A DNA stretch of 64,000 nt from assembly GCA_015709595.1 (NCBI GenBank), contig CP054178.1:2423205-2487204 (forward strand), in the 5' to 3' direction. Position 1 is the stretch's first letter; the number at the start of each line of letters is the position of its first letter. Source of the stretch: Phycisphaeraceae bacterium (GTDB taxonomy: Bacteria; Planctomycetota; Phycisphaerae; Phycisphaerales; SM1A02). The position numbers and the translations under genes were made by a program. A model generated the notes under the pieces. The model worked only from the letters and a program-made list of their open reading frames with translations. It had not been told where the DNA came from and did not search any database. This document shows positions 1 to 64,000 of this stretch, one piece after another.

Positions 1-576
1 GGCCGAGACGAACCGCACGCCCAGCCAGACGGTGACGGCGAGCGCGAGCAGGTTCAGCCCGTGTCGCGCGGGCAGCAGAAGCGGCTTGCCCGAGATGAAC
101 CCCTGGAGCTTGCCGAACGCCACCACGCTGCCGGTGAACGTGATCGAGCCGATGCACACGCCCACGTAGACCTCGATGGCGTGGATGACGTGCGCCGCGG
201 AACTGGCGGTCAGCTCCGCACCGCTTCCTGGCGGAGCCCCGGCGGTCAGGTGGCTGGCGAAGCCCACCAGCACGGCGGCCAACCCCACGAAGCTGTGGAG
301 AATCGCCACCAGCTGGGGCATGGAGGTCATCTGCACGCGCGAGGCGAGGAACGCGCCGATCAGCGCCGCGGGAAGAATCGACGCCGCCAGGATCGCGTAC
401 CCGCCGCCGGAGACGCCGGGACCGAGGATGGTCGCCGCCAGCGCGATGGCCATGCCCAGCATTCCGAACAGGTTGCCGCGACGCGCCGTTTCCGGGTGCG
501 ACAACCCGCCCAGCGAGAGGATGAAGAGCACGCCGGCGGTCAGGTAGGCGCTGGTGACCAGTTCGTGGGAGAGCAA
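1..576 (-). CDS. pntB: NAD(P) transhydrogenase subunit beta, PntB (partial)
   Basis: Membrane subunit of the proton-translocating transhydrogenase, which couples hydride transfer between NADH and NADP+ to proton movement. The translated N-terminal ~190 residues are hydrophobic and show the family signature around [21 protein letters not shown] and [13 protein letters not shown] followed by SGKPLLLP, as in E. coli PntB. The rest, including the NADP(H)-binding domain, lies beyond the window edge. There is no ATG near the expected start. I place it at TTG 576-574, giving [12 protein letters not shown], because GGAGGTGA formed by the last codons of pntA sits 3-4 nt upstream. The gene follows pntA after 3 nt and is probably translationally coupled to it. 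Confidence 0.9.
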
Positions 577-579
577 CCG

Positions 580-2151
580 TCACCTCCGGAACATGGCGAG
601 CATCCTCGACGTGACGAGGAAGCCGCCGGCGATGTTGATGGCCGCGATGAAGACGGCGACCGCCCCGAGCACCGTGGGGGCCGAGAGCGGCGCGCCCGAC
701 ACCTGCAGCATGCCGCCGATCAGGATGATGCCGCTGATGGCGTTGGTCACGCTCATCAGCGGGGTGTGCAGCGCGGGGGTGACGTTCCACACCACCTGCC
801 ACCCCACGATGCACGCCAGGATGAACACCGTGAAGTGATTGAGAAACGAGGAGTCGCCCACCAGACCCGCGGCGATCAGCCCGAGGCCGGCGAGCAGCGT
901 CCACGCCAGTCCGCCCGATCTCCTGGTCGTGGCGGCAGCACCCCGGGCGGCGAGTTCCTTCGGCTTGACGTCCACCGATGGCGGGCGTTCATGCACCACC
1001 GGCTGCTCGGCCGGCTTGGGCTTCGGGGGCGGCCAGGTGAGCCGGCCCTGATGAAGCACCGTGGCGCCGCGGACGACCTCGTCCTCCAGGTCGATGTGGA
1101 AGTTCGTGCCGCCGCCCATCTCCTCGAGCAGGTTCACCAGGGTGGTGCCATACAACTGGCTGGCGGTGCTGGCCATGCGGCTGGGCAGGTCGGTGTAGCC
1201 GATGATGGTCACCCCGGAGTGGACGGTTTTCTCGCCCGGCGTGGTCAGGGCGCAGTTGCCGCCCTGCTCCGCCGCCAGGTCGACGATGACCGAGCCCTCC
1301 TTCATGCTCTCCACCATGCCGGCGGTGATGAGCTTGGGGGCCTCTTTTCCGGGAATCAGGGCGGTGGTGATGATGATGTCCACGTCCATCGCCTGCTGGG
1401 CGAAAAGGGCCATTTCGGCCTCGATGAAAGCGTCGCTCATGACCTTGGCGTAGCCGCCTTCGCCGGAGCCCTCCTCCTCGAACTGAAGTTCGAGAAACTC
1501 CGCGCCCATGCTCTGAATCTGCTCCTTCACCTCGCGTCGCACGTCGAAGGCCCGCACCACCGCGCCCAGCCCGCGGGCCGCGCCGATGGCCGCCAGACCC
1601 GCCACGCCCGCCCCGATCACCAGCACCTTGGCTGGGTTGATCCTGCCCGCGGCGGTGATCTGCCCGGCGAAGAAGCTGGGGAACGCGTTGGCCGCCTCGA
1701 TGACCGCCCTGTACCCCGCCAGGTTGGCCATGGCCGAGAGGGCGTCCATCTTCTGCGCCCGCGTGATGCGGGGCACGCAGTCCATCGCCAGCGCGGTGAC
1801 CTTTCGCGACCCCAGCAGGGCCAGCAGGGGTTTGTTCTGAGCCGGCCAGAGGAAGCAGATGAGAATGCCTCCCTCGCGGATCAGGTCCGCCTCGAACATG
1901 CCCGTGGCGGGGTTGGCTTCCGGAGCGCGGACCTTCAGGATGATGTCCGGCTCTCCCCACACCTTCCGCGGGTCGGACTCGATGGTCGCGCCCGCCTCGG
2001 CGTAGGCGGCGTCGGAAAAATCGGCGGCCTTGCCGGCGCCCTGCTCCACCACCACCTCGAAACCCATCTTGACCAGGCGCACCACGGTCTGGGGCGTGGC
2101 GGCGGCGCGACGTTCGCCAGGCGCGACTTCTTTCGGGATGCCGATCTTCAT
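580..2151 (-). CDS. pntA: NAD(P) transhydrogenase subunit alpha, PntA
   Basis: Catalytic and membrane subunit of the energy-coupling transhydrogenase. It begins MKIGIPKEV, the typical PntA/alanine dehydrogenase start. An alanine dehydrogenase/PNT N-terminal domain comes first, then the NAD(H)-binding Rossmann domain ([21 protein letters not shown] near residue 170, ending DVRREVKEQ). A low-complexity Pro/Lys linker near 370-400 leads to a C-terminal membrane segment of about four helices ending in SRMLAMFRR. At about 523 aa it is the single-chain type, not the split PntAA/PntAB type. ATG 2151 is preferred; an in-frame TTG lies just upstream. It is the first gene of a pntA-pntB operon divergent from the cytochrome cluster. 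Confidence 0.95.
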
Positions 2152-2344
2152 CAACGGTGATCCGGGTGCGATTCCAAGACCTGCGGGACGGTGTGCCGGA
2201 GTCGTGGGAAAGGACTATCGTGCCCCGGTCGCGGCCGGAATCAACCTTCGGCGATTCCCTGATTCGACTGTACGTTTTGGCCTGTCGGGACGTGTCGCCT
2301 GTCACAGGCGCCGGATTCCTGGGTCACGGATGGCCCGCGGCGGT

Positions 2345-2350
2345 TATAGT
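2345..2350 (+). promoter_or_regulatory. -10-like hexamer before the cytochrome cluster
   Basis: TATAGT lies 39 nt before ATG 2390 in the 238-nt divergent gap between pntA and the LRR cytochrome gene. It is the best -10 candidate for the plus-strand cluster. I see no convincing -35 box. The rest of the gap holds nothing else recognisable. Confidence 0.4.
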
Positions 2351-2389
2351 GGAGGCGCCTCCGGACTTCCGGTTGCGAGGAGTCGCCGC

Positions 2390-3460
2390 ATGGTGAGTTT
2401 CACGTGGTTCGTGACGGGCATGGTCGCGGCTGCCGCCGGATCGGGGTCGCCTGACAAGGTGGACTTCGTCACCCAGATCAGGCCCATCTTCGAGTCGCGC
2501 TGCATCGAGTGCCACGGCGAGCGGGTCAAGAAGGGCGGTCTGCGGCTGGATCGACGAAGTCAGGTGTTCCACGCAGGCGGGCCTGACAAGTGGGCCATCA
2601 GGCCGGGTGATCCCGCCGGCAGCGCGGTGTTCGAGCGCATCTCGCTGCCCGCCGACGACCTGGACATCATGCCCGCCGAGGGCGACCCGCTGACTCCCGC
2701 GCAGATCGACCTGATCCGCCGCTGGATCGAAGAAGGGGCCGAATGGCCCGAGGACGCTCCTGAGCAGGGCAAGGAGGACGCCCGCGTGGTCATTCCGCCT
2801 CTCACGACGGCGGAGCAGGCCGCCGAAGCCGCGGCGATCGAACGCCTGCGCCAGCGCGGCGTGCTGGCGCAGCGCATCGCCAGCGACACCAGTGCGTTGT
2901 ACGTCAATTTCTCCCTGTTGGGGAAGGAACTGACCGGCGATGACCTGACGCTGCTCGCCGGGCTGGAGCCGACGCTGGCGTGGCTCAATCTGGGGCGCAC
3001 GCCCGTCAAGGATGAGTGGCTTTCGCACCTGCCGCGCTTCAGGCAGTTGCGACGCATTCACCTGCAGCAGAGCGGTGTGACGGATGAAGGGCTCAGGCAC
3101 CTGGCGCCGCTGGAGGAACTGCGATACCTCAACCTCTACGGTACGAATGTGACGGACGCCGGGCTGGCCCACCTGCGGAAACTCGCCAAACTCCGCAACC
3201 TGTATCTGTGGCGGACGGGCGTGACGGAGGAAGGCGTGTCGGCGCTGCAAGCCGTGCTGCCCGAACTGCGCATCGACACGGGAAGGGGCACGCTGGTGAC
3301 GCCGGTGGAAACCGCGGCGGAATCGGCTCAGCGCGAACTCACCTGCTGTGAGAAAGCCAAGGCCGCGGGCAAGGAGTGTGACCACCCCTGCTGCATCGAG
3401 GCGGCGAAGAAGGGTGAGGTGTGCCTGAAGTGCAACCCCAAGGGAGCGCCAGGGCCGTGA
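2390..3460 (+). CDS. PSCyt1-type cytochrome with leucine-rich repeats and Cys-rich tail
   Basis: Exported mono-heme cytochrome-like protein, 356 aa. A short N-terminal hydrophobic stretch (MVSFTWFVTGMVAAAAG) looks like a signal peptide. The PSCyt1 domain follows, with heme motif CIECH at residues 38-42 and the typical RPIFESRC context and RRWIEEGAEWP end. Residues ~165-300 are short leucine-rich repeats (for example LRYLNLYGTNVTDAGLAHL). The last ~40 residues form a Cys-rich tail with CC, C, CC, C and C spaced by Lys/Ala segments, possibly a metal site. ATG 2390 has GAGG upstream. The gene heads the cluster and overlaps the start of the next. Electron carrier or redox sensor is an inference. 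Confidence 0.85.
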   Translation: MVSFTWFVTGMVAAAAGSGSPDKVDFVTQIRPIFESRCIECHGERVKKGGLRLDRRSQVFHAGGPDKWAIRPGDPAGSAVFERISLPADDLDIMPAEGDPLTPAQIDLIRRWIEEGAEWPEDAPEQGKEDARVVIPPLTTAEQAAEAAAIERLRQRGVLAQRIASDTSALYVNFSLLGKELTGDDLTLLAGLEPTLAWLNLGRTPVKDEWLSHLPRFRQLRRIHLQQSGVTDEGLRHLAPLEELRYLNLYGTNVTDAGLAHLRKLAKLRNLYLWRTGVTEEGVSALQAVLPELRIDTGRGTLVTPVETAAESAQRELTCCEKAKAAGKECDHPCCIEAAKKGEVCLKCNPKGAPGP

Positions 3461-6400
3461 CGGGGCGGGCGCGGGCGAGCGTGGTGGCTGCTCTCGTCGT
3501 CACGGTGGGCGCAACCGTGGGTGAAAGCCGCGTTTCGCCCGATCCGATCGTGATCGACTTCACCCGCGACATCCGCCCGATCCTCTCGAACAACTGCTTC
3601 AAATGTCACGGGCCGGATGAGGCCACGCGCCAGGCGGGTTTGCGGCTTGATACGCGCGATGGCGCCGTGGCGGCGCTGCGCTCGGGAGCGTTCGCCGTGA
3701 CTCCCGGCGACCCTGCGTCCAGTGAGCTGCTCGCGCGCGTCCTGCACGTCGATGACGGGAGACGGATGCCGCCGCCCGAGACGGGACGCGCGCTGAGCGG
3801 GGGCGAGATCGACCTGCTCCGCCGGTGGATCGAGCAGGGGGCCGAGTACCAGCCGCACTGGGCGTTCGTGCCGCCCGTGCGGGCTGAGCCGCCCGCGGTG
3901 CGGCAGCATGACTGGCCGACCAACTTCATCGATCACTTCGTTCTGTCCCGGCTGGAGCGGGAGGGGCTGGCGCCGTCACCGCCGTCGGATCGGGCCACGC
4001 TTCTTCGACGACTTTCGCTGGACCTGATCGGGCTGCCGCCCACGCCGGAGGAGGTCGCCGCGTTCGAGCGGGATGAACGCCCGGATGCCTACGAGCGCGT
4101 GGTGGATCGGCTGCTCGCTTCTCCTCACTACGGCGAGCGCTGGGCCCGCGTATGGCTCGACCAGGCCCGCTACGCCGACACCAAGGGGTACGAGGCGGAT
4201 CGGCGGCGCACCATCTGGCCCTGGCGCGACTGGGTGATCGACGCCCTCAACGCCGACATGCCATTCGACCAGTTCACGCTGGAGCAGCTCGCCGGCGATC
4301 TGCTGCCCGATCCATCGCCATCACAACTGGTGGCGACGGCCTTTCATCGAAACACCATGAACAACGACGAGGGCGGTACGGATGACGAGGAGTTCCGCGT
4401 CGCCGCCGTGGTGGACCGCGTCAATACGACCATGCAGACGTGGATGGGTCTCACGATGGGCTGCGCTCAGTGCCACACCCACAAGTACGACCCGATCACG
4501 CAGCGCGAGTACTACCAGTTCTACGCGGCGTTCAACCAGACGACGGACGCCGATCAGCCCGACGAGTCGCCCACGATGGCGGTCATCACGCGCGACCTGG
4601 CGCGGCGGCTCGGCGCGATCGACGCGGAGCTGGCTGAAGCAAGATCGCAGCTCGAAGCGGAGACGCCGGAGATTCGCGCGGAGCGTGAGCGGTGGATCGC
4701 CGCCCATGCCGGACGCGCCGTGGAATGGGTGACCCTGACGCCCGAGTGGATCATGTCCACGCACGGGGCGGAGTTGACGAAACTGGACGACGGATCAGTG
4801 CTTGTTCACGGCGCGTCCGTGCCGTCGGATGAGTACGTCATCTCCACGTCCACGTCGCTGCGCGGCATGACGGCGCTGCGGCTGGAAGTGCTGCCGGATG
4901 ACCGGCTGCCGGGCCCCGGCCCGGGCCGCACCGCACATGGCAACTTCGTTCTGACGGAACTGCTTGCTTCGGCGTGGCCGAGCGGCGCGACGCACCGCGC
5001 GCCCAGGGCCCGATTCGTGCGCATCGACCTGCCGGGCTCGGGGCGCATCCTTTCGCTGGCGGAGGTGCAGGTCTTCAGCGGGCTGGACAACATCGCACCG
5101 AGCGGCAGGGCGGATCAGTCCAGCGTGGACTTCGAGGGTGACCCGTCGCGCGCCATCGACGGCGTCGTGAGCGGGCGGTACGAAGACAACTCCGTCACCC
5201 ACACGCGGACCGAAACCGACCCGTGGTGGTCGCTCGACCTGGGCGAAGCGCGGCGGATTGAGCATCTCGTGATCTGGAATCGCACCGATGGCGCGCTGCA
5301 CGAGCGTCTGCGTGGCGCGCACGTGACGCTTCTTGATGACAACGGAGCGGAGGTGTGGCGTGCGGAGATCACCAGGCCGACGCGCGAGCGCCTGATTCTT
5401 GACACCGCGGGTGACCGACTTCTGCGATTCTCGGCCGCCCAGGCGACCTTCAGCCAATCAGAATGGGGTGTCGAGCGCGCCATCGACGGCGACCTGCGCC
5501 CGGGCAACGCGAGCCGCGGCTGGGCCGTGGGGCCTCGCTTCGGGGCGCCGCATCATGCGGTGTTCACCCTGGCGGACGATCTGGGCTTCGAGCCGGGCGT
5601 GCATCTGTCGTTCCGCCTTGTGCAGCGGTACGGCACGCAGCACACCATCGGGCGGTTCCGGCTCTCCGCCACGTCAGCGCCGCGCGAGATGCTGTCGCTG
5701 CCGCCCGAGGTGGCGTCCGCCCTGCTCGTGTCGGACCTCGATCGCCCGTTGGAGCAGCAGCGTGTTCTGAACGAGTACTTCCGCACCATCTCAACGGAAC
5801 TGGCGCCGCTGCGCGAGCGCGTGGCCCGGCTCGAGCGGGAGCGCGAGCAACTGGCGCGCTCCGCCCCGGTCATCCCCGTCATGCGTGAACTTGAGCCGGA
5901 GCGGCGGCGCGTCACCCACATTCAACGGCGCGGCAACCACCGCGACCCCGGCGAAGTCGTCGAGCCGGACGTGCCCGCCGCGTTCCACCCCTGGCCGGAG
6001 GGTGCGCCGCGCGATCGACGGGGCATCGCCGCCTGGCTTACCAGTCGGGAGAATCCACTGACCGCGCGCGTCGCCGTCAACCGTTCCTGGGAGCAGTTGT
6101 TCGGGATGGGGCTTGTCGAGACGGTCGAGGATTTCGGCGTGCAGGGCGCGCTGCCGACCCACCCCGAGCTGCTCGATGCGCTGGCGGTCGAGTTCATGAA
6201 CACCGGCTGGTCGATGAAGCAGCTGTGCCGGCTGATCGTCACCTCGGCGACCTATCGGCAATCGTCCGCCATCACGTCCGGGCATCTCACGGTCGATCCA
6301 CAGAATCGACTGTTGTCGCGCGGCCCCAGGTTCCGTCTCGAGGCGGAGATGATCCGCGATCAGGCCCTGGCGGTGAGCGGATTGCTCAATGCCTCGATCG

Positions 6401-6939
6401 GCGGTCCGCCGGTGTTCCCCCCCCAGCCGGAGGGCGTGTGGTCGATTGTCTACAGCGACGATCGGTGGGTGACGACCGATGCCGATCGGCATCGGCGCGG
6501 GCTGTACACATTCTGGAGGCGGACAAGCCCGTATCCGTCGATGATGACGTTCGACGCAGGCAGCCGGGAATCGTGCCTGCCGCGCCGGCTGCGCACGAAT
6601 ACGCCCCTGCAGGCGTTTGTCACGCTCAACGATCCCGTGTATGTGGAGGCGGCTCAGGCGCTGGCGCGGCGCATGATGCGCGAGGGCGGGGCTGACGGGT
6701 CTGATCGTGTACGCCGCGGCATGCAACTCTGTCTCCTGCGTGATCCCACCGGGCAGGAGACGACGACCTTGCTGCGGCTGTACGAGGAAGCGCGGGCCGA
6801 CCTGGCTGGTCGCCCCGAGGATGCGGATCGACTGGCGGGAGCGCTGCCTCGCGATGGACTGGATGTCATCGACCTTGCCGCGTGGACGACGGTGGCCAAC
6901 GTGCTGCTCAACCTGGATGAGTTCCTGACCAAGAACTGA
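3457..6939 (+). CDS. PSCyt1-PSCyt2 (DUF1549)-PSD1 (DUF1553) protein with discoidin domain
   Basis: Large exported planctomycete protein, about 1160 aa. A signal peptide is followed by PSCyt1 with heme motif CFKCH at 47-51. DUF1549/PSCyt2 spans roughly 155-370 and contains a second motif, CAQCH, near 336. A discoidin (F5/8 type C) domain covers ~545-650 (RAIDGVVSGRYEDNS, WWSLDLGEARRIEHLVIWN). A short coiled-coil leads to PSD1/DUF1553 at ~845-1150 (ENPLTARVAVNRSWEQLFG, SATYRQSS, RLRTNTPLQA). GTG 3457, overlapping the previous TGA, is preferred over GTG 3421. It is paired with the DUF1501 gene 5 nt downstream, the usual arrangement for these families. The substrate is unknown; the discoidin domain suggests binding of carbohydrate or cell surface. 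Confidence 0.9.
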   Translation: MTGRARASVVAALVVTVGATVGESRVSPDPIVIDFTRDIRPILSNNCFKCHGPDEATRQAGLRLDTRDGAVAALRSGAFAVTPGDPASSELLARVLHVDDGRRMPPPETGRALSGGEIDLLRRWIEQGAEYQPHWAFVPPVRAEPPAVRQHDWPTNFIDHFVLSRLEREGLAPSPPSDRATLLRRLSLDLIGLPPTPEEVAAFERDERPDAYERVVDRLLASPHYGERWARVWLDQARYADTKGYEADRRRTIWPWRDWVIDALNADMPFDQFTLEQLAGDLLPDPSPSQLVATAFHRNTMNNDEGGTDDEEFRVAAVVDRVNTTMQTWMGLTMGCAQCHTHKYDPITQREYYQFYAAFNQTTDADQPDESPTMAVITRDLARRLGAIDAELAEARSQLEAETPEIRAERERWIAAHAGRAVEWVTLTPEWIMSTHGAELTKLDDGSVLVHGASVPSDEYVISTSTSLRGMTALRLEVLPDDRLPGPGPGRTAHGNFVLTELLASAWPSGATHRAPRARFVRIDLPGSGRILSLAEVQVFSGLDNIAPSGRADQSSVDFEGDPSRAIDGVVSGRYEDNSVTHTRTETDPWWSLDLGEARRIEHLVIWNRTDGALHERLRGAHVTLLDDNGAEVWRAEITRPTRERLILDTAGDRLLRFSAAQATFSQSEWGVERAIDGDLRPGNASRGWAVGPRFGAPHHAVFTLADDLGFEPGVHLSFRLVQRYGTQHTIGRFRLSATSAPREMLSLPPEVASALLVSDLDRPLEQQRVLNEYFRTISTELAPLRERVARLEREREQLARSAPVIPVMRELEPERRRVTHIQRRGNHRDPGEVVEPDVPAAFHPWPEGAPRDRRGIAAWLTSRENPLTARVAVNRSWEQLFGMGLVETVEDFGVQGALPTHPELLDALAVEFMNTGWSMKQLCRLIVTSATYRQSSAITSGHLTVDPQNRLLSRGPRFRLEAEMIRDQALAVSGLLNASIGGPPVFPPQPEGVWSIVYSDDRWVTTDADRHRRGLYTFWRRTSPYPSMMTFDAGSRESCLPRRLRTNTPLQAFVTLNDPVYVEAAQALARRMMREGGADGSDRVRRGMQLCLLRDPTGQETTTLLRLYEEARADLAGRPEDADRLAGALPRDGLDVIDLAAWTTVANVLLNLDEFLTKN

Positions 6940-6944
6940 GAATC

Positions 6945-8444
<1,500 letters not shown>

Positions 8445-8484
8445 ATCGGAAGGATTTGTCCATCCGGCGCTTGCGGGGATTCGT

Positions 8485-8490
8485 TAGAAT
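8485..8490 (+). promoter_or_regulatory. -10-like hexamer before second PSD1 gene
   Basis: TAGAAT lies in the 67-nt gap between the first DUF1501 gene and the second PSD1 gene, 21 nt before GTG 8512. This gap is the longest within the cluster, so an internal promoter is plausible. No -35 box stands out. Confidence 0.4.
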
Positions 8491-8511
8491 GCGGTGCTTG
8501 GAGGTTCTTTC

Positions 8512-11500
8512 GTGGGCACGCCCCGTCGCGCGATGACATCGTTCGGGCTGACGGCCCTGGCGCTCAGCGCCGGAGCGATCGGCCTGTCATCATTCGGTTC
8601 CGCGGCGCTCAGCACCCGGTACGCGGCGCCAGGCGCGTCGTTCCCGGCGCCCTCGAACGAGGGCGCTCGCGGTTCCGAGATCCCCTCCTACAACCGCCAA
8701 GTCCGGCCGATCCTGTCGGACAAGTGCTTCAAGTGCCACGGGCCGGATTCGGCCGCCCGTCAGGGGGGGTTGCGGTTGGATTCCTTCGACGGCGCCACGG
8801 CGCTGCGCGAGGGTTGGGCAGCGATCATGCCCGGCGACCCGGACGCGAGCGAACTGATCCGCCGCGTCTCCTCAGCCGACCCCGATGAGGTGATGCCCCC
8901 GCCATCGGAGCACAAGTCGTTGACGGCGGCGGAAGTAGACATCCTGCGCCGCTGGATCGCCGCCGGGGCGTCATACGAGCCGCACTGGTCGTTCATACCG
9001 CCGATCCGTCCCGCTTCTCCGGCGGTGCGTCACGCCGGCTGGGTCCGCAACCCGGTCGATCAGTTCATCCTTGCGCGCCTGGAGCGCGAGGGGCTCTCGC
9101 CGTCGCCCGAAGCGGATCGTCGCACGCTCATCCGGCGGCTGTCGCTCGACCTGACGGGCCTGCCTCCGACAGTTGAGGAGATCGAGGCGTATCTCGCCGA
9201 CACACAGCCGGGCGCGGATGAGCGGCTGATCGACCGCCTGCTCGCCTCCACGCGCCATGCCGAACACATGGCCCGCATCTGGCTTGATGCCGCGCGCTTC
9301 GGCGACACGCACGGTCTGCACCTGGACAACTATCGCTCGATGTGGCGCTGGCGTGACTGGGTCATCGACGCGTACCGGCGCAACATGCCATTCAACCAGT
9401 TCACCATCGAGCAGCTGGCGGGCGACCTGCTGCCGGAGCCGACGCTGGAGCAGCGCATCGCCAGCGGCTTCCATCGCAACAACGTCACCACCAGCGAGGG
9501 CGGGGCGATCGACGCCGAGTACCTGGTGAAGTACGCCGTCGATCGGGCCGAAACGACAGGCACCGTGTGGCTGGGTCTGACGGTGGGCTGCGCCGCGTGT
9601 CACGATCACAAGTTCGACCCGATCACGCAGCGCGAGTTCTACCAGTTCTTCGCGTTCTTCAACAACGTGGCCGAGAACGCGATGGACGGCAACCGCCACG
9701 ATCCGCCGCCCGTCATGCGGGCGCCGACGGCTGAGCAGGCCCGCGAACTGGACGTGCTGCGAGACGCTGTCCGCGCCATCGAGGAACGCATCGACGCGGC
9801 TGACCCCGCGATTGACGCGGCCCAGGAGGCGTGGGAGAGCCGGTGGCGAACCACTCTTGGTTCGACGTGGCAAGTTCTGTCGGACATCTCGGTCGAATCC
9901 ACGGGCGGAACCGCGTTCACGCGGCTGGAGGATGGCTCATACCTTGCGAGCGGCGTCAATCCCGATCGGGATACCTACGAGATCGTCGCGCGCATTCCTG
10001 AAGGGTTGACCCACGCGCTGCGGCTGGAGGCGCTCACGCACGAGTCGCTGCCGCACAACGGCCCGGGTCGGGCGGACAACGCCAATTTCGTGCTCAGCGA
10101 AGTCGAAGTGACGGCCGTCAGCACCGCCGATCCGGCACGATCGAAGCCCGTCGAGTTCGTGATGGCGGCGGCCGATCATTCCCAGACGAGCGGCGAGTTC
10201 CTCGTCCGCAAGGCGATCGACGGCGTGACGGACGCCGCCAACGGGTGGGCCGTCGAGGGATACGCACGTCGTGAGCCGCGCGTGGCGCTGTTCATTCCGA
10301 GCGAGCCAATCGGGTTCGAGAACGGCACGGAGCTGCGCATCCGGCTGCGGCACGAAACGCAGTTCAAGGGGCACGGCATCGGGCGGTTCCGCCTGTCGGT
10401 CGCCGCCAGCGACGAGGTGCGAACTGCGCTCGCGCCGTCCGTCGCCGGGCCGTGGCACATGGTCGGGCCGTTCGCCGCGGAGGCGGGAGTTGATCCGTTC
10501 CTGGCGGACTTCGCGCCGGAGAAGTCCCCGGGCCAGTTTGACGAGGCGCAGGTGTTTGAGGGCGGCCGGGCATGGCGGCCGAGGCCGGAGTTCATCGACG
10601 GCAAGGTTCACATGCTCTCTGGCGAACAGTGCGCCACGTACCTGGCGCGGGAGATTCACTGCGATACGGCGCGGCGGGTAGCGGTCTCACTGGGGAGCGA
10701 CGACTCGATCCGCGTGTGGGTGAACGGCCGCGCGGCGCATGACCAGCCCGCGAAGCGGCCCGTAGGGCCGGATCAGGATCGCATCACGATCGACCTCTCA
10801 CCCGGTCGCAATGTCATTCTTCTCAAGGTCGTCAACTATTCGGGCGGCTACGGGTTCTTCTGGTCGCCGGGGGAGCATGATCACGCCCACGCGGTGGCGG
10901 CCGTGCTGCGGCTGCTGGAACGCGACCCCGCCACGCTGGCGACGGATGAGCGTGAGTCGATCCGCCGCTTCTTCCGACGCAATCACTCGCCGGCGATCCG
11001 TGGGTTGTACGACGACCTGGCGGCCGCCGAGGCGCGTATGGCGTCATATGAGCAGTCGCTGCCCGTTACGCTGGTGATGCAGGAGCAGATGACGCCGCGC
11101 CCGACGCACGTGCTGCACCGGGGCGAGTATGACAAGCCGCTGGATCGGGTGATGCCGGGCATCCCCGCCGCCCTGGGGGCGATCGAGTCCGATGGCGCGG
11201 CCTCCTCGCGTCTCGACCTGGCCCGTTGGCTGGCGGATCGCAACAACCCGCTCACCGCCCGCGTGGTCGTCAACCGTCTCTGGCAGCAGATGTTCGGCAT
11301 CGGGCTGGTGAGCACGGCGGAGGACTTCGGTCTTCAGGGCGAGTGGCCCTCGCATCCCGACCTGCTCGACTGGCTGGCGGTGGAGTTCGTCGAAAGCGGT
11401 TGGGACGTGCGGCACATGCTGCGCCTGATGGCGTTGTCGGCGACGTATCGGCAGAGTTCGCGTGTCGCGCTCGACCTGCTCGGGCGCGACCCGGCCAACC

Positions 11501-12159
11501 GGCTGCTGGCGCGAGGCGGACGCTTCCGGCTGGACGCGGAGGTGATCCGTGACCAGGCGCTGTTCATCAGCGGGTTGCTGGTGGAGAAAGTCGGCGGGCC
11601 GAGCGTGAAGCCCTATCAGCCCCCCGGCATCTGGGAGGCGGTGTCGTACCCGTCAAGCGACACGGCCCGGTACCGGCGGGACTCGGGCGAGTCGCTCTAT
11701 CGGCGCAGCATGTACACGTTCTGGAAGCGCACTGCGCCGCCCGCCAACCTGACCACGTTCGACGCCCCCTCGCGCGAAACCTGCACGGTGCAGCGCGTCC
11801 GCACCAACACGCCCCTGCAGCAGTTGGTGCTGATGAACGATCCGCAGTTCGTCGAGGCGGCCCGCGGTCTGGCCCAGCGAGCGCTGTTGCGGTCCGGTGC
11901 ACTGTCCGACGTGGATCGACTGGCATGGGTGTTTGAAGCCGCCACCAGCCGAACACCGGCGACGGATGAACTGGACGTGCTTCTGCGCCTGCTGGCGACT
12001 CAGCGGGAGCGTTTCTCCAATGACGCCGACGCCGCGGCTCGATTCATCGGAGTGGGCGAGTCGAAGCCCGACCCGTCACTGGCCCCGGCGGAACTGGCGG
12101 CGTGGACCACCGTGACGGGCACGATTCTCATGCTGGATGAAGTGATCACCAGGAACTGA
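8512..12159 (+). CDS. PSCyt1-PSCyt2 (DUF1549)-PSD1 (DUF1553) protein (copy 2)
   Basis: Second PSD1 protein, about 1215 aa. GTG 8512 is chosen because GGAGG lies 7 nt upstream; an earlier in-frame GTG at 8494 lacks this. A signal peptide (residues ~10-35) precedes PSCyt1 with CFKCH at 72-76. DUF1549 follows, with CAACH near 360. The middle differs from copy 1: at ~643-786 there is a beta-sandwich-like module (GSDDSIRVWVNGR, LSPGRNVILLKVVN, YGFFWSPGEHD) in place of a discoidin domain. PSD1/DUF1553 covers ~900-1206 (NNPLTARVVVNRLWQQMFG, SATYRQSS, RVRTNTPLQQ). It is paired with the DUF1501 gene 3 nt downstream and is probably an old tandem duplicate of 3457-6939. Confidence 0.9.
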   Translation: MGTPRRAMTSFGLTALALSAGAIGLSSFGSAALSTRYAAPGASFPAPSNEGARGSEIPSYNRQVRPILSDKCFKCHGPDSAARQGGLRLDSFDGATALREGWAAIMPGDPDASELIRRVSSADPDEVMPPPSEHKSLTAAEVDILRRWIAAGASYEPHWSFIPPIRPASPAVRHAGWVRNPVDQFILARLEREGLSPSPEADRRTLIRRLSLDLTGLPPTVEEIEAYLADTQPGADERLIDRLLASTRHAEHMARIWLDAARFGDTHGLHLDNYRSMWRWRDWVIDAYRRNMPFNQFTIEQLAGDLLPEPTLEQRIASGFHRNNVTTSEGGAIDAEYLVKYAVDRAETTGTVWLGLTVGCAACHDHKFDPITQREFYQFFAFFNNVAENAMDGNRHDPPPVMRAPTAEQARELDVLRDAVRAIEERIDAADPAIDAAQEAWESRWRTTLGSTWQVLSDISVESTGGTAFTRLEDGSYLASGVNPDRDTYEIVARIPEGLTHALRLEALTHESLPHNGPGRADNANFVLSEVEVTAVSTADPARSKPVEFVMAAADHSQTSGEFLVRKAIDGVTDAANGWAVEGYARREPRVALFIPSEPIGFENGTELRIRLRHETQFKGHGIGRFRLSVAASDEVRTALAPSVAGPWHMVGPFAAEAGVDPFLADFAPEKSPGQFDEAQVFEGGRAWRPRPEFIDGKVHMLSGEQCATYLAREIHCDTARRVAVSLGSDDSIRVWVNGRAAHDQPAKRPVGPDQDRITIDLSPGRNVILLKVVNYSGGYGFFWSPGEHDHAHAVAAVLRLLERDPATLATDERESIRRFFRRNHSPAIRGLYDDLAAAEARMASYEQSLPVTLVMQEQMTPRPTHVLHRGEYDKPLDRVMPGIPAALGAIESDGAASSRLDLARWLADRNNPLTARVVVNRLWQQMFGIGLVSTAEDFGLQGEWPSHPDLLDWLAVEFVESGWDVRHMLRLMALSATYRQSSRVALDLLGRDPANRLLARGGRFRLDAEVIRDQALFISGLLVEKVGGPSVKPYQPPGIWEAVSYPSSDTARYRRDSGESLYRRSMYTFWKRTAPPANLTTFDAPSRETCTVQRVRTNTPLQQLVLMNDPQFVEAARGLAQRALLRSGALSDVDRLAWVFEAATSRTPATDELDVLLRLLATQRERFSNDADAAARFIGVGESKPDPSLAPAELAAWTTVTGTILMLDEVITRN

Positions 12160-12162
12160 CGC

Positions 12163-13628
<1,466 letters not shown>

Positions 13629-13632
<4 letters not shown>

Positions 13633-15611
13633 GACCCGTTCGACTGACGTCAGCCCGAACGTGGGGGATGGCGCTTACGATCGCATGGATCGCTGGCGTG
13701 GCGCGCGCCCAGCCGACGTCAACCGCTCCATTCTGGTTCGGCGACTTCGAGCGGGAGATCGCCGGACTGCACGATCCGGTGGACGCGGCCGTGGATGGCG
13801 AGGGTCGCATGCACGTGCTGGAGCGTCTTGCCGCGCGCGTGTCGGTGTATTCCCGCGGCGGTGAGCGGCTCGGCGCATGGGGCGTGCGCGGCGACGCGCC
13901 GGGAGAGATGCTCGCTCCGCGCGGCATCGCTCTGGCCGCGGGGCGTGTGTTCATCACGGATGAAGGGCTTCACCGCGTCTGTGTGTTCGCCCCCGACGGG
14001 ACGTTCATCAGTTCCTGGGGCCGTTTCGGATCGGAATCAGGCGCGTTCTGCGACCCGTCCGGCGTCGCGGCGGACGCGGAGCGCGTCGTCGTCTGCGATA
14101 CCGGCAATGATCGCGTGCAGGTGTTCGACCACGAGGGGCGGCTGGTTCGCGTGATCGGCTCGCGCGGGACGGGCGAGGGCCAGTTCCGAAGGCCAGTCGA
14201 TGCCGCCATCGCGATGGACGGGTCGATCCACATCGTGGACGCCGACAACGCGCGGGTGCAGGTGTTCGACGCGAACGGACGGTTCGTGCGCGCGTTCGGC
14301 GAGTGGGGGCCGTTCGTCGGGCTTCTGGATGATCCCACGGGCATCGTGCTGCACGGCGGCGAGGCGCTGGTGGTCGATCATCGCAATCACCGCGTGCAGG
14401 CCTTCAGCAGCGCCGGGGGTTTTCTCGGCGCGTGGGGCATCCATGAGGTTGAACTGCACGAGGGCCAGGGCAAGGTGCATTACCCCACCGCGCTCGCCGT
14501 GGACCCGCGAGGCGCCTTCGCCGTGCTCGTCGAGCGGGTCGAGGACCGGGTGCAGGTCTTCGGCGCGGTCGTTCCGCCGCCGGGGCTGGATCGGACAAGC
14601 GCGCTGGTCACCCCGCCCAAGGCGGATCAGACGCACTTCGGCAGGGCCATCACGGCGGACGGCCCGCTGCTGATGCTCGCCGATCCTGAGAATCACTTCA
14701 CCGTGACGTACGACATGCGCCACGAAGCGCCGGTCATCATCAACCAGTTCGGCGAGCGGGGGGATCGGTCGGGCCTGCTGCGGCTGGCGTCGTGCTTCGA
14801 CCTGGACCTGTCGCGCGGGCGGCTGCTGATCGCCGACCCGGTGCAGCAGCGGCTTCAGGAGTGGTCGATCACCTATGACGCCGCCGCGCCGCTCAAGTTC
14901 GATCCCGACATGGCGTCCTTCTCCGGGGCGATCGACCTGGACCGCCTGCGCGCCAGCGTCTCCGATGCTCCGCTCGCCCACGCGATGGAGCCGGTCGGTC
15001 TGGGGCGGCTGAGCGGCGGCGAACTGGTGGTGCTGGATCGCCGCAACCGACGAGTCGTGCTGTTCGACCGAGCGATGAACTTCGTGCGCTCGTGGGGCCG
15101 CATGGGCGGCGTCGGCGGCGGTGAGTTTCTCGACCCGGTCGCCCTCGCCGTCGATCGAGTGCGAAGCGAGATCGCCGTGCTCGATGCGCTGCGGCGCGAT
15201 GTCCAGATATTCGACGACGCGGGGATTCTCCGCCGCGTCTGGCGCGTGATCCCGCCCGAAGAAAGCCGGACGCCGACCGACGAGACGACGGCCCCGTCCG
15301 GGCTGGCCATCGCCCCGAACGGCGATGTGCTGGTGACCGACGCGGGCGGGTGCCGGGTGCTTCGATTCAGCCGGGATGGGGAGTTCAAGGCGACGTGGGG
15401 CAAGCGCGGCGTGGGCATGAGCGAGTTCTGGAAGCCCGGCGCCTTGACCGTGGCGCACGATGGTTTGATCGTTGTCGTTGATCAGGGCAATCATCGGGCG
15501 CAGTCGTTCGAAGGAAGCGGCGAGTGGATCGCGACGTTCGGGCTGGGCCGGGCGTTCACCCGAAGCAACCCGCCGCGACAGGTCCGGGAGGAGGGCGACG
15601 ACGATGACTGA
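13629..15611 (+). CDS. NHL-repeat beta-propeller protein, exported
   Basis: Exported protein of 660 aa with a signal peptide ([16 protein letters not shown] near residues 14-30). The rest is built of NHL repeats expected to fold as beta-propellers. Repeated units have the form '[20 protein letters not shown]' then [16 protein letters not shown], with more at 190-300 and again at 480-640 ([38 protein letters not shown]). The stretch ~300-450 is less regular. It ends in an acidic tail (EEGDDDD). It overlaps the DUF1501 stop by 4 nt and the next gene by 8 nt. A binding or scaffold role at the cell surface is inferred. Confidence 0.88.
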
Positions 15612-16089
15612 TCGGTTCCGGTGGTGTGTGATGGTGGTGACGGCCGCCGCGGCGCTCGGGGCCTGTCGATCCGGCTCGACCAGCGGCGAAGGGGCGTCAG
15701 CCGGATACCCGGATCCGCCGGTCGCCATCGAGTCGGCCCGGGACGGCGACGGCGCGTGGACGGTCCTGCGCACGCCGCGCTCCGGGGCGGAGGTACGGTA
15801 TCGGAGCGATCCTTCACCGATCCCGCTCAACGAACCTTTCTCGCTCGAAGTCGAGCTCCGTTCAGCGGACGGCGCCGCTCCGCTGGAGGTTGAAACGCTC
15901 GAAGTCGATGGGCGCATGCCGCACCATCGGCACGGCATGAACACCGTTCCGCGCATCACGTCGATGGGCGGGGGCCGATACAGGGTGGACGGCATGTTGT
16001 TCCACATGCCCGGTCGGTGGGAGCTTTCCTTCGATCTGACCCGCGACGGCGTGACCGAGCGGGTGCTGCAAGTGGTGATGCTCGACTGA
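15604..16089 (+). CDS. YtkA-like lipoprotein
   Basis: Predicted lipoprotein of 161 aa. The N-terminus [21 protein letters not shown] ends in lipobox LGAC, giving Cys21 as the lipidated residue. The C-terminal ~90 residues form a small beta-sandwich resembling the YtkA-like domain, with the characteristic HHRHGMNTVPRI and YRVDGMLFHMPGRWELSFDL segments. Its His/Met-rich patch (MPHHRHGM, FHMPG) could bind copper, as proposed for relatives. It overlaps the NHL gene by 8 nt, and its TGA overlaps the ATG of the di-heme peroxidase-like gene. This suggests a redox or metal-supply role together with that protein (inference). Confidence 0.82.
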   Translation: MTDRFRWCVMVVTAAAALGACRSGSTSGEGASAGYPDPPVAIESARDGDGAWTVLRTPRSGAEVRYRSDPSPIPLNEPFSLEVELRSADGAAPLEVETLEVDGRMPHHRHGMNTVPRITSMGGGRYRVDGMLFHMPGRWELSFDLTRDGVTERVLQVVMLD

Positions 16090-17432
16090 TGCGAGGCGCA
16101 TGGGCTTCCATCGCGGTCATCGGCGTCGGCGCCTCGGCGCTCGGCTTGGCGCGTGGCGGCGCCGGTCCGACGTGGGGCCACCAGGTTGATCGGGCGTCCA
16201 CAGGCGACGCGCCGGAGTTCACCGAGATCGAGATCCGACGCATCCTGCAGCACGAGTGGCGTGCGATCCCGCCTGACCCGACCAACCGATTCGCGGATGA
16301 TCCGCGGGCTGCTCACTTTGGCCAGTATCTGTTCTTCGACACGCGATTCTCGGCCAACGGGCAGGTATCGTGCGCCACCTGCCACGACCCCGCCAAGGGG
16401 TTCGCGGACGGGCTGCCGCTCGGCAAGGGGCTGGCGGAGTTGACGCGCCACTCCATGACGCTTTGGAACGTGGGGCGCAATCGCTGGTTCTTCTGGGATG
16501 GCCGGATCGACACGCTCTGGGCGCAGGCGCTCCAGCCCTTTGAGAACGCGATGGAAATGGGAACCAATCGCGTGCGCGTGGTGCGTCAGATCGCGTCTGA
16601 TCCCGTTCTGCGCGAGGCATATGAGGCGCTCTTCGGCTCGCTGCCAGGCGGCGAGGCGATGTCGCAGTTCCCACCGGATGCCCGACCCGTCCCCGACGAT
16701 CCCGATCATCCGCACCACAAGGCATGGGAATCCATGCCGGAAGAGAACCGGGAAGCCGTCAACCACGCCTTTGTGAATCTGGGCAAGGCCATCGCGGCCT
16801 ACGAGCGGCGGATCGTCAGCCGCAACGCGCCCTTCGACCGCTTCGTCGAAGGGTTGCGCACGGGGGATGCGGCGTTGCGTCAAGCACTCACCCCGCAGCA
16901 GCAGCAGGGGTTGCGTCTGTTTATCGGGCAGGCCAACTGTCGTCTGTGCCACTTCGGGCCTGACTTCACCGATCACGAGTTCCACAACAACGGGGTGCCA
17001 CCCTTGAGAAAGGGTCTGCCGCAGGACGCGGGACGTTTCGACGGCATCGGTCGGCTGCGGTCCGACCCGTTCCGGGCTGAGTCGTCGTACAGCGATGATC
17101 CGACAGGCCCGGTAGCGCAACGAGCGGGCTTTCTGGCGCGGACGCCGGAGTCATGGGGGCAGTTCCGGACCCCGACGCTCCGTAACATTGGGCAAACCGG
17201 CCCGTACATGCACCAGGGACAGTTCGAAACACTGGAGGATGTGGTAGAGTTCTACTCGACCCTGCAGGGGCAGGTACGCATCGGGCATCATCAGGAGACG
17301 ATTCTGACGGCGTTGAACCTCTCGACGGAGGAGAAAGCCGACTTGGTCGCGTTTCTGAAGTCGCTGACCGGCGAACCCCTGCCGGAACGGCTCCTCCTAA
17401 GGCCGGATGATCCCCGGTGGCTCGGGGATTGA
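16089..17432 (+). CDS. Di-heme cytochrome c peroxidase / MauG family protein
   Basis: Exported di-heme protein of 447 aa. A hydrophobic N-terminus (residues ~3-22) is followed by the CCP/MauG fold. The first heme motif is CATCH (95-99) in the typical NGQVSCATCHDPAKGFADG. The second is CRLCH (284-288) in GQANCRLCHFGPDFTD. The C-terminal TPTLRNIGQTGPYMHQGQFETLEDVVEFY block is diagnostic of the family. It reduces peroxide or performs MauG-like oxidation in the periplasm; the sequence does not decide between them. ATG 16089 overlaps the previous TGA. It is the last gene of the overlapping cluster, and its stop lies inside a -35 element for the next gene. Confidence 0.9.
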   Translation: MRGAWASIAVIGVGASALGLARGGAGPTWGHQVDRASTGDAPEFTEIEIRRILQHEWRAIPPDPTNRFADDPRAAHFGQYLFFDTRFSANGQVSCATCHDPAKGFADGLPLGKGLAELTRHSMTLWNVGRNRWFFWDGRIDTLWAQALQPFENAMEMGTNRVRVVRQIASDPVLREAYEALFGSLPGGEAMSQFPPDARPVPDDPDHPHHKAWESMPEENREAVNHAFVNLGKAIAAYERRIVSRNAPFDRFVEGLRTGDAALRQALTPQQQQGLRLFIGQANCRLCHFGPDFTDHEFHNNGVPPLRKGLPQDAGRFDGIGRLRSDPFRAESSYSDDPTGPVAQRAGFLARTPESWGQFRTPTLRNIGQTGPYMHQGQFETLEDVVEFYSTLQGQVRIGHHQETILTALNLSTEEKADLVAFLKSLTGEPLPERLLLRPDDPRWLGD

Positions 17433-17457
17433 CAATCGGACCTGTTCCTGCGATACC
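17429..17457 (+). promoter_or_regulatory. Sigma70-like promoter for the choice-of-anchor B gene
   Basis: A perfect TTGACA (17429-17434) is followed by a 17-nt spacer and GATACC (17452-17457), a weak -10. The -35 overlaps the stop codon of the di-heme gene. A start near 17464 would leave a leader of about 22 nt containing GAGGAGA before GTG 17486. Confidence 0.5.
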
Positions 17458-17485
17458 ACTCGTGCGGGGTGTTGAGGAGACATCC

Positions 17486-20011
17486 GTGATCACACGCAGC
17501 ATGGTGGCGGTTCTGGCTGGTTCCATCGGGTTTCTGGGGCTGGGCTCCCTGTTCGCACACCCCGACGACCCCAAGGAGCGGGATCGCCAGCCGCGCTACG
17601 AAGGCCCCGCATGGCGTCTGGATATCGACGGTCAGGGCGACACGCCCGGGCCCGCGTTTCCATCGCAGAACATCCAGTTGATGAGCTGGCTGCCCCTGGG
17701 TGAGTTCGGCAATCACACGTCGGGCAACAGCGTGTGGGGGTACGTTTCCCCCGGCAAGCGGGAATACGCGATCATGGGGTTGTCGGGCGGGACCGGATTC
17801 GTGGATGTGACCAATCCCGGCAACGCCCAGATCGTCGCGGTGCTTTCCGGTCCCACCAGCACCTGGCGCGACATGAAGACCTACGGCCAGTACGCCTACG
17901 CAATCAGTGAGGGCGGCTCGGGCATCCAAGTCTTCGACCTTTCCCGTATCGACGAGGGCATTGTGACCCATGTCAACACGGTGCTGACCGGCGGCACCGC
18001 GGCCACGCACACGCTGGCCGTCAATGAGCAGAGCGGCTACCTCTATCGCGCCGGCGGCGGAAGCAACGGCATCCGCATCTACAGTCTCGCCGACCCCGCC
18101 AACCCGGTGCTGGTCAACCAGTACACCGAGCGCTACACCCATGAGGCCACGGTCGTCACCTACACCGAGGGGCCGTATGCAGGGCGCGAGATCGCCTTCC
18201 TGTGCGGCGGCTTCAATGGCGGATGGAACCAGACCGGCCTGACGATTCTGGACGTCACCGACAAACAGAACTTGCAGGTGCTCGCCCATCTCCAGTACTC
18301 CGACAACAACTACTCCCATCAGGGCTGGCCTTCCGCTGACATGCGGTATTTCTACCTGAACGATGAACTGGACGAACAGAACGTCGGCTTCACCACGCGC
18401 ACGCGCATCATCGACATCAGCAACCTGAACAACCCCACCGAGGCGGGGTGGTTCACCAACGGGCTCCGCGCCGTCGATCACAACCTCTATGTGCTCGGCA
18501 ACCTGATCTTCGAGTCGAACTACCGCAGCGGCTTGCGCGTCTTCGATAACTCCGCGGACCCGCTCAATCCCGTCGAGATCGCCTACTTCGACACCTACCC
18601 GGACAACGACAATCCCAACTTCAACGGGCTTTGGAACAACTATCCCTTCCTGCCCAGCGGCACCATCCTCGGAAGCGACATCGAACGTGGGCTCTTTGTG
18701 TGGCGGCTGGTGCTGCCCCTGCTGGCCTTCGACTATCCGGACGGCCGACCCGACCTCGTCGATCCGCACGGCGGAACCCGCATGCTGGTGCAGGTCAGCG
18801 CCGACCGGGAGACGCCGCAACCCGGCACCGGCGTGCTGCACGTGTCCGTCAACGGCGGCGACTTCGTCGAGTTTCCCATGACTCACCTGGGGAATCACCT
18901 GTACGAGGCGACGTTCCCCGAGGCGCCGTGCGGATCAACGGTGCGGTACTACGTCAGCGCCGAAACCACGCGCGGCACGCGCTTCACCAATCCCATCGGC
19001 GCGCCCGCCGACGCCTTCAGCGCCGTCGCGGCGGTCGGGTTCGCCACCCTCTTCTCCGACCCCTTCCAGACCGACCAGGGCTGGACGGTGCAGAACGTTC
19101 AGCTCACCGACGGCGCCTGGGAGCGAGGCGTGCCCGCCGGCGACGGCAGCCGCGGCGACCCCACCAGCGACTTCGACGGCTCGGGCGCCTGCTACCTCAC
19201 CGGCAACCGGGCCGGCAACAGCGACGTGGACGGCGGCCCCACCCGCCTCCTCTCGCCCGTCATCGACCTCTCCAGCGCCCCCGAGGCGGAGGTCTCCTAC
19301 GCCCGCTGGTTCACCAACGACGACCGCGACATCGACCGCCTCGACACGCACATCTCCAACGACGGCGGGCAGACCTGGGTGCTGGTCTCCAGCGTGGGCC
19401 ACTTCGACGGCTGGCAGGAGCACGCCTTCCGCGTCGCCGACTTCGTGACGCCGACGAACCAGGTGCGTCTGCGTTTCAGCGCCACCGACAACCCCAACGA
19501 CTCGGTGACCGAGGCGGCCATCGACGCGGTGCGCATCCGCACGATTCAATGCGACTCGACCGTGCTGACCGGCTTCACGGTGTCGCGCGGCACGCTGATG
19601 TCGGGCACGCTGGATGACCTGCGCGAGTCCGACGACGCCTCGCTGCGCGTCAAGTCGGGCTTCGGCAACACCTTCACCGACCTGCACAGCATGTTCCTGC
19701 GCGTGGACGGCGAGACGACGAACGCCAGCCCGGCGGAAGTGGACGTGCGGATCGAGACGCGCATCAGCCACCAGACGGGCATCGGCCGCGTGATGATGCA
19801 GAACTGGAACACCAGCCAGTTCGAGCAGGTGGGCACGTACGCGGTTGGTCAGACGGATGTCGTGGCCAACGTGAACGGGCTGGACGCGGGCAAGTACGTG
19901 CGCGCCGGCGACGGCCGGGTGCGGGTGCAGATCCGCCACATCGTGGTGGTGCCGGTGTTCGCCTTCACCTTCGACACGTGGGTGGACCAGGTGCGCTTCA
20001 CGGTGCGGTGA
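17486..20011 (+). CDS. Choice-of-anchor B family protein with C-terminal jelly-roll modules
   Basis: Secreted protein of about 841 aa. GTG 17486 is chosen for the GAGGAGA 5 nt upstream and the resulting signal peptide (MVAVLAGSIGFLGLGSLFA). Residues ~50-440 carry the choice-of-anchor B/LVIVD region (SWLPLGEFGNHTSGNSVWGY, GLSGGTGFVDVTNPGNAQ, repeated 'DVT/DIS' strands). A small beta-domain follows (~455-540), then a MAM/jelly-roll-like domain (~545-700; LLSPVIDLSSAPEAEVSYARW). The last ~130 residues (SDDASLRVKSGFGNTFTDLH onward) resemble a repeated module I recall from Phycisphaerae exported proteins. It lies 53 nt after the di-heme gene with its own promoter, and is likely a surface protein working with the cluster. 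Confidence 0.85.
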   Translation: MITRSMVAVLAGSIGFLGLGSLFAHPDDPKERDRQPRYEGPAWRLDIDGQGDTPGPAFPSQNIQLMSWLPLGEFGNHTSGNSVWGYVSPGKREYAIMGLSGGTGFVDVTNPGNAQIVAVLSGPTSTWRDMKTYGQYAYAISEGGSGIQVFDLSRIDEGIVTHVNTVLTGGTAATHTLAVNEQSGYLYRAGGGSNGIRIYSLADPANPVLVNQYTERYTHEATVVTYTEGPYAGREIAFLCGGFNGGWNQTGLTILDVTDKQNLQVLAHLQYSDNNYSHQGWPSADMRYFYLNDELDEQNVGFTTRTRIIDISNLNNPTEAGWFTNGLRAVDHNLYVLGNLIFESNYRSGLRVFDNSADPLNPVEIAYFDTYPDNDNPNFNGLWNNYPFLPSGTILGSDIERGLFVWRLVLPLLAFDYPDGRPDLVDPHGGTRMLVQVSADRETPQPGTGVLHVSVNGGDFVEFPMTHLGNHLYEATFPEAPCGSTVRYYVSAETTRGTRFTNPIGAPADAFSAVAAVGFATLFSDPFQTDQGWTVQNVQLTDGAWERGVPAGDGSRGDPTSDFDGSGACYLTGNRAGNSDVDGGPTRLLSPVIDLSSAPEAEVSYARWFTNDDRDIDRLDTHISNDGGQTWVLVSSVGHFDGWQEHAFRVADFVTPTNQVRLRFSATDNPNDSVTEAAIDAVRIRTIQCDSTVLTGFTVSRGTLMSGTLDDLRESDDASLRVKSGFGNTFTDLHSMFLRVDGETTNASPAEVDVRIETRISHQTGIGRVMMQNWNTSQFEQVGTYAVGQTDVVANVNGLDAGKYVRAGDGRVRVQIRHIVVVPVFAFTFDTWVDQVRFTVR

Positions 20012-20123
20012 GCGACGGCGTCCGGCGGTCGGCGCCGGGTGCCGCGCGGGGTGCGTCGGTTGGTCGCGGTTCCGGCCGAGGTCGCCAGCCGACCGCCTTG
20101 CTGCCTGTCCGTGGCGGCCCTCG

Positions 20124-20129
20124 TACAAT
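20124..20129 (+). promoter_or_regulatory. -10 element of tRNA-Arg
   Basis: TACAAT ends 10 nt before the mature 5' end of the tRNA, the spacing expected for a tRNA promoter. It serves as an internal control for the -10 consensus used elsewhere in this window. Confidence 0.5.
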
Positions 20130-20139
20130 CACCCTCGGT

Positions 20140-20213
<74 letters not shown>

Positions 20214-20222
20214 TTGGCGGCC

Positions 20223-20250
20223 CCGCATGCGTCGCTTGATCGCCATGCGG
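20223..20250. other. Short inverted repeat between tRNA-Arg and PH-domain gene
   Basis: CCGCATG (20223-20229) and CATGCGG (20244-20250) form a perfect 7-bp stem with a 14-nt loop in the convergent gap. It could be a weak bidirectional terminator, but no T-tract follows on either strand. Confidence 0.25.
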
Positions 20251-20264
20251 CTGTTCTCTCGTCC

Positions 20265-21080
20265 CTATCGTCCGTTCAGCGCCGCGGCCAGGGCGCGCGC
20301 CTCGTCACGAATCGCCCGCAGGGCTTCGAGGTGCTCCGGCCTCCACGCCGGGCGTGCCGCGAGATTGACGCGCTGATTCTCCCGCCGGTCCGTTGATTGG
20401 ACCGCCTCGGCGCGTGATGCCCGTTCCTCATCCCCCAGCCCGGCGGACTTGGACTGTTTCAGCCGCGACAGGATCAGATCCCGCAACGCCGGGGCATCGG
20501 CCACGCCCTCGATGCGGGCCTGGTTGCCCACGCCCGCGCCGCCCTTCTGCACTGCGGCGGCGCCGGCGGTCTCGATGATCACGTCCGCGATGCCGAAGTG
20601 CCGCTGCACCGGGCCCTGCTGCACCTTGACGTTCTGCACGTTCTCGAACGTCACCGTGGTCTCACGGATGCTGATGATCCCGCGGCGGATGCGGATGCTG
20701 CGGTCCGTCATGACATACCACGTGGCGTCGTATTTCAGGTGAATGGCGATGAACGCGATGATGTCCGGTACGATGATCAGCACCAGCACCGGCGGCAGCA
20801 GCAGGGCGGCCACCCACCACAGCCCCTCGAAGATCAGCGCCGCCGCCGCGGCCACATAGCCGATCGCCAGACCGATGTCCGTGATCGCCAGCACGATCCA
20901 GAACCAGAACTTCATGTACTTCAGCCACCCCGGCGCGGGCTGGAAGGATCGCACTTCGCCGCCTCGCGACGAGTTCACGGGAATGGTCGGCGGCTCCTTG
21001 GGAACCCGCAGCAGGGGCACGATGACCGCCCACAGCCCGCGGTACATCTTCTCCGTTGCTTCCTCGATGGGCCGGCTCAT
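20265..21080 (-). CDS. PH-domain (bPH2/DUF304-like) membrane protein
   Basis: About 271 aa. Two membrane helices (FWFWIVLAITDIGLAIGYVAAAA and WWVAALLLPPVLVLIIVPDII, ~55-110) are followed by a bacterial PH domain (YDATWYVMTDRSIRIRRG, then VTFENVQNVKVQQGPVQRHF and IETAG), as in the YdbS/YdbT group. The C-terminal ~80 residues are charged and probably cytoplasmic. The start ATG 21080 overlaps the stop of the upstream PH-domain gene (ATGA), so the two are translationally coupled. Function is unknown; tandem YdbS/YdbT-like genes have been linked to envelope stress in other bacteria. Confidence 0.85.
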   Translation of the reverse strand: MSRPIEEATEKMYRGLWAVIVPLLRVPKEPPTIPVNSSRGGEVRSFQPAPGWLKYMKFWFWIVLAITDIGLAIGYVAAAAALIFEGLWWVAALLLPPVLVLIIVPDIIAFIAIHLKYDATWYVMTDRSIRIRRGIISIRETTVTFENVQNVKVQQGPVQRHFGIADVIIETAGAAAVQKGGAGVGNQARIEGVADAPALRDLILSRLKQSKSAGLGDEERASRAEAVQSTDRRENQRVNLAARPAWRPEHLEALRAIRDEARALAAALNGR

Positions 21081-21784
21081 GCGTCGCCCTCCGGTCTCCC
21101 GCCGGGGGCGGCAGCGGCACTGGCGCGGGCGGAACGGATCTCCCACAGGGTGTCGCGGATGTCGCGCAGCAGCGCCAGGGCTTCGTCGTCGGGGTCGTCA
21201 CCTCGGCCCGTCCTCGGTGCTGACGTAGTGCAGTCCGGCGCGGCATCGCCCTCGTCATGCCCATCGCCTGATTCCAGCCCTCCGACGCCTTTTGCTCCTG
21301 CTGCGACCGGTTCGGAACCATCGTTCAGCGAGGCCGCGTCATCCTCCACGCCCCTCATGCGGGCGTAGAGGAAGTCCCGCAGCGCCTCCGGGTTGCGGAT
21401 GCCCTCGATGGTCATCTCCGCCCCGGACGAGCCGCTGGCGGTCTGCACCGCCACGTCCGCAAGCCCCAGCCAGCGGTGGAAGATGTTGCGCGTGACGTGG
21501 ATGTCCTGGATCCGCCGGTAGGTCAGGTAGACCTCCTTGCGGAAGAACATGCCGTACGCCATCGACACGCCCTTGTCATCGAACTTGTAGATCAGCGTGC
21601 GGTACTTGAGCCACCCCGCGATGGCCACGAAGGGGAAACCCACCAGCGTCAGGGCCGCCACCAGCAGGTAGTAGGTCATCAGCGCAGGGTCGGGGCGTTC
21701 GGCGTCGGCGGGGTTGAATCCGGCCGCCGGCACCGGGGCGCCGGGCTTGGTCGTGGTGGTGGCGGCTGCGGCGTCCCGTGTCAT
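21077..21784 (-). CDS. PH-domain (bPH2/DUF304-like) membrane protein
   Basis: 235 aa, first gene of the two-gene unit. A Pro/Ala/Thr-rich N-terminus leads to a single clear hydrophobic segment (LMTYYLLVAALTLVGFPFVA, ~35-55) and a PH domain with the family pattern YRTLIYKFDDKGVSMAYGMF, VYLTYRRIQDIHVTRNIFHR and VAVQTASGSSG. Residues ~150-235 are acidic, probably disordered, and end in a helix resembling the C-terminal helix of the partner (LLRDIRDTLWEIR against LRAIRDEARALA). GGAGAG precedes the ATG. Confidence 0.83.
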   Translation of the reverse strand: MTRDAAAATTTTKPGAPVPAAGFNPADAERPDPALMTYYLLVAALTLVGFPFVAIAGWLKYRTLIYKFDDKGVSMAYGMFFRKEVYLTYRRIQDIHVTRNIFHRWLGLADVAVQTASGSSGAEMTIEGIRNPEALRDFLYARMRGVEDDAASLNDGSEPVAAGAKGVGGLESGDGHDEGDAAPDCTTSAPRTGRGDDPDDEALALLRDIRDTLWEIRSARASAAAAPGGRPEGDA

Positions 21785-21837
21785 GGCGTCTCTCCGACAT
21801 CATCTTGGGAGAAACGCGATGCGATTGCAAGCAGGGG

Positions 21838-21875
21838 TTCAACACCGAGGACTACGGAGAGCCACGGAGAGGTGG
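21838..21875. repeat. Intergenic repeat, 'CTCTGCGG' family (degenerate copy)
   Basis: CACCGAGGACTACGGAGAG followed by CCACGGAGAGG has the same layout as the copies near 39162, 43328 and 46533, read on the opposite strand: three CTCYGCG-like units, then a TGAA-like end. It lies between the PH-domain operon and the 21905 gene. Confidence 0.5.
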
Positions 21876-21904
21876 TGGAGCAGGATCAGGAACGCCGCGA
21901 CGGC

Positions 21905-22336
21905 TCAGGGGGACACGACGAATCGCGTGCCGCTTTCCACGTAGCAGTTCCACAGGTCGCCTTCACGGAACTGATCGATGGCGTTGTCCTTGTGCAGCGT
22001 CATCCACGCAGGGACGGTCAGGTCGAGCAGCACCCGGTTGTTGGCGGCGTCCACCGCCAGCACCGCGCCCTGCACGATGCGCGGGGGGCCGTACACCGGC
22101 TCGATGAAACAGCCGCCGGTATCGCTGCGGTGCATGCGCAAGGCGCGGGCGTGAATCTCGCCGCTGACCCGCCGGCCGATGTGCGAGGCGTCGATTACGC
22201 CGCCGTCGCGCACCAGGTGAAGTTCGTAGTCCGTGCCGGGCACGCACAGGATCAGCAGGTCGCCCTTGATCTCCTTCAGCCGAAGCGAGACGCGGGCGCG
22301 GGAAGAAGCGGCGGCGGGTGCGGACATACTGGACAC
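21905..22336 (-). CDS. Conserved hypothetical protein
   Basis: Small soluble protein of about 143 aa. I do not recognise the family. It alternates predicted beta-strands (LLILCVPGTDYELHLV, RVSGEIHARALRMHR, FIEPVYGPPRIVQGAVLAVD, NRVLLDLTVPAWM) and may be an OB-like or barrel fold; there is no signal peptide or membrane helix. GTG 22336 is preferred over ATG 22327 because GGAGGTTT sits about 5 nt upstream of the GTG. It is monocistronic, followed by a repeat and then the PH-domain unit. Confidence 0.7.
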   Translation of the reverse strand: MSSMSAPAAASSRARVSLRLKEIKGDLLILCVPGTDYELHLVRDGGVIDASHIGRRVSGEIHARALRMHRSDTGGCFIEPVYGPPRIVQGAVLAVDAANNRVLLDLTVPAWMTLHKDNAIDQFREGDLWNCYVESGTRFVVSP

Positions 22337-22447
22337 GGGAAACCTCCGGTGTGAACGGAGGCGAGTATATGAGCATGTGACGCCGGTGTGCAGGCGCCGC
22401 ATCGAAGCATCGAAACGCTGAATGACGCCGGTCGATCTCCGTCCGTG

Positions 22448-23668
22448 TTACCGACCGCCGCCGGCGTTGCCGCCTCCGCCGGGACGACGGGGCGGGGTGG
22501 TGCGGCCTTCGTCCGTCGCGGGCGGGCGATCTGTCCCATCCGCGGGCGGCTGCCCGGGTCGCTGGGGCCTGGCCTGCTGTCCGCCGCGTCGGCCCAGCGG
22601 CCCGTCATCGCCCGTGGCCTCGGCGATGCGCGTCACCACCGGGGCAAGCGCGCCGCCGAGATGCCGGTCGAAGAACTCGGCGCAGCGGATGGTCGAGTCG
22701 GCGTCGCGGAAGCCGTGTCCCGCGCCTTCCACCACGATCAGTTCCGCCTTCACGCCCGCCTCGTGCAGGGCCTTCTCGAAGATCTCCGACTGGCTGAGCG
22801 GCACCAGATTGTCCTGCGAGCCGTGGACGATGAGCACGGGGGGGTCGTCGGCGTCCACCCAGTGAACCGGGCTGGCGCGTCGGAGTTTCGTTTCGATGTC
22901 CTCCACCGCCTCGCCGAAGAGCTGGGTGCGCAGACGCTGAATGTCGCGTCCGCGACCCGTGAAGAGCGATGGGAAATCGGTGGGTCCGAAGTAGTCGATG
23001 ACGCAGGCGACGGATGAGTCGACCTCGGGCGTCTCGCCCACGTCGCCGTGGGTCTCGGGCGCGTTGCCGGTGACGCCCAGGTAGGCGGCCAGGTGGCCGC
23101 CCGCGCTATGCCCCCACACGCCGATCTTCTTCGGGTCGATGCCCAGTTCCTCCGCGTTGGCGCGGAGGAATCGCACCGCCGCCTTGCAGTCGTGCATCGC
23201 CGCAGGGAAGCGACCCTGCTGCAGCAGCCGGTACTGGATGGTGCAGGCGAAGTACCCGCCCGCGGCGACGATGGCGCTCAGTTGGTCGCCCGCCTCGCGC
23301 GAGCCGCCGGTGAAGCCCCCGCCGTGGATGTAGATGACCACGGGGAGTTTCCTGCCCGCGGAGTCCTTGGGAAAGTAGACGTTCATGTGCAGGTCGAGGT
23401 CGCGGCCGGCATCCGTCCTGACCGTGGCGTAGACCACGTCACGCACCTGCTCGACGTTGGGGAGCAATCGCAATGGCTCGCCGGACTGACGGACGCCGGG
23501 ACGCTGCGGCTCACGCTCGACGGGGGGCTGGTCTGCCGGGGGGCGATCGGATGGGGGGCGCGTCGGGGGGGAATCTGGTGGGGGGGAACCCGGCGGGGGG
23601 GTTTGCGCCATCGCTCCGCCCGTCAGAATCGAGACGAGCGACCAGCACAGCACGCGTTTGTTGAGCAT
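22448..23668 (-). CDS. Secreted alpha/beta-hydrolase esterase
   Basis: 406 aa with a signal peptide (VLCWSLVSILTGGAMAQ). A long Pro-rich linker (residues ~23-65) precedes an alpha/beta-hydrolase of the carboxylesterase/BD-FAE type. The oxyanion-hole HGGGF is near residue 115, the nucleophile motif GHSAGGH near 170, an acid residue in HGSQDNLVP, and the catalytic His in EGAGHGF. The C-terminal ~60 residues are again Pro/Gly/Arg-rich and probably disordered. It likely hydrolyses an ester (acetylated polysaccharide or similar) outside the cytoplasm; the substrate is not visible. Confidence 0.9.
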   Translation of the reverse strand: MLNKRVLCWSLVSILTGGAMAQTPPPGSPPPDSPPTRPPSDRPPADQPPVEREPQRPGVRQSGEPLRLLPNVEQVRDVVYATVRTDAGRDLDLHMNVYFPKDSAGRKLPVVIYIHGGGFTGGSREAGDQLSAIVAAGGYFACTIQYRLLQQGRFPAAMHDCKAAVRFLRANAEELGIDPKKIGVWGHSAGGHLAAYLGVTGNAPETHGDVGETPEVDSSVACVIDYFGPTDFPSLFTGRGRDIQRLRTQLFGEAVEDIETKLRRASPVHWVDADDPPVLIVHGSQDNLVPLSQSEIFEKALHEAGVKAELIVVEGAGHGFRDADSTIRCAEFFDRHLGGALAPVVTRIAEATGDDGPLGRRGGQQARPQRPGQPPADGTDRPPATDEGRTTPPRRPGGGGNAGGGR

Positions 23669-23838
23669 CGGACGGCTCCCGGTTCAGGTGCGACAGGTCA
23701 ACGAACGGTCGATCAAGGGTATTGCGGGTATTGTTCAGACGGCTCAGGGCGAACCGCAGGGGTCACCGGCGGGATGCCGGCGCCACAGAACTGCGCCGTC
23801 GAACCGGGTCGCCAGCCGGAAACAGGCGCCACCTGCTC

Positions 23839-24486
<648 letters not shown>

Positions 24487-24529
24487 AACTCCGCGGCGCG
24501 GGCGGGCGATGCCCGGCGGGCAGCACCGT

Positions 24530-25297
24530 TCATCGCGCACCAAGCGACTTCAGGCGCCGTCGCGCCACCTTGATCGCCTTCGCGCTGCGGTCGATGCCGA
24601 CGGCGTTGCGCCCGGTCTGCAGGGCCGCCACGAGCGTGGTTCCGCTGCCGCAGAAGGGGTCGAGCACCGTTCCGCCTGGCCGGCAGCAGGCGTTGACGAG
24701 GAGCGTGAGCAGTGCCAGCGGCTTCTGCGTGGGATACCCGGTTCGTTCGCTGGCGAGGTTGTTGAGCGCGGGGATGTCCAGCACATCCGTGGCCTTCTTC
24801 TCCCGACCAGCCATGCGACGACTCGTCGCGGGCACGCGCGGCGGCGCGAAGAAGTACCGATCCGACCGGGCGTAGTACAGGATGTCATCGTGCTTGCGCG
24901 CGAAGCGGCGCGGCGAGGAGCCGCCCAGCCCGTAGCGCCAGATCAGGTGGTTGACGAATCGCTCGGGCCCCAGCAGATCATCCAGCAGCAACCGCAGGTG
25001 GTGGCAGGCGCGCCAGTCGCAGTGGAGCAGGATGGCTCCATCGGGCGTGAGCGTGTTCAGGGCGGCGATCAGCCGCGGCCGCAGGAAGCCCAGGTACGAG
25101 GCGATGTCCGGCCAGCGGTCGGCGAACGCGCCGGCCCGACCGGACTTCGGGCGACCCGTGTTGAAGGGCGGGTCGAGGTAGAGCAGATCGACGCCGCCTG
25201 CCGGGATGGATGACAGTGCGGTAAGACAGTCGCCGACGCAGAGTCGCAGTCGCGCGACAGGCAGCGAGACGTCGCTGGGACGAAGCGGCGGCCTCAT
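24530..25297 (-). CDS. Solitary site-specific DNA methyltransferase (beta class)
   Basis: 255 aa. Motif IV DPPFNTG is near residue 43 and SAM-binding motif I (DPFCGSGTTLVAAL) near residue 212; the IV-before-I order marks the beta class. DPPF suggests adenine-N6 methylation. A TGYPTQKPLALL block typical of these enzymes precedes motif I. The start ATG overlaps the stop of the upstream regulator-like gene (ATGA). No restriction endonuclease gene is adjacent, so it looks like an orphan, possibly regulatory, methylase. The recognition site cannot be read from sequence. Confidence 0.9.
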   Translation of the reverse strand: MRPPLRPSDVSLPVARLRLCVGDCLTALSSIPAGGVDLLYLDPPFNTGRPKSGRAGAFADRWPDIASYLGFLRPRLIAALNTLTPDGAILLHCDWRACHHLRLLLDDLLGPERFVNHLIWRYGLGGSSPRRFARKHDDILYYARSDRYFFAPPRVPATSRRMAGREKKATDVLDIPALNNLASERTGYPTQKPLALLTLLVNACCRPGGTVLDPFCGSGTTLVAALQTGRNAVGIDRSAKAIKVARRRLKSLGAR

Positions 25298-25740
25298 GCC
25301 TTCCGATCATCCGGGCCCCGGCGCTGATTCTTGATCGTCATGGACAAAGCCGTCAGCGCGCTGATGGCCTCGCGCACCTCGTTGATGTCGAGTTCGGAAA
25401 TCTGGCCGTCGCTGATGGCGACGATGGCTTCGGCGCACTCGCGCACGGCGTTGACGGCGGCCATGTCCACCGCTTCCATGCGGACGAAGTGGCCGCCCAT
25501 CTCCTGGCAGATGTAGTCCAGGGCCTGATCGCCGGCGTCCACATCCGCGCTCTGGAGCGACCTGATGAGCCGCTCGATGGGGTTGGGCTGTGCGCCGGAG
25601 AGAATCCGGTTGACCTGTCGCGTGGAAAGCCCCATCGAGGCGGCGAAACGCTTGATGCCCACGCTCTCCACGAGCGCGGCGAACCGGCACAGGGCGTCGT
25701 GCTCCAGCGAGTCTCGGGATGAACGGTTGGTGCCCCGCAT
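25294..25740 (-). CDS. Small HTH-type regulator, phage CII-like
   Basis: 148 aa. ATG 25740 has GGAG 8 nt upstream. The N-terminal half contains a helix-turn-helix-like segment (IKRFAASMGLSTRQVNRILS), then LIRSLQSADVDAGDQALDYI and CQEMGGHFV. This is the layout of the phage regulatory CII/CP76-like family, in which the C-terminal part is helical. It overlaps the methyltransferase by 4 nt and is probably co-transcribed with it. Control of, or partnership with, the methylase is an inference. A TATGCT hexamer lies at about 25772-25767 on this strand. Confidence 0.65.
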   Translation of the reverse strand: MRGTNRSSRDSLEHDALCRFAALVESVGIKRFAASMGLSTRQVNRILSGAQPNPIERLIRSLQSADVDAGDQALDYICQEMGGHFVRMEAVDMAAVNAVRECAEAIVAISDGQISELDINEVREAISALTALSMTIKNQRRGPDDRKA

Positions 25741-25796
25741 GAACCCTGCTCCACGGTGTCCTTCCAGCATACCACAGGACGCCCGGCGTGGACGCT

Positions 25797-27236
25797 TCAG
25801 AGCAGCGGACTGAAGAGCCCAGCCACATTCTGGGCCAGCCGACGCGGCCAGGGGCGCTTCGCCCACCGGAGCGGGTCGATCCGCCGGGAGCGGCTCATGT
25901 AGGTGCGCTGCAGCAGCCGCAGGTGGCCGGTGAAGTCATCATCATAGACGATCACGCTGGATTCGAAGTTGAGGAACAGCGAACGACGGTCGAGGTTGGC
26001 GGAGGACATGATGGCCAGTTCGCGGTCCATGGTGAGCGTCTTGGCGTGCAGCAGCCCGGCGGCGTATTCGTGGATGTGAACTCCCGCCTCCAGCAGCGGT
26101 TCGTAGTAGGCGCGGCTGGCGGCGGCCACCAGGCGCGAATCGTTCCGCTTGGGCACCACCAGTTCCGTGGTCACGCCGCGCCGCGCGGCGGTGGCCAGCG
26201 AGACGACCGTCGCCTCGTCCGGGACGAAGTAGGGAGTGGTCAGGATCAGTTCCTCTCTGGCGAGCTGGCAGGCGGCCAGGTACACCTGCCGCATCGCCTG
26301 GTTGTAGGCGTTGGGGCCGGTGCCGATGAACTGGGCGATCACCCCTCCGGGAATGGGAGAGGGGGGGTTGAGCAGCGTCTCACCCAGCCATTCGTCGGTG
26401 TCCAGGTACCAGTCCTCGGCGAACAGCCGCGCCAGGTCGTGGACGAGCGGGCCTTCAATCCGCACCGAGGCGTCCACCCACGGGGCGTAGCGACGTTTCG
26501 GGGCGAATGCCGCGTCCGCGATGTTCTGGCTCCCGGTGTGCCCGATGCGTCCGTCGATGACCGCGATCTTGCGATGATTGCGAAGATCGAAGCGGGCGAA
26601 CTTGGAGCGCAGCGGGTTGACCGGCAGGGCGCCAACCACCTGCACGCCCTCCATGCGCATGGCGTCGCACAGGTCGGAATCGAGAAACGCCGCCGACCCG
26701 ACCGAATCCACCAGCACGCGGCACTGCACGCCCCGGCGCTCGGCGCGGATCACGGCGTCGGCGACGGCCCGGCCCGTGGCGTCGGTGAGGTAGATGTACG
26801 TGACGATGTGGCAGTGATCACGCGCCTGGTCGATGTCGCGGATGAGGGATCGCATCGACTCCTCGGAGTCGCCAAGCAGCGTCAGCACGTTGCCTTCGGC
26901 GGGGAGGTCGCCTCCCACGGATTCGGCCAGCAGAGCGATCTGGCGCAGGGGCTCGGCGATGACCGGCGCATGGCCCGGAGCGGGCGGCGTATTGGCCGTC
27001 TCGCGCCGCGTGAGCACGACCTCGCGGTGGCGCCGGATACGCCGTCCGCCCAGGCGGGCCTCTCCCACGAGCAGGTAGGCGATGATGCCGACCACCGGCA
27101 GCAGCACCAGCACGGTGAGCCACGCCAGCCGCGTGGCCGGGTCGAGATTGCGCCGCAGCAGCACCGTGACGACCAATGCGCCGACGGCCAGCACTTCCGC
27201 CGCGATCAGGGTGATGGTGAGGGTCACGCCCAGCAA
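25797..27236 (-). CDS. cls: Cardiolipin synthase (phospholipase D family)
   Basis: 479 aa inner-membrane enzyme that joins phosphatidyl groups to make cardiolipin. The N-terminus has two membrane helices (LTITLIAAEVLAVGALVVTV and LAWLTVLVLLPVVGIIAYLL). Two phospholipase D motifs follow: NHRKIAVIDGRIGHTGSQN near 225 and HAKTLTMDRELAIMSSANLD near 405. The length matches bacterial ClsA-type enzymes. TTG 27236 is the longest start; GTG 27227 is an alternative three codons in. Confidence 0.92.
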   Translation of the reverse strand: MLGVTLTITLIAAEVLAVGALVVTVLLRRNLDPATRLAWLTVLVLLPVVGIIAYLLVGEARLGGRRIRRHREVVLTRRETANTPPAPGHAPVIAEPLRQIALLAESVGGDLPAEGNVLTLLGDSEESMRSLIRDIDQARDHCHIVTYIYLTDATGRAVADAVIRAERRGVQCRVLVDSVGSAAFLDSDLCDAMRMEGVQVVGALPVNPLRSKFARFDLRNHRKIAVIDGRIGHTGSQNIADAAFAPKRRYAPWVDASVRIEGPLVHDLARLFAEDWYLDTDEWLGETLLNPPSPIPGGVIAQFIGTGPNAYNQAMRQVYLAACQLAREELILTTPYFVPDEATVVSLATAARRGVTTELVVPKRNDSRLVAAASRAYYEPLLEAGVHIHEYAAGLLHAKTLTMDRELAIMSSANLDRRSLFLNFESSVIVYDDDFTGHLRLLQRTYMSRSRRIDPLRWAKRPWPRRLAQNVAGLFSPLL

Positions 27237-27307
27237 GCCGCCCCCTTGCTTTGCCGCGCCTGCCCGGCGGCGTGCTGCCGCGGAGCCCGTCGGCGCGCGC
27301 CCCGGCG

Positions 27308-27772
27308 CTACAGCAGCTCGATGATCTCGAACTGCTTGGGTCCGCGCGGCAGATCGACGCGGATGGTCTCACCCACCCGCGCTTTCATGAGCGACACGCC
27401 CATGGGCGAGTTGGCCGAGACTTCGATGTACTCCAGCGTCATGTCCACCTTGGCCTCGCCCACCAGCCGATACACGTCCTCGTCGCCGGTGTCGGCGTCG
27501 CGCAGCCGCACGGTCGCGCCGATGAAGACCATGCCGTCGGGAATCACGCTGGAATCCGCCACCTTGGCGGTGCGGAGCTTCTCTTCGAGCTCGCGGATGA
27601 GCCGGTCGTTGAAGGCGTGGTCCTCGCGGGCGGCGTGGTAATCCGCGTTCTCGCGCAGGTCGCCCTTGGCGCGGGCCTCCGCGATCCGGTTGACCAGGTC
27701 CAGCCGCTTGGCGTGCAGCTCCGCGAGCCGGGCTTCGAGTTCCTGCTTTTCCTGGGCCGTGATGAAATCCAT
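27308..27772 (-). CDS. greA: Transcription elongation factor GreA
   Basis: 154 aa, close to the usual GreA length. The N-terminal coiled-coil carries the acidic tip region (KGDLRENADYHAAREDHAFN) that enters the RNA polymerase secondary channel and stimulates transcript cleavage. The C-terminal FKBP-like domain ends SPMGVSLMKARVGETIRVDL. ATG 27772 has GGAG 8 nt upstream. A TATTCT hexamer (27821-27816, this strand) suggests its own promoter just after the upstream membrane-protein gene. Confidence 0.95.
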   Translation of the reverse strand: MDFITAQEKQELEARLAELHAKRLDLVNRIAEARAKGDLRENADYHAAREDHAFNDRLIRELEEKLRTAKVADSSVIPDGMVFIGATVRLRDADTGDEDVYRLVGEAKVDMTLEYIEVSANSPMGVSLMKARVGETIRVDLPRGPKQFEIIELL

Positions 27773-27825
27773 GTCGCTCCGTGCCTCCCGGGGAGACTGG
27801 CTGTCCGCCTTCGACAGAATATGGG

Positions 27826-28512
27826 TCAAGCCGCCACGCCGCCACTGGCGGCGAGCGATTGTGGTCGGCGCGTCAGGGCCAGGGCGATCCACGCCGCCAC
27901 CGCCGCCACCCACAGCCACGTGATGGACGCCCACTGAGCCGGGGTGATGGGCGCGCTCTTGCCGTCCCCCAGCGTGTTGATTGACAGCAGCGGACTGAGG
28001 TCGATCAGGTCCAGCGCCTCCACGCGGAACTGCAGCCCGAGCCAGGCCGCCAGCGGACCCGCCAGACAGAGTCCCAGGCATCCCAGCATCCCCAGGACGC
28101 GCACCCTTCCCGGTCTGGCGCCGAGCGTGGAAGCCACCAGCGCGCCGGCCAGCAGCGTCCAGGCGATGATCGTCAGGTCCATGGCGGCGGTGCGCTCGCG
28201 CGTCCACGACGTGATCAGGCGCAGCGGCCAGATGACCACCTGCGTCATCGACAGCATCACCGTCAGATCCAGCAGCGTCTGGCGGATCGGGGCCAGCGAG
28301 CGCGGCTGTGAGAGCCGGTAGAGCGGCCACGCCACCATCAGCCCGATCACCACGCCCAGCAGCATGCGCTTCACCCCCGGCTCGTAGCTGGCCGCGCTCG
28401 GAAACACCGGCGGACGGACACCGATCGACGCCGACCACGACGCCACCAGCCACAGGAACGACAGAAAAATCAGCCCGCGCGGCAGCGTCACGGGCGTTGC
28501 GGCATGGTCCAT
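27826..28512 (-). CDS. Integral membrane protein of unknown function
   Basis: 228 aa with about five to six hydrophobic helices (GLIFLSFLWLVASWSASIG, MLLGVVIGLMVAWPLY, MLSMTQVVIWPLRLI, LTIIAWTLLAGALVASTLG, VLGMLGCLGLCLAGPLAAWL, SITWLWVAAVAAWIALAL). I do not recognise the family. It starts 24 nt after the FtsQ-like gene on the same strand and may be co-transcribed with it. Confidence 0.7.
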   Translation of the reverse strand: MDHAATPVTLPRGLIFLSFLWLVASWSASIGVRPPVFPSAASYEPGVKRMLLGVVIGLMVAWPLYRLSQPRSLAPIRQTLLDLTVMLSMTQVVIWPLRLITSWTRERTAAMDLTIIAWTLLAGALVASTLGARPGRVRVLGMLGCLGLCLAGPLAAWLGLQFRVEALDLIDLSPLLSINTLGDGKSAPITPAQWASITWLWVAAVAAWIALALTRRPQSLAASGGVAA

Positions 28513-28536
28513 GCCATCATGCTACGCGACCCCGGT

Positions 28537-29490
28537 CTACCGGGCGTACACGCGGTCCGTGACCAGGTCCAGTTCGCGCAGATCGCGGTCCACCCGTCCG
28601 TAGTCCCGGTGCAACTGCTCAAGGTACGCGAACTTGGTGGTGGCGGGCACCTCGATGCCGCGTTCCTCCCCGGGCGGGCGCCCCCAGAGCAGACGAGCGC
28701 CCTTGTTGGTCGTCAGCCAGAGCGCCTCGGTGCGGTTGTACTCCGAGGCGTCCACTTCGACGATCTGCGACAGCCACGGACGAGCGCCGCGATCATCGGG
28801 ACGCTCCAGGAACGACACCAGTCGCAGAGCGGCGGCCACGTCCTTGCCCTCCCACTTCATGCCCGGCTGCGACGGACGGGCGAAGCGGACGCCGGTGATG
28901 ACGGGCAACCGCGCCAGGCGCGACTTGGCCGGGTAGTGCAGGGGCAGCAGGCGACCCTGTTCATCCACCAGGTGGCTGCCCTGTGCGTCGCGCACCATCG
29001 TGAAGGGCTGCACGAAAGTGGCCTCGATGACCACCAGGCCGGGCTGATCACGCCGGATCGAATCCACGGACTGGAACCAGCCCGTCGCCATGAGCGATTC
29101 CCGCGTGGCGATCAGATCGCCACGCACCAGCGGATCGCGCCCAAGCCGGGCGCGGGCGGCGGTGGAAATCTCCTCGATGATTCGCGCCTTCACGCCGTTG
29201 ACGAACTCGACCGTGCGCCCGGTTTGCTCGCCGGTGTCCAGCACCTCCAGCCAGGCGGGCAGGGGGGGGAGGCGGATTTCGATGGCCTCCACGCTCAGCT
29301 TTGACGCCGCGTAGGAGCGCAACTCCGGGTAGCCGTACACCGCGCCGAATCCCAGTCCGCCCAGTCCGGCGATCCACATCAATCCCAGCAGGGTGCCGCG
29401 CACCGCGCCGTCCGGCATCCGCGGCCAGGTCCGACCGGCGGCGGGCTTGTCCTTCATCGACTTCGATTTCTTCGCGCTCTTTTTGCGCAT
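28537..29490 (-). CDS. FtsQ/DivIB-like cell-division protein
   Basis: About 317 aa. ATG 29490 has GAGGG 6 nt upstream. A short Lys-rich cytoplasmic tail (MRKKSAKKSKSMKDKP) and one membrane helix (~31-54) precede an extracytoplasmic region. After a POTRA-like segment, TGWFQSVDSIRRDQPGLVVI is followed by VDEQGRLLPLHYP, LPVITGVRF, and a C-terminal repeat of strands (ALWLTTNKGARLLWG). Size, topology and the 'wfqsv..irr..P..l.i...f' and 'lvDeqGrl' patterns match FtsQ. Similarity is weak, and it is not in a dcw cluster. Confidence 0.6.
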   Translation of the reverse strand: MRKKSAKKSKSMKDKPAAGRTWPRMPDGAVRGTLLGLMWIAGLGGLGFGAVYGYPELRSYAASKLSVEAIEIRLPPLPAWLEVLDTGEQTGRTVEFVNGVKARIIEEISTAARARLGRDPLVRGDLIATRESLMATGWFQSVDSIRRDQPGLVVIEATFVQPFTMVRDAQGSHLVDEQGRLLPLHYPAKSRLARLPVITGVRFARPSQPGMKWEGKDVAAALRLVSFLERPDDRGARPWLSQIVEVDASEYNRTEALWLTTNKGARLLWGRPPGEERGIEVPATTKFAYLEQLHRDYGRVDRDLRELDLVTDRVYAR

Positions 29491-29633
29491 GAACAACCCT
29501 CGAGCGGCTTCGGGGCACGCGTGACGACCGCCGACCACACCCATCGGCAGGGGGAGCGCTCGATGTTCGGAAATCCCGGCGGAGACGCCGGGGCGAACCG
29601 CGTCACGCCGCGTCGTGATCGACCTGGGGTGAT

Positions 29634-30371
29634 TCAGAAGTCCACGCGGTTGCTGTCGCCGCCTTCCCGCTTCGGGGTGGCGCCGGCGCCGTCCTTGAGC
29701 CGCGGGGCCTCTGTGGGCGGATCGAGTCCGGCCACCGTGCCGGGCGAGCCGATGTCCTCCGCGCTGAACGCTCCGGCCGCCCGACTCGCCCGAGCCCCGT
29801 GCTTTCCCGCTTCGGATTTCATCCACCCTCGACCGTCATTGAGTTCCACAACCTTGGCGCTCGTCAGTGCGATGCTCGGTCCGCCTCGACCCGTCACGGA
29901 CGGCCACAGTCCACCGGACTGGAAATTCACCTCGCACACCACCTCGCCCCTGTCATTCCTGACCTGCAGAATCTCATTCTGCTCATCCGGGCGATTGGCC
30001 AGACTGCCCCAGGTCACCGGAATCACCAGGTAAGGCGGCGGTTCGGGTTCGCCTTCCTTCGGCGCAATATCCCACGCCTTGCGGAAGTCCTGCTCGTTCG
30101 TGCCGTCCCTGTTGATCAGCACCACGACGCCCCCCGGCGGTAGGACGCAGCTGAAGGTTCCCCAGTCCAGCGAATCCTCGTCATCCAGCTTCCAGTCTGT
30201 GATCTCCACCGCGGCATCGCCGACGTTGGCGATTTCCACCCACTCCGTCTGCCCCTTGTCCTCAACTGACGCGGGGTTGTACATGATCTCGGTGATGATG
30301 ACCCGCCCCTGGGCGCCCGCAGGTGCGGCGAGCAGACCGACGACCATCGGAACGAGGATTCGTGGCGCCAT
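29634..30371 (-). CDS. Lamin-tail-domain secreted protein
   Basis: 245 aa with a signal peptide (MAPRILVPMVVGLLAAPAGAQ). Residues ~23-130 form a lamin tail domain (VIITEIMYNPASVEDKGQTE, WVEIANVGDAAVEITDWKLDD, LPPGGVVVLINRD), an Ig-like fold common in secreted bacterial proteins. The C-terminal ~80 residues are polar and low in structure, ending GGDSNRVDF. The 143 nt separating it from the FtsQ-like start hold nothing recognisable. Confidence 0.85.
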   Translation of the reverse strand: MAPRILVPMVVGLLAAPAGAQGRVIITEIMYNPASVEDKGQTEWVEIANVGDAAVEITDWKLDDEDSLDWGTFSCVLPPGGVVVLINRDGTNEQDFRKAWDIAPKEGEPEPPPYLVIPVTWGSLANRPDEQNEILQVRNDRGEVVCEVNFQSGGLWPSVTGRGGPSIALTSAKVVELNDGRGWMKSEAGKHGARASRAAGAFSAEDIGSPGTVAGLDPPTEAPRLKDGAGATPKREGGDSNRVDF

Positions 30372-30468
30372 GCGATGACTCCGGGAGTGACTCCATCCTA
30401 ACCGGAACCCGCTCGCCGGGCGTGCGATTCAGGCCGAATCCTCCGGGGACGGATGCTCCGGTGCCCCC

Positions 30469-30474
30469 TACAGT
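30469..30474 (+). promoter_or_regulatory. -10-like hexamer before aldo/keto reductase
   Basis: TACAGT lies 38 nt before ATG 30513, leaving room for the GGAG ribosome site seen just before that start. Confidence 0.35.
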
Positions 30475-30512
30475 GGCGCATGCCGCCGCGCCGCGGCGTC
30501 CTGGAGAGACCG

Positions 30513-31469
30513 ATGAAGTACCGTCGCATGGGCATGTGGGGGATGAAACTGTCGGAGATCGGGTTGGGGTCGTGGCTTACCTCCGCTGCGCACGGACAGG
30601 AAGGCACGGACGCCCTGCACCGCGCCGCCTACGAGCAGGGAATCAACTTCTTTGACACGGCCAACGTGTACGGCTCGGGCGAGACGGAGGTGATGGTGGG
30701 CAAGGCCCTGCGCCCGTTCCGCCGCGACACCTTCGTGCTCGCCACCAAGGCGTACTTTCCGTTTCAGAAGGACTGGCCCTTCCCCGGCGCCAACGACCGC
30801 GGACTGTCGCGCAAGCATCTGTTCGAGCAGTGCCACGCATCGTTGAAACGACTTGGCGTCGAGTACATCGACCTCTACCAGTGTCACCGATTCGATGAGG
30901 AGACGCCCCTCGTTGAAACCTGCCGGGCCATGAACGACCTGGTCAACCAGGGCAAGGTGCTCTACTGGGGCGTCAGTCAGTGGACGCACGATCAGATCAG
31001 CGAGGCGGTGGAGATGTGCCACGACCACGGCTGGCATCCCCCGGCGTGCAATCAGCCGCAGTACAACATGCTGCAGCGCGGATGGGAGCCGCATGTGTTT
31101 CCCACGTGCGAGCGGCTGGGGCTGGGAATCGTCTGCTACTCACCCCTGGCCGAGGGCCTGCTGACGGGCAAGTACAACGCGGGCGTGCCCGCCGGCAGCC
31201 GCGCGGCGGATCCCAAGCAGAGCGTGTTCATCAAGGACAAGATCAACGAGCAGAACCTGGCGATCGTCGCGCGGCTGACCGATCTGGCCAGGGGGCTGGG
31301 CGTGGAGATGAGTCAACTGGCGCTGGCGTGGTGTCTGCGCCGACGCGAACTCACCAGCGCGATCATCGGCGCCAGCCGACCTGAGCAGATTGTCTCCAAC
31401 GTGAAGGCGGTTGATATCACGCTGGATGACGAGGTGCTCGACCGGATCGAGGCGATTCTGGCGAAGTGA
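30513..31469 (+). CDS. Aldo/keto reductase (Kv-beta/YghZ-like)
   Basis: 318 aa NADPH-dependent oxidoreductase with a TIM-barrel fold. Catalytic residues are visible: Asp and Tyr in FFDTANVYGSGETE, Lys in LATKAYFP, and His in YQCHRFDEETP. NADPH-binding blocks near the C-terminus (CYSPLAEGLLTGKY, SAIIGASRPEQIVSNV) place it with the voltage-gated potassium-channel beta-subunit-like group. ATG 30513 has GGAG 8 nt upstream. Substrate unknown. Confidence 0.93.
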   Translation: MKYRRMGMWGMKLSEIGLGSWLTSAAHGQEGTDALHRAAYEQGINFFDTANVYGSGETEVMVGKALRPFRRDTFVLATKAYFPFQKDWPFPGANDRGLSRKHLFEQCHASLKRLGVEYIDLYQCHRFDEETPLVETCRAMNDLVNQGKVLYWGVSQWTHDQISEAVEMCHDHGWHPPACNQPQYNMLQRGWEPHVFPTCERLGLGIVCYSPLAEGLLTGKYNAGVPAGSRAADPKQSVFIKDKINEQNLAIVARLTDLARGLGVEMSQLALAWCLRRRELTSAIIGASRPEQIVSNVKAVDITLDDEVLDRIEAILAK

Positions 31470-31499
31470 GCAGGGGTGGAAGACATCAGAAGTGGGGAG

Positions 31500-31551
31500 T
31501 GGGGCGTCGATTGGCGCGGTCGGTTTCGGCGTCAACCGAGGCCGCGCCCCA
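31500..31551. other. Imperfect hairpin in the gap between AKR and MmcQ-like genes
   Basis: TGGGGCG (31500-31506) pairs with CGCCCCA (31545-31551), and further pairing inside the loop is possible. It sits 31 nt after the aldo/keto reductase stop. No T-tract follows, so intrinsic termination is only a possibility. Confidence 0.25.
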
Positions 31552-31588
31552 TCGCAGGCGACCGACAACCGAGGACTGACAACTCACC

Positions 31589-32146
31589 ATGTCTTCCCCC
31601 GTCGGCCCAATTCTGGAGCGTCTGGACGCTGCGCTGAGCGCGCTGCCGGGCGTGTTTTCGACGGCTCAATGGGGCGGGCGGGCGTACAAGCTCCCGGGGC
31701 CGGGGGGCTCGCTGAAGAAACCCAAGCTCCTGGCCTTCGTGGTGGTGCTGAAGGGTGATGAGGGGGTCGAGATTTCCTTCAAACTGACCAGGGAGCGGGC
31801 GGCATCGGTCGTGAACGCCAGTGGTTTCATCCGCCCCAACTCCTTCGGCTCCCTGGGCAGAGCCGGATGGCTGGAGGCCCGCGTCACGCGCCTCAGGCAG
31901 GTGGAAACCCTCAGGCCGCTGCTGACGGAGTGCCGGGCGATGTTCGGGGGAGTCGAAGCGGGATCCGGTTCAACGGTGTCCGTCGAGTTGTCTGGCCGCA
32001 TGGCGCCGCGCGGCGCAGCCAAGACCGCGGGGCGCGATCGCCGGACGCCCGCGCCCGCCAACCCCGTGGCGGCGCACATCGCCCGGGTGGTGGAGCAGGC
32101 GCGGCATGAACTGGGATGGTCACCTGGCGATCGGGACGACTTCTGA
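31589..32146 (+). CDS. MmcQ/YjbR-like protein
   Basis: 185 aa. The N-terminal ~115 residues match the MmcQ/YjbR (CyaY-like fold) pattern: STAQWGGRAYKL, KLLAFVVVLKGDEGVEISFK, then SLGRAGWLEARVTRL and LRPLLTECRAMF. Basic linker residues precede a C-terminal helix (PVAAHIARVVEQARHELGW). Members bind DNA non-specifically or are uncharacterised. Its 3' end lies 41 nt before the aat start. Confidence 0.7.
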   Translation: MSSPVGPILERLDAALSALPGVFSTAQWGGRAYKLPGPGGSLKKPKLLAFVVVLKGDEGVEISFKLTRERAASVVNASGFIRPNSFGSLGRAGWLEARVTRLRQVETLRPLLTECRAMFGGVEAGSGSTVSVELSGRMAPRGAAKTAGRDRRTPAPANPVAAHIARVVEQARHELGWSPGDRDDF

Positions 32147-32174
32147 TCGGTCTCTGCATGTCCCGACATCGCGG

Positions 32175-32180
32175 TACGAT
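32175..32180 (+). promoter_or_regulatory. -10-like hexamer 6 nt before aat start
   Basis: TACGAT ends 6 nt before ATG 32187. If it is a -10, transcription would start at or next to the start codon, giving a leaderless mRNA. Confidence 0.45.
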
Positions 32181-32186
32181 GCCGAC

Positions 32187-32846
32187 ATGCCGCTGCGCCG
32201 CGAATCACGTGCTCGATCAGTCACGCCTCCGCTTGCGCCAGAGTTGCTGATTCACGCGTATTCGATAGGCGTTTTTCCGATGGCCGACCCGGACACGGGT
32301 GAGATCGGCTGGTACAGCCCCGATCCACGCGCCCTCTTCCCGCTGGATGACTTCCACGTTCCGCGCAACGTCGCCCGGCTGACGCGGCAGGGACGGTTCG
32401 AGATTCGCACCGACACACGCTTCGAACAGGTGATGCGGGCCTGCGCCTTCGACCGCTCCCGGGACAACCGCTGCTGGATCAGCGAGGAGATGATCCGGGC
32501 CTATGCACAACTGCATCGCCACGGACTCGCTCACAGCGTCGAGGCCTGGCGGAACGGTCAACTGGTCGGGGGGCTGTACGGCGTACACCTGGGCGCGGCG
32601 TTCTTCGGCGAGTCGATGTTCTGCCGTCCGGATCTTGGCGGTTCTGGCGCATCAAAGGTCTGCCTTGTCCACCTGGTGCGGATGCTCCGCGAGGGCGGAT
32701 TCATGCTGCTGGATACGCAGTTCACCAACCCCCACGTCGAGCAGTTCGGCTGCGTGGAGATTCCACGCGAGGCGTACCTGGAGCGACTGCGGCTCGCCAT
32801 CCAGGCGGATGGGGCGTGGCCCGCACCAGGAACAATGAACGCCTGA
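32187..32846 (+). CDS. aat: Leucyl/phenylalanyl-tRNA-protein transferase
   Basis: 219 aa. It attaches Leu or Phe from tRNA to proteins with N-terminal Arg or Lys, marking them for ClpS/ClpAP degradation. Family motifs: LLIHAYSIGVFPMAD near the start, WYSPDPRALFPLD, RCWISEEMIRAYAQLHRHGL, and VGGLYGVHLGAAFFGESMF, ending with LLDTQFTNPHVEQFG. ATG 32187 gives the conventional N-terminus; the longer frame would overlap the preceding gene. Confidence 0.95.
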   Translation: MPLRRESRARSVTPPLAPELLIHAYSIGVFPMADPDTGEIGWYSPDPRALFPLDDFHVPRNVARLTRQGRFEIRTDTRFEQVMRACAFDRSRDNRCWISEEMIRAYAQLHRHGLAHSVEAWRNGQLVGGLYGVHLGAAFFGESMFCRPDLGGSGASKVCLVHLVRMLREGGFMLLDTQFTNPHVEQFGCVEIPREAYLERLRLAIQADGAWPAPGTMNA

Positions 32847-32899
32847 CCAGGGCCGCACCCTCCCCCGACCGCACGCCGCGCCGATTCACGGAATCACGC

Positions 32900-34486
32900 A
32901 TGGCCGACGAACTCGCAATCACCAACGCACGAATCTGGACCGCCGACCCGGCGCGCCCGTGGGCGCGCTGCCTGACGGTGCGGGACGGCGTCATCACGTC
33001 GATCGACGACGAGCCACGCGCGGAATCGGCGCGGCGTCGTCTGGACGCACGGGGTCGGGCCATGACGCCGGGCCTGATCGACACGCACGTTCACCTGCTC
33101 ATGGCGGGCGAGTCGCTGGGGCAGTTGGACCTTTCAGGGGTGCGCTCGCGCCGGCAGTTCGAGCAGGCCCTCGCACGACGTCACGCCGCGATGCTGGAGT
33201 CGGAGCAGGCCGACGGCGTTCCGCACGGGACGCGATGGCTCCGCGCCCACGGCTGGTCGCAGGAGAACTGGGGCGGAGCACTCCCCGACAAGTCGTGGTT
33301 GGCGGCGGCTGGCGATCGACCCGTCGTCGCCTACCGCATGGATTCGCATGTCTGCCTGGTCAACAGCGCGGTGCTGTCCCGCTGCGACGTGTCGCGCGAT
33401 CCCGAGGGTGGACGCATCCAGCGCGACGCGCGAGGCGAGCCGACCGGCCTGATGCTCGAAGCCGCCGCGTGGCAACTGGTGAATCCCGTCATTCCGCCGC
33501 TGAGCGCGACGGAGAAGCAGGCGGCCCTGCTCGCCGCCATGCATCACGCTCACGCGCTGGGGCTGACGACCGTGGGCTCCATGGAGTACCAGCGCGAGAT
33601 CGAGGCGGCCTACCTGCCCCAGCGCGATCACCTGACGCTGCGCGTGCGGCTGACGCTGCTGGACCGTGACTGGCCGCTGGATTTCACCTTCGGCGAGTCC
33701 TTCGCCCATGATGACCGGCTGGCCGTGATCGGCTACAAGTCGTTCGTCGACGGCACGCTCGGCTCACGCACCGCCCGCATGCTGGAGGCGTACGACGATG
33801 CGCCGGACCATCGCGGGCTGTGGTGCGAACTGGCGGCGTCCGGGGATCTCGACGCCTGGGTGCGCGAGGTTGCGCGGCGGCGGTTCCAGCCCTCGATGCA
33901 TGCCATCGGTGACGCGGCGGCGCGGCGCGCGCTTGACGCCGTCGAGGCGGCGGGCGCGCCGACCGCCACCGCCGCGGTCCGGCCGCGCATCGAGCACGCT
34001 CAGACCCTGCATGTCCACGATGTGCCGCGATTCGCCCGCCTGGGCGTCATCGCCTCCATGCAGCCGCTCCACAAGGCGGATGACGGCCGCTACGCCCGGC
34101 GGCGGCTCGGCGAAGCCCGCATGGTCGGCTTCTTCGCCTTCCGCCAGTTGCGCCGTGCCGGGGCGCGGCTGGCCTTCGGGTCCGACTGGCCCATCGTCAC
34201 GTGCGATCCGGTGGCGGGCATCCGCGCCGCGGTCACGGGACTGACGCTCGATGAAACCCCCGTGCGAACCGAGGAGAACCTGACCATCGACGAGGCCCTT
34301 CGCGCCTACACCATCGACGCCGCGGCCGCGCTGCGATTCGAGGATCGCATCGGCTCCATCGAAGTCAACAAGCTCGCCGACCTGACCATGTTCGATCACG
34401 ACCCGTTCACGGCGGATTGGATGAAGCAGCCGCCCCGTGTCGCCATGACGGTGGTGGGCGGCAGGGTGCTGCATGAGGTCGCATGA
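32900..34486 (+). CDS. YtcJ-type amidohydrolase
   Basis: 528 aa metal-dependent amidohydrolase (amidohydrolase_3/YtcJ group). An N-terminal beta-domain (ITNARIWTADPARPWARCL) precedes the metal-site DTHVHLLMAG. Further features are GYKSFVDGTLGSRTARML (carboxylated-Lys/metal region), HAIGDAAARRALDAVE, PRIEHAQTLHVHD, FGSDWPIVTCDP and ADLTMFDHDPFT at the C-terminus. Relatives hydrolyse N-acyl or other amide bonds; the substrate is not evident. The start follows aat by 53 nt and the two may be co-transcribed. Confidence 0.9.
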   Translation: MADELAITNARIWTADPARPWARCLTVRDGVITSIDDEPRAESARRRLDARGRAMTPGLIDTHVHLLMAGESLGQLDLSGVRSRRQFEQALARRHAAMLESEQADGVPHGTRWLRAHGWSQENWGGALPDKSWLAAAGDRPVVAYRMDSHVCLVNSAVLSRCDVSRDPEGGRIQRDARGEPTGLMLEAAAWQLVNPVIPPLSATEKQAALLAAMHHAHALGLTTVGSMEYQREIEAAYLPQRDHLTLRVRLTLLDRDWPLDFTFGESFAHDDRLAVIGYKSFVDGTLGSRTARMLEAYDDAPDHRGLWCELAASGDLDAWVREVARRRFQPSMHAIGDAAARRALDAVEAAGAPTATAAVRPRIEHAQTLHVHDVPRFARLGVIASMQPLHKADDGRYARRRLGEARMVGFFAFRQLRRAGARLAFGSDWPIVTCDPVAGIRAAVTGLTLDETPVRTEENLTIDEALRAYTIDAAAALRFEDRIGSIEVNKLADLTMFDHDPFTADWMKQPPRVAMTVVGGRVLHEVA

Positions 34487-34586
34487 TCGGGCTTCGAGCG
34501 CGACATGATGCACGCGGGCAAGGTCGTCCGGGTCGCCGGACTGTGCCGGGGGCCGGGTGATCCCGCCCTCCGTCACCTGGCCGGCA

Positions 34587-35255
34587 TCACCGCGTATTCG
34601 CCTGCTCGCCCAGCAGCCGCATCTTCAGCGCGTCATCAATGCCCAGGTACTCGCACATGTAGCGGTCGTAGGTCTGCTGGTCCTCATCGCGCGAGAAATC
34701 CAGCCGCAGTTCGTTGATGACCTTGGTGCCCTGACCGATCCAGCCCTGCCAGGTCTCGGCGGAGATGTTCTCGTGAATCCACTTTCCGATCGGGCCCCGG
34801 AACGGCGGCGCCGGGAGTTGCGTGCCTTGGCGGCCGGTGCGGTGACAGATGAACCCCGACGCCGCACCCCCCGCGCCGCCCGCCCCTTTCGTCGTGCCCG
34901 CGGCGGTCGCCGGCGCGCGTAGGGGGGGCGGTTCGCGCCCGATCGACCTGAGCAGGTCGGCCATCGCCTGCTGGGGCATCCGGTCGCCCTTGCTCGCGGC
35001 GATTTCGTAGCCCTTGTTCAGCACCTCGACGGCCTTGTCGCTCCAGCCCGCCTTGATGAGGGCCTCGCCCGCCATCTGCCACGCCTTGGACATGTCCGGG
35101 TTGAGGGCGGTGCAGCGATGGAAGGACGCGGCCGCCTCCGCCGCCCGCCCCGCCTGAAGGTAGGCGCTTCCAAGGGAGAAGTGGGCCATCTCGTTGTCGG
35201 GGTCGGCCCTGGCCATGTGCTCGAAACGCGCGATGCGGTCGTCCAGTTCGCTCAT
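34587..35255 (-). CDS. TPR protein fused to YggX-like Fe(II)-trafficking domain
   Basis: 222 aa. Residues ~1-95 form TPR helices (MAHFSLGSAYLQAGRAAEAA, AWQMAGEALIKAGWSDKAVE). A Gly/Ala linker (~115-130) leads to a YggX-like domain: FICHRTGRQGTQLPAPPFRG, GKWIHENISAETWQGWIGQG, then TKVINELRLDF and TYDRYMCEYL. These match E. coli YggX in order, including the single Cys near the domain start and the W..W spacing. YggX protects iron-sulfur clusters and is about 90 aa on its own. It is divergent from pyrD with a 60-nt gap. Confidence 0.85.
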   Translation of the reverse strand: MSELDDRIARFEHMARADPDNEMAHFSLGSAYLQAGRAAEAAASFHRCTALNPDMSKAWQMAGEALIKAGWSDKAVEVLNKGYEIAASKGDRMPQQAMADLLRSIGREPPPLRAPATAAGTTKGAGGAGGAASGFICHRTGRQGTQLPAPPFRGPIGKWIHENISAETWQGWIGQGTKVINELRLDFSRDEDQQTYDRYMCEYLGIDDALKMRLLGEQANTR

Positions 35256-35260
35256 GTTCG

Positions 35261-35266
35261 ATCCTA
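35261..35266 (-). promoter_or_regulatory. -10-like hexamer 5 nt before TPR-YggX start
   Basis: Read on the minus strand, TAGGAT lies 5 nt before ATG 35255, again the leaderless spacing. The divergent pyrD hexamer is 35 nt away. Confidence 0.45.
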
Positions 35267-35301
35267 GGCCCTCACGCTCGTGATTTCGTGATCGTCCCGC
35301 C

Positions 35302-35307
35302 TATCGT
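35302..35307 (+). promoter_or_regulatory. -10-like hexamer 8 nt before pyrD start
   Basis: TATCGT ends 8 nt before ATG 35316, with no ribosome-binding site between them. Confidence 0.4.
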
Positions 35308-35315
35308 CACGCCGC

Positions 35316-36257
35316 ATGGCGGACCTGTCGGTTCAACTCGCGGGGGTGACGCTGCGGGCCCCGGTGATCGCCGCCTCGGGCACGTGCGGCTACATCGATG
35401 AACTGGCGGACGCCGTGGACCTGTCGCGCTTCGGCGCGGTGGTGACCAAATCCATCACGCGCGAGCCGCGGCAGGGCAACGCCACCTGGCGCATCCTCGA
35501 CGCCCCGCACGGCATGCTCAACGCCATCGGGCTGGCCAACATGGGGCTGGAGCGGTTCCTGGCGGAGATCGTCCCGAGGATTCCCGCCGCCCCCACCACG
35601 GTGATCGGCTCCATCGCGGGCGGGTCGATCGACGACTACGTGACCGTGGCCGCCGCGTTCGACCAGTGCGGCGCGTTCCGGCTGGTGGAGCTCAACGTCT
35701 CCTGCCCCAACACGGCGGATGGGCTGGTGTTCGGCGAGAACCCCGCCGCGCTGGGGGAACTGCTGCGCGCGGTGCGCCCCGCGCTGAGCCGCACCAGGAT
35801 GCTGGTGAAACTCTCGCCCAACGTGGGCGACATCGTGGCCCTGGCCCGGGCGGCGATCGATGCGGGCGCGGACGGGCTGACGCTCATCAACACCGTCAGC
35901 GCCATGGCGATCGACGTGGAGACCCGCGCGCCCCGGCTGAGCAACGTGACGGGCGGCTACTCCGGCCCCGCCATCCACCCCATCGCCGTGCGGATGATCC
36001 ACGCCGTCTACCGCGGCGCCGCCCGCGAGGCGGGCATCCCCATCATCGGGCTGGGCGGCGTGATGACCTGGCGCGACGCCGCCCAGTTCATCCTCGCCGG
36101 CGCCAGCGCGGTGGGCATGGGCACCGCGCTCTTCGTCAACCCCCGCCTGCCGCTCAAGGTGATGCGCGGGCTCGACGCGTGGGTGACGCGCCAGGGCGGC
36201 TCGAAACTCAGCGACCTGGTGGGGCAGGTTGACCCCGGCGCGGGGAGAGCGGCATGA
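35316..36257 (+). CDS. pyrD: Dihydroorotate dehydrogenase, class 1B-like
   Basis: 313 aa FMN enzyme that oxidises dihydroorotate to orotate in pyrimidine synthesis. Conserved blocks: PVIAASGTCGY, VTKSITREPRQGN, NAIGLANMGLE, and LNVSCPNTADG, whose Cys is the catalytic base of class 1 enzymes. The FMN phosphate site is IPIIGLGGVMTWRDA and AGASAVGMGTALF. Class 1B normally pairs with PyrK; no pyrK is adjacent. The stop overlaps the next start (ATGA). Confidence 0.93.
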   Translation: MADLSVQLAGVTLRAPVIAASGTCGYIDELADAVDLSRFGAVVTKSITREPRQGNATWRILDAPHGMLNAIGLANMGLERFLAEIVPRIPAAPTTVIGSIAGGSIDDYVTVAAAFDQCGAFRLVELNVSCPNTADGLVFGENPAALGELLRAVRPALSRTRMLVKLSPNVGDIVALARAAIDAGADGLTLINTVSAMAIDVETRAPRLSNVTGGYSGPAIHPIAVRMIHAVYRGAAREAGIPIIGLGGVMTWRDAAQFILAGASAVGMGTALFVNPRLPLKVMRGLDAWVTRQGGSKLSDLVGQVDPGAGRAA

Positions 36258-36667
36258 CCCCCGCCGAGCGCGACCGCTTCGACGCCCTGCTGCAGGAGGA
36301 GATCGACGCCCTGCCGCCCGCCATCCGCGCGCTGCTGGATGAATCGCCCGTCATCGTGGAGGACCACCCCGACCCCAAGCTCCTCACCGAACTGGGCATG
36401 GAGCCGGACGACATCCTCTGCGGGCTGCACACGGGTGTGCCCATCACCGAGCGGTCGGTCGAACACCCGGACATGGAGACCATCCACCTCTTCCGCGAGG
36501 GCATCCTTGACATGGCGGGCGGCTGGGATGAGGATATCGATGAGGACGGCCACCCCTTCGGCGGCGAGGAACTGATCCGCGAGGAAATCCGCATCACCCT
36601 CCTCCACGAAATCGGCCACCACTTCGGGCTGGATGAGGAGGATCTGGAGCGGCTGGGGTATGGGTGA
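36254..36667 (+). CDS. Zincin-like metallopeptidase family protein
   Basis: 137 aa, typical of the small zincin-like metallopeptidase family (MPP1/DUF1025 type). The zinc motif HEIGHHFGLDEEDL, with HExxH and a downstream acidic residue, lies at the C-terminal end. Upstream comes the family's conserved IHLFREGILDMAGGWDEDID. It is co-translated with pyrD through a 4-nt overlap. Peptidase activity has not been shown for the family. Confidence 0.88.
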   Translation: MTPAERDRFDALLQEEIDALPPAIRALLDESPVIVEDHPDPKLLTELGMEPDDILCGLHTGVPITERSVEHPDMETIHLFREGILDMAGGWDEDIDEDGHPFGGEELIREEIRITLLHEIGHHFGLDEEDLERLGYG

Positions 36668-36743
36668 TGTTGATCGTGTCCGCGGACGCCCGCTCGCCTT
36701 GGAGCATCGTGTGAGGAAAGCCGACAAAGGAGCGCCGTCATCC

Positions 36744-37055
36744 ATGGTCAAAGGCGCCGTGACCGAATCCATCGCCCGACAGCTGGCGTGGTACTTCGAC
36801 CGCAACGGGTACGTGCGTCGCCCGCGCCCCGAGCGTCGCGCCGACGCTGCGAAGGGGGTCTACAGGAAGGGCTACGAGGTCCGTCTGACGGCCGAATCGC
36901 GGGCCGAGCTGGCCGAGATCCGGCGGCTGCTGCGGGCGGCCGGGTTCAAGCCGGGCCGCCCGTTCCGCAAGGCGCTTCAGTTCCGCCAGCCGATCTACGG
37001 CCGCGCGGACGTGGCGCGGTTCCTGGAGATGATCGGGGAGCCAGCGGACGCCTGA
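36744..37055 (+). CDS. Small basic hypothetical protein
   Basis: 103 aa, strongly basic, no signal peptide. Sequence runs AWYFDRNGYVRRPRPERR, RKGYEVRLTAESRAELAEIR, RLLRAAGFKPGRPF, FRQPIYGRADVARFLEM. The helix-strand pattern suggests a nucleic-acid-binding fold, but I cannot name the family. AAGGAG lies 12 nt before ATG 36744; an upstream in-frame ORF extends further but looks non-coding. The 99 nt after it, before the NUDIX gene, show nothing clear. Confidence 0.55.
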   Translation: MVKGAVTESIARQLAWYFDRNGYVRRPRPERRADAAKGVYRKGYEVRLTAESRAELAEIRRLLRAAGFKPGRPFRKALQFRQPIYGRADVARFLEMIGEPADA

Positions 37056-37154
37056 CATGGAGCCGCGTGAGGCAAGCCCGATCCGTCGGTGAGCGCTGAC
37101 CCTCGGACCCTTTTGTGTGTTGCCACGCACCCTGCTGTGTGACCGCAGCCGCCT

Positions 37155-37607
37155 ATGCCCGACACCCTCATCTCCCAGTTCGGCCACCACCACCCCGACG
37201 CCGCGTACACCCTCCGCCCCGGCGGGTACGCGGTCATTGTGTCGGAGCGCGGCGAGGTGGCGGTGGTGCTGGTCAACGGGCGCGGCTTCCTGCCGGGGGG
37301 CGGGCAGGAGGCGGGCGAGTCGCCTGAGCACGCGGCGGTGCGCGAGGCGCGGGAGGAGTGCGGGCTGTCGATCCGACTCGGCCAGCCCATCGGTGTGGCG
37401 GATGAACTGATCCACGCCCGAGCCGAGGGGCGGCGCTACCGCAAGCGCGGCACGTTCTTCCGGGCCGAGGTCGTCAGCCACGAGCCGCGCGAAGGCGAGG
37501 CGGATCATCGGCTGGTGTGGCTGCCCCCGGCCCAGGCGATCATCGCGCTGCATCACGAGAGTCAGCGCTGGGCGGTGAGGCAAGCGATCAACCCGGCGGC
37601 GCGGTGA
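37155..37607 (+). CDS. NUDIX hydrolase
   Basis: 150 aa. The Nudix box is complete: GGGQEAGESPEHAAVREA followed by REECGL, matching Gx5Ex7REUxEExGU. It begins with a beta-strand region (GYAVIVSERGEVAVVLVNG) and ends with a helix. Substrate is not evident; the short form resembles MutT/ADP-sugar hydrolases. Separate from the NUDIX protein at 54822. Confidence 0.9.
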   Translation: MPDTLISQFGHHHPDAAYTLRPGGYAVIVSERGEVAVVLVNGRGFLPGGGQEAGESPEHAAVREAREECGLSIRLGQPIGVADELIHARAEGRRYRKRGTFFRAEVVSHEPREGEADHRLVWLPPAQAIIALHHESQRWAVRQAINPAAR

Positions 37608-37657
37608 ATGCACTCCAAAACTCTGCCGCAGGCGGGACGCCTGTGCCACTGGGTCTG

Positions 37658-38980
37658 TCACTCGAACCGCGTCTGTCCCGGCATCGGCACGGGCGGGAAG
37701 GGGCGCTCCGGCGTGGTCCAGTCCGTCGGCGTGTACGACCGGGTGGAAGCCATCATCTGCTCCCACGTGATGGTCTGTCCGGTGTACGCCGCCTCGCGTC
37801 CGAGGATGGCCAGCATGGTGGAGTCGGTCATCCACTGCCCGTCGTTGATCGGCTCGCCCGAGCGGATCGAGGCGAAGAGTTCGTTGTGCTCCTGCTGGTA
37901 CATGTCGGGCGGGTTGATGGGGCGGCCGCGTTCGTCGCGCGGGCGCTCGTAACGCCAGGGGTTTTCGCCCTCGATGACGCACGCGGGCGACCAGGGGTTG
38001 GTGGAGCACGTGCCCTTCGTGCCCAGCAGGTGGGCCGTGTTGTCGTTGCTGCAGTTGGCGATCTGGCGGCACATGTGGTAGGCGCGGGCGCCGCCTTCGT
38101 ACTCGTAGATCACCGAGAAGTGGTCGTACATGTTGCCCGTCCATTCGCCCGAGCGGCACTGCCGCCCGCCCACGGCGAAGGCGCGCGCGGGCATGCGTCC
38201 GTTGAAGGCCCAGTTGATCCAGTCGATGGCGTGGACGGCCTGCTCGACGATGTGGTCGCCGCTGACCCAGTTGAAGGCCTTCCAGTTGCGCAGTTGCCAC
38301 TCCAGGTCGCTCCAGCCGGGCTGGCGCGGCACGTCGCCGAGCGGGCCGGTGTTGTAGGTGGTCTGCACCGATCGCACGTCGCCGATGGCGCCGTCGTGGA
38401 TGCGGCGGTACATCTCGCGCTGCGGCTGGTGGTAGCGCCAGCAGAAGCCGGAGACGAGGGCGAGGTTCTTCTCCCTGGCGATACGGGCGCTCTCGAGCAC
38501 GCTGCGGATGCCCGGCGCATCCACCGCCACGGGCTTCTCGCAGAAGACGTGAACGCCCCGCTCCACCGCGTACCGCAGGTGCATGGGTCGGAACACCGGG
38601 GGCGTGGCCAGCAGCACCACGTCCACGCCGGAGTCGATGACCTGCTTGTAGTTGTCGATGCCCTCGAAGCAGTCGGCCCGCTGCACCCTGATGCGTTCGG
38701 CGAGCCGCTCGCTGGAGCGAAGCCCGCTCATCGCGCCTTCCACGCGGTCCATGAAGACGTCGCCCGCGGCGGTGAGGATCGCGTTCGGGTCGGCGTTGAG
38801 CGCCTGCTGGGCCGCGCCCGTGCCGCGCCCGCCGCATCCCACCAGGCCCACGCGCAGCGTGTCGGTGTGCGACACATGCACCGATCGCGCGAAGGCGGGC
38901 AGGACGAACGAAGCGCCCACCGCGGCCGTGGCGGACGACTTCACGAAATCACGACGGGTGATGGGGGCGGGCTTCTTCAT
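37658..38980 (-). CDS. Gfo/Idh/MocA family oxidoreductase, TAT-exported
   Basis: 440 aa. TAT signal ITRRDFVKSSATAAVGASFV sits at residues ~7-30; ATG 38980 puts it at the N-terminus. A Rossmann domain follows (LRVGLVGCGGRGTGAAQQA) with the family EKP motif in HVFCEKPVAVDAP. The C-terminal dehydrogenase-like domain contains NWVSGDHIVEQAVHAIDWIN. Exported Gfo/Idh/MocA proteins are numerous in planctomycetes and are thought to act on sugars. Between it and the next gene lie two repeat elements. Confidence 0.92.
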   Translation of the reverse strand: MKKPAPITRRDFVKSSATAAVGASFVLPAFARSVHVSHTDTLRVGLVGCGGRGTGAAQQALNADPNAILTAAGDVFMDRVEGAMSGLRSSERLAERIRVQRADCFEGIDNYKQVIDSGVDVVLLATPPVFRPMHLRYAVERGVHVFCEKPVAVDAPGIRSVLESARIAREKNLALVSGFCWRYHQPQREMYRRIHDGAIGDVRSVQTTYNTGPLGDVPRQPGWSDLEWQLRNWKAFNWVSGDHIVEQAVHAIDWINWAFNGRMPARAFAVGGRQCRSGEWTGNMYDHFSVIYEYEGGARAYHMCRQIANCSNDNTAHLLGTKGTCSTNPWSPACVIEGENPWRYERPRDERGRPINPPDMYQQEHNELFASIRSGEPINDGQWMTDSTMLAILGREAAYTGQTITWEQMMASTRSYTPTDWTTPERPFPPVPMPGQTRFE

Positions 38981-39000
38981 GATCGATCCTGATGCGGGAT

Positions 39001-39046
39001 GGAACCACGGATGAACACGATGCGGGCCGGAACCACGGATGAACAC
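39001..39046. repeat. Direct repeat of GGAACCACGGATGAACAC
   Basis: Identical 18-nt copies at 39001-39018 and 39029-39046, followed by two further ACACGGATGG-like units to about 39061. It lies just upstream of the Gfo/Idh/MocA gene. Confidence 0.85.
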
Positions 39047-39161
39047 GGATGGACACGGATGGTCAGTTGAGGCGGGTGAACAGAGCAAAGAATCAGTCCG
39101 GCGTTGCGACGCACGTGAAACGCTGCAAGTCACTCGAAGCGACCCCCAAACCCGGAATCAC

Positions 39162-39232
39162 CGCAGAGCCGCAGAGAGCGCAGAGGATTTGAGCGCCTGC
39201 GGTGTCTTCTCCGCGCCCTCTGCGGCTCTGCG
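39162..39232. repeat. Large inverted repeat, 'CTCTGCGG' family
   Basis: CGCAGAGCCGCAGAG (39162-39176) and CTCTGCGGCTCTGCG (39218-39232) are perfect 15-nt reverse complements, with weaker pairing extending outwards. Related single arms occur near 21838, 43328 and 46533. It lies in the 295-nt gap between two minus-strand genes; otherwise that gap shows nothing coding. Confidence 0.85.
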
Positions 39233-39275
39233 ATGAATATTCGATGGAGTGCTGGGGAAGTCGCCTGACTCACCC

Positions 39276-40187
39276 TCACTTCTTCCCATCCTTTCCATCC
39301 ATGTTCATTGGTGGACTGTTCGCGTCACCGGACTTCTCCGGCACGCACACGACGCGGAAGCCGACGAACGGACAATCCGCCAGCCACCACCTGCTCTTGG
39401 GAATCTGCGGGTCGCTGGAGTTCCACGAGCTGTCCTGCGCCAGACGCGCGTCGCACCGCAGCGCTGGGGGCGCGTCGAGGTGGTTGCCGCCGCGCGTGAT
39501 GGGCTTGCCGTCGGCGCCGTTGCACCACTCCGACACGTTGCCGTGCATGTCGTGCAGCCCCCACGCGTTGGGCTTCTTCTTTCCGACCGGCTGGGTCTTC
39601 CAGTCGGCGTTGTCCTCGAACCAGGCGTAGTCTCCCAGCGCCGCCGGGTCATCGCCGAAGGAATAGGCGGCGGTCGAGCCCGCGCGGCAGGCGTACTCCC
39701 ATTCCTGCTCGGTGGGCAGCCGGAAGGTGCGGCCCGTCTTGGCGCTCAGCCACTTGCAGAACTGCTCGGCGGCGTGGTGCGTGACGCTGATGACGGGGTA
39801 GCCCTCGTGCCCGTAGCCGCGGTCAGGCGGCACGTAGGGGCGGCTGGGGCGGGCGATGGCGTCCACCTCGGGCGTCGTGTCGCCCGACTTCCTGTCCAGT
39901 TCGTACACGAACACGTCGTACAAGTCCCACACGATCTCGGTCTTCGCCATCCAGAAGGGGCCGATCTCGGCTTCGGCGCCCGGCAGTGTTCCGGCGGGAA
40001 TGGCGATCATTTCCAGCTCGTATGCCGCGCCGGCGATCTTCTGCTTGAATGATTCGATGCTGGGTGGTTCGACAGCGCCCGGGCTGACGCCATGCGGGGA
40101 GACGGCGCATCCCGTGAGCGCCGCTACCATGGCGACGATGGATGCGAGTTTCACGATCCTCCGGCTTCGACGGCTTGTGCTGCTCAT
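39276..40187 (-). CDS. FGE/sulfatase-modifying-factor-like lipoprotein
   Basis: About 303 aa. ATG 40187 has GAGGAG just upstream and gives a lipoprotein signal (RIVKLASIVAMVAALTGC). An FGE-sulfatase domain follows: EIGPFWMAKTEIVWDLYDVF, YPVISVTHHAAEQFCKWLSA, FRLPTEQEWEYACRAG, NAWGLHDMHGNVSEWC, and WWLADCPFVGFRVVC. Members generate formylglycine in sulfatases or, more often in planctomycetes, are non-FGE relatives of unknown role. Its 5' end overlaps the divergent apbE by 50 nt. Confidence 0.88.
   Translation of the reverse strand: MSSTSRRSRRIVKLASIVAMVAALTGCAVSPHGVSPGAVEPPSIESFKQKIAGAAYELEMIAIPAGTLPGAEAEIGPFWMAKTEIVWDLYDVFVYELDRKSGDTTPEVDAIARPSRPYVPPDRGYGHEGYPVISVTHHAAEQFCKWLSAKTGRTFRLPTEQEWEYACRAGSTAAYSFGDDPAALGDYAWFEDNADWKTQPVGKKKPNAWGLHDMHGNVSEWCNGADGKPITRGGNHLDAPPALRCDARLAQDSSWNSSDPQIPKSRWWLADCPFVGFRVVCVPEKSGDANSPPMNMDGKDGKK
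40125..40130 (+). promoter_or_regulatory. -10-like hexamer 7 nt before apbE start
   Basis: TACCAT ends 7 nt before ATG 40138 and lies inside the coding sequence of the opposite-strand FGE-like gene. It supports ATG 40138 over ATG 40129, which overlaps the hexamer. Confidence 0.4.
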
Positions 40188-41106
40188 GCCGCTCCTCGTG
40201 TGTGCGTCCTGTGCCGCCCCGCCGGCGAGACACGAGTTTAGTCGCCTCGTGATGGGGGTCGAAGCCCGAATCGTCATCTGGCACGCGGACGGCGAGGTCG
40301 CCGAGCGTGCCGCCGTCGCCGCCTACGACCGGCTGGGCGAACTCAACCGCATTCTCAGCGACTACCAGGTCGACAGCGAGCTCAACGTCCTCTGCGACCG
40401 CGCCGGGCAAGGCGCTATTCCCATCTCCGGTGATCTTTTTGCCGTGCTGCACCGCGCCCAGGAGTTCGCTCAGGCCAGCGACGGGGCGTTCGACGTGACG
40501 ATCGGCCCGCTGTCGCGCCTATGGCGCGAGGCCCGTGGCCGCGGACGCCCGCCGACGAGCGAGCAGGTGGAGGCCGCCCGCGCCCTGGTCGACTGGCGAC
40601 GGCTGACCCTCGATCCCTCTACCCGCACGGCCCGGCTCGACACGCCCGGCATGAAGCTCGATCTGGGCGGCATCGGCAAGGGATACGCCGTTGCCGAAGC
40701 GCGGCACGAACTCATCCTGCGCGACTGCCAGTCGTGCCTGGTGGAGCTGGGCGGCGACGTGGCGTTCGGCGATCCGCCGCCGGGAACAGATGGATGGACC
40801 ATGCTCCTGCCCGCACGTGATGGTTCATCCCGGAGCGAACGACTCGTCCTTTCCAACGTCGTCGTCTCCACCTCGGGCGACTCGGTGCAGTACCTGGAAT
40901 GGGAAGGTCAGCGCTACTCCCACATCATCGATCCGCGCACCGGGTGGGGCGTGCGGAACATGGCGCACGTCGTCGTCATCGCCCGCGACGGCATGACCTC
41001 GGACGCCCTCGCCTCCACCATCAGCGTGCTCGGCGGCGTCGAAGTGAACTCGCTGCTCAGCCGCCTGGGCGTCGGACCGGACGTGCGCGTGATCATCCTG
41101 GACTGA
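40138..41106 (+). CDS. apbE: FAD:protein FMN transferase, ApbE
   Basis: 322 aa lipoprotein that attaches FMN covalently to Thr or Ser in target proteins such as NqrB/C or RnfG. Lipobox LLVCASC ends the signal MDASFTILRLRRLVLLMPLL. Family blocks: FSRLVMGVEARIVIW, SDGAFDVTIGPLSRLWREA, MKLDLGGIGKGYAVAEA, LVELGGDVAF, YSHIIDPRTGWGV, and ARDGMTSDALASTISVLG with the metal-binding Asp. No Rnf, Nqr or flavoprotein partner is adjacent. The first 50 nt overlap the divergent FGE-like gene. Confidence 0.93.
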   Translation: MDASFTILRLRRLVLLMPLLVCASCAAPPARHEFSRLVMGVEARIVIWHADGEVAERAAVAAYDRLGELNRILSDYQVDSELNVLCDRAGQGAIPISGDLFAVLHRAQEFAQASDGAFDVTIGPLSRLWREARGRGRPPTSEQVEAARALVDWRRLTLDPSTRTARLDTPGMKLDLGGIGKGYAVAEARHELILRDCQSCLVELGGDVAFGDPPPGTDGWTMLLPARDGSSRSERLVLSNVVVSTSGDSVQYLEWEGQRYSHIIDPRTGWGVRNMAHVVVIARDGMTSDALASTISVLGGVEVNSLLSRLGVGPDVRVIILD

Positions 41107-41126
41107 CGCCTGAACCGGGCGGCATC

Positions 41127-41132
41127 TACGAT
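41127..41132 (+). promoter_or_regulatory. -10-like hexamer 8 nt before dusB start
   Basis: TACGAT ends 8 nt before ATG 41141, with CTGACG 18 nt upstream as a possible weak -35. Confidence 0.45.
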
Positions 41133-41140
41133 TCCCCACC

Positions 41141-42238
41141 ATGCTCCGCATCGGCCCCGTCCAGCTCGAAACCCCCATTCTCCTTGCGCCCATCGCGGGG
41201 CATACCGATCTGGCGTTTCGGCTGCTCTGTCGGGCGCTGGGCGGCGTGGGACTGGCGTGCACCGACCTGCTCAACTGCCACTCCATCCTGCGCGGGCACC
41301 CCAACGCCATGCGGCTGGCCAAGACCTGTGCCGACGATCGACCGCTGGCGATGCAGCTCTACGGCAATGACCGCGACCCGCTGCCCGAGGCGGCGCGGTG
41401 GGCTGTCGATCACGGGGCGGTCATCGTCGATATCAACATGGGCTGCCCGGTGGACAAGGTCGCCAAGAAGAACGGCGGCTCGCTGCTGCTCTGCGATCCG
41501 GATTCCACCACCCGGCTGGCGGAGCGGATCGTCCGCGCGGTGGAGCAGCACTCCGGCGGACGCGTGCCGGTGACGGCCAAGGTGCGGCTGGGGTGGGATG
41601 ATTCGCGCATCGTCGCCCCGTTGCTGGCGAGGCAACTGGAGGAGGTGGGCATCGCGGCCATCACCGTGCATGGCCGGACGACGGAGCAGATGTTCAAGGG
41701 CCGCGCCCGCCTCGACGGCATCGCTCAGGTGGTGGCGGCGGTCCGCTCGATCCCCGTCATCGGCAATGGCGACATCACCGAGCCGGAGCACGTGCCCCAC
41801 ATGATGCGGGCGACGGGCTGCGCGGGCGTGATGATCGCGCGCGGGGCGATCCGCACGCCCTGGCTGTTTCGGCGGGCGTGGGATCTGCTGCGCACGGGCG
41901 TCGCGTCTCCCGAACCATCGCAGATCGAGAAGGTAGGGATCATCCGCCGTCATCTGGAGTTGATGGTGGAGCACGAGGGCGAAATGCGGGCGGTGCGCAC
42001 GCTCAACAGCCGCATCAGCTGGTACGGCAAGACGATGGGCCACGTGAAGCCGCTGAAGGAAGCGATTCGGACGGCGAGCAGCGCGACGCGCATCTTCGAA
42101 GTGCTGGATGGGTGGGAGGCGGCTGCGGTTGGCAGTGAAAACGAGAATGACGCGGTGACGGGTGAGGTGGTCGGACAGGTCGGACTCTCCCATGCGAGCC
42201 GCGACCGTGAGGGAGCGGTGGCCGGGGCGCTGGTGTGA
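41141..42238 (+). CDS. dusB: tRNA-dihydrouridine synthase (Dus family) with repeat-derived C-terminus
   Basis: 365 aa FMN-dependent enzyme that reduces uridines in the tRNA D-loop. It begins [19 protein letters not shown]. The catalytic Cys is in [20 protein letters not shown]- and tRNA-binding blocks [35 protein letters not shown] and [13 protein letters not shown] follow, as in DusB. After residue ~325 similarity ends, and the last ~40 residues include [13 protein letters not shown], the translation of a genomic repeat (42196-42219). Confidence 0.93.
42196..42219 (+). repeat. 'SRDREGAV' repeat, copy 1, inside dusB
   Basis: A 24-nt copy starting GAGCCGCGACC and ending GGAGCGGT, identical to 42265-42288. 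It is translated in frame as SRDREGAV at the end of the Dus protein. Confidence 0.9.
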
Positions 42239-42264
42239 AGCTCGATCGGCCAAGGAGGCAAAGT

Positions 42265-42331
42265 GAGCCGCGACCGTGAGGGAGCGGTTGCGGCGCACGC
42301 AAATCAAACCGCTCCCTCACGGTCGCGGCTC
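42265..42331. repeat. 'SRDREGAV' repeat, copies 2 and 3, perfect 25-bp palindrome
   Basis: The left arm 42265-42289 (GAGCCGCGACC...GGAGCGGTT) is the exact reverse complement of the right arm 42307-42331 (AACCGCTCC...GTCGCGGCTC), with a 17-nt loop. It lies 27 nt after the dusB stop and could fold as a strong RNA hairpin, possibly limiting read-through. Confidence 0.92.
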
Positions 42332-42444
42332 GATTCGGCGGGGAGGCGCGGCTCATCAGCGCCTGGCGACTGGGAGGCCGACGCCGCCGACCTATCATCG
42401 GGAACAACCGCAGTTCGGCCGCGTCTTTCTTCGTGGAGCAACCG

Positions 42445-43197
42445 ATGGCACAGCCCACCCGCGTGAATCGACCGTGGATGCCGATGCTGGCGACACTGCT
42501 GCTGGGAGCGGCCGCGCCGGTGCTGGCCCAGACTCCCCCGCCACCCCCACCAGTGGAGAAGGTCGCGGAGAAGCCCGCCTATACCGACAAGCAGGTGACC
42601 TCGTGGACGCATCAGGCGCGCGCGGTCGTCGCGCGGCATGGCGTGACGGGCGAGGAGGCGGAGAAGATCATCAACCTGAGCGTCGCCTCGCGCAAGCGAC
42701 TGGCGGAAACGGCGGCGCACCTCCGTCAGGACTGGCTGGAGATGACCGAACAACGACTGCGCGAGATCCGCGAGGGCGGCGGCAGCGGGGCCGGGCTGTT
42801 CGACCGCAGCGACCTGCAGCGGTCGATCAACCTGGCCGCCGAGCGGGAGCGCAAAAAGCTGGCGGAGGAACTGGTGAAGATCGTGGACCGGGACAAGGCG
42901 CGGCTGATCTTCCCCCCGCTGGCCGCGATGGACGGCAGGGTGGATGGATTGGTGGCGCTGCTCGTGTCCTTCGAGTTGCCGCCCGCGGCGCTGGATGGGT
43001 CGATCGAAGCGGTGCAGGCGTGGCATATCCGCACCATCGCCGCGCGGGCCATGCCGCGTGAGAACCGGGTCTTCGCCAACGAGGAGATTCGCCAGGCGCG
43101 CGATGCGATGCTGGAGAAGACCAGGGGCCTGCTGAGCGCCGAGCAGTTCAAGACCTTCGCCGCCGCGGTGACGTCCACGAAGCCGGTGGATGAGTGA
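42445..43197 (+). CDS. Exported coiled-coil-like hypothetical protein
   Basis: 250 aa. ATG 42445 is chosen because GGAG lies 6 nt upstream. A signal peptide (MLATLLLGAAAPVLAQ) and a short Pro run precede a mostly helical, charged region (~50-245; TAAHLRQDWLEMTEQRLREI, SINLAAERERKKLAEELVKI). I do not recognise the family. It may be a periplasmic helical chaperone-like protein, but nothing decides this. Confidence 0.72.
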   Translation: MAQPTRVNRPWMPMLATLLLGAAAPVLAQTPPPPPPVEKVAEKPAYTDKQVTSWTHQARAVVARHGVTGEEAEKIINLSVASRKRLAETAAHLRQDWLEMTEQRLREIREGGGSGAGLFDRSDLQRSINLAAERERKKLAEELVKIVDRDKARLIFPPLAAMDGRVDGLVALLVSFELPPAALDGSIEAVQAWHIRTIAARAMPRENRVFANEEIRQARDAMLEKTRGLLSAEQFKTFAAAVTSTKPVDE

Positions 43198-43327
43198 GAC
43201 GGGTTTGAGGATCGGGTTCGCCGCTAAGTCGCCGGGTTCGCAGAGAAGTCACAGCAGGGTTTCCTGACTTGGCGCGGTGTGCGGTGCGGTTCCCCAGGGC
43301 GCCGATTCACGAGCATCCGTTGTTCTT

Positions 43328-43360
43328 GCCTCTGCGTCCCCTGCGACTCTGCGGTGAATC
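43328..43360. repeat. 'CTCTGCGG' family arm
   Basis: CCTCTGCGTCCCCTGCGACT followed by CTGCGGTGAAT follows the same pattern as the right arm near 39211-39237. Another related stretch (TTCGCCGCTAAGTCGCCGGG) is at 43217-43236. Together they make up most of the 195-nt gap before the GH38 gene. Confidence 0.6.
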
Positions 43361-43377
43361 CCCGTTTCGGGTGCGGG

Positions 43378-43383
43378 TAGAAT
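43378..43383 (+). promoter_or_regulatory. -10-like hexamer 9 nt before GH38 start
   Basis: TAGAAT ends 9 nt before ATG 43393; no ribosome-binding site is seen. Confidence 0.45.
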
Positions 43384-43392
43384 CGCCCCCGC

Positions 43393-46239
43393 ATGGCGAG
43401 TGATCGCAAGAAAGTACTCTTCACCTTCGGCAACCACATGCACTGGGTGGACATGCAGTGGCTGTGGGGCTACGGCGTGCTGCCGGGGTCGGTGCGCGAC
43501 ATGCTGCATCTGTGCCGCGAGGCGGGGGTGAAGGGCAACATCAACTTCGACGGCGTCGGCTACGAGAAGATGGCGGCGGAGTGCCCCGAGGCGCTCGCCG
43601 AACTGCGCGAGGCGGTGCAGCAGGGCCTCATCGAGCCGGTGGGGTGTTCGTACGGGCAGCCGTACGGGCTGTTTCACGGCGGCGAGTCGAACATCCGCCA
43701 GTTCACGTTCGGCGTGCGCAGCGTGCTGCGTCTGCTGGGCGTGCGGCCGCGGGCGTTCTGGGAGGAGGAGTTCTACTTCTTCCCCCAGTTGCCGCAGATT
43801 CTGCGTGGGTGCGGCTTCGAGTGCGCCAACCTGTACTTCCAGTGGACGTGGCACACGCCCGAGGTGCCGCGCGAGCCGCACGCGCTGATCCTGTGGGAGG
43901 GCATTGATGGCACGCGCATTCCCACGCTGCCGCGCAACGGGCTGAATTTGCACCAGTGGCCGGAGGATTTTGAGTTGCTGGGGGGCGAGGGATCGAGGGA
44001 TCAAGGCATCGAGGCATCGAGGGAGGAACGGGCCGGGGGTGAGGGCTCTTCGCTCCTGCGCGACCTGCCTCTGCCCGCCATCGTGCAGTGGCTGGAGTTG
44101 ATGCCGAGCAAGGACTGGATGTGCCGCAGCGAACTGCTGCTGCCGAAGTTGAAGGAACTGCTGGCCCACCCGGAGTACGAGATCGTGCCGGGCACGATGA
44201 GCGAGGTGGTGGCGGCGCTGCGCCGCGCGTTCGCCCCCGGCTTGGCCGGGCGTGAGGGCTCTCTGCTCCCTTCTCCCCTTGGGAGAGGGGCCGGGGGTGA
44301 GGGCGACTCGCGCGTCGCTCCCACCCACTCACCCCAAACCCCTCTGCCACACCCGGACAGCGAAGAGGGGCTTCCCGTTCGCGCGTACACGATGGATGAC
44401 GTGTGGCACGGCATGACGCTGGGGAAGAACGGCGATCGGCACCCGCGCGCCAGCCATCGAGCTGAAGGAACGATTCTGACGGCGCAGCAGGCGGCTTCGC
44501 TGGCCGGTCTCTGCGGCCGTCCTTATCCGCGATGGGATGTGTACCCCGGTTGGGAACTCGATGAAGCGTGGCGCGAACTGCTCGCCGCGCAGCACCACGA
44601 CAACCACGAGTGCGAAGGACTGTGCGGCGACATCGGGTCCGACGGGTTCGAGCGAGCCGACGCGCTCGCCCAGGCGGTATGGCAGCGCACCACGCAATTG
44701 CTGGCTGGTCGGATTGTCCGTGGTGACCATGAATGCGTGCTCTTCAACACCTCGCCCTGGCCGGCGCGCGGGCTGGTGTCCATCGGTGAAGATCGCCTCG
44801 CGGTCGCGCCGGAAGTGCCGGCGCGCGGCTGGACGCGCGTTGATCCACGCGACCCGTCGCTGAAGGAACTGGAGCGTGCCACTGTTCACGATCAGGGAGC
44901 GCATTTCGAGGTGCATCGAGGCGATGGCTTGCGAGCATCCATCGACAAGTCGACCGGCATGCTCGCGCAGCTCTGGCATGAGGAGCACGCTCCGCTGGGC
45001 GCCTTCGGCGGGGGGCAACCCGCGATGTCGCTGTCCATGCGGCAGAATGGAGAGCCCGTCGTGTTTCGACCGCATCTCTGCGAAGGGGGCTCGGGTCGCG
45101 CGAAGGACGGCGTCGCCGTCATCCTCGAAACGCCGTCCGGCTCGCGCCTCTGGCTCTCCCATCGCTTTGATCCGGTGGTCAGCGGCCTCCACGTGCGCAT
45201 CAAGTCATCGCCCGCGGAATGGTCTCGACCCGATCCGGGGCTCAACGCGGCGCTTCAACTTCACCTTCGGCTGCCGGAGCCGGACGCGCTGTCGCTGGTC
45301 GCCGACTCGCCTTTCGCGGTGCATTCGGTTCATCCGAACGGCGTCACTCGGCGAAAGTACCCCTCAGGCGACTGGATGACCTCGCCGCAGTGGTTTGAGT
45401 CCATCGAGCGCCCTTTCACGGCGATGTCGTTCGTCGATTGCCTTCAGGACGACATCGCCTCGTCCGGTCGCGGTGTGCTGTGCGTTCACGACGGATCACA
45501 GCAGTGTCTGCGAACCGAGCAGGGGATCGCCTTCGTCCTCACGGCCTTCGACCCGTGGGACGAGCATCACCACGACACGCACTTCGAGGCGGAGTTCTGG
45601 CTGATCCCGCACGGCCGCCTCACCAACAGTCAGCGAAAGCGACTGGCGGCCGAGTCATTTGCCTGTCCGGAAGTTGTTCGACCCCGTGTGGGTGGCGCCG
45701 GACCCGATCTTCCTCCCGCCTTCGCCCCCTTCGACCTCTCCAACGCCCCCAATGTCATCGCCCATGCCTTCTTCCGCGTGAGCGAAAAGGACGGCGAGCA
45801 CCTGCCGCGCTGGGCCGGTCATCGCATGATGCGGGAGTCCAGGGGCGCCTGCACACACCCCTTCGTCGTCCGACTCGTCGAATGGGATGGCGAGCTGGCC
45901 GAGGTCATCCTCAAGTTCCCCGGCGAAATCGCGATGGCGGCCAAGACCAACCTGATGGGGGAGGTCATCGAAGGGCGCGCCGATGGGTGGCGCGCCACCC
46001 CGGACACCTGCTGGCTGACGCCCAACTCGACCGAGCCGCCGGAGTGGGCGCGCGGGATCGAGCGGCCCGCGGGCGGACAGGGCGTCGGCACGCCGCTGAA
46101 GTGGTCGCAGGTGCGGTTCACCATGCGGCCGCGCGAGATCGCAACGATCATGGCCGACCTCGTCATGGGCCGAAAGCAGTTCCGCGACCTGGACGCCAAG
46201 CGCGAGGTCTGGGCCACCGTGCATCGTGAGAAGACCTGA
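43393..46239 (+). CDS. Divergent GH38 alpha-mannosidase-like protein with in-frame repeat inserts
   Basis: 948 aa. The N-terminal domain has GH38 features: FGNHMHWVDMQWLWGY (metal-site region), IRQFTFGVRSVLRLLGVRPR, AFWEEEFYFFPQLPQILRGC at the nucleophile region, and AAQHHDNHE near residue 400, matching the conserved HHD zinc ligands. The C-terminal beta-rich half also fits. Canonical HxHxD and WxxD are changed to HMHWVD and WEEE. Residues ~196-219 and ~286-328 are low-complexity, repeat-derived (ERAGGEG, PLGRGAGGEG) and interrupt the fold. There is no signal peptide, so it is probably cytoplasmic. Confidence 0.82.
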   Translation: MASDRKKVLFTFGNHMHWVDMQWLWGYGVLPGSVRDMLHLCREAGVKGNINFDGVGYEKMAAECPEALAELREAVQQGLIEPVGCSYGQPYGLFHGGESNIRQFTFGVRSVLRLLGVRPRAFWEEEFYFFPQLPQILRGCGFECANLYFQWTWHTPEVPREPHALILWEGIDGTRIPTLPRNGLNLHQWPEDFELLGGEGSRDQGIEASREERAGGEGSSLLRDLPLPAIVQWLELMPSKDWMCRSELLLPKLKELLAHPEYEIVPGTMSEVVAALRRAFAPGLAGREGSLLPSPLGRGAGGEGDSRVAPTHSPQTPLPHPDSEEGLPVRAYTMDDVWHGMTLGKNGDRHPRASHRAEGTILTAQQAASLAGLCGRPYPRWDVYPGWELDEAWRELLAAQHHDNHECEGLCGDIGSDGFERADALAQAVWQRTTQLLAGRIVRGDHECVLFNTSPWPARGLVSIGEDRLAVAPEVPARGWTRVDPRDPSLKELERATVHDQGAHFEVHRGDGLRASIDKSTGMLAQLWHEEHAPLGAFGGGQPAMSLSMRQNGEPVVFRPHLCEGGSGRAKDGVAVILETPSGSRLWLSHRFDPVVSGLHVRIKSSPAEWSRPDPGLNAALQLHLRLPEPDALSLVADSPFAVHSVHPNGVTRRKYPSGDWMTSPQWFESIERPFTAMSFVDCLQDDIASSGRGVLCVHDGSQQCLRTEQGIAFVLTAFDPWDEHHHDTHFEAEFWLIPHGRLTNSQRKRLAAESFACPEVVRPRVGGAGPDLPPAFAPFDLSNAPNVIAHAFFRVSEKDGEHLPRWAGHRMMRESRGACTHPFVVRLVEWDGELAEVILKFPGEIAMAAKTNLMGEVIEGRADGWRATPDTCWLTPNSTEPPEWARGIERPAGGQGVGTPLKWSQVRFTMRPREIATIMADLVMGRKQFRDLDAKREVWATVHREKT
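43975..44052 (+). repeat. Repeat-like insert 1 within GH38 gene
   Basis: GGGATCGAGGGATC and AAGGCATCGAGGCATCGAGG units are followed by CGGGCCGGGGGTGAGGGC. The last 17 nt or so recur at the end of insert 2. The frame is kept. Confidence 0.65.
44248..44375 (+). repeat. Repeat-like insert 2 within GH38 gene
   Basis: Contains CCTTCTCCCCTTGGGAGAGG with GGGGCCGGGGGTGAGGGC directly after, then CCCCTCT (near 44340) and AGAGGGG (near 44365) as a second stem. This is the CCCTCTCCC/GGGAGAGGG palindrome class seen at 48387. The frame is kept. Confidence 0.7.
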
Positions 46240-46341
46240 GAGACGGACGGACCGAGTCGTGGAACCCCCGAGCCACCACGTCTTGGATCGATCACGCCCC
46301 TCATGCGTGGCGATTCCGATCCAAGAAGACGCTCACTCCAG

Positions 46342-46365
46342 CCCTCTCCCGGAGGGAGGGAGGGT
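46342..46365. repeat. CCCTCTCCC/GAGGGAGGG element
   Basis: CCCTCTCCCGGAGGGAGGGA GGG is a degenerate copy of the palindrome class at 48387-48407 and in the GH38 insert. Confidence 0.6.
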
Positions 46366-46390
46366 TGTTCAGAGACCCCTCATGCTGATG

Positions 46391-46468
46391 TGCCACGGCT
46401 GTGTCGGCCGTGGTCGCGCGGATGACGATGCGGTGGCTTGGGGATCGCACGGCTCACAGAGCCGTGGC
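46391..46468. repeat. Two CCACGGC/GCCGTGG palindromes
   Basis: Copy 1: CCACGGC (46393-46399) and GCCGTGG (46407-46413). Copy 2: CACGGCTC (46448-46455) and GAGCCGTG (46459-46466) with a 3-nt loop. Both share the TGCCACGGCT core, in opposite orientation. Confidence 0.8.
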
Positions 46469-46532
46469 ACGCTGGCGTACGGCTCATGGATCTGCGACAT
46501 GCGGGGCGATGCGACGCTGGACTCCGCCCGCT

Positions 46533-46565
46533 TCTCTCCGCGCTCTTCACGCCTCCGCGGTGAAT
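46533..46565. repeat. 'CTCTGCGG' family arm
   Basis: TCTCCGCGCTCTTCACGCCT followed by CCGCGGTGAAT follows the same layout as 39211-39237 and 43328-43360. It ends 8 nt before the polX stop. Confidence 0.6.
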
Positions 46566-46573
46566 CCTCTCGC

Positions 46574-48325
46574 TCACCGCTTCTTCTTCAGCCACGCGTG
46601 CAGTTTCTTCGCCGGCCATGTGTTGATGCATCGTGGGGGGGTCAGCCAGCCGCGGCGGGCGGTGAGGATACCGTAGCGCAGTTCATCGAAGTGTTCGGCG
46701 CAGTGGGCGTCGGTGTCGATGGCGATGAGTGCGCCGCCGTCCACTGCGGCCTTGATGTGGGTGTCGCGCAGGTCCAGCCGCAGGGAGTTGGCGTTGAGTT
46801 CCAGCGCGGTGTCATGCTCGGCCGCCGCGGCGGCGAGGGCGTTCACATCCGGGTGGAGCCCATCGCGCTTGCCGATCAGGCGGCCGGTGGGGTGGCCGAG
46901 GATGTGGACCAGCGGGTGTTTGATCGCCGCCAGCAGGCGGGCGGTGGCCTTGCCGGGCTCCTGCTTGAGGGCGACGTGGGGCGAGGCGACGACGATGTCG
47001 AGCAGGGCGAGGATGTCATCCGCGTAGTCGAGCCGTCCGTCGGAGAGAATGTCCACCTCCGCCCCGGCGAGAATCGTGATGCCCTTGATGCGGGACTGGG
47101 CTTCGCGGATGGCCTCGATGTGAGCGCGCAGGCGGTCCTCGTTCAGACCGTTGGCCTGGATGCTGGACTTGGAGTGGTCGGTGACGGCGATGGTGTGGAA
47201 GCCGCGCCGTCTGGCCTCGGCGGCGAGTTCGTCGATGGTGAGGCGGCCATCCGAGGCGGTGGTGTGGGCGTGGAGTTCGGCCCTGATGTCGGGCAGTTCG
47301 ATGAGCGTGGGGGGCTTGTCCTGGAAGGCGGCGTCCAGTTCGCCGCGGTCTTCGCGCAGTTCCGGCGGCACCCAGTGGAGTTGGAGTTTGCGGTAGATTT
47401 CCTGCTCGGTTCTCGACGCGACGGGGGTCACGCCGCGCTTGTGGGGAGCGGCGTCGCCATCGTCGGGGAAGAGGCCGTACTCGTTGAGGCGGTAGCCCAT
47501 TTTGATGGCGCGTTCGCGCAGGACGATGTTGTGCTCCTTGGAGCCGGTGAAGTACATGAGGGCGGCGCCGAAGGAGTCCTCGGGCAGGATGCGGAGATCG
47601 ACCTGCACGCCGCGCTCGAGCCGCACGGAGGCCTTGGTGCCCCCGGCGACGAGGACTTTTTCGATGCCGGGCATGGCGGTGAAGGCGGCGAAGAGCGCGT
47701 TCTCGTCCGTGGTGCTGGCGAGGATGTCGATGTCGCCGATGGTCTCCCTGCCGCGCCGGAGCGATCCGGCGTACTGAATGTGCGTGACCCCCGGAACGGC
47801 GCGCAGGCGCTCGACGATGGCTTCGGCGATGGGCAGGGCGACGCCGAGGCGGATTCGCTCGCCGGCCTTGGCGGCGAAGGCGAGCGAGTCGCGGATGTTC
47901 TGGACGGTCTTGGCCCCCATGCGGGGGAGTTTCTCGACGACGCCGGAATCGAGGGCCTTCTTGAGTGATTCAAGATCGGTGACGCCCGCCTGCTCCCACA
48001 GCAGTTTGACGGTCTTGGGCCCGAGCCCGGGGATTTCCATCACCTGGAAGAGGCCGCGCGGCACCTTCTCGACGAGTTCATCGTGCTCGGCGACCTTGCC
48101 GGTCTTGACGAACTCGATGATCTTCCTGGCGGTGCCGTCGCCGATGCCGTCGATGGCGGTGAGTTTCCTGGGGTCATCGGCGAGCGTGGCGATGTCGTAG
48201 GTGAGGTCGCCCATGAGTCGCGCCACACGCGCGTGGGCGTTGACGCGGAAGGGATTGGCCCCGGTGAGCTCCAGCACCTTGGCCATCTCGTCGAAGATGC
48301 GCTCGAGTTCCGCGTTGGTGGACAT
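46574..48325 (-). CDS. polX: DNA polymerase/3'-5' exonuclease PolX
   Basis: 583 aa family X polymerase fused to a PHP exonuclease domain, used in base-excision and gap repair. Helix-hairpin-helix motifs (AIDGIGDGTARKI, EIPGLGPKTVKLL) come first. The polymerase catalytic Asp pair is in GSLRRGRETIGDIDIL, with the third in VQVDLRILPEDSFG. The PHP domain follows: AELHAHTTASDG, AVTDHSKS, HILGHPTGRL, AIDTDAH. The length is typical of bacterial PolX. Confidence 0.96.
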   Translation of the reverse strand: MSTNAELERIFDEMAKVLELTGANPFRVNAHARVARLMGDLTYDIATLADDPRKLTAIDGIGDGTARKIIEFVKTGKVAEHDELVEKVPRGLFQVMEIPGLGPKTVKLLWEQAGVTDLESLKKALDSGVVEKLPRMGAKTVQNIRDSLAFAAKAGERIRLGVALPIAEAIVERLRAVPGVTHIQYAGSLRRGRETIGDIDILASTTDENALFAAFTAMPGIEKVLVAGGTKASVRLERGVQVDLRILPEDSFGAALMYFTGSKEHNIVLRERAIKMGYRLNEYGLFPDDGDAAPHKRGVTPVASRTEQEIYRKLQLHWVPPELREDRGELDAAFQDKPPTLIELPDIRAELHAHTTASDGRLTIDELAAEARRRGFHTIAVTDHSKSSIQANGLNEDRLRAHIEAIREAQSRIKGITILAGAEVDILSDGRLDYADDILALLDIVVASPHVALKQEPGKATARLLAAIKHPLVHILGHPTGRLIGKRDGLHPDVNALAAAAAEHDTALELNANSLRLDLRDTHIKAAVDGGALIAIDTDAHCAEHFDELRYGILTARRGWLTPPRCINTWPAKKLHAWLKKKR

Positions 48326-48331
48326 GGGGTG

Positions 48332-48337
48332 ATGGTA
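48332..48337 (-). promoter_or_regulatory. -10-like hexamer 6 nt before polX start
   Basis: On the minus strand TACCAT lies 6 nt before ATG 48325, the leaderless spacing. Confidence 0.45.
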
Positions 48338-48386
48338 GATGCGAAGTTCGGCGACTCTCTGTGAAGTCCTTCTCCTTCCGTAAGCC

Positions 48387-48407
48387 CCTCTCCCATAGGG
48401 AGAGGGT
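48387..48407. repeat. Perfect 9-bp palindrome after recG
   Basis: CCCTCTCCC (48387-48395) and GGGAGAGGG (48399-48407) with a 3-nt loop, 8 nt beyond the recG stop. It is the shortest complete member of the class also found inside the GH38 gene. No T-tract follows. Confidence 0.85.
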
Positions 48408-48415
48408 TCAGGGCG

Positions 48416-50533
48416 CTACGCGACGTCACCCAGCCCCAGCGCCTGGCCGTAGGCCTTGAGCAGGCGCTTGCGCAGCAGCGCATCGCGAGGCGACGCGAGT
48501 TCGGGGTCGGCTTCGATCCACGCGCTCGCATCGCGCCGGGCCATCTGAAGCAGCGGCAGATCCCTGGGCAGCTGCGCCACGCGGAAGGGGGGCAGACCTG
48601 ACTGCCTGGTGCCGAACAGTTCGCCGGGGCCGCGGATTTCGAGGTCTTTCTCGGCAATGGCGAACCCGTCATTGCTGGCGGCGATGGCTTCAAGGCGTTG
48701 CTTGCCCTCGTCCGTGACCGGATCGCCGATGAGCACGCAGATCGAATGCTTGCTGCCGCGACCCACCCGGCCGCGCAGTTGGTGGAGCTGGGCCAGCCCG
48801 AAGCGGTCGGCCTGCTCAATGACCATGATCGAGGCGTTGGGCACGTCCACGCCGACCTCGATGACCGTGGTGGCGACAAGCACATCAATGTCGCCCTCGC
48901 GGAAGCGGCGCATCACCTCGTCGCGCTCGTCCTTCTTCAGACGGCCATGCATGGCGGCGAGGCGGCGGCCGCGGAAGTGGCCTTCCGCGAGCCGCTTCAG
49001 GTGTGTGTCCACGGCGGTCAGTCCGCTCTCGGTTTCGTCGATGACAGGCACCACGATGTACGCCTGCTCACCCTGGGCGATTCGTCTGGCGAGGTAGGCG
49101 TAGACCTCGTCGCACCGCTCGGGCGAAACCACGCGCGTGGCGATGGGCGCGCGGCCCGGCGGGAGGCCGCGGATGGTGGAGACATCCAGGTCGCCGAACA
49201 CCGTGAGCGACAGCGTGCGCGGAATCGGCGTGGCGGTCATGACCAGCGTGTGGGCGACGAGGTCCGGCTCGGTGGACTTGACGCGCAGCACCGCCCGCTG
49301 CTCTACGCCGAAGCGGTGCTGTTCATCGACGACGGCCAGGGCCAGCGATTTGAACTTCACCTTCTCGGCCAGCAGCGAGTGGGTGCCGATGACGAGGTCG
49401 AGTTCGCCCTCGCGGAGGCGCTGCTGGATGCTTCGCCTCGCCGCGGCGGGCAGCGCGCCGGTGAGCAACTCCATCCGCACGCGCGAGCCCGCCAGCATGG
49501 CGCGGATGGTGGCGTCGTGCTGCTCGGCGAGCACCTCGGTCGGGGCCATGAGCGCCGCCTGGTGGCCCGCCGCCACCGCCAGCAGCATGGCGTAGAGCGC
49601 CACGACCGTCTTGCCCGAGCCCACGTCGCCCTGCAAGAGCCGGTTCATCGGGCCTTCGCGGCCCACGTCGGCGACGATCTCCTCGATGACGGCGTTCTGG
49701 CTTTCGGTGAGCGGAAAGGGAAATCTCCTGCGGATGCGCTGGTCGATCTGCGGCGTGCGCTTGAGAGACGGGGCTCGATACGCCCGACGGCGGTGCGCGC
49801 GCTTGAGCATCACGCCCAGTTGCAGCATGAGAAGTTCATCGAAGGCCAGCCGCCTGCGGCCGAAGGCCACCTCGTCCTCATTCGCGGGCGCATGCACCAT
49901 GCGGTAGGCCGCAGCCAGTTCGGGCAGGGCGGCCTGATCGCGATATTCGGGGTGCAGGTGGTCGGGCAGGTTCGCCAGCGCGGGCTCGAGCACCTGCTGC
50001 ACCAGATCTTCGAGAACACTGGACGACATCTCCTCGCTGGCGGGGTAGATGGGTCGCAGCCGGTCGGTGCGGGGCTTGACCTCCTCCTCGATCCTGATCG
50101 GCTCCCACCTGGGGTTGACGAGTTGCAGGTAGTCGCCCCGGCGCTTGGCCTTGCCCCAGGCGCGGATGGTCATGCCGGGGTGCAGTTTGCCGCGCAGCCA
50201 CGGGGCGTTGAACCAGGTGAGAAGCAGCGTGCCGGTGCCGTCGAACAGCGTCGCCTCGGTGCGGGTACGCCGCCCCTGCACCTGGCGGAGCGTGAGAATC
50301 TCGCCGCGCACGGTAAGCGTGGCGCCAGCGCCGTGAACGGGCGTCACCGCCTCCGACGCCTCATCCACCGATCGCTCGCCCAGTTCGCGCTCGTAGCGGT
50401 GGGGCAGGTGGAGGAGCAGGTCGGCGACGCAGCGGATGCCCATGCGGCGCAGCGCCGCGGCGCGCTGCGGTCCCACACCGCGCAGCGAAGCGACGTTGGT
50501 GGTGAGCGTGATGGGGGGCGTCGAGGCGGTCAC
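48416..50533 (-). CDS. recG: ATP-dependent DNA helicase RecG
   Basis: About 705 aa, near the usual RecG length. It unwinds stalled forks and Holliday junctions. An N-terminal wedge/OB region (TLTVRGEILTLRQVQGR) precedes the helicase core: Walker A LLQGDVGSGKTVVALYAM, DEQH-type box AVVDEQHRFGVEQR, motif III VMTATPIPRTL, and motif VI QLRGRVGRG. GTG 50533 is chosen because GGAG lies 7 nt upstream and it gives the standard N-terminus (LRGVGPQRAAALRRMGI); ATG 50566 is an alternative. It is divergent from xseA. Confidence 0.95.
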   Translation of the reverse strand: MTASTPPITLTTNVASLRGVGPQRAAALRRMGIRCVADLLLHLPHRYERELGERSVDEASEAVTPVHGAGATLTVRGEILTLRQVQGRRTRTEATLFDGTGTLLLTWFNAPWLRGKLHPGMTIRAWGKAKRRGDYLQLVNPRWEPIRIEEEVKPRTDRLRPIYPASEEMSSSVLEDLVQQVLEPALANLPDHLHPEYRDQAALPELAAAYRMVHAPANEDEVAFGRRRLAFDELLMLQLGVMLKRAHRRRAYRAPSLKRTPQIDQRIRRRFPFPLTESQNAVIEEIVADVGREGPMNRLLQGDVGSGKTVVALYAMLLAVAAGHQAALMAPTEVLAEQHDATIRAMLAGSRVRMELLTGALPAAARRSIQQRLREGELDLVIGTHSLLAEKVKFKSLALAVVDEQHRFGVEQRAVLRVKSTEPDLVAHTLVMTATPIPRTLSLTVFGDLDVSTIRGLPPGRAPIATRVVSPERCDEVYAYLARRIAQGEQAYIVVPVIDETESGLTAVDTHLKRLAEGHFRGRRLAAMHGRLKKDERDEVMRRFREGDIDVLVATTVIEVGVDVPNASIMVIEQADRFGLAQLHQLRGRVGRGSKHSICVLIGDPVTDEGKQRLEAIAASNDGFAIAEKDLEIRGPGELFGTRQSGLPPFRVAQLPRDLPLLQMARRDASAWIEADPELASPRDALLRKRLLKAYGQALGLGDVA

Positions 50534-50560
50534 GCGATGCTCCGGTGGCGATGCGTACCG

Positions 50561-50566
50561 TATCAT
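50561..50566 (+). promoter_or_regulatory. -10-like hexamer 7 nt before xseA start
   Basis: TATCAT ends 7 nt before ATG 50574, in the 40-nt gap shared with recG. This favours ATG 50574 over ATG 50565, which overlaps the hexamer. Confidence 0.4.
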
Positions 50567-50573
50567 GCGCCGC

Positions 50574-52100
50574 ATGGCCCGCAAACGGCTGGACCCATCC
50601 ATGTTCGCCGGACCGGAGCCCGACCCGCCCCCCGCGCGGCGGGAACGGGCGGCAGCGGCGCACGGCGGGGAGCCGCGCCCCCTCACCGTCTCGCAGGTGA
50701 GCGACCTCATCACGCGCACGTTGGAGGAGCGTCTCCCGTCGCCCCTGCGCGTGATCGGCGAGATCAGCAACCTCTCCACGCGCAATCACTGGTACTTTTC
50801 GCTCAAGGATGACAAGTCCGTCCTCTCGTGCGTGGCATGGGCTTCAACGGCCAGGCGGCTTTCGTTCACGCCGCGCGACGGGCAGGAAGTCGTCGCCACG
50901 GGACAGGTGGGCCACTATGCGCCGCAGGGGCGCACGCAGTTCTACGTGACGGATCTGAAGCCGGTGGGAGAGGGGGCGCTCGAAGCCCGCTTCAAGGCCC
51001 TGTGCGAGGAGCTTCGGGCGCTTGGTTACTTCGATGACGCACGCAAGCGCCAGGTGCCGGCGTATCCCGGTCGGATCGCCGTGGTGACGTCGATCAAGGG
51101 GGCCGCGCTGCAGGACGTCATCGCCACCGCCGCCCAGCGGTGGAAAGGGGTGGGTCTGCTCGTCTTCGATGCGCGCGTGCAGGGAGAGGGGGCGGCGGAA
51201 GACGTGGCTCGCACCATCCGCCGCATCAACCGCGAGCGCGTGACGCTGGGCGTCGAGGCGATCCTGGTCACGCGGGGGGGCGGGTCGATCGAGGATCTCT
51301 GGGCGTTCAACGAGCGCGTGGTGGCGGATGCGATCGTCGAGAGCGTGCTGCCGGTCGTGGCCGCCATCGGACATGAGTCGGACGTGACCATCGCCGAACT
51401 GGTCGCCGACCTTCGGGCCGCCACCCCCACGCAGGCGGTGATGCGGCTGGTTCCCGCGGCGACGGAACTGGCGCGGCAGATCGACCACCTGGAGCACCGG
51501 CAGGCATCCCTGCTCGCGCGGCGGCTGGAACGCGAGCGGGAGCGGCTGGCCCTGCTCTCACGCACCGACCTGCTGCGAGGTCCGCGGGCCGTCATCGAGC
51601 GACTGGCCGAGCGGCTGGAGCACCGTCAGGAGGGTCTTTCGCTCGCTCAGCGCCACCTGCTCGCTCAGCATCGGCTTGATCTGGACCGGCTCTCGCGACG
51701 ACTGTTTCAACTTCGCCCCGCCGACGTGAGCGCCCGCCAGCGGGAACGGCTGAGCGTGGCGAGCAATCGTCTGCGCGCTGCAATCGCGCATCGGCTGGCC
51801 CTGGCCCGCAGAGTGCTTGACGGGCGTGAGCAGACGCTCCGCGCCTTCGAGGTTCACGGCGTACTGAGGCGGGGCTTCTCATACACCACGCATCCGGACG
51901 GCGGGCTGATCCGCTCGATCAGCGACGTCAACGCCGGTGATCCGATGCTCACCCACCTGGCGGACGGCGTGGTGCGCTCGGTGGTGGGTGACCGGATGGT
52001 CCGCAAGCCCCGGCGGGCTGGTTCAGGAGCATCTGGAGGCCTGAATGGAGGGCCAAGTGGGGGGGCGGATCAGTTGGACCTGTTTGCCTCTTCCGAGTAG
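50574..52100 (+). CDS. xseA: Exodeoxyribonuclease VII large subunit
   Basis: 508 aa catalytic subunit of the single-strand-specific ExoVII. After ~35 variable residues comes the OB domain (PLRVIGEISNLSTRNHWYFS, LKDDKSVLSCVAW), then the catalytic region (IAVVTSIKGAALQDVI, VTRGGGSIEDLWAFNERVVA, AIGHESDVTIAELVADLRAA). A long coiled-coil (~300-430) and a C-terminal segment (LRRGFSYTTHPDGGLI) complete it. It is longer than E. coli XseA (about 456 aa), mainly from the N- and C-terminal extensions. Confidence 0.95.
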   Translation: MARKRLDPSMFAGPEPDPPPARRERAAAAHGGEPRPLTVSQVSDLITRTLEERLPSPLRVIGEISNLSTRNHWYFSLKDDKSVLSCVAWASTARRLSFTPRDGQEVVATGQVGHYAPQGRTQFYVTDLKPVGEGALEARFKALCEELRALGYFDDARKRQVPAYPGRIAVVTSIKGAALQDVIATAAQRWKGVGLLVFDARVQGEGAAEDVARTIRRINRERVTLGVEAILVTRGGGSIEDLWAFNERVVADAIVESVLPVVAAIGHESDVTIAELVADLRAATPTQAVMRLVPAATELARQIDHLEHRQASLLARRLERERERLALLSRTDLLRGPRAVIERLAERLEHRQEGLSLAQRHLLAQHRLDLDRLSRRLFQLRPADVSARQRERLSVASNRLRAAIAHRLALARRVLDGREQTLRAFEVHGVLRRGFSYTTHPDGGLIRSISDVNAGDPMLTHLADGVVRSVVGDRMVRKPRRAGSGASGGLNGGPSGGADQLDLFASSE

Positions 52101-52109
52101 ATTCGTCGC

Positions 52110-52370
52110 ATGGCGTCCAGGCGATCCAATCCGTCCGTCCCGCCCGTCGAGGCCGAGCCCGACCCCGCGTCGATGACCTATGAACAGGCGGTCGAGGCGC
52201 TGGAGGCGATCATCCGCCGTCACGATGAGGGGTCGATCGGGCTGGAGGAGAGCATTGCGGCCTATCGTCGCGGCACGGCGCTGATTCGTCGCTGCCGTGA
52301 ACTGCTGGACAGGGCCGAGCAGGAGATCCGGGTGATCGAGAAGTCGGAGGGTGGTTCGGACGAATCGTGA
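52110..52370 (+). CDS. xseB: Exodeoxyribonuclease VII small subunit
   Basis: 86 aa, helical, with the family pattern MTYEQAVEALEAIIRRHDEG, then SIGLEESIAAYRRGTALIRR and CRELLDRAEQEIRVIE. It binds the XseA coiled-coil. It starts 9 nt after xseA and is surely co-transcribed. Confidence 0.95.
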   Translation: MASRRSNPSVPPVEAEPDPASMTYEQAVEALEAIIRRHDEGSIGLEESIAAYRRGTALIRRCRELLDRAEQEIRVIEKSEGGSDES

Positions 52371-52452
52371 GGGGCGGTGTAACGGGTCAGCGTGGGGTGG
52401 ATGCGGCCGGGCGACCGGTCGAGCGAGTGCGGGCGGAGCGTCGAGCAACCAC

Positions 52453-53952
52453 ATGATGACGGACAGCGCGCTCTCGATCGTCGCCATCCTGGCTCAGTCG
52501 CCGACCCTTCCACTGTGGGTGTACAAGGTGCCGGGGCTGGTGTTCGCCTTCTGCTTCGGCGCGTGCGTGGGCAGTTTCCTCAACGTGGTGGTGTACCGGC
52601 TGCCCGCGGGGGTGAGCATCATCACGCCGCCCAGCCGGTGTCCGCGCTGCGGGTGGCGGCTGACGTGGCGCGAGAACTTTCCCATCCTCGGCTGGCTCTG
52701 GCTGCGGGGCAAGTGCCGCAAGTGCCGCGCGCCCATCAGCGCGCAGTACATGATCGTCGAACTGATGATGGCGCTGCTGTTTCTCGCGCTCGCCTGGCTG
52801 TTCTATGTCGTTCCGCCGGCGACGGCATGGTGGAGCCAGGTCGCGGGACCCTGGTGGTACTGGAATGGTGTGAAGACCGTTCCGCTGTTCATCGCGGTGC
52901 TGGTGCTGGCGGCGTCGCTCGTCGGCATGACCATGATCGACGCCCGCACGTTCACCATTCAGATCGAACTGCCGATGGCGGCCACGCTCACGGGCTTTGT
53001 CGCGGTGCTGGTGCAGGCGATCATTCAGCAGTCGGGCTCCACCATGCCCCGCACCTGGCAGGCGTGGCCGATGCCGCTGCTGGGGCCTGGCGGCACGTGG
53101 GCGTGCTTCGGCGGGATGATCGGTATCGTCATCGCGTGGCGGCTGCTGCGCCGGGGCACGCTGCCGCGCAGTTTTTCGGATTACGACCAGTTCGTCGCTG
53201 GCGGATCGGGCGCCCGGACTACTTCCGGGGCGGACGACGACGCGCCCGAGTCGGGGGTTTCCACCGCGGAGGTTTCGTCGTTCGAACTGCTCTTCGGGCT
53301 GCCCGTGCTGGCGGGGTTGCTCTCGGTGGGCGTGGTCGGGTTGAAGGGCGCCGGCGCCGTTTCGGTCGGCGTGATGATCGCGGCGCTGGTCGTCCGTTCA
53401 CTGCGCAAGGGCGGCGTGGACGTTGGCGTGGCGCCTTCCGGGGAGGGCGTACTGGCCGACGACTATCCGCACGCGCGTCGCGAGATGAAGTGGGAGGTTC
53501 TCTTCCTGCTCCCGTGCCTGCTGGGCCTGCTCATCGGATGGGCCATCGGCGTGCGCGTGGGCGGCGCGACGCCGTTCATCATGCAGGCGATGGGCGGGGC
53601 GTTCGCGGGCTACCTCGTGGGCGGCGGCGTGGTGTGGGGCATCCGGATTCTCGGCACGCTCGGATTCGGTCGCGAGGCGATGGGCATGGGTGACGTGCAT
53701 CTGCTGGCGGCCGTGGGCGCGGTGCTGGGCTGGCGCGACGCCGCGCTCGCCATGTTCGCGGCGGCGTTCATCGGGCTGGCGTGGGCGATCATCGCCGCCC
53801 TGCTTCAGACCTTCATCCGGGGCGTGCGGCGCGAAGCCCCCTTCGGCCCGCATCTGGCGATCGGGGCGGCGGTCGTGTTCCTGCTGCGACCGGAGATCAA
53901 CACGCGGCTCTGGCCCCAGATCGAGCAGGCGTGGCGGAACATCGTGGGATGA
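52453..53952 (+). CDS. Prepilin peptidase (A24 family) with long internal insert
   Basis: 499 aa, against about 250-290 for most PilD/GspO enzymes. Membrane helix 1 (GLVFAFCFGACVGSFLNVVVYRLP) is followed by a four-Cys zinc loop (CPRCGWRL...CRKCRAPIS) and helices. The first catalytic Asp is in TMIDARTFTI; the second is in the GMGDVHLLAAVGAVLGW motif near residue 420. About 250 residues separate them, including a low-complexity cytoplasmic loop (SGADDDAPESG) and extra helices. It cleaves and N-methylates type IV pilin-like preproteins. No pilin gene is adjacent. Confidence 0.9.
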   Translation: MMTDSALSIVAILAQSPTLPLWVYKVPGLVFAFCFGACVGSFLNVVVYRLPAGVSIITPPSRCPRCGWRLTWRENFPILGWLWLRGKCRKCRAPISAQYMIVELMMALLFLALAWLFYVVPPATAWWSQVAGPWWYWNGVKTVPLFIAVLVLAASLVGMTMIDARTFTIQIELPMAATLTGFVAVLVQAIIQQSGSTMPRTWQAWPMPLLGPGGTWACFGGMIGIVIAWRLLRRGTLPRSFSDYDQFVAGGSGARTTSGADDDAPESGVSTAEVSSFELLFGLPVLAGLLSVGVVGLKGAGAVSVGVMIAALVVRSLRKGGVDVGVAPSGEGVLADDYPHARREMKWEVLFLLPCLLGLLIGWAIGVRVGGATPFIMQAMGGAFAGYLVGGGVVWGIRILGTLGFGREAMGMGDVHLLAAVGAVLGWRDAALAMFAAAFIGLAWAIIAALLQTFIRGVRREAPFGPHLAIGAAVVFLLRPEINTRLWPQIEQAWRNIVG

Positions 53953-54079
53953 TCGCTGCCGACAGGTTGTCCACACCTCGTTCACCGCTGGACACACGCC
54001 GGCGGATGGCTTCAATTGCATCAGGGCGTCACCACGGAGGGACGCCTGCACGGACGGTTTCGCACTGAAAGGATGCTCC

Positions 54080-54724
54080 ATGCGATGCACATGGATGGCT
54101 GGCGCGGCCTTGGTCGCGCTCACGATGACGGCGGGTGGATGCGGCAGCAAGAAGGATGATTCGGCCCTCCTCCGCGAGGAGGCGACCAATCTGCGCGCCC
54201 AGCTGGAGCAGCGCAACAACGCGCTGGCCTCCGCTGAAGCAGATCGACGGACGCTGGCCATGCAGCTCGCCGACCTTCGGCGCCAGCTCGAGGATGCCAA
54301 CGCCCGCGCCGCCGACGTGGGACGCACCACCGGCTTCGAGGGCATCGAGAACGTGCAGAGCGTTTACGGCGACGGTGAGATCACCCTCATCATCGAGAGT
54401 GATGTGCTCTTTGACTCCGGCCAGGCCGCGCTCAAGCAGTCATCGCAGCGGTCCCTTTCGCAGGTGGCCTCGGTGCTCAACTCGCAGTATCCGGGCAACG
54501 GCATCCGCATCACCGGACACACCGACACCGATCCGATCCAGAGGAGCGGCTGGAAGAGCAACTTCCATCTCGGCGCCGAGCGGGCGTACGCGGTGATGGA
54601 GTATCTCCGTCAGCGCGGCGTGGAGGTGAACCGCATGCACATCGCCAGTTTCGGCCCCAATCGCCCCATGGGCACCAAGCAGGCGAGCCGTCGCGTGGAG
54701 ATCGCGGTGCTGCAGAACGAGTAG
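54080..54724 (+). CDS. OmpA/Pal-like peptidoglycan-binding lipoprotein
   Basis: 214 aa lipoprotein with lipobox TAGGC after signal MRCTWMAGAALVALTM. Residues ~28-75 are a coiled-coil (ALLREEATNLRAQLEQRNNA). The C-terminal OmpA domain has SDVLFDSGQAALK, GIRITGHTDTDPIQRS, LGAERAYAVMEYLRQRGV and ASRRVEIAVL, the residues used by Pal to bind meso-diaminopimelate. It probably tethers the outer membrane to peptidoglycan. Confidence 0.9.
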   Translation: MRCTWMAGAALVALTMTAGGCGSKKDDSALLREEATNLRAQLEQRNNALASAEADRRTLAMQLADLRRQLEDANARAADVGRTTGFEGIENVQSVYGDGEITLIIESDVLFDSGQAALKQSSQRSLSQVASVLNSQYPGNGIRITGHTDTDPIQRSGWKSNFHLGAERAYAVMEYLRQRGVEVNRMHIASFGPNRPMGTKQASRRVEIAVLQNE

Positions 54725-54809
54725 GTCGGTGACCAGCGGCACAGGCGTCCCGCCTGTGTTCAAGTTGCAGTGGGCAGGCGAGACGTCCGCGCCACTGCCT
54801 GCGCTGCCG

Positions 54810-54815
54810 TATCAT
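54810..54815 (+). promoter_or_regulatory. -10-like hexamer 6 nt before NUDIX start
   Basis: TATCAT ends 6 nt before ATG 54822; leaderless spacing. Confidence 0.45.
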
Positions 54816-54821
54816 GGCTCA

Positions 54822-55385
54822 ATGACCGCACCCTTCACCTCGCGCATCACCCACGAAGGCCCCGTGTTTCGGGTCGAGCGGCGGGAGTACGCGCCGCCCG
54901 GCGGCCGCGCGTTCGTGCGCGACATCGTCCGTCACCCCGGCGCGGTGACGATCCTGCCGGTGCTTGATGACGGCGGCATCGTCTTCGTGCGCAACTACCG
55001 CGTGGCCGTGGATGCGCCGCTGCTTGAACTGCCTGCCGGGAAACTGGAGCGTGGCGAAGACCCGAAGGAGGCCGCGGGGCGCGAACTGGAGGAGGAGACC
55101 GGCTATCGCGCCGCCGCGATCGTTCCGCTCGGCCAGTTCTTCACCACGCCGGGTTTCTCGGATGAGCGCATGCACGCCTTTCTCGCCACCGGTCTGACGC
55201 ACGTGGGTCAGCGGTTGGAGCCGGGCGAGGAGATCACGGTCGAAACCGTGCCCTCGGTGGAGGTGTGGCCCATGATCCGCGACGGAGCGATCCGTGACGG
55301 CAAGACGATCGCTGCGCTGGCCCTGTGGTTTGGTTTCGCCGCGACGCCGTCCTGCGCGGCATCCCACGTCGGAACAGCGCGATGA
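54822..55385 (+). CDS. NUDIX hydrolase, ADP-ribose pyrophosphatase-like
   Basis: 187 aa. The Nudix box GKLERGEDPKEAAGRELEEE followed by TGY is complete. The N-terminal strands (GPVFRVERREYAPPGGR, VTILPVLDDGGIVFVRNYR) and the ELPAGKLE context resemble NudF-type ADP-ribose pyrophosphatases. The stop overlaps the M50 protease start (ATGA). Confidence 0.9.
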   Translation: MTAPFTSRITHEGPVFRVERREYAPPGGRAFVRDIVRHPGAVTILPVLDDGGIVFVRNYRVAVDAPLLELPAGKLERGEDPKEAAGRELEEETGYRAAAIVPLGQFFTTPGFSDERMHAFLATGLTHVGQRLEPGEEITVETVPSVEVWPMIRDGAIRDGKTIAALALWFGFAATPSCAASHVGTAR

Positions 55386-56455
55386 GCTGGTACGAGCGCG
55401 ACTACAACCGGGAGGGCGGCTCGCCCGGCGGACGACCCGGGGGCGACTGGTCGGGCATGCGCCCCTCGTTCGATAATCCGGCCTCGTGGTCGTTGCCGCT
55501 TGCTCGCGTGTGGGGCATTTCGGTCCGCGTTCACATCATTCTGGTGCTGTTCATCGCCTTTCAACTGCTCGAATCGGTGGGCAGCCCGACACGGGGCGTC
55601 TCACTCTCACTCGACCTGTTCTTCACCAGCGTGTGGGTGGGAGGGCTGTTTTTCATCGTGCTTCTGCATGAGTTCGGCCACTGCATCGCCTGCCGAAGGG
55701 TGCGGGGCGAGGCGGATGAGATCCTCATGTGGCCCCTGGGCGGCCTGGCGTTCTGCCACCCGCCCGGTCACTGGAAGGCGCACCTGTGGACGGTGCTGGG
55801 CGGACCGCTGGTGAACGTGATGCTGATTCCCGTGCTGGGCGTCCCGCTCGGGATCATCTCCGGCGCGTGGTGGGGAGCGGCGATCCCACTCCCATTTGGA
55901 CAGGCGCCGGCGGCGCTGAGCGAAGTGAGCGACATCGTCTTCGCGCTTTACATCCTCGCCCGCGTCAACATGATGCTGCTGCTGTTCAACCTGCTGCCGA
56001 TGTTTCCGTTGGATGGCGGGCGAATCGTGCAGGCGTTGCTCTGGCCGCGGCTGGGGTACGGGCGGTCGATGCTCTACTCGGTGCGCGTGGGCTACTTCGG
56101 GGCGATCGCACTGGGGTTGTACGGGGCTGCGACGTCCCAGTGGGTGCTGGTCGGGCTGGCTTTCTTCGGGGGCTTCACCTGTTATCAGACATATCGCCAG
56201 CTCCAGTACACCGATGCCCTGCTGGGGCCCGGTTACGGGGGTGGATACGGGGCCGAGCCGGAGGTCCGGCGGGGACCAAGCAAGCGTCAACTTCGCAAGG
56301 CCCAGCGCGAGCGCCAGCAGCAGGAGCACGACGCCCGGGAACTCGACCGACTCCTGGACAAGATCCGCGAAAAAGGCATGGCGTCGCTCAGTTCGTCCGA
56401 ACAGAAGTGGCTCCGTCGTCATACGGAGAAGCAGCGCCGCGACGGGGGGACTTGA
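55382..56455 (+). CDS. M50 site-2-type intramembrane metalloprotease
   Basis: About 357 aa integral membrane protein. Zinc motif HEFGH lies at residues 96-100 and the third ligand in LPMFPLDGGRIVQALL near 210, typical of the M50 family. Six or so membrane helices surround them. The N-terminus is Gly/Pro-rich, and the C-terminal ~75 residues are charged and helical (ELDRLLDKIREKGMASLSSS, then EQKWLRRHTEKQRR). It cleaves membrane proteins inside the bilayer; the substrate is unknown. It overlaps the NUDIX gene by 4 nt and precedes the rhomboid by 18 nt. Confidence 0.92.
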   Translation: MSWYERDYNREGGSPGGRPGGDWSGMRPSFDNPASWSLPLARVWGISVRVHIILVLFIAFQLLESVGSPTRGVSLSLDLFFTSVWVGGLFFIVLLHEFGHCIACRRVRGEADEILMWPLGGLAFCHPPGHWKAHLWTVLGGPLVNVMLIPVLGVPLGIISGAWWGAAIPLPFGQAPAALSEVSDIVFALYILARVNMMLLLFNLLPMFPLDGGRIVQALLWPRLGYGRSMLYSVRVGYFGAIALGLYGAATSQWVLVGLAFFGGFTCYQTYRQLQYTDALLGPGYGGGYGAEPEVRRGPSKRQLRKAQRERQQQEHDARELDRLLDKIREKGMASLSSSEQKWLRRHTEKQRRDGGT

Positions 56456-56473
56456 CGGCAGGAGCCGCTCTTC

Positions 56474-57559
56474 ATGCGTGACAGGCGACAGCCGGACCAG
56501 TTCAGTGCGGTTCCACGTCTGGGTGGGGCCAATGCACCCCCGATGGGCTTTCGCGCCCTGAGCATGGTGTCCGCCACCACGTGGCTCATCGTGATCTGCG
56601 CGGCGGTGTTCTTCGTGGATCGCGCGCTGCCGGCGGAGTGGGTGATGGTGGGCGGGCCGTACATCGCGCGCGGAGCGCCGATCAGCGACGTGCGCGACCT
56701 CGACTTCGACATGGAGGGCGTGAAGCCCCCCCCCAACCTGCACATCATCCCCGTGCCGGTGGTGGATCGGCGCACCGGCATGGAGGTCGGCTACGCCATG
56801 GTCACCCGCATGCACTGGCTGACGCGGGTCATGCACTTCTCCACCACCAGCGGCTTCCTCGGCATCGAGTACTGGCGCTTCATCGGCTTCCAGTTTCTGC
56901 ACTTCGACTTCATGCACCTGGCTCTCAACATGCTGGGGCTGTTCATCTTCGGACCGATCGTGGAGGAATACCTGGGCCGCAAGCGCTACGTGGCGTTCTA
57001 CCTGCTGGCGGGCATCTTCGGCGCGCTGATGTACCTGACGCTCAATCTGCTGGGGAACCTCGCACTGATGGCGGGCGTGGAATCGTGGCTGCCGGGGCTG
57101 CTTTTCCACGATCCCAAGACGCCGCTGGTCGGGGCGTCGGCGGGGGTGTTCGGCGTGATGATGGCCGGCGCGTTCATCGCGCCGCGAGACATCATCTACT
57201 ACTTCTTCCTGCCCATCCGGCTCGACCTGTTCGCCTACACGCTCACGGCGCTGGCGGCGGTGAAGGTGATCTTCGGCGGGTACAACGCCGGCGGCGAGGC
57301 GGGGCACCTGGGCGGGGCCATCGCCGGGTTCTACTTCATCCGTCGTCCCCATCATCTGCACGGGTTCTTCGACATTCTGGGTCGCGTCGACCCCACCTCG
57401 CATCACTATCGGAAGGGAGATGGAGACGCACGCCGCCAGCGCCGCAGCCACGAACAGGAAGTGCGGCGCGTCCTCGCCAAGATCCGTCACGTCGGGATCG
57501 AGGGGCTGACGCCGGAGGAGCGCGCCGTGCTGGAGGAGGACGCCAGGCGCAGGGGATGA
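56474..57559 (+). CDS. Rhomboid-family intramembrane serine protease
   Basis: 361 aa. The catalytic Ser222 is in VGASAGVFGVMMAG and His278 in GGEAGHLGGAIAGF. HFDFMHLALNMLGLFIFG carries the conserved His/Asn of the active-site region. About seven membrane helices are seen, with a ~60-residue insert after helix 1 that includes a cysteine-free loop. The C-terminal tail (VRRVLAKIRHVGIEGLTPEE, then RAVLEEDARRR) resembles the tail of the adjacent M50 protease. Soluble-domain or partner binding through this tail is inferred. Confidence 0.93.
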   Translation: MRDRRQPDQFSAVPRLGGANAPPMGFRALSMVSATTWLIVICAAVFFVDRALPAEWVMVGGPYIARGAPISDVRDLDFDMEGVKPPPNLHIIPVPVVDRRTGMEVGYAMVTRMHWLTRVMHFSTTSGFLGIEYWRFIGFQFLHFDFMHLALNMLGLFIFGPIVEEYLGRKRYVAFYLLAGIFGALMYLTLNLLGNLALMAGVESWLPGLLFHDPKTPLVGASAGVFGVMMAGAFIAPRDIIYYFFLPIRLDLFAYTLTALAAVKVIFGGYNAGGEAGHLGGAIAGFYFIRRPHHLHGFFDILGRVDPTSHHYRKGDGDARRQRRSHEQEVRRVLAKIRHVGIEGLTPEERAVLEEDARRRG

Positions 57560-57630
57560 TGGGGTGAGTCGGCGGAATGCTCGACCCTCACATCCTGACG
57601 TTCGCCGGGGGCGAGGGGGGAGCAGGGTTC

Positions 57631-57636
57631 TACCAT
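57631..57636 (+). promoter_or_regulatory. -10-like hexamer 8 nt before tgt start
   Basis: TACCAT ends 8 nt before ATG 57645; leaderless spacing. Confidence 0.45.
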
Positions 57637-57644
57637 CCCGCCCG

Positions 57645-58823
57645 ATGTCCGGCCCCTTGTCATTCGAGATTCTGCACCGATGCCCCCTGTCGCGCGCCCG
57701 CATGGGGCGGGTGACGACGCCGCACGGGTCGTTTGACACGCCGGCCTTCATGCCCGTGGGCACACGGGCGTCGGTAAAGGGGCTGACGCCCGAACAGGTG
57801 CGGGGCACGGGCAGCCAGATCATCCTGAACAACGCCTACCACCTCATGCTGCGCCCGGGGCCGGAACTGATCCGACGTCGCGGGGGGTGCCACCGGTTTA
57901 TGCGGTGGGACGGGCCGATCCTGACCGACTCGGGGGGGTATCAGGCCTTTTCAATGTCGGATATCAGCCGGATCACGGAGGATGGCGTCACGTTCCGGTC
58001 GGTGGTCGATGGTTCGCCGGTTCACCTCAGTCCCGAGCGGTCCATGGAGGTGCAGAACGACCTCGGGGCGGACATCATCATGGCGTTCGACGATTGCCCG
58101 CCCGCGGCGGAAGGAGGCGCGACTGCGGAGGATCGCGCCCGTGTTCAGGCGGCCTGTGAGCGCACCATCCGGTGGCTGGAGCGATGCGTCAGAACCCATC
58201 AACGCCCGGATGAACAGGCCCTGTTCGGCATTGTCCAGGGGGGCGTCCATCCGGATCTGCGCCAACGGTCGGCGAGTCAGGTGTGCGGGATCGACCTGCC
58301 CGGCTACGCCGTCGGTGGAGTGGCGGTGGGGGAGGGAACGGCGGCGATCGCCCGGGTCGTCGAGTTCACCGCCCCCTTTCTGCCGCAGAACAAGCCCCGA
58401 TACCTGATGGGGGTGGGGTATGAGCGGGATCTTGTCATGGCGGTTCGGGCGGGAGTGGACATGTTCGACTGCGTCCTTCCGACGAGGAACGGGCGCAATG
58501 GCACCGCGTTCACGCGGGCGGGCCGCATCAACCTGCGGAACGCCCGGTTTTCAGAGGACGATGGGCCAGTGGACCCCGCTTGCGATTGTTCGACCTGTTC
58601 CGGGGGGTTCAGCCGCGCCTACCTGCGGCATCTGTTCACCGTCGGGGAGATGCTGGGGCCGATTCTGCTGAGCGTGCATAACATCCGCCACTTCCAACGG
58701 CTGATGCTGGACGTTCGGCGGGCTGTCCGGGAGAATGGCTGGTCTTCCCTGGAGCGGGACTGGCCGGTGCTGTCGGACCCGGTCGCCGGGTCGGCGGAGG
58801 CCGGTCCAGCCCGTTCGCGTTGA
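57645..58823 (+). CDS. tgt: Queuine tRNA-ribosyltransferase
   Basis: 392 aa. It exchanges guanine 34 of NAC-anticodon tRNAs for preQ1 in bacteria. A catalytic Asp is in PILTDSGGYQAFSMS, the second in MFDCVLPTRNGRNGTAFT. The zinc site is CDCSTCSGGFSRAYLRHLF with a downstream His. ATG 57645 gives the family N-terminus (FEILHRCPLSRARMG). It heads a tgt-yajC-secDF unit, the same order as in many bacteria. Confidence 0.96.
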   Translation: MSGPLSFEILHRCPLSRARMGRVTTPHGSFDTPAFMPVGTRASVKGLTPEQVRGTGSQIILNNAYHLMLRPGPELIRRRGGCHRFMRWDGPILTDSGGYQAFSMSDISRITEDGVTFRSVVDGSPVHLSPERSMEVQNDLGADIIMAFDDCPPAAEGGATAEDRARVQAACERTIRWLERCVRTHQRPDEQALFGIVQGGVHPDLRQRSASQVCGIDLPGYAVGGVAVGEGTAAIARVVEFTAPFLPQNKPRYLMGVGYERDLVMAVRAGVDMFDCVLPTRNGRNGTAFTRAGRINLRNARFSEDDGPVDPACDCSTCSGGFSRAYLRHLFTVGEMLGPILLSVHNIRHFQRLMLDVRRAVRENGWSSLERDWPVLSDPVAGSAEAGPARSR

Positions 58824-58832
58824 GTCACACCC

Positions 58833-59294
58833 ATGTGGAACCTTGATTCGATTCCTTCGCTCACGCTGACCCTGTCGCAGGGCGAAGGCGCACCTCCGCC
58901 CCCGAACCTGGGCGGCGGTGGCGGAAACGCGACCACCGGCGCGAATGGCGGGACCGGGGGCGCCGCGCCGCCGCGCCCCAATGATCCGTTCTCCAGTTTG
59001 TTGCCCATCTTCATGGTGCTCATTCTCATCTTCATCTTCTGGTCGTTCTCGAGTCAGAAGAAGGAGAAGAAGAAGCGGGAGGCCCTGCTCTCGAGCATCA
59101 AGAAGCACGACCAGGTGCAGACGATCGGCGGCATCATCGGCTCGGTGGTGGAAGTGAAGTCGAACACCGTGGTGCTGAAGGTGGATGAGTCGTCCAACAC
59201 GCGCATGACCTTCGCCAAGTCAGCCATTCAGCAGGTGCTGCGGGATTCTCCGGACAAGGCCCCGGAGCCCGCCGACGCGGGAGCGAAGAAGTAA
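58833..59294 (+). CDS. yajC: Sec translocase accessory subunit YajC
   Basis: 153 aa. One membrane helix (LLPIFMVLILIFIFWSF, ~52-68) is followed by the cytoplasmic domain QKKEKKKREALLSSIKKHDQ, then VQTIGGIIGSVVEVKSN, typical of YajC. The N-terminal ~50 residues are unusual for the family (about 110 aa elsewhere). They are Gly/Pro-rich and begin PSLTLTLSQGEGAPPPP, which resembles the translation of a genomic repeat. It lies 9 nt after tgt. Confidence 0.93.
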   Translation: MWNLDSIPSLTLTLSQGEGAPPPPNLGGGGGNATTGANGGTGGAAPPRPNDPFSSLLPIFMVLILIFIFWSFSSQKKEKKKREALLSSIKKHDQVQTIGGIIGSVVEVKSNTVVLKVDESSNTRMTFAKSAIQQVLRDSPDKAPEPADAGAKK

Positions 59295-59375
59295 CAGGCC
59301 GCATGGCTGGCGGCGCGAACGAGCGGCCGGACGTTGCGGCCATCGACGTTCGCATGACCTGAGGGTGGATGCACG

Positions 59376-62300
59376 ATGCACAACTTGCAATGGAGAATCC
59401 TCATCATCCTGGTGGTGCTGGCCATCTGCGCCTGGCAGCTGGTCAGCAACGGGATCCGGTGGGGTCGTGACCTCGCCGGCGGCCTGAGCGTCATCTATCA
59501 GGTGAAGCTGGAGGACACCGATGACCCCGAGCAGGTGATGCCGCAGGTCGTCGACGTGCTCAAGAACCGTCTCAATCCCACCGGGGCCATTGACCTGAGC
59601 GTGACGCGCCAGGGGACCGACCGGATCGAGATTTCCATCCCGCTGCCGGATGAGCGGGTCAAGGCGGCGCAGCAGGCCTATCGGGACGCCATCGATTCCG
59701 TTCTGCGCAGCGCCCGCATCGACCCCAACGAACTGGAGTCGCGCCTTCAGGCGGGCGAGGCCGTCAAGGTTTTCGGCGGGCCGGAGGGCACCACGCACTG
59801 GGCGCGGATGGACTCGCTGCAGAAGGCCTACGACCGGCAGCGCGCCGCTCGCGCCGCGTACGAAGCCGCCCGCGGCGCCGACCCGCGGGACGAAGCCGCG
59901 CTGGCTCGCGCCGAGGCGGAGCTGGCCGAGGCGGAGGTGGTCTACGACGCGCTGCTGACCGAAGCGCTGCGGTACAGTCTGCGCGAGCCGGACCTGCTCC
60001 GCCTGGTGCAGCTCTCCAACGAGCCGCGCGATCGCAAGGATCCCGAGACGGGTCGCGTGCTGCTCGATGAGAACAAGCAGCGCATCAAGGACAAGAGTCT
60101 CCGCCAGCTCGAGCTGGAGTCGCTGCAGGAGCGATTCCCGCACCTGAAGAATGAACTGGCGGCGGTGGTTGAGAAGTACGACACCTACGCCGGACTGCGC
60201 CGCGGCTTCGACGACATCGAGGACCTCAAGCGCATGGTGCGCGGCGCGGGCGTGCTGGAGTTCCGCATCGCCGCCACCGCGGGGCAGAACGAAGGGTTCA
60301 ACGTCGACCAGATGCGCGAGGCGCTGGCGGAGCACGGACCGACCTTCCGCGCCTCGGACATCGTCCGCTGGATGGCGATCAACGACGTCAAGCAGTGGTA
60401 CAAGACCGATGAGCAGCTGGCGGCGCTGACGCGCGACCCGGTGGGATATTTCGCGGGGCGCGGCCTGATCGCCGCGGAATACCGAGGCCGCATCTATCTG
60501 CTGATCTACGATGCGCCGGGCAAGAAACTGGTGCATGATCAGGCGGGAGCCCCGTGGTCGCTGCAGGCGGCCTTCCCCACCCAGGATTCGCTGGGGCGGC
60601 CGGCCGTCGGGTTCCGTCTCGACAGCGCGGGCGGCATTCAGATGGGCCAGTTGACCGGCTCCAACGTCAACCGGCCCATGGCGATCGTGCTGGATGACGA
60701 GGTCTTCTCCGCGCCCAACATCAACTCGCGCATCGGCGGCAACGGCATCATCGAGGGCAACTTCTCCGCCGCCGAGATCAACTACCTGATCCGCGTGCTG
60801 GCGTCGGGATCGCTGCAGGCGCGTCTGCTGCCCGACCCCATCGCGCAGAACGTGCTGGGACCGTCGATCGGGCGCGACAACCTGGAGCGCGGACTGTGGG
60901 CGTGCCTGTGGTCGATTCTGGCGACCTGCGCGTTCATGATGGTCTACTACTTCTTCGCCGGGGCCATCGCCAATTTCGCTCTGCTGTGCAACGCACTCAT
61001 CATCTTCGGCGTGATGGCGATGCAGCAGGCGTCGTTCACGCTGCCGGGCATCGCTGGCGTGGTGCTCACCATCGGCATGGCGGTGGACGCCAACGTGCTC
61101 ATCTACGAGCGCATGCGCGAGGAGATCTTCGCGGGCGAGAAGGATCTGCGCTCCATCGTCAAGCTCGGATACTCCAAGGCGCTGAGCACGATCATCGACG
61201 GCAACCTGACGAACCTGATCGTCGCCTTCGCGCTCTATCAGACGGCGAGCACCGAGATCAAGGGCTTCGCGCTGACGCTGGGCATCGGCATCGCCTCCAC
61301 GCTGTTCACCGCCCTGTTCGTCACGCGGACGATCTACATCATCTACGCCGACAAGCTCCGCATCAACAAACTGGAGATGCTGCCCACCGCCGTGCCGGCC
61401 ATTCACCGGGCGCTGGAGCCGAACATCAACTGGGTCGGGCTGCGGCGCATCTTCATCCCGATGAGCTTCGTACTGGTGGTCGCCAGCGTCGTGATGGTGG
61501 GCTACCGAGGCCAGGAAATCTACGACACCGAGTTCCGCGGCGGCATCTCGGCCACCATGCAGACCAGGCCGTCCGATCCCGGCGATCCGCAGTCGCCGCG
61601 CATTCTGCTCGACCGTCGGGAAGTGCAGGAGCGCGTGCAGGCCATCGCCGATGGTCCGCGCGCCCAGGAGGAGCCGATCCTGCAGGCCTTCCGGCGGGCG
61701 GTGGTGCTCACCGCCGGCGCGGGTCAGCAGGGCGCCCGTTCCGACAGCTTCCAGATCAAGATCGCGGTGGACGCCGAAAACGTGACGGACACGCAGAAGA
61801 TCGTGGACGCCATCGTGAGCGCGTTCGCCGCGGAGCTGGGCCAGACCTCGTCGCACGACTTCCGCGGCGCGGCTGAACCCACGCCGCCCGTGGGCGCGAC
61901 GTATCCCATCAGCGGGGCGCGGTACCTGTCGCAGGTCATCGAGCGCCCCGGCTTCGACCGCTCCGTGGCGGCCTACGACGGGGGCGTGGCGATCGTCATC
62001 GACGAGATCAATCCGCCCGCCGCCCTTTCAGACGTGCGCGATCGCATCGCCCGCATGAGGCAGCAGCGCGACTTCAGCGACACGGTGGGGCGTGATTTCG
62101 ACGTGATCGGGCTCACCCCCGCGCCGTCGGGCGATGGCTACACCTCGCTCTGCGTGCTGGTCGCCGATCCGGCGCTCAGGTTCGCCGATTCGGCGGAACG
62201 CTGGGAGAGCTTCCTGGCGACGCGCGAATGGCAACTGGTCGGCGCCGCGCTGGCCAGGCCGGCCTCGCTGGAGCAGGTCAGCTCCTTCTCCGGTTCGGTG

Positions 62301-62903
62301 GCCGACACCCTCTTCGCCAACGCCGTCACCGCCGTGGCGCTGAGTCTCATGGGCATCCTCGTCTACATCTGGATCCGCTTCGGCTCGCTTCGCTACAGCG
62401 TCGCGGCGGTGGTGGCTCTGGTGCATGATGCCGCCATTGCGCTGGGCGCGCTGGCATTGACGCACTACATCTCCGGATCGTCCATCGCCAATCTTCTGCT
62501 CATCGAGGACTTCCACATCAACCTCGGCGTGGTGGCCGGACTCCTCACGATCATCGGGTACTCGCTCAACGACACCATCGTCATCCTCGACCGCATCCGC
62601 GAGAACCGCGGCAAGCGCCCGCTCGCCTCCGCCGAAGTGGTGAACGCCTCGATCAACCAGACCATCAGCCGCACCGTGCTCACGGGCGGCACCACGCTGA
62701 TCGCGGCGATGATTCTCTTCGCCGAGGGCGGCACCGGAATCCGCGACTTCACCTTCGTGCTGATCGTCGGCCTGATCGTGGGCACCTACAGCTCGGTCGC
62801 CATCGCGGCACCGATCGTCTACAAGGCGTCCAATGGCGGTCAGGGAGAGCCGCAGGAGGAGCCGACCACGACCGGGGCCGGAGCACTGGCCCGAACCACG
62901 TGA
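59376..62903 (+). CDS. secDF: SecD-SecF fusion protein
   Basis: 1175 aa. SecD (~1-660) and SecF (~690-1175) are fused, giving about twelve membrane helices that use the proton gradient to drive late steps of Sec export. The SecD half has the DLAGGLSVIYQV and IAGVVLTIGMAVDANVLIYERM blocks. The SecF half has TEFRGGISATMQ near its start, then VADTLFANAVTAVALSLMGI, GYSLNDTIVILDRIRENRG and ISRTVLTGGTTLIAAM. Both periplasmic regions carry insertions, notably a charged helical one near residues 125-285 (AYDRQRAARAAYEAARGAD). Fusion is known in other planctomycetes and Gram-positives. Confidence 0.95.
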   Translation: MHNLQWRILIILVVLAICAWQLVSNGIRWGRDLAGGLSVIYQVKLEDTDDPEQVMPQVVDVLKNRLNPTGAIDLSVTRQGTDRIEISIPLPDERVKAAQQAYRDAIDSVLRSARIDPNELESRLQAGEAVKVFGGPEGTTHWARMDSLQKAYDRQRAARAAYEAARGADPRDEAALARAEAELAEAEVVYDALLTEALRYSLREPDLLRLVQLSNEPRDRKDPETGRVLLDENKQRIKDKSLRQLELESLQERFPHLKNELAAVVEKYDTYAGLRRGFDDIEDLKRMVRGAGVLEFRIAATAGQNEGFNVDQMREALAEHGPTFRASDIVRWMAINDVKQWYKTDEQLAALTRDPVGYFAGRGLIAAEYRGRIYLLIYDAPGKKLVHDQAGAPWSLQAAFPTQDSLGRPAVGFRLDSAGGIQMGQLTGSNVNRPMAIVLDDEVFSAPNINSRIGGNGIIEGNFSAAEINYLIRVLASGSLQARLLPDPIAQNVLGPSIGRDNLERGLWACLWSILATCAFMMVYYFFAGAIANFALLCNALIIFGVMAMQQASFTLPGIAGVVLTIGMAVDANVLIYERMREEIFAGEKDLRSIVKLGYSKALSTIIDGNLTNLIVAFALYQTASTEIKGFALTLGIGIASTLFTALFVTRTIYIIYADKLRINKLEMLPTAVPAIHRALEPNINWVGLRRIFIPMSFVLVVASVVMVGYRGQEIYDTEFRGGISATMQTRPSDPGDPQSPRILLDRREVQERVQAIADGPRAQEEPILQAFRRAVVLTAGAGQQGARSDSFQIKIAVDAENVTDTQKIVDAIVSAFAAELGQTSSHDFRGAAEPTPPVGATYPISGARYLSQVIERPGFDRSVAAYDGGVAIVIDEINPPAALSDVRDRIARMRQQRDFSDTVGRDFDVIGLTPAPSGDGYTSLCVLVADPALRFADSAERWESFLATREWQLVGAALARPASLEQVSSFSGSVADTLFANAVTAVALSLMGILVYIWIRFGSLRYSVAAVVALVHDAAIALGALALTHYISGSSIANLLLIEDFHINLGVVAGLLTIIGYSLNDTIVILDRIRENRGKRPLASAEVVNASINQTISRTVLTGGTTLIAAMILFAEGGTGIRDFTFVLIVGLIVGTYSSVAIAAPIVYKASNGGQGEPQEEPTTTGAGALARTT

Positions 62904-62910
62904 TCCGGTG

Positions 62911-62916
62911 TACCAT
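62911..62916 (+). promoter_or_regulatory. -10-like hexamer before LysM gene
   Basis: TACCAT lies 9 nt before an in-frame ATG at 62926 and 48 nt before the preferred ATG 62965. It could serve either start. Confidence 0.35.
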
Positions 62917-62964
62917 GGATGGTGCATGGAAGGGCAGATGGACCCTACGGATGGAGGTCCGAAC

Positions 62965-63918
62965 ATGTCGAGTGGCGCCAAGATCGGTCTCTTGCTGGCT
63001 CTGGTGATCGTCGGTGTGGTCGGGGCGTACTTCGCCTTCGGCCCAGGGTCGGATGGTTCACCCCCGCTTCAGGCCAATGCCTCGCACTCGGAGAGCGATC
63101 CGCTCTCGCTCGAGGCGCCGCGCGGCGAACCGATGCGCCCGGTTGACCCATTGGTGCGCAGGCCCGATTCGCCCCCGGCTGGTGATGGCGGCGGTCCGCT
63201 CACCGAGTCAGTTCGTGACCGCTTGAATGCGACAGATCAGAAGCCGCCATTCGTCATCATCAATCGTCTGGCCGGCGCTTCATCCGGCGAGGACGTGCTG
63301 CCGGTTGAGCCGCCATCAAGAGGGGGAGCGGGAGGCGGCGCGCCTGGCACATTGATCGGCACCGACCTGCCGCCCATTCCACCCGATGACGAACTTCCGC
63401 CGCGTCACGCCGACGGCGGCAAGGACGGGTGGACGCCGCCACCGGCGGAAGATGAGAGCCATGACTCACCGCCGGCTGATTCCACCGAGCCAGCGTCGCC
63501 GCCCCGGAACGATCCGACGCCCGTCGCACCGCCGGCGCGGACGCCGACGGACTACGTGGTTCAGGCGGGGGACAACTTCTGGTCGATCGCGGAGATGTGG
63601 TTCGGCGACGGCTCCCGGCATCACCTGATCGCCGCCGCCAACCCCGGCGTTGATTCATCCAAGCTGCGCATCGGACAGACGCTGAAACTGCCGCCCAAGG
63701 ACGCCGCGGCAGCGCCGCAGCCCCCGACTCCGACCACTCCGCCCCCCGCCCAGCCGGGAACGTACACGGTTCAGCCGGGCGACACGCTGGTCTCCATTGC
63801 GCGGCGGCTGCTGAAGGACGAGTCGAAGTGGAAGCAGCTTTACGACGCCAATCATCGCGTGATCGGTGCGAACCCCGACAACCTCAAGGTCGGCATGGTG
63901 CTGACCATCCCGCGGTGA
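62965..63918 (+). CDS. LysM-domain protein, membrane-anchored
   Basis: 317 aa. ATG 62965 has GGAGGT 6 nt upstream; an alternative ATG 62926 would add 13 residues. One membrane helix (KIGLLLALVIVGVVGAYFAF) is followed by ~190 Pro/Asp-rich disordered residues and two LysM domains: VVQAGDNFWSIAEMWFGDGS ending IGQTLKLP, and TVQPGDTLVSIARRLLKD ending VGMVLTIP. These bind peptidoglycan. It is likely anchored in the inner membrane with the LysM domains in the periplasm. Confidence 0.88.
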   Translation: MSSGAKIGLLLALVIVGVVGAYFAFGPGSDGSPPLQANASHSESDPLSLEAPRGEPMRPVDPLVRRPDSPPAGDGGGPLTESVRDRLNATDQKPPFVIINRLAGASSGEDVLPVEPPSRGGAGGGAPGTLIGTDLPPIPPDDELPPRHADGGKDGWTPPPAEDESHDSPPADSTEPASPPRNDPTPVAPPARTPTDYVVQAGDNFWSIAEMWFGDGSRHHLIAAANPGVDSSKLRIGQTLKLPPKDAAAAPQPPTPTTPPPAQPGTYTVQPGDTLVSIARRLLKDESKWKQLYDANHRVIGANPDNLKVGMVLTIPR

Positions 63919-63944
63919 CCGTGCCTCGCGTCCGGTTGACCCGA

Positions 63945-63950
63945 TATCGT
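63945..63950 (+). promoter_or_regulatory. -10-like hexamer near window end
   Basis: TATCGT ends 11 nt before a possible ATG at 63962. Confidence 0.3.
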
Positions 63951-63961
63951 CATCACGGCGC

Positions 63962-64000
63962 ATGAAGCGCCGCAGTCGCCGCGCGGCAGTTGTCGCGCAG
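63962..64000 (+). CDS. Possible start of a further gene (truncated by window)
   Basis: An open frame from ATG 63962 (MKRRSRRAAVV...) runs to the window edge. The basic start could be the beginning of a signal peptide. Only 13 codons are visible, so this is tentative. Confidence 0.3.
   Translation, partial: MKRRSRRAAVVAQ

Follow-up and report, generated by a model that had tools for sequence, protein, structure and literature searches.

Two unrelated intramembrane proteases, an M50 (site-2-protease-like) enzyme and a rhomboid, are encoded in tandem in a Phycisphaeraceae bacterium and end in the same C-terminal module, DUF6576 (Pfam PF20216). In other Planctomycetota the tail is carried by one, the other or both enzymes, and in two pairs of congeneric genomes homologous sequence encloses an M50 core in one genome and a rhomboid core in the other, which suggests from sequence comparison that the tail, rather than the chemistry of the enzyme, sets the place of the gene in the cell. 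We found no prior description of DUF6576 on M50 proteins or of the core exchange in the open-licence literature; full-text searches there returned no paper naming DUF6576 or PF20216 and none combining a domain of unknown function, rhomboid and Planctomycetota, and searches for rhomboid with site-2 protease, M50, operon or gene fusion gave nothing relevant by title.

The gene pair and its shared tail

In the window (the whole stretch of 64,000 nucleotides that was analyzed), the M50 gene (55382..56455, + strand, 357 aa) is followed after 18 bases by the rhomboid gene (56474..57559, + strand, 361 aa). Profile, motifs and fold all assign the first product to the Peptidase M50 / site-2 protease family: it scores 49.5 bits against Peptidase_M50 (PF02163), above the cut-off, its sequence and alignment place an HExxH active site (HEFGH, 55667..55681, +) and an LDG second metal motif (LDGGR, 56009..56023, +), and its predicted core matches the site-2 protease S2P 3b4r (E 9.6e-11) and SpoIVFB 8vjm (E 3.1e-6) in a fold comparison. 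The core fold and both motifs are thus common to SpoIVFB, the M. jannaschii S2P and the window M50. SpoIVFB, however, has a C-terminal CBS domain where the window M50 bears the DUF6576 hairpin. The second product is a rhomboid (PF01694, 90.5 bits, above the cut-off) whose Ser/His dyad, Ser222 in a GAS motif (codon 57137..57139, +) and His278 (codon 57305..57307, +), is invariant in a 32-sequence alignment; it is neither a Rhombosortase nor a GlpG equivalog by NCBIfam (TIGR03902, 36.7 vs a cut-off of 84; TIGR04239, 31.1 vs 250).

The common tail claimed by the original prediction was confirmed by several comparisons. A Pfam search placed DUF6576 at residues 312-349 of the M50 protein (56315..56428, +; 35.9 bits, E 8.1e-9) and at residues 321-357 of the rhomboid (57434..57544, +; 27.4 bits, E 3.8e-6), both above the curated cut-off of 27.3 bits, the latter barely so. 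The two window proteins align at their tails by BLASTP (E 7e-6), and a profile-profile comparison of the full-length family alignments matched the same stretch with a probability of 98.7% (E 1.5e-16), where the prediction would have fallen had the similarity not been significant. Larger tail sets, 86 from M50s and 167 from rhomboids, matched at 99.6% (E 8e-25; no column shuffle out of 100 scored as high), a figure that is partly circular since one shared tail model gathered both sets; the Pfam, BLASTP and full-length results are less so. The genome, a single contig of 3.84 Mb, contains two DUF6576 copies, those of the window pair, and no third.

AlphaFold2 models, built from 9 and 32 sequences, confidently give both tails the same shape, a long helix, a turn at an invariant Gly, conserved as Gly-x-x-Ser-Leu, and a second helix toward the C-terminus (M50 residues 301-331 and 338-355, pLDDT about 85-93 over the tail; rhomboid residues 316-340 and 347-360, about 84-97). 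The basic helix that had been described after the shared motif is therefore present, as the second helix of the DUF6576 module and not as a separate element. From the known topology of the rhomboid and M50 families, the tail presumably lies on the cytosolic side. Being short, charged, at the extreme C-terminus and independent of the enzyme, it could be a signal for turnover or assembly, a degron-like handle, read by an AAA protease, that governs the level of whichever protease carries it; its length and internal conservation exceed those of known short degrons, and we regard this explanation as very unlikely. Among solved structures the best match to the tail was one helix of SmpB (E 0.37), which we take as chance. 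SHOCT (PF09851) was considered as a parent of the tail, being likewise short and C-terminal, with a turn at Gly and a (T/S)-x-x-E opening of the second helix, and was rejected because the profile similarity is not significant (score 11.0, probability 1%, matched by 6 of 100 shuffles).

Directly upstream of the pair lies a Nudix hydrolase gene (54819..55385, +; NCBIfam NudE-like, 80.7 bits, under the equivalog cut-off) that serves as a syntenic marker of the locus. Downstream are tgt, yajC and secDF (57645..62903, +), the last encoding a fused SecDF of 1175 aa. YajC and SecDF are found at 27 of 31 loci in the window's taxonomic order vs 0 of 69 elsewhere in the class, so the linkage, limited to this order, was dropped as a clue to function.

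Carriers of DUF6576

DUF6576 is very common. In the window's class, 185 of 198 genomes have it (at least one copy in 152 of the 155 good ones), as do 184 of 199 genomes sampled from the planctomycete phylum, 61/61 Bacteroidota genomes and 50/59 Verrucomicrobiota genomes. To identify the bearers, we collected 160 planctomycete stretches around DUF6576 matches, drawn mostly from the stronger matches, 100 from the window's class and 60 from other classes of the phylum. All 189 tails at these loci are on M50s (79) or rhomboids (110) and none on another protein; these architectures, like the trees below, rest on whole frames read stop to stop, with starts guessed unless an N-terminal box marks them. 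A cross-phylum pattern scan of named genomes returned at least 119 stretches, and the tail was seen in 79 of the 80 listed. Among the matches listed, 77 of 88 tails are on rhomboids, 10 on M50s and one on a reading frame truncated where its stretch ends; again among these, all 10 tailed M50s are in records titled Planctomycetota or subgroups of it, and tailed rhomboids also occur in Bacteroidota, Verrucomicrobiota, Gemmatimonadota, Elusimicrobia, Chlorobiales and Ignavibacteria. Sixty-five loci from other phyla gave 63 tails on rhomboids and two on proteins of 81 residues, a length that rests on the chosen start. As far as sampled, DUF6576 is thus mainly a rhomboid tail, with M50 carriers only in Planctomycetota.

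Both tailed proteases are present in 21 of the 31 loci from the window's order and in 29 of 97 classified class genomes (27 of these with two listed matches), while 58 of the 97 have a single DUF6576 match, on a rhomboid in 35 and on an M50 in 23. In the remaining 10, which have two matches, a single kind was seen, the other copy being of that kind too or lying outside the stretches collected. Where the genes are in tandem, the M50 comes first in 19 loci (families f1, f2 and f5) and the rhomboid in 8 (f3, f4, f18 and f20). These 27 tandems, together with the two-helix hairpin modeled in both tails, would suit a homotypic dimerization hairpin that joins the M50 to the rhomboid or forms homodimers. 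With one protease in each of the 58 single-match genomes, hetero-pairing cannot be general, leaving homodimers, and we judge dimerization unlikely as the role of the tail. Like-kind tandems also occur, two tailed rhomboids at L079 and two tailed M50s at L231.

The catalytic residues of the two enzymes have fared differently. Ser and His are retained in 36/36 tandem rhomboids. Among 36 tandem M50s, 30 are intact, one is cut by the end of its locus and five have lost active-site residues (HExxH or LDG; L065, L068, L085, L265 and L317), so that these five are likely, from their sequences, pseudoproteases beside an intact rhomboid. Lone M50s are intact in 48 of 53 cases; of the 151 lone rhomboids, 21 were rated not intact, a count that we set aside, several being cut by locus ends or misaligned. 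These results bear on a two-step cascade in which the rhomboid would cut a joint substrate first and the M50 second, with the tails aligning them. Adjacency of the genes in the window and the site-1/site-2 logic known for S2P enzymes speak for such an arrangement, which we nevertheless hold to be highly improbable: the single-match genomes carry a tailed M50 or a tailed rhomboid alone, which leads us to reject an obligatory cascade as a general rule, and five tandem M50s lack active-site residues. Separately, the catalytic residues could be located only in part in a divergent group of DUF6576 rhomboids (family f46; L176, L178, L184, L193, L194, L214 and L216), which may be pseudo-rhomboids or misaligned.

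Many tailed proteases also share an N-terminal box, M-x(2,3)-[DEN]-[RK]-x-[YW], typically MGxYDRDY or MSWxDRDY. It was found in 40 of 49 tailed rhomboids and 23 of 57 tailed M50s at class loci, in 14 of 41 rhomboids and 0 of 20 M50s at loci of other classes, and, among the matches listed in named records, in 32 of 77 rhomboids and 0 of 10 M50s, against a background of 0 of 9 untailed proteins and 3 of 5000 random windows. The box, too, looks like a rhomboid feature that was adopted by the M50. In the window, the box scan finds it on the M50 protein (MSWYERDY, 55382..55405, +) and not on the rhomboid.

Alternation of protease cores at the Nudix locus

In 66 of the 160 loci, the gene immediately upstream, in the same orientation, encodes a Nudix protein, and the occupants of the spot beside it vary: 23 are a tailed M50, 23 a tailed rhomboid, 19 are both and one is two rhomboids. 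Mapped on the Nudix protein tree, these four states require at least 15 changes, against a mean of 32 after shuffling; the starred branches force at least five changes for the M50 and at least five for the rhomboid, and states are mixed within families f7 and f10. A complete search of the 17 genomes of family f7 gave 16 with one tail, 8 on an M50 and 8 on a rhomboid, all beside the Nudix gene. Family f10 (26 genomes, 24 with a tail) gave 27 tails, 17 on M50s, 9 on rhomboids and one on a frame interrupted by a contig break. This family also holds a second lineage of tailed M50s (L121, L122 and L131) that does not neighbour the Nudix gene; two of its members, L121 and L122, have an altered HExxH and WFDGG as their second motif.

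Two congeneric pairs, from different genera of one family, allow the junctions to be located. In the first (genomes G038 and G002, one contig each), the single DUF6576 match is on an M50 in G038 (L094) vs a rhomboid in G002 (L134), and blastn aligns blocks of 83.5% and 84.9% identity on either side of a non-homologous core; homology covers the first codons (MSWEHR) and returns a few codons ahead of EVDRILEK. Of the 38 tail codons, 27 are the same, 10 differ silently and one is changed, so the two tails are near-identical despite different cores. The cores have their nearest relatives in their own family, among tailed M50s for L094 (57%) and tailed rhomboids for L134 (64%). In the second pair (G395 and G397; L445 and L446), the blocks are 86.2% and 86.4% identical, the 5' block stopping about 66 bases ahead of the M50 start codon and the 3' block starting within about ten codons upstream of VDAILEK, and the 41 tail codons comprise 30 identical, 9 silently different and 2 changed.

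The 3' junctions of both exchanges thus lie at the tail, and tail and N-terminal box act as repeats in tandem loci that could seed deletions, as would be expected if the tails were left over from rearrangement of tandem genes (partial duplication or gene-end conversion) and had no function in common. We consider such an origin quite unlikely, since invariance in the tail matches that at catalytic positions (of the invariant columns, 7 of 24 in the M50 alignment and 5 of 12 in the rhomboid alignment are tail columns), silent changes predominate in the tail codons of both pairs, and the domain is present in nearly all good genomes of the class and in every Bacteroidota genome sampled. By these comparisons, the tails are homologous, evidently under purifying selection, and retained while the core is a rhomboid, an M50 or a tandem of the two.

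Tail similarity was then compared with the kind of core. Across the 46 Nudix loci with a single tail, tail identity at equal Nudix identity was 0.491 for unlike vs 0.485 for like cores, 0.500 vs 0.501 and 0.529 vs 0.540, like pairs being somewhat closer in the bin of 60-70% Nudix identity (0.585 vs 0.650). At these loci, tail similarity tracks the locus nearly independently of the kind of core. Tails in the 27 tandem loci lean slightly toward their own kind (M50 with M50, 0.471; rhomboid with rhomboid, 0.485; M50 with rhomboid, 0.439 between genomes and 0.454 within). Recent copying of the tail within the window was ruled out, tandem tails averaging 45% identity, barely above the level between genomes, and the two tails of a tandem may therefore bind different things.

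In FastTree phylogenies, the rhomboid cores of f7 and of f10 form one clade each, and M50 cores cluster broadly by family, with those of f7, f8 and f10 each split. Since both kinds of core follow families, an ancestral tandem followed by loss would account for a large part of the distribution, with no need for new swaps time and again. Most simply, the ancestors of these families would have held both cores, as a tandem or as exchangeable alleles, and their descendants would have kept one; exchange between relatives may also have been a source of cores.

Possible role of the tail

Because the tail outlasts catalysis and persists when the kind of enzyme changes, it would seem to have a role of its own in docking or targeting. 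Our best reading is that it is a docking or targeting module and that the proteases are interchangeable effectors; we think it probable that DUF6576 is a cytosolic helix-turn-helix tail through which, in these bacteria, an intramembrane protease is tied to a shared partner or location. The original prediction had offered a common docking partner or a joint substrate. A shared role of the tail is supported by its conservation on both enzymes across the phylum and by its retention through core change and on the five degraded tandem M50s, which would fit a common docking partner; a joint substrate is not required, given the many class genomes with a single match on one protease.

The nearest model for such a role would be the rhomboid YqgP of Bacillus subtilis, an adaptor of FtsH whose function in that capacity, according to PMC7231995, does not depend on proteolysis. 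YqgP likewise combines a rhomboid, a cytosolic extension and a partner, and its function without proteolysis parallels the dead tailed M50s; it differs in acting via an N-terminal cytosolic domain, and the abstract of that paper mentions no M50 counterpart (PMC7231995).

The tail would have arisen as a rhomboid module, as rhomboid carriers in several phyla suggest, and in Planctomycetota an M50 core would have been grafted into the shell of a rhomboid gene, that is, the N-terminal box and the tail. Either core could then have done the same job, so that lineages with both would later have lost one or the other. Least certain is the proposal of a shared partner in membrane quality control to which the tail would dock the enzyme; this partner, an AAA protease (FtsH, for example) or the Sec machinery, would supply substrates or take over fragments. 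To our knowledge, the roles of most bacterial rhomboids are not known. A tail held in common with an unrelated protease that replaces a rhomboid at its locus would mean that delivery and partner matter, not cleavage chemistry, and would offer a handle for fishing out the partner.

More tentatively, with a little less than even confidence, proteolysis here may work by plug and socket: tail and N-terminal box would fix the job and the partner, the serine or metallo core would be a swappable cartridge, exchanged in place at least twice within genera of one family, and the small proteins of Bacteroidota would be protease-free regulators or decoys for the same socket.

These two proteins (L455:1501-1752 and L456:1501-1824, both − strand) have about 81 residues and consist of one membrane span and DUF6576, without a protease; DUF6576 is therefore not strictly a protease mark. 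The L455 gene lies between a dksA-like gene and what we take, from its sequence, to be lspA (signal peptidase II).
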